Notes under the pieces: model-generated | Told to the model about the DNA's origin: nothing | The model's input: the letters and a program-made list of their open reading frames with translations, nothing else | The model's database searches: none | Source of the DNA: Thermoproteota archaeon | GTDB lineage: Archaea > Thermoproteota > Bathyarchaeia > RBG-16-48-13 > GCA-020355125 | DNA length: 33,914 bases | Assembly: GCA_030837285.1 (NCBI GenBank) | Contig: JAUPKU010000021.1 | Span: forward strand, 1-33,914 | Direction of reading: 5' to 3' | Shown here: positions 1 through 33,914 of the stretch, in pieces | How the letters are laid out: every line of letters begins with the position of its first letter | How positions within the stretch are numbered: the stretch's first letter is position 1 | Made by a program: the position numbers and the translations under genes

Positions 1-362
1 ATAGAACGTCTCAAAAAAACAATAGAAAAGCAACGAAAAAAATCATGACAAATAACAGTCCCTCTCCATACCGAACCCCATGAAATTGAATCATTTTCTG
101 CACATTTTCCCAGACAAAAAACCCAAAAAACCCATAAACCAACCAGAAAAGCACAATCCAGCCACATCAACCCCCTACCCCCCAAGACAACAGAACCTCA
201 GCCTCAGAGAGACAGAAACAAACACTCATCTCTCCTCAGAACCCGCCACGAATAAATAATCCGAACTCCCATTCCAAGACAAACGCAAAGAGAAAAAAGC
301 TATCGACAGTTTAAAGCCTCTTCAATGAATCGAAAATAGGATGCAGGAGGAACAATAGAAGA

Positions 363-785
363 TTGACTAGAGGAATATCTGATGAGCGCTCACTCGTAAA
401 GCTCCTCTGGAACAGGGGATTTGCAGTAATGCGAGCTCCAGCCTCAGGCTCCTCAACCAAGATGGCAAGACCAGACATCATAGCCGGAAACAGCAACAGG
501 AACCTACAGTACGCAATTGAAGTGAAGACCACTCACGACGAAGTCTTATACATAGCCAGAGAATCGATAAACCAGCTTGTAGAATTCGCAGAACGCTTCG
601 GTTGCCAGCCGATAGTAGCCCTAAAATTCAAGAGCAGACTGAAATCCTGGATATTCATTCAGCCACAACAACTGATGATCACTCCAGCCCAAAACTATAA
701 GACTACATGCCCCGAAGCACAGAGAATTGGAATTGACTTCAAAACGCTGATAGGCGAAGGAAAACAACTGAAACTAGTTCCTTGA
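363..785 (+). CDS. hjc: Holliday junction resolvase Hjc (archaeal)
   Basis: 140 aa with RGFAVMRAPASGSS...ARPDIIAG...AIEVKTT, the archaeal Hjc nuclease pattern; TTG start preceded by GGAGG (346-350). Confidence 0.9.
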   Translation: MTRGISDERSLVKLLWNRGFAVMRAPASGSSTKMARPDIIAGNSNRNLQYAIEVKTTHDEVLYIARESINQLVEFAERFGCQPIVALKFKSRLKSWIFIQPQQLMITPAQNYKTTCPEAQRIGIDFKTLIGEGKQLKLVP

Positions 786-803
786 GAGGAGACGGAGAAA
801 ACA

Positions 804-1241
804 ATGGAAGAAACGAGGATACGAACCGTAACCAAGGAAGACTTGCCAGCTATACAAAAGATAGAGCATGCATCCTTCAAAGACCCCTACCCAAAAGCCT
901 TCATGGAATATCTCTACCACACCAACAAGAGTACCTTCTTCACAGCAGAGAGTAAAGGAGAAATCGCCGGATACATCATCGCATCCCAAGAAGACAGCAT
1001 GGGACACATTATCGCAATAGCCACCCAACAATCGGAGAGAAGAAAACACATTGGCACCAAACTCATGGAAGCGATTATTGAAATCTTCCTAAAATCGAAG
1101 ATACCAACAATCCGCCTTGAAGTCAGAAAAAACAATATAGAAGCCCAGAAATTCTATGAAAAACTAGGATTCAAGTACTCCTACACCATAGAAGGATACT
1201 ACGGAGACGAAGACGGCTTAGTTTATTACAAGTCCCTATAA
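804..1241 (+). CDS. rimI: GNAT acetyltransferase, RimI-like (ribosomal protein / N-terminal acetyltransferase)
   Basis: 145 aa; IRTVTKEDLPAIQKIE..., RRKHIGTKLM acetyl-CoA loop, LEVRKNNIEAQKFYEKLGF motif. Confidence 0.85.
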   Translation: MEETRIRTVTKEDLPAIQKIEHASFKDPYPKAFMEYLYHTNKSTFFTAESKGEIAGYIIASQEDSMGHIIAIATQQSERRKHIGTKLMEAIIEIFLKSKIPTIRLEVRKNNIEAQKFYEKLGFKYSYTIEGYYGDEDGLVYYKSL

Positions 1242-1315
1242 CCACACATAAAACGTCCCACACACCCAAAATAAAAACCAAGAAAGTCTGCTTGCCACTT
1301 GGAACTTGCCAGTAA

Positions 1316-1774
1316 TCATCTGCGCTCTACTACCCCCTTGTACTGATTGTAAGCTTCAAAGGAGAAAGCTGTAACACTAAGAACAACGACAAACAAGACG
1401 ACAAGATCTCGGAAATCCCATCTGAAGGGCCAGAAGAGTAAGTACGCGAACAAGACTCCAGACATAAGGGCACTATAGAACACTAACCTCGGAACGAGCC
1501 TACCCCTCAATCGTACGAAGCCCTGGAGAACACCCATATGCTCACCCTCACTTGCCTTGTACTTTCCCTCTGAATTACTCTCGATGAGCCGCAACATCAA
1601 AAGTTTGTTAATGTGATACTGCGCCAAACTAGGTGTAGAGAGGCTCAAAGCCCTCCAAACCTCCCTGACCCCCTGTGGCCTATCAGACGTGAGAATGTAG
1701 AGGTACACGTTCCATGTTGTCCCCGAAATCCTATTTCTATTTCCGGCCACCATTTTGAGAGATGACTCCTCCAA
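1316..1774 (-). CDS. winged-helix-like protein with two C-terminal TM segments
   Basis: N-terminal wHTH-like segment (GVREVWRALSLSTPSLAQYHINKLLMLRLIE) followed by two hydrophobic stretches. Confidence 0.6.
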   Translation of the reverse strand: MEESSLKMVAGNRNRISGTTWNVYLYILTSDRPQGVREVWRALSLSTPSLAQYHINKLLMLRLIESNSEGKYKASEGEHMGVLQGFVRLRGRLVPRLVFYSALMSGVLFAYLLFWPFRWDFRDLVVLFVVVLSVTAFSFEAYNQYKGVVERR

Positions 1775-1810
1775 GACCCCTCTACCCCCACCAATTATAA
1801 AAAGGCATTT

Positions 1811-3664
1811 CTAAGGCAGCACTATCCTACCTAATTCTTCCAGACTAGCTAAATCGTTCATAGCAACCATCTTATCTGAAACAGTGTAGAGAACATCCCC
1901 AATGAAAAGAGCCCTCTTCACAAAGTAGGGTGAGTAGGAGTAATAGCTCATCGCCAAATCCGTCGTTCCATTCAAATGTGTGACACTTCCCTTAAACACA
2001 ATTTCCGACAAAGTCACATTGAAGACATAGACACCCTGCCACACATAGTCACCATAAGCATAAGACGGAACACCCTGAGGATACTTTGAGGGATTTATCT
2101 TAGCAAGCAATACAGGCAGTGCCAGAAGTTGTTTTGAACTACTAAAGAGGAGAGCCTTAGGATCAGTCAATACAGAAGAATCCGTTCCCCTATCGCCAAT
2201 CACGTACTGATATACTTCCCTTGGTTGAGATACGTTGCTAACATCAAAGAGAGAGATTTTTACACCCTGATACCAAGCAAAGCTTCCAGTCTCGGACTCA
2301 ACAGTCTCCTTACCCACCCCTATCAGATGCGTCGCATCGTATGGGTGAAGATAGTCAGAGTAGCCCGGTATCTTCAATTCACCAAGTACCTTTGGATTCT
2401 TCGAATCCTCTAAGCTAATCACGAAGAGTGGATCAACCTTCTTGAAGGTCACAATATAACACCTGTCTCCCACAAATCTGGCTGAGTGAAAAGTCTCATG
2501 AGGGGCAAGCCCTTCAAGCTTCCCCATAACTTCTAGCTTCTCATCAAGAATGTAAACGCTGTTTGATGTTCCATTAGTCGTCGCGATTCTGAATAAGCCA
2601 TTATACTCATCCATCGAGTACTGATTCAAAGCCCATCCTGAAACATGTCCATCAGCGACGTACGCAATATCTCCATTCTTTATATTAATCTTATGAATAT
2701 CAGTCAAACCAGACGTGAGGTAAATGTTCTCCGCCGAAACATAAACGGTTGAAGTAGCCCCAAGAAGGAAAGACTCTATCTTCGGCGTCTGCCCAGCGTT
2801 CTTCACGCTGAAAGCAACTACATTCGTGAAGTAATAGTAGTAATCAGGGAGTTCAGGGTGATAGACGCTCGTAGCCTCTATCTTTATCAAGCCATTTCCT
2901 GAACGAACCTCTGGAAGAATCACAGAATTGTTGTTCACGACTTGAGCTGGCTTGTTTATAATAGCATACACATAATCACCGATCATTCTCGAACTGATAT
3001 AGGAGCCATCTATAGAAACAAACCTCTCCAAGATCACCTGAGATCTATTAGAAACATCATAGACTCTAATGGACGCGTTCGCCGAATCGTAGTAATAGTA
3101 ACCGTAGTCAGACTTGTATCCTGATGTATAAGTCCACAAACCAGATGATTGTGTAAAGACTACTAGCTTCTCACCATTAAAGAAGATTCCTTCTACTGTT
3201 GCGTTAAGACTCAACTTCGAAAGTAACTCCGCCTTATTGGTTGGATAAGCCCGAAGGATGTACACAAATGACCCTGAAGCCAAATAGATGTACGCTCCAT
3301 CTGTCTTAACGATATCAGCCTCATCAACGCCTTCTACCTGAATATTGGTCGTCGAGTAATCAGAGGTCCCCGCCACATCCGCACTTGTGAACGCATTAAT
3401 ATTTGGAGCCTTAGTCCACATTTGACCAGATTGACCAAATGACCTAAGACCGTCCAACAGAGACTTTGGCATATCCTGGGGCGACGTCTTCAAGAAGTCT
3501 ACAAGTTCTTGGTAAGAAGAGAACCGCGTGAGCGACTCCGCTTTCAGCAAGTACACACCTCCTACATTCCACATGATACCGCCGAAGACGCTACCAATAA
3601 CAATTGCCACTAAAGCGTAAGAGACAAGTCGTCTACTGCTGGGATAGAATCTTCTATATTCCAT
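1811..3664 (-). CDS. secreted/membrane-anchored beta-propeller domain protein
   Basis: N-terminal TM (LVSYALVAIVIGSVFGGIMW), then NIQVEGVDEADIVKTDGAYIYLASGSFVYILRAYP typical of archaeal/bacterial beta-propeller proteins. The ORF track extends to 3823, but Met at 3664 (MEYRRFYPSSRR) just before the TM looks like the start. Confidence 0.8.
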   Translation of the reverse strand: MEYRRFYPSSRRLVSYALVAIVIGSVFGGIMWNVGGVYLLKAESLTRFSSYQELVDFLKTSPQDMPKSLLDGLRSFGQSGQMWTKAPNINAFTSADVAGTSDYSTTNIQVEGVDEADIVKTDGAYIYLASGSFVYILRAYPTNKAELLSKLSLNATVEGIFFNGEKLVVFTQSSGLWTYTSGYKSDYGYYYYDSANASIRVYDVSNRSQVILERFVSIDGSYISSRMIGDYVYAIINKPAQVVNNNSVILPEVRSGNGLIKIEATSVYHPELPDYYYYFTNVVAFSVKNAGQTPKIESFLLGATSTVYVSAENIYLTSGLTDIHKINIKNGDIAYVADGHVSGWALNQYSMDEYNGLFRIATTNGTSNSVYILDEKLEVMGKLEGLAPHETFHSARFVGDRCYIVTFKKVDPLFVISLEDSKNPKVLGELKIPGYSDYLHPYDATHLIGVGKETVESETGSFAWYQGVKISLFDVSNVSQPREVYQYVIGDRGTDSSVLTDPKALLFSSSKQLLALPVLLAKINPSKYPQGVPSYAYGDYVWQGVYVFNVTLSEIVFKGSVTHLNGTTDLAMSYYSYSPYFVKRALFIGDVLYTVSDKMVAMNDLASLEELGRIVLP

Positions 3665-3904
3665 TTTCCTCACAATAAATAGTGAAGATGTACCCTCAAT
3701 ATAATACCACGTTTTAGAATGAGTGTTCAAAAGAATAGAACACAATCTAATAATACAGAAAACATGAAGATTATTGAATAAACAAGCCTTTTTTAGAGGA
3801 TTTAGAAAGAAACTAGTTTTCAACGAGCATGAATATTGTTTTTAACGAAAATGAGGAAGAGGATATAAGACTAATCCAGCTCATCCTTTCTTAAGGGAAA
3901 GTCT

Positions 3905-6235
3905 ATGAAGCTTCGATTCTGGCTTTTAGATATAAATGATGCAATTACAGAGAAGGGGGCAGAGATACATTTATGGGGACTAGACGATACTGCCAATCAT
4001 ATACTGGTTGTTGATAAAAGCTTTCCACCATACTTCTATCTCTTACTAGAAGACAAAGCCGATATCAAGGAAGTGGTAAGAGAAATAGAAGTGAAGAAGT
4101 CTCCTGATGCTGTCATTGAAGAAGATTTAGAAAGGAAGTATTTTGGAAAGCCTGTTAAAGCTGTTAAAATCACTTGCAGAGATCCGAATTCAATCGCGAA
4201 AAACACAAATTCTTTAGGAAAAATCAATGGCGTGAAAGCAAGCCTAGAAGATGACATTCGCTACTCCTTTAGATACTTGATTGACAATGACGTTTATCCT
4301 TGTGGCTGGCATGAGATAGATGTTGATAAAATAGAAGAAAAATCTGACAATAAGATAGAAGAAATCTATGTAGCAAAATCTCATCCCAGAGCCATACAAA
4401 AATCTAGCACTCCTTCTCTTAGAATCCTCGCCTTTTCCATTGTTTGCTACAGTCCCAAGGGATCTCCGAAGCCAGATAAGAATCCTGTAGTAATGATTTC
4501 CACCGCCACAAGCAATGGAAAAACGATGCAATTCGTATCTGAAGGATCAAATGACAAGAAAGTAATCGAAAGCTTCATAGAAGGCATACAGACCTATGAC
4601 CCCGACATAATTGTGGGATATGGTTCAAATTCGTTCGAGTGGCCCTTCCTCTTGCAAAGATCGAAGAAACTTGGCATAAAACTTAAAGTAGACAGACAAG
4701 GGGGAGAACCTCATACAAGTGTTTACGGTCATGTATCAGTAACTGGACGAATTAACATAGACTTCTTCGATCTATCCGATGAGATTGAGGAAGTGAAGAT
4801 TAAGACTCTAGAGAATATTGCTGAGTACTTAGGAGCAACTAAAAAGGCTGATGAGATGCTAATCGATGACATGGACATACCTCGGTACTGGGAAGATAAT
4901 AGCAAGCAATCGATCCTATCGGAATACTCCTTGAAGAAAGCTTCAACTATTTTGAGAGTGGGACAGAATCTTCTCAACTTCTCGATGCAGCTCTCCTATT
5001 TAGTAGGTTTGCCCCCAGATCAAATAGGTGCGGCGGCAGTGGGTTTTAGGACGGAATCCTACCTAATCAGACAAGCTTACAAGATTAAGGAGTTGATTCC
5101 CCATAGAATAGAAAGACCTTACTTCCCTTACAAAGGTGCCACTGTCCTTGAGCCAAAGCCCGGACTCCATGGGAAAACCGCTGTCTTGGACTTTAGATCT
5201 ATGTATCCAAACATTATGATAGCCAAAAACATTTCGCCAGATACATATCTCGAATCTGGAGAAAAGAATCCCTACTTAGGAGTATATGTTGCACCTGAAA
5301 TGGGGTATTCATTTAGGAAGAGCCCTCCGGGTTTTTACAATAAAGTCCTATCAACCCTGATTGAGGCAAGGGACGATATCAGAGACAAACTGAAGAATAC
5401 TGATCCTAAAAAGACAGAGTATAGAGTTCTGGATTCAAGGCAAAGAGCAGTCAAGATAATAACAAACGCTGTCTATGGTTACGCGGGTTGGATAGGCGCT
5501 AGATGGTATGTCCGTGAAGTCGCAGAAGCTACGGCTGCTTGGGGTAGATACACAATTGCTCATGCTATAGATCTAGCTGAAAAAGAAGGATTAGAAGTGA
5601 TTTATGGAGATACCGATAGTCTCTTCGTCTTATTTGACTCTGAGAAGATCGATCGCTTCATAGAAGATGTTCAAAGAGATTTAGGTTTAGAAATTAGTGC
5701 TAACGAAGTCTATGAGCGTATCTTCTTCACAGAAGCAAAGAAACGGTATGCAGGAATATTCACTGATGGACGACTTGACATAGTAGGATTAGAGGTTGCA
5801 AGAGGTGATTGGAGCGAGGCTGCCAAGAGAGTCCAAGAAGGCATCTTGGAAATAATTTTGAAAGGGAAGATAATTCAAAAGGCTACATCCTTCGTTCGGC
5901 AATACATCTTAGACCTCAGGGAAGGAAAGATTCCGTTCAGTGACCTAATAATCTGGAAGACACTAACAAGAGATGTGTCTGAATATGTGGTAAAGGTTCC
6001 TCACGCTGAAGCTGCTAAACGCCTTCTGAGGGAGGGATGGGAGGTAGCACGTGGAGATAAGATTGGCTTCGTCATTGTCAAAGGAAGAGGAAAGCTTCAT
6101 GAAAGAGCTGTTCCCTATTCTATTGCTACATATAGCGAAATTGACCTTGCATTCTATGAGGAACAGCAGATTATCCCGGCAGCAAGTAGAATCTTATCAA
6201 TCTTCAATGTTCCAATTGAAAGTCTAAAGCCCTAA
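3905..6235 (+). CDS. polB: family-B DNA polymerase with degenerate 3'-5' exonuclease motifs
   Basis: 776 aa; motif A DFRSMYPNIM, motif B KIITNAVYGYAG, motif C YGDTDSLFV; PolB linker QLSYLVGLPPDQIGAAAVGFRTESYL. Confidence 0.93.
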   Translation: MKLRFWLLDINDAITEKGAEIHLWGLDDTANHILVVDKSFPPYFYLLLEDKADIKEVVREIEVKKSPDAVIEEDLERKYFGKPVKAVKITCRDPNSIAKNTNSLGKINGVKASLEDDIRYSFRYLIDNDVYPCGWHEIDVDKIEEKSDNKIEEIYVAKSHPRAIQKSSTPSLRILAFSIVCYSPKGSPKPDKNPVVMISTATSNGKTMQFVSEGSNDKKVIESFIEGIQTYDPDIIVGYGSNSFEWPFLLQRSKKLGIKLKVDRQGGEPHTSVYGHVSVTGRINIDFFDLSDEIEEVKIKTLENIAEYLGATKKADEMLIDDMDIPRYWEDNSKQSILSEYSLKKASTILRVGQNLLNFSMQLSYLVGLPPDQIGAAAVGFRTESYLIRQAYKIKELIPHRIERPYFPYKGATVLEPKPGLHGKTAVLDFRSMYPNIMIAKNISPDTYLESGEKNPYLGVYVAPEMGYSFRKSPPGFYNKVLSTLIEARDDIRDKLKNTDPKKTEYRVLDSRQRAVKIITNAVYGYAGWIGARWYVREVAEATAAWGRYTIAHAIDLAEKEGLEVIYGDTDSLFVLFDSEKIDRFIEDVQRDLGLEISANEVYERIFFTEAKKRYAGIFTDGRLDIVGLEVARGDWSEAAKRVQEGILEIILKGKIIQKATSFVRQYILDLREGKIPFSDLIIWKTLTRDVSEYVVKVPHAEAAKRLLREGWEVARGDKIGFVIVKGRGKLHERAVPYSIATYSEIDLAFYEEQQIIPAASRILSIFNVPIESLKP

Positions 6236-6405
6236 ATCTTCTGTTATAGATTCTCTGAAACATCCCACCATACACAACAAGCGGGTTTTGGGCACATCTC
6301 TAAATTTTTTCACTAAGAGAATGTTTAAGAGCGTCCTTTACAAGGAAGAAAAAGAAGTGCACACTGAATATTCTTCTTAAAAAAGAATCAAAGGGATGCT
6401 AAGCA

Positions 6406-6894
6406 TTGAAGCTAGTTCCATGGAGTCAAATTGAGTCTTGGGCATGCATTGGCTGCGGTGAATGCTGTAAGCTGACAGTGCAAGTAACCACAAAGGAATG
6501 GTTGGATTTGACTAGACTCTACGGTCCAGGACTTGTCGAGCAGAATATAGAAGGATTTTGGCTGAGGAAGACCCTTAACAGTGATTGCCCCTTCCTTTAC
6601 AGATTCCCAGAAAGATGGATATGCGGCCTACAACCTATGAAACCTCTTGCATGCAAATTATGGCCTTTCAGAATTTGCGGTTCTGCGAAGTATGGAATGT
6701 CAGATGAGTCATTATACAAATACAAGAATGAAAACCTTCACGTATACGGTTTTCCACAGTGCCCAGGCTTCTCCTATGGTAAACCAACAGAACGATTTAT
6801 CCTCAAGACTCTCCCGGAATTCGTAGAAATCCAACTGGGAATGAGGAGAGAACAGTTCTACTCAACGTCAAGATTAAGACATGCAATATTTTAA
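6406..6894 (+). CDS. YkgJ-type cysteine cluster (CxxCxxCC) protein
   Basis: CIGCGECCKLTVQVT...CPFL...CGLQPMKPLACKLWPF pattern. Confidence 0.8.
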   Translation: MKLVPWSQIESWACIGCGECCKLTVQVTTKEWLDLTRLYGPGLVEQNIEGFWLRKTLNSDCPFLYRFPERWICGLQPMKPLACKLWPFRICGSAKYGMSDESLYKYKNENLHVYGFPQCPGFSYGKPTERFILKTLPEFVEIQLGMRREQFYSTSRLRHAIF

Positions 6895-6941
6895 GTCGAC
6901 AATAAAAAAAGGAAGTTTAGTGGAGATTTCTTCATTAGAGA

Positions 6942-7265
6942 CTACTTCATAGGTGAGTAGGCTGTTGGTCTGAGAATTGTGTTAACAACTCTCTCAACTA
7001 GAGGCCCGTCTTTCTCAGTCTCCCGAAAAGCCTTTAACCTATCTGGATCGGATGAAAAAGCACTCCACACCTTCTCTCTTTGCGCTAGACTATCCCAGGC
7101 AAGCATGTAATAGAGAACATTAGATGTACCAATATCGGCTTGCCAGAAGCCCACAACCCTAATTCCATACTTGTCAAAAAATTTTGTGGTAATCTTCTGA
7201 AACCTCTCATTAATTGCATTCATCTTCCCCGGCACAACCTCGTAGACTCTCCATTCATAAATCAT
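6942..7265 (-). CDS. NIPSNAP family protein
   Basis: 107 aa; MIYEWRVYEVVPGKMNAINERF...VVGFWQADIGTSNVLYYMLAWDSLAQREKVWSAFSSDP. Confidence 0.85.
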   Translation of the reverse strand: MIYEWRVYEVVPGKMNAINERFQKITTKFFDKYGIRVVGFWQADIGTSNVLYYMLAWDSLAQREKVWSAFSSDPDRLKAFRETEKDGPLVERVVNTILRPTAYSPMK

Positions 7266-7338
7266 ACATTATCACCTCTGTACTAGACATACTCCACTAA
7301 AAAATAAAACTATCCATTAAGAAACTTGATTCAACATA

Positions 7339-7450
7339 TGGCGCCGGGTGTGGGATTTGAACCCACGAGGCCCAAAGGGCCACAGACTTAGCAGGCCTGC
7401 TCCCTACCAGACTTCCCATCCTTGCTAAAAGGATTCTAGGATAACCCGGC
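7339..7450 (-). tRNA. tRNA-Ser(GCU), with encoded CCA, long variable arm and a D-loop intron
   Basis: Read on minus strand: acceptor GCCGGGT/ACCCGGC + G + CCA; anticodon stem CAGGC/GTCTG with loop CTGCTAA (anticodon GCT); variable arm GGCCC-TTT-GGGCC; T arm GTGGG-TTCAAAT-CCCAC; D stem TCCT/GGGA once the intron is removed. Confidence 0.93.
7412..7435 (-). other. 24-nt tRNA intron in the D-loop (between positions 15 and 16)
   Basis: AATCCTTTTAGCAAGGATGGGAAG interrupts TATCCTAG|TCTGGTAGGGAG; intron stem AUCCUU/AAGGAU, central helix UCCU/GGGA, 3-nt bulges AG^A and AG^U give a BHB-like fold. Confidence 0.82.
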
Positions 7451-7509
7451 TCTTCTTCTAAATGTTAAAGGCTTCCCATAAAAACGTTGTTTCTAGTCTC
7501 CAAGTAAAC

Positions 7510-7515
7510 TTTATA
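7510..7515 (+). promoter_or_regulatory. putative TATA box (box A) of the SRP RNA gene
   Basis: AAACTTTATAGT about 28-33 nt upstream of the inferred 5' end of the SRP RNA. Confidence 0.5.
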
Positions 7516-7542
7516 GTACTCATTCTTCCTTATTGGTTTTTG

Positions 7543-7827
7543 GCGATGGATCTAAGTGGGAGCTAGGGGTTCCCGAAGGAGCGCAAGCTTCGACCGCAAA
7601 CCCCCTTCATGGCGGACGATGCTGGAGTGAGGCGTTTAAGCTCCGCTAACATCAAAGTCTTCAAATGATGAGTATCCGTCCCATAGGGCTGATGGCTGGG
7701 CGAACTTGGCCAGGCTCGGAAGAGAGCAACCTAACCCTGGCTGTTCAGCGCTTAGGGGGTGGCGGATACGAGTGAGGAGGCGAGGTGTTGGTGGAAAACC
7801 GAGCGTCGATCTTCAGTGATCCATCGC
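7543..7827 (+). ncRNA. ffs: signal recognition particle RNA (archaeal 7S RNA)
   Basis: Helix 8 signature GGCGAACTTGGCCAGGCTCGGAAGAGAGCAACCTAACCCTGGCTG; 5' GCGATGGATC pairs with 3' GATCCATCGC (closing helix 1), about 285 nt. Confidence 0.92.
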
Positions 7828-7905
7828 TCTCTTTATTATTTCTTAGATTTTGTCTTGATAGAGTGAAAAAGAAATTTGGTGGTTGTATATTCTGTATAGT
7901 CTAAT

Positions 7906-8139
7906 TTAGCCACCAGAGAAGACTGGAGTCACAACGACCTCGTCTCCATCGCCCAGTCTTTCATGTTCATCCTCAACCTTTACTCCATTCTTGAAGATAA
8001 GAAAGGTATAGTAGTCCAGTGGGTACGAATCTCTTATCAGGCGCATTACCTCGGAGAGTTCCTTTGCCTCGATCATCTTTTCTCCATTCATTTCATCTGA
8101 TCGACCTAGAAAATTCAGTTTTACATGGACTTTTGCCAT
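7906..8139 (-). CDS. MoaD/ThiS/SAMP-type ubiquitin-like sulfur carrier protein
   Basis: 77 aa beta-grasp-like protein ending in VVVTPVFSGG (C-terminal diglycine). Confidence 0.8.
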   Translation of the reverse strand: MAKVHVKLNFLGRSDEMNGEKMIEAKELSEVMRLIRDSYPLDYYTFLIFKNGVKVEDEHERLGDGDEVVVTPVFSGG

Positions 8140-8697
8140 CGCTCATCACTTGAAATGCTAACTGAAAGTCTTATATACCTTTTCAATGTCGTAGAACCGC
8201 CAAATCGGAAGGCAGAAAGTGAATGTCTGATAAAAATATTTTCTTTTTAGTCTTTCCAAACTAGTCTCAGTTTAAGCAATGCTAAATTGATGAGAACTAT
8301 TTCTTTCAGCAAACAATGGTGAATAGAGAGTTCTTGAAAGATGTTCAACATAGAGATGCGGTTGAACTAAGTTCCAAAGTACTCAATATAAAAACATTAA
8401 CAATGTTTATCAAGATAGGATACCAGCAAACGAGTAATAAGATACGCACTTCTTTTTTGTTTCCAACTACAAGCTCAATCTCTTAAAGACTAAAACACAT
8501 GGCTAATTTGTGAAATGTACAAAGGACTATAGGTTAAATCCAAGGTGCATATATTCTTTAATTCAAAAGACTGACTTTAAGAATTGTCTTTAAGCTTTAT
8601 TTCCTCCAGTTTCTGATGTAAAGTTCAGTAAGCTTAATCTTGTACGGTGTAAGCAATTCTAAAGAATCAGGAGGTTAGTTGGTAATTTATCTGGAGT

Positions 8698-9144
8698 TTG
8701 ATTTCTTTGAGTGACTTCCTTGGGAAACTTCAAGACGGCGGATTCACTCTTTTTATCATAAAGGGTGGAAAGCCAATTTTCTCTAGCAAGATGGAGGGAA
8801 TGGGACCTCTACTCGAAGCTATAAATACTGTAGAACCGTCGAAGCTACATGGTTCAATCGTGGTTGATAAGATGGTTGGGAAGGCAGCAGCACTTCTCAT
8901 TTGCCTATTCAAGGCTCAGGAGGTGCATACGCATATAATGAGTTTAAGGGCTACAAAAGTCCTGGATAAGTATGACGTCAAATACGCTTTTGAAAAGGTT
9001 GTCCCGGAACTTCTGAATAAGTTTGGAACGGACATTTGCCCCTTTGAGAAAGCCATCATAGCAACAGATGACCTTGAGGAAGGATTTAAGAGATTGACTA
9101 GTGAAGCTAAAAGAATTTCTGCCTTGAAAAAAGCAATAGTCTGA
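8698..9144 (+). CDS. DUF1893 domain protein
   Basis: 148 aa; HGSIVVDKMVGKAAALLICLF...DKYDVKYAFEKVVPELLNKFGTDICPFEKAI matches the DUF1893 pattern as I recall it; TTG start. Confidence 0.7.
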   Translation: MISLSDFLGKLQDGGFTLFIIKGGKPIFSSKMEGMGPLLEAINTVEPSKLHGSIVVDKMVGKAAALLICLFKAQEVHTHIMSLRATKVLDKYDVKYAFEKVVPELLNKFGTDICPFEKAIIATDDLEEGFKRLTSEAKRISALKKAIV

Positions 9145-9212
9145 TTGAATTTTTTCGAAGACCTATTTCAAGAAGATTGTTCTTTTTGTAAGCTCCAAAA
9201 ACATTGGCATTC

Positions 9213-9872
9213 TTAGTTTTTCCAGTTTAATTCATCTCTAGTTGGATATTTCCTGCAATTTCTACTCTTAGGTTCTGGACATATGCCCCATTGGCTCCCT
9301 CTACAATCGATTCCCTGGAATATTTCGGGATATACTTCGGACGCTCTCTCCTTTATTTTCTCAGCGAGCTCTCGCATTTCAGGAGCTGCGTTTACGCACA
9401 GCCTTAATCTTAGGAAGTTTAGTAATGATCTGCAATTGACTGTCCAAACATAGGAGCACTTCAAACCCAAGGGTAAGATGTATCGGGCAGATTCTCTATC
9501 GATATTATTCTCTATCATTTTGTAAAGCTGATGGGTCTTTCTGATATGCGACTCAACTTCCTTCCTGAGCTCTCCTTTTATAGAATCAGGGAGATACACT
9601 GGCATTTCATCAGACTGCGAAACATAGCGTGTAGATTTAGCCGTGTGTGAAGCAATTCTGTGCTCTAGTAACTCCCTACTTAGAGCTATAGAGATATTTT
9701 TTAGTTCAAATGTAAAGTAGACATGTTCTAAGACCGAGCTAAAATCATGCTTAACCATGTATCTAACAATTTTGCCATCTTTCATATCATCAAAGAAGGG
9801 GGCTGTTACTCTAACAGCGTTTGCAATCGTCTTGAGACCATTCCTCGTGTAATTGATGAGTTTAACTTCCAT
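9213..9872 (-). CDS. thyX: FAD-dependent thymidylate synthase ThyX (diverged motif)
   Basis: FSSVLEHVYFTFELKNISIALSRELLEHRIASHTAKSTRYVS (ThyX-motif region) and RSLLNFLRLRLCVNAAPEMRELA. Confidence 0.85.
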   Translation of the reverse strand: MEVKLINYTRNGLKTIANAVRVTAPFFDDMKDGKIVRYMVKHDFSSVLEHVYFTFELKNISIALSRELLEHRIASHTAKSTRYVSQSDEMPVYLPDSIKGELRKEVESHIRKTHQLYKMIENNIDRESARYILPLGLKCSYVWTVNCRSLLNFLRLRLCVNAAPEMRELAEKIKERASEVYPEIFQGIDCRGSQWGICPEPKSRNCRKYPTRDELNWKN

Positions 9873-10251
9873 CTTTTACTCCTCTTGGGAACATCCTACT
9901 GAAATCCAATTTCATATTTAACTTCTACCATATTGATTAAGAAACTTCTGTAGAAATCCAAATGAAACAATTATTACTAAAATTACTCCTTCATTTTATG
10001 CTCCGAAATGAGCGGTTAAATTTTTATTATCAGAGTCAGTCTATACTAAATATTTCCTTTAATAAACAAACCATTATTTTTATCATGAAACTTGTGAAAC
10101 ACTAATTACCAAATCAAATAGACGCTAATGAGAGGTTAAATAGACTACTTTCTTGTTTTTCTTTGGCTTGATAACAAGGTTCTACAGATTTTAGCCTGAG
10201 CGCTAAGAGTTTATATAGCCAGAATACTCCATTTGGTCTGGAGGGGGTAGA

Positions 10252-10836
10252 GTGATGTATATTGTTGGGATAAGTGGTAGCCCTAGAGTTGGGGGGAATA
10301 CGGACTTGATTCTGGATGAGGCTTTGATGGCGGCGAAGGAAGAGGGTGCGGATGTGAAGTTGATTCGTATTTCAGACTTTGATCTGCGACCTTGTGACGC
10401 TTGTGGAGCTTGTTTTAAAACTAAAAAGTGTGTTATTCAAGATGACGGTGAAAAGATTTATCAAGAGATTCTCAAAGCTGAGGGGGTTATTATAGGCAGT
10501 CCCTCCTACTTTCAGGGGGTTACAGGACAAATGAAGGTTTTTATAGATAGAATAGGCTATCTAGCCCTTGCTCGTGGGCGAAAAGACTTCACTGGAAAGG
10601 TAGGTGGAGTTATCGCTGTGGCTCGTAGATCAGGTGTTGCTAATACGTGTAGTCAGATGATTATATTTATGACTGCGGTGAGGATGATTATTCCGAGTGG
10701 TGGGAGAATGTTCTCTATTGCACGAGATAAGGGAGAAGTTTTAAAGGATAAGGAAGGCATGGAAGGGGCAAGGTACTTGGGGAAGATGATTGTTAAGACA
10801 ATATCTGCTACTGAGTGCTTGAGGAAAGGTGAGTGA
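10252..10836 (+). CDS. NADPH-dependent FMN reductase / iron-sulfur flavoprotein-like
   Basis: GISGSPRVGGNTDLIL, CDACGACFKTKKC, IIGSPSYFQGVTGQMKVFIDR. Confidence 0.88.
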   Translation: MMYIVGISGSPRVGGNTDLILDEALMAAKEEGADVKLIRISDFDLRPCDACGACFKTKKCVIQDDGEKIYQEILKAEGVIIGSPSYFQGVTGQMKVFIDRIGYLALARGRKDFTGKVGGVIAVARRSGVANTCSQMIIFMTAVRMIIPSGGRMFSIARDKGEVLKDKEGMEGARYLGKMIVKTISATECLRKGE

Positions 10837-10995
10837 GTACTATCTTAACGATTTTTCTCTGAGGTAATAGCTATAGTCTGGGATTGAATTTAGAAAACTC
10901 AAGGAGGGTCTCTATTATTTTTTCTTTACTTTCTTAGGTATCGATTCAATTCTATAATTAAGGACGTTGAATGTGGCTTTTCTTCTTGCTAAAGT

Positions 10996-11703
10996 CTACT
11001 CTAGAAATATGGCTAGTGCTCTACAGGGTCCGCCTTCCGCTCCTTGGAATGTGATTGGGGGATAGACGAAGTAGGCTCTTCGCGTTTTTGCTCCCTCGAG
11101 AAGTAAATCTAGATTCTTCAGAGCTTCAATGAGGATTATGCCGGCTCCAAGTAGGATGCGGTGGGTTTCTGCTGGAGAATCCTTTTTAGCGATAGGTCCG
11201 TGTCCTGGTGTCTCGCCGTCCCAACCGCTGACACTAAGGGTATCTACGCCTAGTGCCTTTATCTTCTTCTTAACGAGATATCTTGCAGTCTCTTCGACTA
11301 GGTATGGCCATTCGAATAAGTACTGGGAATTGAACCCGAACTTCTTGTCCCATCTGGTATAAAGCATAAGGACATCATCAATCTTGATGTCTCTGTCATA
11401 TATTTTCAAATCTTCTATCGTGATTTCTTCCCCGGCTTTCTTGTGCGACAGGTCGACTACTATTCCTTCTCCTGTGAAGGCTTCTATTGGAAGCTGATCG
11501 ACTGACTTGCCCTCGGCTACAAAGTGAAGAGGAGCATCCACGTGTGTGCCTGTATGCGTCGTCATTTGGCGTATGACGTGCATTGTAGCTCCGTCTCGTG
11601 CTACGTTGGATGTCTGTTCATAGAGAAGGCTTGGCTGGGTTGGCCAGGCGGGCATGCCATTGTATAGGATATGAGTGAGATCAATTACTCTTTTTAGAGT
11701 CAA
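10996..11703 (-). CDS. cyclase family protein (kynurenine formamidase-like metal hydrolase)
   Basis: DLTHILYNGMPAWP...HTGTHVDAPLHFVAEG...GVDTLSVSGWDG motifs. Confidence 0.88.
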   Translation of the reverse strand: MTLKRVIDLTHILYNGMPAWPTQPSLLYEQTSNVARDGATMHVIRQMTTHTGTHVDAPLHFVAEGKSVDQLPIEAFTGEGIVVDLSHKKAGEEITIEDLKIYDRDIKIDDVLMLYTRWDKKFGFNSQYLFEWPYLVEETARYLVKKKIKALGVDTLSVSGWDGETPGHGPIAKKDSPAETHRILLGAGIILIEALKNLDLLLEGAKTRRAYFVYPPITFQGAEGGPCRALAIFLE

Positions 11704-11764
11704 GTTATCTTCATCCCCTATGATAGCTCTAATTCTGAGTGTTTTCTGGTGTACTAAATTTTGA

Positions 11765-12931
11765 TTAAGCTTTGTTCTTTATGTAAAGCTCTTTTATTTT
11801 TTCTGCTATTGCATCTCCGACTTGCTTTGTATTGTTTGAACCGCCTAGATCGGGTGTTTTGACTTTTCCTTCACTTAAGAGAACATCTACTGCTTTGTCG
11901 ATTACGGCTCCTGCACTCTTTAGTCTGCTGTCATCATGTTTTTCTCCTATCCAGTTTAGAAGCAGTCCCATGGACAGTATTATCGATGTTGGATTGGCGA
12001 TGTTCTTTCTAGCAATGTCTGGGGCAGAGCCATGTGTGGCTTCTGCGAAGGCGTGTTGATCACCGGCGTTTAGTGCTGCTGCTAGACCCATTGATCCTTG
12101 GAGTGCGCCTGAGAGATCAGATATTATATCTCCGTACTGGTTTGGAGTGACAACTACATTGTAGAACTCAGGTCTCATGACAGCCCAGTATGTCCAGCCA
12201 TCGATCCAAGCTGAATCGGCTTCTACGTCTGGATAGCTTTTCGCTACTTCATCGAATGTTCTTTTGAAGAGAGAATCTCCTCTCAGTATTCCCCATTTGC
12301 AGGCGCAGGTGACTCTTTTTTTGCCATCTATTGGTGCTCCTCTACGTTTTCTGGCTAGTTCAAACGCATATTTGATTACTCGCTCGCATCCTTTGGTTGT
12401 CTGAATGAAGACATCTGCAGCAAGTTCGATTTTGCCTGCCCTTTTGAAGTATCCGCTTATATCTGAGATTCCTCCGAAGTGGGTTGCTTCGGCGAGACAT
12501 TGTTCCGTGTTCTCTCTGATGATGACGAAGTCTATGTCTCCTGGCTTTTTGCCAGCGAGAACTCCTTTTACTCCTTCTCTGAGTCTACATGGTCTGATGT
12601 TGGCGTAGCAATCAAGGTCGCTTCTTAAGGCTACAGGGAGGAAGCCTACTTCATAGTTTAGTTTCACATCCTCTAGTGAGCCTGGGAGGCCTACAGGCCC
12701 CTTGAAGATTCCGTCAGCCTCGTAGATTAGATCTCTTGTTATCTCTGGATGCCAGGCGGTTTTCCTGCCTGAGTCAAACCAGTATTTTGCTCCGAAGGGG
12801 TAGGGTCCTATTATTTCTAGGTTGAAGCCGAAGGTTTCTTCTGATGTTCTGAGGATTTTTATCGCCTCTGTCACGATCTCTTCGGCTATACCGTCGCCGA
12901 TTAAGGCTAAAATCTTATAGCTTCTTGCCAT
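11765..12931 (-). CDS. isocitrate/isopropylmalate dehydrogenase family protein
   Basis: ALIGDGIAEEI, DIDFVIIRENTE, YNVVVTPNQYGDIISDLSGALQGSMGLAAALN, EATHGSAPDIA. Confidence 0.88.
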   Translation of the reverse strand: MARSYKILALIGDGIAEEIVTEAIKILRTSEETFGFNLEIIGPYPFGAKYWFDSGRKTAWHPEITRDLIYEADGIFKGPVGLPGSLEDVKLNYEVGFLPVALRSDLDCYANIRPCRLREGVKGVLAGKKPGDIDFVIIRENTEQCLAEATHFGGISDISGYFKRAGKIELAADVFIQTTKGCERVIKYAFELARKRRGAPIDGKKRVTCACKWGILRGDSLFKRTFDEVAKSYPDVEADSAWIDGWTYWAVMRPEFYNVVVTPNQYGDIISDLSGALQGSMGLAAALNAGDQHAFAEATHGSAPDIARKNIANPTSIILSMGLLLNWIGEKHDDSRLKSAGAVIDKAVDVLLSEGKVKTPDLGGSNNTKQVGDAIAEKIKELYIKNKA

Positions 12932-13387
12932 TGGGTTGACCTCAAATCAGATATCGTATCATGGAGTAGATATTAAATTATCTTATTACAATGGAGAAGT
13001 GATACTTAGTTGTCAAGTCGATTAGTGAGAACTTGGCAAGCTTAATAGTCTTTGGTTTTCTGTCTCTCTCGTAGAGGCTCTTTTGTTGAGGAGGTGGGAG
13101 GTCGGATACTCGGTTTTTGGCTTCTGTTGTAGAAATCAGCCTTTTTGAGGGTTTTTTCTCTGCGAAAAAGTGTAGAAATGTATTCGAATTCATGATGTCA
13201 TTTATGGAAATGCAACATTATTCATCATGAAATGTAACACATCCATTTTATTGTTTTCTTAGATGATCTATAATGTGTCGTTGACTTAATGTTTAGAAGT
13301 GACTTCTCTTATGAGATATTGTCGTCTATGTTTATGTGTCTGTTTGAGTGTGTGTGTTTGTTTCTATATTGGCTGTTGGGTGCTTGA

Positions 13388-14470
13388 GTGATGAAGATTC
13401 TCTCGTTCGATGGGAAGAAGGGTGTTATGAAGGTCGTTCCGACTAATTTAGATGATCTTTGGGTACTGTATAACGTTGTTCTAAGGGATGACGTGGTCTA
13501 CGCTCGGAGTACGCGAGAGGTTAAGGTGGAAGAAGAGGGAGCTAGACCTACCGAGGGGAAGCGAGTTCCCATCTTCTTGAGCGTCAGGGTTGAGAAGAAG
13601 ATTTTTCAGAGAAGGAGTGATAGGTTACGGATTAATGGTCCAGTGGTGGAGGCGCCTGAAAAGTTCGGGTTGAAGGGATCTTATCATACGATTACTATCT
13701 CGGTTGGGAAGCCTATTACTATTTTGAAGGATGAGTGGCTTAAGCATGACATCGAAAGGGTGGAGCGCGCCACTAGAGAAGAGACGCTTCCTGTCCTTGT
13801 GGTTGCCATCGACGATGAGGAAGCTTGCGTCGCAATTCTGAGACAGTATGATTTTGAAGTCAAAGCGAGCATTAGAGCTAGGCTCCCAGGTAAGGTCGAG
13901 GCTGAGAAGAGAGAGGGCGCCACACAAAGCTACTTCAAAGAAGTCTTAGAGAGCCTATTATTGGTTTGGGAGGAGACACATGGCATCATAGCTGTGGTGG
14001 GACCTGGCTTTTGGAAGGATAGCTTCGTGAAGTATATTGGAGAGAAGAGGCGGGATGTGGCTAAGGACATCGCGCTGATAGGCTCAGTTGGGAGTGGTGG
14101 AGCGGCTGGAGCTGGCGAGGCTTTAAGGAGTGGGCTTTTAGATAAGGTTTCGAAGGAAGTGAGAGTTATCGAGGAAACCAGAGCTGTTGAAGAAGTTCTT
14201 TCCAGACTTGGCAGCCAGCGTGGAGACGTCTCCTACGGGATGGAAGAAGTGAAGAAGTCAGAGGACTACGGTGCTGTTGAGCTGCTTTTAGTAGCAGACG
14301 AGCTGCTAAGGGATGTGAAGGATGAGGATCGACATAGGATCGAATCTCTCTTGAAAGATGTGGAAAAAACGCGGGGAAGAATCATGATCGTAGACAGCGA
14401 GAATGAAGCTGGAAAGAAGCTTCTCGGTTTAGGTGGAATAGCGGCCCTTCTCCGCTTCACAATCAGATAA
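13388..14470 (+). CDS. pelA: mRNA surveillance protein pelota (Dom34)
   Basis: LDDLWVLYNVVLRDDVVYARSTREVK, GPVVEAPEKFGLKGSYHTITI, VVGPGFWKDSFVKYI, GGIAALLRFTIR. Confidence 0.95.
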   Translation: MMKILSFDGKKGVMKVVPTNLDDLWVLYNVVLRDDVVYARSTREVKVEEEGARPTEGKRVPIFLSVRVEKKIFQRRSDRLRINGPVVEAPEKFGLKGSYHTITISVGKPITILKDEWLKHDIERVERATREETLPVLVVAIDDEEACVAILRQYDFEVKASIRARLPGKVEAEKREGATQSYFKEVLESLLLVWEETHGIIAVVGPGFWKDSFVKYIGEKRRDVAKDIALIGSVGSGGAAGAGEALRSGLLDKVSKEVRVIEETRAVEEVLSRLGSQRGDVSYGMEEVKKSEDYGAVELLLVADELLRDVKDEDRHRIESLLKDVEKTRGRIMIVDSENEAGKKLLGLGGIAALLRFTIR

Positions 14471-14595
14471 ATCCTTTTAATCAATATCCAACGATAAGAT
14501 GAGAGAGGCTTCCCTAGCGATACAGGTTTGAGCGAGACTAGTTACTTGATAAGTAGAAGATGTGACGGAGATAATATAAAAAAGATAAGAATGGG

Positions 14596-15729
14596 TTACT
14601 GATCGATTACTGAGCCGTCGTAACGCAGTCTGGTTGAGAGAAGCCTTGGAACCGGTGGGAACTTTTCGAGCATTGAGTCATCAAGCTCCACTCCTATACC
14701 TGGTTCATCTGGGACTACTAGACATCCTTTACTAACTTGGATTGGCTTCTTGACGAGTCTATCTCCTCGAGGCGCTTCTTCGCTCATGCTATGAGGGTAC
14801 TCTTGAATAGCGAAGTTCGGGATGCACGCGGCAAATTGGATGCATGCTGCGGTACTTATAGGGCTAAGAGGGTTATGTGGTACAACTCCAACGTAGCGGG
14901 CTTCTGCGAGAGCAGCTATCTTCTTGCAGTGGCTCAAACCTCCAGCTAAGCATACATCTGGTCTAATATATTGAACAGCGTTTCTGGAGAGGAGTTCCTC
15001 AAACTCGAAGATTGTGTGAATTCTCTCGCCAGTGGCGATTGGAATATTAATGTGGCTGGCTACATGGGCCATCGCGTCTATGCTGTCTGGAAGGATTGGG
15101 TCTTCAAAGAAGAATGGGCGGAATGGCTCTAATGCACGTCCGAGGACTATAGCCTCTGGCGGTGTAAGTTGACGGTGAATCTCCACGCAGATATCAACTT
15201 CGTCGCCTAAAGCCTCTCTGTATGCTTTCACTCGCTCTACAGCGTCGAACATTTTCTTGCTATGAGGCATATTCGGAGATTCCGGAATGAAAGGTGATAT
15301 ATGGCCTACTGCTGTGAAACCCATCTGTTTTGCCCTAACTGCATTTTTGACAAGTTCCTCGCTACTGTTTCCGAAGACGTGGACATACACCCTTGCCAAA
15401 TCTCTTGTTTTCCCGCCTAGAAGCTGGTAGACTGGAACTCCAAAGTGCTTGCCAGCGATGTCCCAGAGGGCAATGTCGATGGCGCTTATGGCACCCATTA
15501 TGGCTGAGCCTCTGAAGTGACTCCACCTGTACATGTATTGCCAGTGGTGCTCAATTCGAAGTGGATCCTGTCCTATGAGGTACTTCTCATATTTCTCCAC
15601 AACCTTTGCTGAGGCTTCGAGATAGCCCCATGTTCCAGACTCGCCAAGTCCGGTTATTCCTTGGTCAGTGTGAATTCTGACGAAGAGAAATCTATCGGCG
15701 AAGATCGTCTCCACATCTGTAATCTTCAT
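14596..15729 (-). CDS. enolase-superfamily (mandelate racemase/muconate lactonizing; sugar-acid dehydratase-like) enzyme
   Basis: GITGLGESGTWG, SAIDIALWDIAGKHFGVPVYQLLGGK, FFFEDPILPDS, IPIATGERIHT, VVPHNPLSPISTAACIQFAA. Confidence 0.9.
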   Translation of the reverse strand: MKITDVETIFADRFLFVRIHTDQGITGLGESGTWGYLEASAKVVEKYEKYLIGQDPLRIEHHWQYMYRWSHFRGSAIMGAISAIDIALWDIAGKHFGVPVYQLLGGKTRDLARVYVHVFGNSSEELVKNAVRAKQMGFTAVGHISPFIPESPNMPHSKKMFDAVERVKAYREALGDEVDICVEIHRQLTPPEAIVLGRALEPFRPFFFEDPILPDSIDAMAHVASHINIPIATGERIHTIFEFEELLSRNAVQYIRPDVCLAGGLSHCKKIAALAEARYVGVVPHNPLSPISTAACIQFAACIPNFAIQEYPHSMSEEAPRGDRLVKKPIQVSKGCLVVPDEPGIGVELDDSMLEKFPPVPRLLSTRLRYDGSVIDQ

Positions 15730-16076
15730 GGAATATCTCCTGAAGAAGGACTATCGATTTTAAGTCTATTAAGACTTTTCAGTCTCTTTCCAGTCCTTTA
15801 GATATGAAAATCGATAGAATGAACGATCATTACATTGAAGTGCAAGTTATATTATAATTGATTAAATCTCTAGTAACTCAGCATAACTCAGTTGTATCTA
15901 TCGCATACTACTATTATAGACTAGCAAATATTATGTGAAATTTATTGTTAAAAAAAAAGTGTTTTTAAAATCTGTTTGATTGAGTTGTATATCTTTTATG
16001 ATAATATGCTGTGTACAACATTTGTCATAACAGTAATTTAATAACATAGCATTTGTTCTTTCTCTTACCTTAGGAA

Positions 16077-17228
16077 GTGTGTGAAGAAGTGGCCTTGGAT
16101 ATTCTGGATGTGCTTCTCATCATCTTAAGTGTCTGGATGCTCATCTACATCGCCAGTCGGCTTCTGCCTATGAAGAAGTATGGTGTGGAAGTTAATCCGC
16201 TATACTTAATGTATAGAACAAAGCGCCTTAACAGTTTCCTCGAAAGAACAGCTAACAAGAACCAGAGATTCTGGCGGTGGATATCCAACATAGGAATCGT
16301 AGTAGCTGTTGGAGAGATTGGTGTAGCAGGATACACTCTAATTAGTAACCTCTTTAACTTCGCTTATATTCCCCAACAAGCTCAACCTGTCTTCCCCATC
16401 ATTCCGGGAGTGACAATAGGCATTAGATGGCTTCCATATCTATTGCTTGCTATAGGTATAGCCCTCACGACTCATGAGCTTGGTCACGGGATTATTGCAT
16501 ACTTGGAGAAAATCCCCGTAAAGTCATCGGGGATAGTAGTGGCGCCTATAACTTTTGGAGGATTTGTTGAGCCTGATGAGGAGGTGTTCAATAAGGCACG
16601 GCTGATCTCGAGGCTGAGAGTCTTATCTATTGGCTCTCTAACCAACCTTTCCTTCGGCTTCTTATCGTTAGTCCTCATTATGGGTCTCTTTCTACCTTCC
16701 TCAGGAGTGTTAATAGGAAACTTGACAGATGGTGGACCAGCTTATAGCGCTGGTATCAAGACTTATGATGTCATTAAAGCGATTAATGGCACTGCGATTA
16801 ACAGTGTGTATGATCTTAGCCTCTTCATGATGGGCACTACGCCGGGAAATCATTTGAAGATTGAGACGTCCAGTGGAGTCTGGGATATAGTTACGGAGGT
16901 TAATCCAAGTAATTTGAGTAGAGGATTCATTGGTGTTGAAGACCTCTCCAATTATTATCCTCTACGTCTTGGAGAATTTTCTTCTTTCTTCTCTTATAAC
17001 ATTTACATGTTTTTTAATTGGTCTGCCTTCCTCATGGTAAATCTGGCTATCTTCAACATGTTACCCCTCTTTCCTTTGGACGGAGAAGCTTACGTGTATT
17101 CTATTCTTAGAGAGAAGGTTAAGAAAGGGTTGACGCCAATACGGATTTTTATTAATTCCTTTTGCTTAGGGCTAATTGGATTGAATATGATATTGACTTT
17201 TCTAATTTACGGGTTCATTCAGATATAA
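16077..17228 (+). CDS. M50 family site-2 protease with PDZ domain
   Basis: Multiple TMs, THELGHG zinc motif, PDZ-like GNLTDGGPAYSAGIKTYDVIKAINGT, second motif NMLPLFPLDGEAY; GTG start. Confidence 0.88.
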   Translation: MCEEVALDILDVLLIILSVWMLIYIASRLLPMKKYGVEVNPLYLMYRTKRLNSFLERTANKNQRFWRWISNIGIVVAVGEIGVAGYTLISNLFNFAYIPQQAQPVFPIIPGVTIGIRWLPYLLLAIGIALTTHELGHGIIAYLEKIPVKSSGIVVAPITFGGFVEPDEEVFNKARLISRLRVLSIGSLTNLSFGFLSLVLIMGLFLPSSGVLIGNLTDGGPAYSAGIKTYDVIKAINGTAINSVYDLSLFMMGTTPGNHLKIETSSGVWDIVTEVNPSNLSRGFIGVEDLSNYYPLRLGEFSSFFSYNIYMFFNWSAFLMVNLAIFNMLPLFPLDGEAYVYSILREKVKKGLTPIRIFINSFCLGLIGLNMILTFLIYGFIQI

Positions 17229-17239
17229 GGCGACTGGGA

Positions 17240-18181
17240 TTGGTCGAGTGTAATTTCTGTGGCGGAGAAGCTGTTTTCCTAAGACCGTACTCTGGAGAGA
17301 AGCTTTGTAAGAGATGCTTTATGAAGTCCATTGAGAATCGAGTTCAGCAATCGATTTCTAAGCAGAACATGTTCAAGCCTGATGACAAGATTTCTCTAGC
17401 CCTCTCCGGAGGAAAAGACAGCGTCTCACTACTTCATATACTAAGTAAGATAGAAGGGAGGTTCCCAAAAACCAAGCTTGTAGCAGTCACCATTGACGAG
17501 GGCATATTAGGTTACAGGGAAGAGGCAATTAGAATCGCAGAGGAAAATTGCGGTCGATTAGGAGTTGAGCACAATATCTTCTCCTTCAAAGAACTATTCG
17601 GTAGCAACCTCGACGAAATCATAAAAGCAGCTGAAAAGTTGGAAAGTGAACTTTCTTTTTGTTCCTACTGCGGAGTCCTAAGGAGAAGAGCCCTGAATAT
17701 TGCTGCCAGAAAAGTCGAAGCTACAAAGCTGGCGATGGCTCACAACTTGGATGATGAAGTACAATCTATGCTGATGAACCTCCTCAGAGGAGATATCTCT
17801 AGAGCGAGCAGAAAAGAACCAGCTATCATAGAGAGTGAACCTGCATTTATTCAGAGGGTTAAGCCTCTATGTGAAGTTCTCGAAAGAGAGGTTGCCTTCT
17901 ATGCTTTCCTCAAGAGAATCAAGTTTCAGACGATACTCTGCCCATACTTAGAAAGCTCAATTAGACAGGATGTCCGCTTATTCCTGAATCAGATGGAGGG
18001 TAAGCACAATGGGATGAAGTTCGCCGTTTATAGGACATTTAAGAAGCTTCAACAACGTCTGGACAGCTTCGATAATAAGGATCAATTCAGGTTCTGCGAG
18101 GTCTGTGGCGAACCAACAACTGGCAGAGTCTGTAGAGTTTGCCAGCTTCTCGAAGAATTAAGATTAAATAATAAAGAATAA
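17240..18181 (+). CDS. TtuA/Ncs6-type tRNA 2-thiolation ATPase
   Basis: SGGKDSVSLLH PP-loop, zinc fingers CNFCGG...CKRC and CEVCGEPTTGRVCRVC, Fe-S cysteines CSYCGVLRR and CPY. The ORF opens at 17162 inside the preceding gene; TTG at 17240 is a likelier start. Confidence 0.85.
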   Translation: MVECNFCGGEAVFLRPYSGEKLCKRCFMKSIENRVQQSISKQNMFKPDDKISLALSGGKDSVSLLHILSKIEGRFPKTKLVAVTIDEGILGYREEAIRIAEENCGRLGVEHNIFSFKELFGSNLDEIIKAAEKLESELSFCSYCGVLRRRALNIAARKVEATKLAMAHNLDDEVQSMLMNLLRGDISRASRKEPAIIESEPAFIQRVKPLCEVLEREVAFYAFLKRIKFQTILCPYLESSIRQDVRLFLNQMEGKHNGMKFAVYRTFKKLQQRLDSFDNKDQFRFCEVCGEPTTGRVCRVCQLLEELRLNNKE

Positions 18182-18422
18182 ACCCTAAAAATGGTCCATT
18201 GCTCAATACAATTGAATCTCGAAATAGCAATGTCGCATATTAAGTAACAAATGAACTCGAACAGAAATTAGTTCAACTTACACTAACACACGATGCCTTT
18301 GTTCAAATTCTGGTTTAAAAAACTGTCCAGTTTAAATTGAAAAACGACCCCAAAAATCAAATGTTATTGTATAATTACAATCACAAATACCTAAACCTTT
18401 CATTCAACAAGAGTTATTTTAG

Positions 18423-18716
18423 GTGTTCTATTTGGAAAAATCAATTCAAAAATATATTGTGATGGTAAAAGTCGGAATTACCAAAGCTGGAGGCATATAC
18501 GATGCAATTATGGGATGGAAGCAAAAACCATTAGAAGGCGTGATACTTGAAGAGGCTTTTCAACTATTCGGCCAATGGGATTTTGGCATTCTCTTCCAAG
18601 CAGACACAAACGAGAACGCACTGCACTTTGTCGGTGATATTGCTCGTCAAATTGATGGCGTAGTCGAGACATCTACGATACCAATCGTAACCGTAAGGGA
18701 CTATAGAAGGAGTTAG
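18423..18716 (+). CDS. stand-alone Lrp/AsnC ligand-binding (RAM) domain protein
   Basis: 97 aa; VMVKVGITKAGGIYDAIM...QWDFGILFQADTNENALHFVGDIARQIDGVVETSTIPIV; no DNA-binding domain. Confidence 0.6.
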   Translation: MFYLEKSIQKYIVMVKVGITKAGGIYDAIMGWKQKPLEGVILEEAFQLFGQWDFGILFQADTNENALHFVGDIARQIDGVVETSTIPIVTVRDYRRS

Positions 18717-18849
18717 CGGTAGTCTTATCTTTCTTTTCATATTTTATCAGCATGATCATTTTCATAACCAATCCTACTTATTTCGATGAAAAAATCAATC
18801 GAAGGTATTTTGACATCCTTTTATGTTCTCTTAAGCATCTTCTATAATT

Positions 18850-19860
18850 TTAAGTACCTGCCAGGGCTTGGGAGAAGATCTTTGTATATGGATCATTCAC
18901 CATTTTTGGAAAACGCTTCTTGTGACCGTTCATAATCAAAAATCGAGTTTTATCTTTAGTGAATTTGCCTAGAAAACTTGCTTTTAATCCACACTTCTCT
19001 AGGAGTTCCATGACTTCTTTTTCTACCTCAGGGTTGACAGCCGCTAAAATAGTCCCTGTGGAAGAGATGGATAGAACCTGCTTATCCGAAAAATGGAAAG
19101 CCTTCTGTATTAATCGGATTTCAGGAATAAGAGGTACTTTTGCGTTGTCAATTTCGAAGCCCAAATCAGATGCTTCAGCCATCTCGTTGAGCGCTGCTAC
19201 CAAACCACCTTCTGTTGCATCATGCATAGCATTTATGCCTCTTGACTCTGCAAGTTGTAGAGCTTCATTAACACAGCTTTGCATGTAGACTTGCTTGGTT
19301 AACTCTTCAACTTTTTGTCCACCAAACAGCTTCTTTGCTAGTCCTTTGCGAATCAACGAGAAGTTAACTACAGCCTCTAATCCTATGGGCTTTGTGCATA
19401 AAACGAGGTCTCCCACCGCTGCGCTTCTAGGGGTTTTCAATTTGGCCGGAGTAATTTCTCCATAGACTGTGCAGACTCCGACTAGACTGCGAATGCTGTT
19501 GTATCTGCCTGTGTGACCGGTAACTATGGCTATTCCTAGTTCATCAGCAGCTTTGCATGCTTGTCGCATGATTGTCTTGAAAGTTTCTAACTGCGTCTTT
19601 GCTGGACCTAAGAGGTTGAGGGTACAGTACTCAGGTTTTGCTCCAAAGATTGCCACATCCGAAGCTGCATAGTTGACCAATAGAAAGCCGAACCATTCTT
19701 CAGGCACTCCAGTACAAGGGTCTGTCTTAACTACAAGGTATCTGTCGCCTATCTTGTTAACTCCTGAATCATAGCCAGGTTTAGGCGGAACTACCACTCG
19801 AGGATCATTCTTGACACAAGACAATAGCTCATGTAGTTCGCGGTTAGATAGTTTTCCCAT
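18850..19860 (-). CDS. AIR synthase/HypE/ThiL (PurM superfamily) related protein
   Basis: YAASDVAIFGAKPEYCTLNLLGP, GHTGRYNSIRSLVGVCTVYGEI, MHDATEGGLVAALNEMAEAS, GTILAAVNPEVE. Confidence 0.85.
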   Translation of the reverse strand: MGKLSNRELHELLSCVKNDPRVVVPPKPGYDSGVNKIGDRYLVVKTDPCTGVPEEWFGFLLVNYAASDVAIFGAKPEYCTLNLLGPAKTQLETFKTIMRQACKAADELGIAIVTGHTGRYNSIRSLVGVCTVYGEITPAKLKTPRSAAVGDLVLCTKPIGLEAVVNFSLIRKGLAKKLFGGQKVEELTKQVYMQSCVNEALQLAESRGINAMHDATEGGLVAALNEMAEASDLGFEIDNAKVPLIPEIRLIQKAFHFSDKQVLSISSTGTILAAVNPEVEKEVMELLEKCGLKASFLGKFTKDKTRFLIMNGHKKRFPKMVNDPYTKIFSQALAGT

Positions 19861-19875
19861 ATTCCATTTTTAACC

Positions 19876-20418
19876 TTAGACGTAAATGTTGATTACCTTA
19901 CTTCTCTGCAATATTCCAATTATTAGTGCACAGACAATTATGCTTGGGATGATGTAGGTTCCATTATACACTGCAGAGTAAACTATTGGACTCATCCCCG
20001 CTGGCGCATAATCGGCAAAGTAGACTACACCTGAAACGAAGTGACTTATGAATCGACCTATGCCACCCACGACAACACCGATGATTGGAAGCTTCTGGAA
20101 GAATCCTGCAAGTCCAAGGCAGGCGAATGGTAAAGGATAATCAAGGATGAATTGGACAGGGTTTACGATAAAAGGTTCAATAGTAAGGTCGACTACCCCG
20201 AATACTGCGCCTGCAAATATGCCTATTTTAGGTCCTCTTCTTAGTGCAAGCCAAAAGATAGGTATCATCCCAAGGTTTATTGATCCGCCTTGTGGTAGAT
20301 TGAAGAAGGAATGGCTTAGGAGGCTTAACGTCCCTGCCAAAGCCACCATTATTATTATTTCTGCGAGTATTTTTGTTGAGAAAATAGATTTTCTATTGAT
20401 GTTATTTGGTTGTTTCAT
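19876..20418 (-). CDS. thiT: ECF transporter S component, ThiT-like (energy-coupled thiamine transporter)
   Basis: Hydrophobic 180 aa; SFFNLPQGGSINLGMIPIFWLALRRGPKIGIFAGAVFGVVDL and DYPLPFACLGLAG; directly preceded by a TPP riboswitch. Confidence 0.88.
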   Translation of the reverse strand: MKQPNNINRKSIFSTKILAEIIIMVALAGTLSLLSHSFFNLPQGGSINLGMIPIFWLALRRGPKIGIFAGAVFGVVDLTIEPFIVNPVQFILDYPLPFACLGLAGFFQKLPIIGVVVGGIGRFISHFVSGVVYFADYAPAGMSPIVYSAVYNGTYIIPSIIVCALIIGILQRSKVINIYV

Positions 20419-20426
20419 TTTTTTTT

Positions 20427-20520
20427 CCCTCCGCCAGTATTATCTGGTTCAGGTTCAAAGGGTCGAAGGCGTTTCAGCCATCCTCTCAGCAGGATATTAT
20501 TCCAGCTCCCCTCTAGTCTA
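20427..20520 (-). promoter_or_regulatory. TPP (THI-element) riboswitch
   Basis: Minus strand GAGGGGAGC...GCTGAGAGGATGG...GACCCTTTGAACCTGAACCAGATAATACTGGCGGAGGGA matches the THI-box conserved blocks (GGGG.GC, CTGAGA, ACCC, GAACCTGA..CxGATAATxCxGGCG.AGGGA). Confidence 0.95.
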
Positions 20521-20540
20521 ACCTAATGAAGACGTTTCTT

Positions 20541-20551
20541 ATATATTTAAT
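20541..20551 (-). promoter_or_regulatory. putative TATA box for the riboswitch-thiT transcript
   Basis: TTAAATATATAAG on minus strand about 20-30 nt upstream of the first riboswitch block. Confidence 0.5.
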
Positions 20552-20670
20552 TCATCTATGAAGGAAAAATTATTAGAATAATGAGTTCGATGATTTATTT
20601 TAGCAATAGTAAACTTTTTTACGTAATTTGCGGATAGTTTTTGTATAACGAGTTTTGTTAATTTGGAAGG

Positions 20671-21780
20671 TTAAAAGTAGTTTAGTAGTTGTGGATATAA
20701 TTTATGTATACTCCAATGGCATCTTTCTGATTCAATGTTTTTTCTCATGTTTTCTCTAAGTTCAGCATTAGTCATAAGATCCATTATCGCCTTAGCCAGA
20801 ATATTAGGTTCATAAATGTGCATTTTAAAGAGGATTTCGTTTCTACGATTAAACCATCTTACATCATTGTATGGAATAAGTTTACCAGTTTGTCCATCTT
20901 TTATTATCTCGTTGAATGGTGGCGCATCTACTGCTATGACTGGTTTGGAAAATCTAAAGGATTCTATAATAGGAAGACCAAAACCCTCAGAGAAGCTTGG
21001 AAAGACATAAAAGTTGCAGATTTGGTAAAGCCCGTTAACCTCTTCGGGAGTCATCATACCATAGCTATTTGTCAGCCAAATGTGATTCAGTCCCAATTCG
21101 GAAGTTAACGCCGGCAAATCACTGTATAGCTCTTTAAGCTGTTTCTGCTCAGAATTGTAGTATCTCTTAGGTTGTGAGTGTAATATTAGAAAGCTGTTAG
21201 GAACCTCTGCCTCAACGAGTTTAAATGCTCTAAGAAGACTGTCCAAACCTTTGCGGACGTCATTACTTGAAATGGTTAAAGCTACAAGTTTGTCTCTGAC
21301 CTTATCTTTGACAGATTGTACAAAAGAAGAGTTTACATTAGTTTCCTCCATGTCTAAACCGTGATGTACAATACCTGCTACATGGAGACCTACCTCTTCA
21401 AGCATTTGCCTTACGAAATCGCTAACTGCTACAATCTTAATTTTCTTGGCTACTCTGAGGCTGTCCTCATCCAACACGCTATGACCTTCAGTAGTCCCAT
21501 AGAAGACTATATTATCATTAGGTAACAACTCACCAAGGTACTTGAGAGTATCTTTCCGGACTGTTTCCATGAAGAGTATTTTTCCAGTAGGCTTCGAGTG
21601 CCTCCAGTCAAGAAGCTCGATGTGGCAGTAAGGTTGAAGCGCTTTTTGAATATCTAAAGACACATTTCTAAATGATGGCCAAGTAAGATTTGTAACGATC
21701 TTCAAATCAGTCACATGAGAGTGTGAATCAGTTTGTAAACGCAAATTAACAGCGCTTGAGTCAATACTGTTAGTGGTCAT
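20671..21780 (-). CDS. glycosyltransferase, GT4-type (GT-B fold)
   Basis: VFPSFSEGFGLPIIESFRFSKPVIAVDAPPFNEIIKDGQTGKLIPYND. Confidence 0.88.
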   Translation of the reverse strand: MTTNSIDSSAVNLRLQTDSHSHVTDLKIVTNLTWPSFRNVSLDIQKALQPYCHIELLDWRHSKPTGKILFMETVRKDTLKYLGELLPNDNIVFYGTTEGHSVLDEDSLRVAKKIKIVAVSDFVRQMLEEVGLHVAGIVHHGLDMEETNVNSSFVQSVKDKVRDKLVALTISSNDVRKGLDSLLRAFKLVEAEVPNSFLILHSQPKRYYNSEQKQLKELYSDLPALTSELGLNHIWLTNSYGMMTPEEVNGLYQICNFYVFPSFSEGFGLPIIESFRFSKPVIAVDAPPFNEIIKDGQTGKLIPYNDVRWFNRRNEILFKMHIYEPNILAKAIMDLMTNAELRENMRKNIESERCHWSIHKLYPQLLNYF

Positions 21781-21835
21781 TATCTCAACATCCGGATCTT
21801 GTTGATAAGAATTAGGAAGATTCTATATTTAGGAT

Positions 21836-23275
21836 ATGTTCATATTAGCCTTTTACACTCAGAGTGCCTCTATGGAGGAAACAGGAGAGTACTTTGATAT
21901 CTTCATTACTCATTCTATAAAAAGAAGCTGGTCGGATATGGAAAATCGTGAACTTGTCAGGCTTAAATGGAGCCTGATTCTTGAACTTGGATTCGCAGGT
22001 GCTTATGTCTCAATCACCAGAGGATTGTTCATCGTCTTCCTAGTTTCGACCGGATATGGTGTGGAGGAAATATCTTTTGTCATGCTCATCTCCACAGGAC
22101 TATCAGTGATTATGGGAGTCATACTTAGCAGATACCAATCATTCATTAGCAGCAGAATCAAGACCAAGTTGATTGCATTCCATGGCCTTGAGAGACTTAC
22201 ATGGCTCTTCATTCCGCTAGCAAACGAGTCTTCATCTATTTTGATTCTCTTCTCTATCTACAGTATTTTCTCAGTCTTCACAAGCACGTTCATGAACGTC
22301 ATTATTTATGGGGCTCTGCAAGAGAAAGACTTGAAAGAAGTGTTGTCTAAACGGTCGATTAGTGGTGGTGTATCAAATATAGTTGGTTTAATTCTGGGGA
22401 TATTTCTGCTAGCGTTTCTTCAGACAAAAGACAAGTTTGTGTATATATTTGGTTTAGGCTCACTAATAGGTCTCTTCTCTACGTGTCTAGTAATGTTTCT
22501 GAATATCCAGCATCTTGAAGAGACACTTTCCCCACAAAATGTCGAAAAACCTGAGAAGGTGTTTACAGCATCGCTGTTCTTCGTAATATTGATGATTGGT
22601 GGAAACCTTCTAGGAATAGTTTGGGTGCCTTATGTTATGAATTATCTTAAGGGACCGGATTATCTGATTGCATCTATGAGTCTAGTGGCGACGATGTCAA
22701 GTGTTGTTGCGGCTTTGGTTCTGGGAAGAAGATCATTGAAGACATTGAGGATAAGCCATGTTCTGAGCAGTTTATCCTCTCCAATCATTTTGCTCACAAC
22801 TGTGCCATCTCTGCACTTGGCTATTTCAGCATTCAATTCCTTTGTATACACTGGGGCTAACTTCTTGGGAAACTTCCTTTTTGCGGAATACAAGAGCTGG
22901 TATGGCGCCATAAGATCAAGCGTTTTACTGGTCATTCTGGGGAATCTCTCAATATTTTTAGCTGCCCCTATAGGAATGATTGTGAAAGAGGATTACGTTC
23001 TAGCATTTTCAGCAGTCTTTGTCATAACAGTAGTTTCAGCTTTATTCTCCTTGTTCGCCATTCCCGAAGTCTCCGTAGTTTCTGAAAATGTAGCCAGAAC
23101 TTACTCGTTTATAATGTATAGAAGCTGTTTGACAGGATATGGTATTACAGTAGAAGTTTCCAAAGAGACAATCATAGCGACTCTCCGACTTCTCGCCATA
23201 ATCTCAGTACTAACTACATTATTCACCATATACAGAGTTTTGACAGTAGTTATTACAGAGACAACTCTTATCTAA
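21836..23275 (+). CDS. MFS-type multi-pass membrane transporter-like protein
   Basis: Around 12 hydrophobic segments; start may be internal (e.g. MENRELVRLKWSL). Confidence 0.65.
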   Translation: MFILAFYTQSASMEETGEYFDIFITHSIKRSWSDMENRELVRLKWSLILELGFAGAYVSITRGLFIVFLVSTGYGVEEISFVMLISTGLSVIMGVILSRYQSFISSRIKTKLIAFHGLERLTWLFIPLANESSSILILFSIYSIFSVFTSTFMNVIIYGALQEKDLKEVLSKRSISGGVSNIVGLILGIFLLAFLQTKDKFVYIFGLGSLIGLFSTCLVMFLNIQHLEETLSPQNVEKPEKVFTASLFFVILMIGGNLLGIVWVPYVMNYLKGPDYLIASMSLVATMSSVVAALVLGRRSLKTLRISHVLSSLSSPIILLTTVPSLHLAISAFNSFVYTGANFLGNFLFAEYKSWYGAIRSSVLLVILGNLSIFLAAPIGMIVKEDYVLAFSAVFVITVVSALFSLFAIPEVSVVSENVARTYSFIMYRSCLTGYGITVEVSKETIIATLRLLAIISVLTTLFTIYRVLTVVITETTLI

Positions 23276-23302
23276 CCCGCAAGTCTAAATCTCGGTGAAG
23301 GT

Positions 23303-23962
23303 ATGCCAATGTCTGGAATTTCAGGAGGAGACCCATGGGGGATCCTAATTAATGCTTTTCGCCAGATTGCCCTAGACTTCGTCGTATACATACCTAGAAT
23401 ACTAGTAATGCTGATAATCTTCATAATAGCATTTTTTTTCATCAAAATACTAAACATTGCATTTAGAAAATTACTAAAACTGGCAGAATTGGATAGAATA
23501 ATAGGAAAACTCGCAGGTTTCGCCTTCCCCTTCTCCATGAACAGCCTCTTGATACTCTTGCTTGATGTAGGCATAGCGCTAATAGCCGTCTATGTTGTCT
23601 CTGGGCTTTTCCTAGATAGCCAGCAGATACTACTGGTGACTGAAGGACTGCGTTATGGCGCCCGTATAGTAAGCGTAGTCGTTGTAAGCATTTTCCTATT
23701 CTCTATTTTCGGAGTTGTTATTGACAAGATCAGAATTGAATCTATGAGCAGAGGATATATCTGGTTCATAACATTCCTGATAATAACGGCAATGTTAATG
23801 GATATTACAGCATTGACCGACCCAGTTAAGAACTCACTTATATCGGGCTTATCAATGGGGGTTGGGATTTCTCTGGGTGTTTTTGCTCTATGGTTCTTCT
23901 TCCACGATTACCTTGATAGAATTATTGGAAAAATTGGAAAACCTGAGGCAGAAAAAAAATAA
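23303..23962 (+). CDS. membrane protein with mechanosensitive-channel-type TM-helix repeats
   Basis: ILVMLIIFIIAFFFIKILNIAFRKLLKLAELDRIIGKLAGF resembles conserved TM_helix (CmpX/MscS-associated) repeats. Confidence 0.6.
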   Translation: MPMSGISGGDPWGILINAFRQIALDFVVYIPRILVMLIIFIIAFFFIKILNIAFRKLLKLAELDRIIGKLAGFAFPFSMNSLLILLLDVGIALIAVYVVSGLFLDSQQILLVTEGLRYGARIVSVVVVSIFLFSIFGVVIDKIRIESMSRGYIWFITFLIITAMLMDITALTDPVKNSLISGLSMGVGISLGVFALWFFFHDYLDRIIGKIGKPEAEKK

Positions 23963-24199
23963 TCGGTCCCATGCGCTTCTATCTAAAATTATTATATCTT
24001 GATATTAAGCCGCTTCTAAATTGAGATTTATAAAATCTTGAAAATTTCACCAAAAGAAAGCATAGTAATATAGAAAATGTTTAGACATCTAATAGATCGA
24101 GCCTAGATTAAAAGGATGGAAGAAGGAGAACTTCATCGAATTTTACCATATTTATGGTCTTCTAAATATTGATTTATACGACTGTTTATCTATGTAAAA

Positions 24200-24883
24200 G
24201 TGGAGATCAGTATGCCTCTAATCTATCAAATTATCCCTATACTATCCGATTTAATCGGTATAATAGTAAATTATCTTCCCAAAATCGTCTTAGCAGTTAT
24301 AGTTATAGCCTTGGGCTGGATTATTGGACGTCTCTTGAGCTCAGTAGTTGGAAGCATTGCAGGAAAGATGAGAATGGAATCATCTTTCAGAAAAGTGTCT
24401 ATTGGAAGAGCTATTCTGCGCGGAGGCCATACTCCCAGCACCTTTTTTGCTTCACTGACAAAAGGCATTATCTACTTGCTTTCAATCCTGTTTGCGTTGG
24501 AGCTTCTGACTATACCAGTGCTGACAGACTTTGTTCAAGTTCTCATTAACTTCATTCCTAATCTAGTTGGAGGAGTGTTGATTCTTATAGTAGGATTCAT
24601 CTTCGTCGATTGGATTGGAGAAGCGATAGAGAAGGGCAGTCTTTCAACTGCTCAGCCAAGCATTTTAGGTAATATTGTTAGAGTAATCCTCTACTTCATG
24701 GTAGTAACGATTGCTTTGGCACAATTAAAGGTCGACGTTACGATTCTCTATATATTCTCTCAAGCTTTTGCATGGAGTCTTGCGATCGCGACAGGCATTG
24801 CACTAGGTTGGAATCTGAAAGATAAAATCCGACCATTGATCGACAGTTTCTTCCATGACGATAATGATAAAGATACTGAATAA
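24200..24883 (+). CDS. membrane protein with mechanosensitive-channel-type TM-helix repeats
   Basis: LPKIVLAVIVIALGWIIGRLLSSVVGSIAGKMRMESSFRK and FIPNLVGGVLILIVGFIFVDWIGEAIE. Confidence 0.7.
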   Translation: MEISMPLIYQIIPILSDLIGIIVNYLPKIVLAVIVIALGWIIGRLLSSVVGSIAGKMRMESSFRKVSIGRAILRGGHTPSTFFASLTKGIIYLLSILFALELLTIPVLTDFVQVLINFIPNLVGGVLILIVGFIFVDWIGEAIEKGSLSTAQPSILGNIVRVILYFMVVTIALAQLKVDVTILYIFSQAFAWSLAIATGIALGWNLKDKIRPLIDSFFHDDNDKDTE

Positions 24884-24888
24884 GGCGA

Positions 24889-26199
24889 TTGAATGTTCTA
24901 TTGCTTGCAATGGATATTCATAAGCATCAATTCAGTGGAAAGAGGTTCAGCAATCCAATGAATTTGGGCATAGTAATGTATCAAACGAGTTTCACAAAAG
25001 GACAAGAACTCGTAGCTCAAAAAATGGCTCGGGAATTGGTGAAACAAGGCCACAAGGCATTCTTAATTACTGGCCCTTTCCACGACAATGAATTAGTTAC
25101 CGAGCATGACATGATTGAAAGAAGTACTGATGGGTATGTTTTGTTTAGAAAGAGTGATTTTGAAGTGCCTCTTGTTAGAGTTGATGGATATATCTCAAGT
25201 TGGCCTCCTCGTCGTATAATGTTTAAGGATTTTGTTAGTGTTTTGAGGAGACTTGTAGATCGCTTTAAACTTGATGTAATTATCAGTCACAGCACCCTAT
25301 GGAATGGACCCGAAGAGATAATCAAGTTCATAACCTGGAAGAAGATGTTGAAAGAACAGGGCTTAGACAGGGAAGGGATATTATATGCATGCATGCCCCA
25401 CTATCAACCACCAGACCCAATTCAATATAATATAATAGAGAGAGCTTATAGAGTCACCTGGAATAATATGGTCTTCCCGCAGATCTTTAATTCGGCTAGA
25501 CTTGTTCTCTGTACAACTCCTCTTGAGATCAATCAAATGATTGAGCTCGGAGCAAATAAGAGGCAGTGTCACATGTACTCTTGTGGCCTCGACGAAGAAC
25601 CCTACGAGAAATACTGGTCAAACGAGTCCTCAGACTTCTTTAAAACTCATTCAATTCCTACAGACGCCAAAATTATAACTTATTTAGGAACGATAGAAGA
25701 GAGGAAGAACCCTCTTGCTGTTGTAAGAATAGCAAGGATGCTTCAAAACTTGAAAGTACATTTTGTAATAGCTGGACAACCTTCGAGCCAAGATAAAGCT
25801 GTTAAGGAAGAAGCAAAAGGATTGGAGAACCTGAGTTACATAGGAAGAGTTACTGAAGAAGAAAAAATAATGCTGATCAAATCGTCATACGTCAATATTC
25901 TTATGAGTCGTATGGAAGCCTTTGGGATAACTCAACTCGAATTCATGTACGGAGGAGTGCCCATAATAACATCGGCAATAGGAGGACAGGGTTGGTTGAT
26001 AAGAGATGGTATAGACGGCATCCACGTTAAAGGACCCAACGATTTAGAAAGTGCAAAAAACGCAGTGGAAACTTTAGTAAAGAACAATGAGTTACATGAT
26101 AAATATGCCCTTAACGCAAAAGAAAGAGCAAAAGAATTCACACTTAGCAGGATAGTCTCAGATCTTATCTCCAAATTGACGCCTTTTACTACTTCCTAA
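24889..26199 (+). CDS. glycosyltransferase, GT4-type
   Basis: TYLGTIEERKNPLAVVRIARML, VNILMSRMEAFGITQLEFMYGGVPIITSAIGGQGWLIRDGIDGIHV; TTG start 5 nt after the previous stop. Confidence 0.82.
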   Translation: MNVLLLAMDIHKHQFSGKRFSNPMNLGIVMYQTSFTKGQELVAQKMARELVKQGHKAFLITGPFHDNELVTEHDMIERSTDGYVLFRKSDFEVPLVRVDGYISSWPPRRIMFKDFVSVLRRLVDRFKLDVIISHSTLWNGPEEIIKFITWKKMLKEQGLDREGILYACMPHYQPPDPIQYNIIERAYRVTWNNMVFPQIFNSARLVLCTTPLEINQMIELGANKRQCHMYSCGLDEEPYEKYWSNESSDFFKTHSIPTDAKIITYLGTIEERKNPLAVVRIARMLQNLKVHFVIAGQPSSQDKAVKEEAKGLENLSYIGRVTEEEKIMLIKSSYVNILMSRMEAFGITQLEFMYGGVPIITSAIGGQGWLIRDGIDGIHVKGPNDLESAKNAVETLVKNNELHDKYALNAKERAKEFTLSRIVSDLISKLTPFTTS

Positions 26200-26410
26200 A
26201 ATCCGAATCACTACCGTTACTGAAGATTTTTCTAGAAAATGATGAATTAAAATGCTTTTGGAAATAGAGCACTAGAAGATACTTGAGGTTCTGACTTTTT
26301 TTAAGCTCTAATGTAACAATCGCTTGTTTGAAATAGTTGTAAACAAATCTCTTAATTATTTTAAAAGGACGTATGCAATTTGATAAAAGTATTTCAGGAG
26401 TCTGAAAGGA

Positions 26411-26743
26411 TTACTGTTTCTCATTGGCTATCCATTGGATTAGTGGGACTAAAGCTTCAACTAAACTCTGTCCTTTGGAAGTCATTGAATATTCAACACG
26501 CGGAGGAATCTCATTGTATGATATCCTCGTTAGTATTCCATCTCTTTCTAGTTCTCTGAGTCTCGAAGTCAGGGTTTTAGTGCTAATGTGCTTGAAGAGT
26601 TTGTTTAGTTCGTTGAATCTTACTTTCTTTTGTGAACAACAGAATGTGCAGAGAATTTCCATGGTTCCTCTGTTGCTAAGCATTTTGAGAGTCCCTTTAT
26701 CGTCGGTTATACATTTTATAAGCGTAGGGTCAATAGTTTCCAT
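26411..26743 (-). CDS. HxlR-family winged-helix regulator
   Basis: LSNRGTMEILCTFCCSQKKVRFNELNKLFKHISTKTLTSRLRELERDGILTRISYNEIPPRVEYSMTSKGQSL. Confidence 0.88.
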   Translation of the reverse strand: METIDPTLIKCITDDKGTLKMLSNRGTMEILCTFCCSQKKVRFNELNKLFKHISTKTLTSRLRELERDGILTRISYNEIPPRVEYSMTSKGQSLVEALVPLIQWIANEKQ

Positions 26744-26752
26744 TGTTACCCC

Positions 26753-26802
26753 TACTGTAATACTTTCCTCTTTACAATTTAAATACTTTCCTAATTACAG
26801 TA
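26753..26802. promoter_or_regulatory. divergent promoter region with 9-bp inverted repeat TACTGTAAT / ATTACAGTA
   Basis: Arms 26753-26761 and 26794-26802 are exact reverse complements, bracketing AATTTAAATA (26776-26785). Confidence 0.6.
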
Positions 26803-26817
26803 TAGGATGGTGGAAAA

Positions 26818-27690
26818 ATGACAAAAAGAATCAAGAACATACCTAGTTGCTGCTCTCCAGACCTAGGAACCCAACAAGCAGTAGCAGACTCAAAGAAGGA
26901 AATCAGGAAGAGATATGGCGAATTGGCTAAAAACTCAGCTACATATGCCATCCCCGATAAAGACGCTGTTACTAAACAGGCAGAATATTCTCAAGAAGAA
27001 CTTGAACTACTGCCCAATAAAGCTGCGGCCGCTTCAGCAGGATGCGGAAACCCAACTGCACTGGCAAGACTCAAGAAAGGCGAAGTCGTGTTAGACTTGG
27101 GATCAGGCGGAGGAATAGATGTATTCCTAGCGGCAGAAAAGATCGGCCCAAAAGGCTTGGTTATAGGAGTTGACATGACGCCCGAGATGATCGACTTGGC
27201 AAGAGAAAACACGGTCAAGGCAGGTGCTGGTAACGTGGAATTCAGGCTCGGCGAGATAGAGCATCTCCCAGTAGCTGACATGAGTGTTGATGTCATAATT
27301 AGCAACTGCGTAATCAATCTATCCACGCAGAAAGAGCAAGTCTTCAAGGAAGCTTATAGAGTTCTCAAGAAAGGCGGAAGACTTCTGGTATCAGACATGA
27401 TGGTAAAGGGAATTCCAGATGAATCGAGAAGAAATATGACAATGTGGTCATCATGCATTGCTGAAGCAGTAGAACTTGAAGAATACATAAGAATGATAAG
27501 AGAGGCAGGCTTCACGGAAATAGAAGTAGTCAAAAATAAAGAATACTCCACAGAAACGATCAATAGCTGGATAGAATCCATAGAAGAGGACATGGACAAG
27601 AAGGAAAAAGAAGAATTGAGAAGACTGGAACATGCTGTTGAAGGCAAAATCAAAGTCTCACATGCAGATGTCCGTGCAACAAAGAAGTAA
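26818..27690 (+). CDS. arsM: arsenite S-adenosylmethionine methyltransferase
   Basis: VLDLGSGGGIDVFLAAEKIGPKGLVIGVDMTPEMI; ArsM cysteine contexts SAGCGNP, SNCVINLS, SSCIAEA. Confidence 0.92.
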   Translation: MTKRIKNIPSCCSPDLGTQQAVADSKKEIRKRYGELAKNSATYAIPDKDAVTKQAEYSQEELELLPNKAAAASAGCGNPTALARLKKGEVVLDLGSGGGIDVFLAAEKIGPKGLVIGVDMTPEMIDLARENTVKAGAGNVEFRLGEIEHLPVADMSVDVIISNCVINLSTQKEQVFKEAYRVLKKGGRLLVSDMMVKGIPDESRRNMTMWSSCIAEAVELEEYIRMIREAGFTEIEVVKNKEYSTETINSWIESIEEDMDKKEKEELRRLEHAVEGKIKVSHADVRATKK

Positions 27691-28054
27691 AAACAACAAT
27701 AAAGTAAAAGCAATCTATCAAGCAATATTTTGTGATAGCTTCCATTTACAACTCATATTAAGCTCGACATTTTTTTAAGATCTTTATCTACGCCTTCAAG
27801 GAGATCGTATTTATTTTCAAATAGTTTTTTAAAAAAAAAGTCTAAGGCAATGTCTTTTGCAGTAGACCTGATATGCACTATCATTTTTTAGTATACCGAA
27901 AACCGAAAGTCTAATGAAGGAATCTGGTTTCTTTGAGTCAAAGTAAATCCTAAGAATAAGATGAGAGTAACGAAAATTGATTATTATACACGAGAGAGAA
28001 TTGAGAACTTCATATATATAGGATCTTTACGGCTTTCTGCAGGAATGTGAGTAT

Positions 28055-29266
28055 TTGCCCGAAGAAGCAGTATTAGAGTTAGAGTATCGCTGGGTCATTT
28101 TGATCCTGGCTTGCATGTCCTTTGCTATTTCATGGATAGTGAGAACTGCATATTCTCCTCTAATTCCTGAGATTTCAGGAGTCTTGCACCTTACAAATAC
28201 GGAGGCAGGCCTTTTGATGACCGCCTTCTGGGCAGGCTACATCATAATGCAATTTCCAAGCGGAATAATATCAGACAGGATAGGCGTTAGGAGAACTCTG
28301 ACGATTTCATTAGTTCTAGTAGGAATATTCACCATAACCACTGGATCCGCATCCTCATTCGTTGAATTCTTATTTTACAGATTTCTCTGCGGATTAGCAG
28401 CTGGATGTATCTTCGCACCCGGTGCAGCTTTGATTTTACGATGGTTTAAACCAAAAAGTAGGGGGACTGGAATTAGTTTGTTCACGACTGGATCACGGAT
28501 AGGCGCTCTAATTGGATTGATCTTTGCACCTGTAATCTCAACACTCCTTGGATCGTGGAGATGGTCTTTCTGGATCCTCAGCATCCCTGCCTTCTTTATG
28601 GCAATCATAGTCTTCATCTTCATGAAAGAGTCTCCTGAAAAATCCTCTGGAGCCACTAGAAAACCAGTGAGAGTTAATAGGGCAATGTCATATAGCATTA
28701 TCTTCAAGAACAAGTTCTTCTTTGTCCTTCTCATAGCAGGTGTTGCCTACTTCTCTGCTTATAACGTGATTACAACATGGGCTGCCACATACTTTATTAG
28801 GGTTTTTAGTATTTCCTCTTCCTACGCAGGCTTAATCGTATCACTGTTTATGACTTCAGGAATTGTAGGAATGCTTCTAGGCGGTACAATTGCTGACAGG
28901 TTGAAGAGGGGCGGGCCAGTTGTATTCATTGGCTATGTGACAATGAGCGTAACTTGCACTATGATTCCCACTTTTGTATCATTTGGTATCTGGTTTACAG
29001 TTAGTACACTCATGGTTCTCAGTCTTTTTGGCAGTATGGGAGGGGGTTTGGCAACATCTATTATGTCACACTGGTTTCCACTCGAAATAAGCGGTACTGC
29101 TGCAGGTTTCCTGAATTTGGCAACTCTAGGAGGCTGCGTGAGCCCGTCTATTTTCGGAGCAATCTTAGACGCAACTGGCTCCTTCGCCATGGGCTGGACC
29201 ATTTTAGGTGCCACTTCAATAGTCTTGTCTATGATGATGATTCCGCTAATACGATCGGGTCAGTAA
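28055..29266 (+). CDS. MFS transporter
   Basis: 12-TM pattern; GIISDRIGVRRTL motif, GTAAGFLNLATLGGCVSPSIFGAILD; TTG start. Confidence 0.88.
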   Translation: MPEEAVLELEYRWVILILACMSFAISWIVRTAYSPLIPEISGVLHLTNTEAGLLMTAFWAGYIIMQFPSGIISDRIGVRRTLTISLVLVGIFTITTGSASSFVEFLFYRFLCGLAAGCIFAPGAALILRWFKPKSRGTGISLFTTGSRIGALIGLIFAPVISTLLGSWRWSFWILSIPAFFMAIIVFIFMKESPEKSSGATRKPVRVNRAMSYSIIFKNKFFFVLLIAGVAYFSAYNVITTWAATYFIRVFSISSSYAGLIVSLFMTSGIVGMLLGGTIADRLKRGGPVVFIGYVTMSVTCTMIPTFVSFGIWFTVSTLMVLSLFGSMGGGLATSIMSHWFPLEISGTAAGFLNLATLGGCVSPSIFGAILDATGSFAMGWTILGATSIVLSMMMIPLIRSGQ

Positions 29267-29389
29267 TTCATCTGTTTCATTTAACTATGAAATAAATCCT
29301 ACTCTGGAGAGTACCACTTCAAATATCCTTTAAAAAGAAGCTACAAGTGAGGATAAAAATAGCTAAATTGGATTTTGAGTTCTAACTAG

Positions 29390-30070
29390 CTATCTGATTC
29401 TCTTGGAGTTGGTAAGCCTGCTGGGGATTCCTATACTCTCCAAGTACTTATAGGTCTTTGTCTCTTCTGCATGTTCTAAAATGAAATCATTAAGGTCTTC
29501 TATAGTGTCGATGTCTAAAGCTATCCTGTCAGACTTGTGGCAGCTGAAATTTATCCTCTTATCAGATGCCGCTTCTAAGTGTCTTTGAAAGCTTTGTGGG
29601 CCATAAGAGGTGGAGATAACATTAGGAGGAGTGAGTAAGAGGGCGTTTGTCCCTTCTCCTCTTCTTGAGGGCGAGATTACCATGGATGCTTCATGTCTTA
29701 GGCTTATTATCTCATCTAAATCTTTAGGTGTAACTAAGGGTATGTCGATGGGGAGGATGAGAACTGATCGTGTGTCCTTCTCGTAGCACCAATCGACTGC
29801 CTGAGAGACAGCTTGATTTAAACCACTTTTACATTCCCTCAGGTACTCCACATTGAATTCTTCAACTGTGTGAAGCACATTTAGATCGTTACTGACAACT
29901 ACTGATTGGCTTATGTTCATTGTAAGCTTAACGGCTTTTATGACGTCTTCAAGCATTTTGAGGCAGAATTCTCTTCTCTCTGTAATCGGAAGGAGCGATG
30001 ATAGTCTACTCTTCGCCTTGTCTAGACGCTTTACTGGAATGATTATACAGACATCCAGTCTTTCTTTCAT
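29390..30070 (-). CDS. cofC: 2-phospho-L-lactate (or PEP) guanylyltransferase CofC
   Basis: IIPVKRLDKAKSRLSSLLPITERREFCLKMLEDV, LILPIDIPLVTPKDLDEII, SPSRRGEGTNALLLTPP. Confidence 0.92.
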   Translation of the reverse strand: MKERLDVCIIIPVKRLDKAKSRLSSLLPITERREFCLKMLEDVIKAVKLTMNISQSVVVSNDLNVLHTVEEFNVEYLRECKSGLNQAVSQAVDWCYEKDTRSVLILPIDIPLVTPKDLDEIISLRHEASMVISPSRRGEGTNALLLTPPNVISTSYGPQSFQRHLEAASDKRINFSCHKSDRIALDIDTIEDLNDFILEHAEETKTYKYLESIGIPSRLTNSKRIR

Positions 30071-30996
30071 AGCGACTCAACCGACTGCAAGGCTGCCTTA
30101 GCTAGCCGGATCTTATCATCTAAACTCTTCATGATACTGTCAGTTACTACTACATGTAAACCGAGTCCTTCAATCTTCTCTTTCTCTGCTTGGTCAATTT
30201 GATCTATAACGAAGCTGTCAATGAAGTCTTGATATAGTCTTGCAACTGCAAAAGCCGATACCTCCTTTCCTAGCCCCCTCATTAGTTTGTCAGCTGGTCC
30301 TTTAACTGGTGAGCCACCTACAATTGGACTTATCGCGGCTACATTAGCCTGCGTCTCCTTAAGCGCTTCTCTGACTCCTCTTATGGAGAGGATCGTGCCT
30401 ATGCTTACTATGGGGTTACTGGGGCACACTACGACAGTCCTAGCCTTCAAAATGGAGTCTATAACTCCGGGAGCAGGCTTTGCCTTATCCGCTCCTTCAA
30501 AATGGACGCCAAGGACATCATCCTGAGCTTGCCTTTTCACGAGATATTCCTGGAAGTGAATTGAACCATTTGGAGTTCTAATCCTTGTTTCAAACCTATC
30601 ATTGGTCATAGGTAGAATCTCTTCTTTCAAGCTAAGCTTTTCGCGAAGGCGCTTAGTCACATCGGAGAGAGGGAAACCCCTCTTTAGAAGTTGAGTTCTG
30701 TAAATATGGGTAGCAATGTCCCTATCTCCTAGATTAAACCATGTTTCATGCCCGTACAGCTTCAACATATTAAGACAGTTGAATGTGTCCCCCTTGAGAC
30801 CCCAACCCTTTTCCTCATCTGCTAAACCAGCCAGCGTGTAAATGATGATGTCCAAGTCTGGAGAGATGTTTAAGCCATAGAGCTCAATGTCATCCCCAGT
30901 GTTCCCGATAATAGTTACCTCTTCTTCAGAGACAAACTTAACTAGTCCCTGCAAAAACCGCGCTGCTCCTACACCCCCTGCTAAGCATGTGATCAT
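30067..30996 (-). CDS. cofD: 2-phospho-L-lactate transferase CofD
   Basis: LAGGVGAARFLQGL, TIIGNTGDDIELYGLNISPDLDIIIYTLAGL, WFNLGDRDIATHIYRTQLL, CPSNPIVSIGTIL. Confidence 0.95.
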   Translation of the reverse strand: MITCLAGGVGAARFLQGLVKFVSEEEVTIIGNTGDDIELYGLNISPDLDIIIYTLAGLADEEKGWGLKGDTFNCLNMLKLYGHETWFNLGDRDIATHIYRTQLLKRGFPLSDVTKRLREKLSLKEEILPMTNDRFETRIRTPNGSIHFQEYLVKRQAQDDVLGVHFEGADKAKPAPGVIDSILKARTVVVCPSNPIVSIGTILSIRGVREALKETQANVAAISPIVGGSPVKGPADKLMRGLGKEVSAFAVARLYQDFIDSFVIDQIDQAEKEKIEGLGLHVVVTDSIMKSLDDKIRLAKAALQSVESL

Positions 30997-31646
30997 GTTG
31001 GTGTTCCCCAGTATTCCTCATATACTATTGTAGTCAAGGCTCTTCGAGCCGGTGGATTTGGCTGCTTAGAAGGATAGCCGAGGGTAATCAGAGCCTGTGG
31101 CTCCATGTGTTTAGGAATTCGTAATGTTTCTCTAACGGCATCTGGACAGAATAGAGGTGCACAGAACCAGCAGGCTCCGAGGCCTACATCGTGAGCCGCT
31201 AATAGAAGATTTTCGATTGCGGCTGCAACGCTTTGAACACCCATAATATGCTCAGCATTCCGTCTCTGCTCGTTTGGGTATTGATCCATATCTTTCATAG
31301 TCAAACATGCAATAATGACTATTGGAGAACCACTGAACTGCATAACTGAATCCTCAATTAGACGCTTTCGTTCAGCCTTTGGTATTCCGTCTCCACTCAA
31401 GTCCTCCTCCCAGCGAACAGCCATGTTTTTAGCTAGGTTTTGTTTATGGAGGTGATCTCTGACTACTATAAACCGCCATGGCTGGGCATTGTGGGCGGAT
31501 GGAGCCCACTGGCAGGCTTCTAAAATGCTAGAGAGCATTTCCTTTGAAATTTCTTCTTCAGAGTATTTTTTTATACTGCGACGAGTTTTAATAACTTCTG
31601 ATATGCTGCTAGCCATGTGATCTTCTCCATTAAATTCTAGCCACAT
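30993..31646 (-). CDS. nitroreductase family protein (FbiB C-terminal-like)
   Basis: KTRRSIKKYSEEEISKEML, WAPSAHNAQPWRFIVVRD, AHDVGLGACWFCAPLFCPDAVRETL; 4-nt overlap with cofD. Confidence 0.88.
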   Translation of the reverse strand: MWLEFNGEDHMASSISEVIKTRRSIKKYSEEEISKEMLSSILEACQWAPSAHNAQPWRFIVVRDHLHKQNLAKNMAVRWEEDLSGDGIPKAERKRLIEDSVMQFSGSPIVIIACLTMKDMDQYPNEQRRNAEHIMGVQSVAAAIENLLLAAHDVGLGACWFCAPLFCPDAVRETLRIPKHMEPQALITLGYPSKQPNPPARRALTTIVYEEYWGTPT

Positions 31647-31762
31647 TTTCTATATCATCTGAAAGTATCTTTCTTAAAAACGTCTTGAGACACTTACTCT
31701 TTTTTAAGTAGCATCTCTTAAATAGTTAAGTAATATGTTTACAAGGACTTAAGTGAATACTC

Positions 31763-32347
31763 ATGAATACTCAGAAGATAGCGGTTATAGCTGTTTTCAC
31801 AGCGATATCAATCGCACTTGTAATCTCCCCTGCAAAGATTCCATTTCCATTGCTTCCTTTCCTGAAGTATCAAATATGGGAGATCCCTATTGTAGCCGCC
31901 TTCCTCCTTTACGGTCCCTCAGTAGGATTCTCGATTTCAATCATGAATACGCTCGTATTGCTGATCGTGTATCCGGGCGACCTCCCGACAGGTCCCCTCT
32001 ACAATCTTGCTGCTCTTGCAAGCACACTCATAGGCATTTATATCATTCAAAGGTTTGCGAATCGCTTCATCAAACATCAATTGATAACGGTTGTTCTTTC
32101 TACAGCGCTTGGATCAATACTTAGAGTTGGAGTAATGACAGTGGTAAATTGGGTATTCCTTCCCTTTCCATTCCCAATAGGATACAACTTGCCTGCTGAA
32201 GCTGTTGTCCCACTGCTGCCCATCATCGGATTATTCAACGCAACCCTAGTCTTCTACACTATCCCTATAGGCTATGCAATTTCCAGAGCTGTAGGTTTAA
32301 GCACCAATACCTTAAGGTGGAACGTTAAGGGTACACCAGTTAAATAA
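31763..32347 (+). CDS. ECF transporter S component (substrate unassigned; riboflavin-like possible)
   Basis: AVFTAISIALVISPAKIPFPLLPFLKYQIWEIPIVAAFLLYGPSVGFSISIMNTL..., six hydrophobic segments. Confidence 0.75.
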   Translation: MNTQKIAVIAVFTAISIALVISPAKIPFPLLPFLKYQIWEIPIVAAFLLYGPSVGFSISIMNTLVLLIVYPGDLPTGPLYNLAALASTLIGIYIIQRFANRFIKHQLITVVLSTALGSILRVGVMTVVNWVFLPFPFPIGYNLPAEAVVPLLPIIGLFNATLVFYTIPIGYAISRAVGLSTNTLRWNVKGTPVK

Positions 32348-32594
32348 ATGAGGTTTCAGCCTTAACCTTCAAAAGAAAAGACTAAATAAAACTAATGGAA
32401 TTTAAAGCGTTCTCATATTAGAATCTAAATCAGACTTGCAGGAAAGTAATATATCTTAAAATAGAAAACCAAGTATCCCTTTTGAGAAGCTTCGACAATC
32501 ATAATGGAACTCATAAATATCTAGGATTCTGGCTGAATCTATTTTGAATTTTTAAATACCACTTTTGTTAGGATAATGCTCAGAGGTTTGAAGC

Positions 32595-33506
32595 ATGAAA
32601 TTAGGTTGTGTATCATGGGTATATAGGAGCGCCAAACCAAGCCCTCCCTTTGACGATGGCATCAAAGCTATAAGCCAAATGGGCTTTAAAGCAACAAGCC
32701 TATGGGCAAGTCAGCCTAAGATACTTGACGAATACTATACCAACAATACAGTCAAAGAGCTTAGAGAACTTTTAGAATCTTTGGGATTGAAAATTCTAGA
32801 GTTTACGTCCATTAATTTTGCTTTGGCAAGTCTAGATAGCGAGGAAAGCAAACGAGGATGGGCAATTTACCAAAAAGCAGTGGAAGTCGCAAAGAACCTC
32901 GGAACGGGCATTATCAACATTTTAGGCCATTATCCACCAGTAGGACTCAGTATGATGGATTACACTCGCCTCTGGACAGGACCTGTTTTCAAGGCTAAGA
33001 TGCCCGAGAACCCTGATTTCTGGAAGAATTTATGGGAGAGTTACGTTAGCGTTATAGGAAGATGTGCCGATTATGCGGCTGAGAATGGGCTTCGTGTCAC
33101 ACTGGAACCTCATCCTTTCATGATCGTCAGCAATAGTGATGCTTTGCTTAGGCTAATTGAAGCTGTAAGATCGGATTCGCTGGGCTTAACCTTTGACACT
33201 GCTCTCTCTAAGTCAGCAGATGAAATATCTGAGATAGTGATTCTAAAGATGGGTAGACGGATTTTCAATGTACATATCTCAGATAATCTGGGCAACATTG
33301 CAAGTCCGTTGCACCTCACACCTGGTAGAGGAAATATTTACTGGGAAGGGGTACTGAAGACTCTGAAGACAATTGGCTATGATGGCTTCTTGGAATTGGA
33401 GTTAACGCATATGATTAATGATGAAGAGACGTTCAGAGAAGAGAATCAGAGGGAAATCGATTACATGAAAGATGCGGGAAAACGAGTAGGAATCCCTATA
33501 GAATAG
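32595..33506 (+). CDS. sugar phosphate isomerase/epimerase (xylose isomerase-like TIM barrel)
   Basis: RVTLEPHPFMIV, LGLTFDTALSKSADE, NVHISDN, PGRGNIYWEGVLKTLKTIGYDGFLELEL. Confidence 0.9.
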   Translation: MKLGCVSWVYRSAKPSPPFDDGIKAISQMGFKATSLWASQPKILDEYYTNNTVKELRELLESLGLKILEFTSINFALASLDSEESKRGWAIYQKAVEVAKNLGTGIINILGHYPPVGLSMMDYTRLWTGPVFKAKMPENPDFWKNLWESYVSVIGRCADYAAENGLRVTLEPHPFMIVSNSDALLRLIEAVRSDSLGLTFDTALSKSADEISEIVILKMGRRIFNVHISDNLGNIASPLHLTPGRGNIYWEGVLKTLKTIGYDGFLELELTHMINDEETFREENQREIDYMKDAGKRVGIPIE

Positions 33507-33842
33507 GTACCTAAAAATCTCTTCAATATTTTTTTACCGCTCATAAGAGACTTTTTTTATTTAAGTTATGTAAGATGTTGATTCAATAATCCTTGTGTAA
33601 CTAGAAAAAGGATTGTGGAAAAAAGCAACAAATTAATTCAAATAACCTTTTTTTAGAATCCTAAACGAAGGTCTGTTAAAATGAATTCTGATTTAGCGTT
33701 TCAATTAAGAAACAAAGCTATTGAATTGAATGATGAGAAATGGGACATTATCAGCGTGTGCTCCTAAAAATTAAACTTCGACTTCTATCTACCCTTTATC
33801 GAAATACCTAAATTAGTTCAAGAAAAATATAATTTAGCGTTG

Positions 33843-33914
33843 ATGGCTTTGTCTGAATTGAAGGTTGGGGACAATGCTCCTGACTTCTCATTACTGAACG
33901 AGTATGGCGTACCA
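33843..33914 (+). CDS. peroxiredoxin (AhpC/TSA-type), 5' end only, truncated by window
   Basis: MALSELKVGDNAPDFSLLNEYGVP: canonical KVGDxAPDFxL N-terminus. Confidence 0.75.
   Translation, partial: MALSELKVGDNAPDFSLLNEYGVP

Follow-up and report, generated by a model that had tools for sequence, protein, structure and literature searches.

A PolB3-family DNA polymerase with an intact polymerase site and a dismantled proofreading site, shared by the Bathyarchaeia PolB3s examined

The window analysed here, the whole 33,914-nucleotide stretch of contig C65, comes from a draft genome of 2.74 Mb (281 contigs, completeness 89%). It carries a gene for a family-B DNA polymerase, in the product of which the Pfam domains DNA_pol_B and DNA_pol_B_exo1 are recognised (Table 1). 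Its neighbours encode the Holliday junction resolvase Hjc, a GNAT protein, a beta-propeller protein, a CxxCxxCC protein and a NIPSNAP protein. The Hjc gene lies ∼3 kb upstream of the polymerase, a linkage unseen in the relatives. Elsewhere, the window contains an archaeal signal recognition particle RNA and a TPP riboswitch; a small membrane-protein ORF, probably a thiamine-type transporter, lies just downstream of the riboswitch.

Table 1. Features of the window, with positions, strand and basis of assignment
Feature	Position	Strand	Basis
PolB3-family DNA polymerase gene, exo-dead and pol-intact, 776 aa, ATG start	3905..6235	+	ORF, homology
N-terminal domain, residues 1-165	3905..4399	+	5mdn/KOD alignment, AlphaFold model
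Residue 101	4205..4207
Residue 116	4250..4252
Exo I LAFSIVCY, residues 175-182: D->S at 4436-4438, E->V at 4442-4444	4427..4450	+	alignment, codons
Exo II YGSNSFE, residues 239-245: N->G at 240, D->E at 245	4619..4639	+	alignment
Exo III YSLKK, residues 341-345: D->K at 345	4925..4939	+	alignment
Motif A DFRSMYPNIM, catalytic D429 intact	5189..5218	+	alignment
Motif B KIITNAVYGYAG, K517/Y524 present, intact	5453..5488	+	alignment
Motif C YGDTDS, aspartates D569/D571 both intact	5603..5620	+	alignment
C-terminus PIESLKP, without the clamp-binding-like tail (xxLxDFF) of most relatives	6212..6232	+
Holliday junction resolvase Hjc	363..785	+	PF01870
Archaeal signal recognition particle RNA	7544..7826	+	Rfam RF01857, 99.4 bits
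TPP riboswitch	20409..20522	-
Small membrane-protein ORF	19876..20418	-

The closest solved relative of the window polymerase is the Pyrobaculum calidifontis PolB3 (5mdn), matched by phmmer over the whole length with 726 bits, whereas KOD/Pfu-type enzymes score lower (∼355 bits). In the AlphaFold model (mean pLDDT 89.9, pTM 0.84), for which Foldseek returns 5mdn as top PDB match (TM 0.88), the full-length N-terminal/exonuclease/polymerase fold of 5mdn is present, and the fold is retained as modelled. The enzyme agrees with the archaeal PolB3s (5mdn, KOD/Pfu and Sulfolobus Dpo3) in its fold and length, in motifs A-C and in its place in the tree. However, the functional Exo I-III carboxylates that are typical of PolB3, a group defined by descent, are absent. 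Sulfolobus Dpo3 is reported to be exonuclease-active (PMC8764526, PMC7785828).

The exonuclease residues were located through alignment and not by eye; phmmer pairs LAFSIVCY, YGSNSFEWP and YSLKKASTI of the window enzyme with LAFDIEVY, YNSNGFDWP and YVLDDVRST of 5mdn. The first-pass annotation had described a dismantled proofreading site beside intact polymerase motifs, and every residue it named was reproduced, namely S178 (codon TCC at 4436), V180 (codon GTT at 4442), G240, E245 and K345. The four carboxylates, D/E/D/D in a functional site, read S/V/E/K, three of the four being gone and the fourth changed from D to E, and the polymerase motifs A (D), B (K...Y) and C (DTD) are intact. Acidic residues shifted nearby could in principle restore the exonuclease site. 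No compensating acidic residue was found near it among 49 exo-dead and 37 exo-intact PolB3 representatives, and such a rebuilt site was rejected, since the acidic columns specific to the dead clade (322 and 358) fall outside the exonuclease motifs. Judged from its residues, the window PolB3 has no 3'-5' proofreading site, and the prediction that it is proofreading-deficient is well supported.

To place the enzyme among its relatives, PolB3s were gathered from a collection of genome contigs, a set of relatives, 251 genomes of the class and 200 genomes of the phylum, and 198 distinct proteins were aligned. By motif check, all 117 distinct Bathyarchaeia PolB3s, the window copy counted, have no more than one of the four carboxylates left, and none retains the Exo I glutamate, a consistency that neither chance nor sequencing error would give. 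The polymerase pattern D/DD/K/Y is complete in 115 of them, the other two being incomplete or ambiguous reads only. Of the 59 PolB3s that belong to the phylum's other classes, 33 keep all four carboxylates, 24 at most one and two keep two, and 18/22 named outgroup rows have all four; the exo-dead clade differs in this respect from crenarchaeal and euryarchaeal PolB3s, which mostly retain the complete set. In the exo-dead representatives, the Exo I glutamate column is never acidic (0/49) and almost always I/L/V, the Exo III aspartate column is acidic in 4% and mostly R or N, and the replacing residues vary. The loss reported for the window gene stands, but the gene is no isolated degenerate case: the loss is ancestral and extends over a whole clade of PolB3. 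At residue 101, R is near-fixed in exo-intact PolB3s and A prevails in the exo-dead clade; at residue 116, a near-fixed A corresponds to D/E in the exo-dead clade.

Partial exonuclease losses in G320 and G326 (family f42), G324 and L066 are separate from the exo-dead clade. In f42, a non-Bathyarchaeia family, L223 (G326:C1) and L222 (G320:C1) have partly lost the exonuclease residues (SEDN and DEAK, respectively), and L223 has lost polymerase residues as well; decay in the PolB3s of this family is independent. One relative, L171 (G074:C12), has its frame broken soon after motif C in one MAG, through pseudogene formation or assembly error.

A tree restricted to polymerase-domain columns, in which exonuclease decay is unable to draw rows together, grouped the 49 exo-dead representatives, without exception, as a single clade (99 UFBoot/98 SH-aLRT). 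This clade was obtained after the rows L223 and L224 had been dropped and a careful search used; in a quick tree including these very long rows the exo-dead group was unresolved. A tree of the three families PolB1, PolB2 and PolB3 placed the exo-dead clade, and with it the window enzyme, within PolB3, separate from both other families. Membership of PolB2 was ruled out by this tree and by operon context, the iRadA and PPB2 operon being absent around the window PolB3. The single exo-dead clade makes one ancient loss the simplest reading; it would have come early in a group that takes in further classes of the phylum besides Bathyarchaeia. Three short Bathyarchaeia PolB-like ORFs of 614-661 aa (L261, L262 and L264) form their own well-supported clade; their polymerase motifs are present and their exonuclease motifs are not alignable.

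In close pairs of exo-dead PolB3s, Nei-Gojobori dN/dS is mostly 0.05-0.1 in the polymerase domain and 0.05-0.2 in the exonuclease domain, and exo-intact pairs have values of ∼0.02-0.1 in both domains. The low values in the polymerase domain indicate that the exo-dead PolB3s are maintained. The exonuclease/polymerase divergence ratio is 1.43 in exo-dead against 1.13 in exo-intact PolB3s, consistent with a constraint on the exonuclease domain that is relaxed but not absent; presumably, the domain is still kept as a structural part.

The next gene, convergent with polB3, belongs to the same family at 31/34 exo-dead and 11/20 exo-intact named loci. On reading its sequence we regard it as a putative archaeal DnaG. 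This agrees with the published pairing of crenarchaeal polB3 with a convergent dnaG (PMC4104785). The occurrence of the putative dnaG at both kinds of loci argues that exo-dead and exo-intact PolB3s are orthologs. The window copy lacks this neighbour, and no damage-response gene was found in a conserved operon with PolB3. Most exo-intact PolB3s end in a SLFDF-type, PCNA-binding-like tail, and RLTDFF, SLMDFM or similar tails are kept in many exo-dead ones. The window enzyme, however, ends in NVPIESLKP, and the same-family relative L009 also lacks a clamp-binding-like tail. The loss of this tail points to a different recruitment or a low processivity of the window enzyme.

A second, exo-intact PolB and PolD are both present in the source genome. 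PolB1 (contig C94) has the exonuclease residues DEDD, as it does in five relatives, and the PolD subunits DP2 and DP1 are encoded on C230 and C232. DinB is on C260, and a PolB2 gene (C154) is adjoined by iRadA-like and RadA-like genes, named by sequence reading. A second PolB2, at G000:C187:12902-14314 (part in L096), shares 56-74% identity with the C154 copy across its pieces, is broken by several in-frame stops and is followed by an amino-acid-permease-like ORF. PolB3 is present in 123/251 genomes of the class and absent from 128/251 (present in 70/120 of good-quality genomes); with about half of the class lacking it, PolB3 appears dispensable and not an essential replicase. The accessory status proposed from the sequence is thus well supported by the exo-intact PolB1, the two PolD subunits and this distribution. 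Among class genomes, the presence of PolB3 has no association with DinB (60/63/74/54, p=0.17) and a weak negative, non-significant one with PolB2 (47/76/65/63, p=0.06). Complementarity with DinB and alternation with PolB2 were accordingly set aside, and these counts identify no partner pathway for PolB3.

Reviews present PolB3 as the broad group of PolB enzymes and ascribe the missing exonuclease site to PolB2 (PMC7544198, PMC4104785, PMC11791011). Exo-dead PolB3 and PolB2 have in common a lost exonuclease site, polymerase activity (predicted for exo-dead PolB3) and an accessory character, but their clades are separate. In PolB2, motif C is often altered and the gene lies beside iRadA/PPB2 (PMC11791011). 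The Dpo2 of S. islandicus is an active exo-less polymerase that extends from mismatches and lesions (PMC8764526). The first-pass annotation had set the window enzyme against PolB2 as the opposite layout. This was overdrawn: PolB2 lacks the same exonuclease site and Dpo2 is an active extender, which makes PolB2 a functional parallel to exo-dead PolB3. As for the likeness to Pol zeta drawn at the same time, the window PolB3 appears by sequence to match its layout: in eukaryotic Pol zeta (Rev3) and Pol alpha the exonuclease domain is inactive and the polymerase domain active (PMC7544198). However, sequence similarity to both is only distant. The C-terminal metal-binding domain of Pol zeta is absent from the window PolB3, which ends at residue 776 in sequence and model, and no conserved operon partner was found that might stand for the accessory subunits of Pol zeta (Rev7 and others). 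Accessory or repair functions of PolB3/PolB are known from other archaea: polB3 mutants of S. islandicus are sensitive to 4-NQO (PMC8100216), and T. kodakarensis PolB acts in repair, not replication (PMC6759347).

We consider it probable that Bathyarchaeia PolB3 lost proofreading once and early, and was kept as an active, non-editing, non-essential accessory polymerase for extension or gap filling. Its distribution and the proofreading replicases PolB1 and PolD in the same genome speak for an accessory status. Its part would be in lesion or mismatch extension or in gap filling; a translesion role of the window enzyme is plausible. Without editing, a PolB3 faced with an unpaired 3' end, encountered or of its own making, could only dissociate or extend. 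A mismatched or lesion-opposite primer end would not be excised, and there would be no idling between insertion and removal. The enzyme would extend ends of this sort, or fill gaps in repair, before PolB1 or PolD takes over and completes synthesis. Extension of this kind is documented behaviour of Pol zeta. It is also documented for the exo-less Dpo2 (PMC8764526), and we therefore propose it for exo-dead PolB3. The bolder claim that this large and ancient subgroup is a dedicated non-proofreading lesion/mismatch extender, fixed in lineages retaining PolD, is put forward tentatively, and we would not yet count on it.

Our results suggest that exo-dead PolB3 is a specialised repair or damage-tolerance enzyme, apparently undescribed; a literature search lacking most subscription journals found no published exo-dead PolB3 clade. 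In the literature we found, the characterised PolB3 enzymes proofread, and the archaeal group recognised as exo-dead is PolB2. If the proposed reading is correct, archaea would have, in addition to PolB2, a second B-family route to mutagenesis and the tolerance of damage, and the view of how PolD, PolB1, PolB2 and PolB3 divide their labour would change with one old loss of PolB3 editing. Kept throughout Bathyarchaeia, one of the abundant classes of sediment archaea, the loss would predict traits of their fidelity and mutagenesis. Exo-dead PolB3s would also offer a natural Pol zeta/alpha layout outside eukaryotes and, for assays, family B enzymes that are exo-minus by nature.

Among other explanations, PolB3 might be an ordinary repair or gap-filling polymerase that can do without proofreading, given that of PolD and PolB1; its loss would then reflect relaxed constraint and not adaptation. 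In the other classes of the phylum, PolD is present in 21/24 genomes with exo-dead PolB3 and absent from 32/33 with the intact one (Fisher 2e-11), which favours this explanation, as do the variable replacing residues and the faster evolution of the exonuclease relative to the polymerase domain. Yet this association is essentially one phylogenetic split, with very few independent events, and is no proof of cause. Moreover, G344 has PolD together with an exo-intact PolB3, as euryarchaea do, and exonuclease-domain dN/dS is mostly well under 0.3, so that we hold simple relaxation to be unlikely. The three exo-dead genomes without PolD may reflect gaps in draft genomes.

Less likely still is a role like that of Pol alpha, in which PolB3 would extend primase-made primers without proofreading and hand over to PolD/PolB1. 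The exonuclease domain of eukaryotic Pol alpha is also inactivated (PMC7544198) and most relatives have the putative dnaG as convergent neighbour. However, this neighbour is found beside exo-intact PolB3s too and so offers no explanation for the exonuclease loss. The two genes are convergent and form no operon, the window copy does without the neighbour, and half of the class does without PolB3. A stand-alone 3'-5' exonuclease might instead proofread in trans and so leave net fidelity unreduced; this we think very improbable, as no linked exonuclease gene was recognised among the recurrent PolB3 neighbours. Finally, the dismantled exonuclease site and the broken frame in one relative (G074/L171) might suggest a degenerating pseudo-enzyme or an assembly artefact, but the full ORF, good fold, strong purifying selection and polymerase residues conserved in essentially all 117 Bathyarchaeia PolB3s refute this almost completely.

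A viral or plasmid origin of the window PolB3 was likewise rejected, the best viral matches being ≤33% and the best plasmid matches 24-28% identical. Two further exo-dead PolB3s have peculiarities of their own. L178 (G210:C157) has ∼500 aa resembling an intein inserted at motif B, and L065, from a record named 'Syntrophaceae bacterium' (DTXE01000049.1), is archaeal and closest to G292, the MAG being probably misnamed or mixed.
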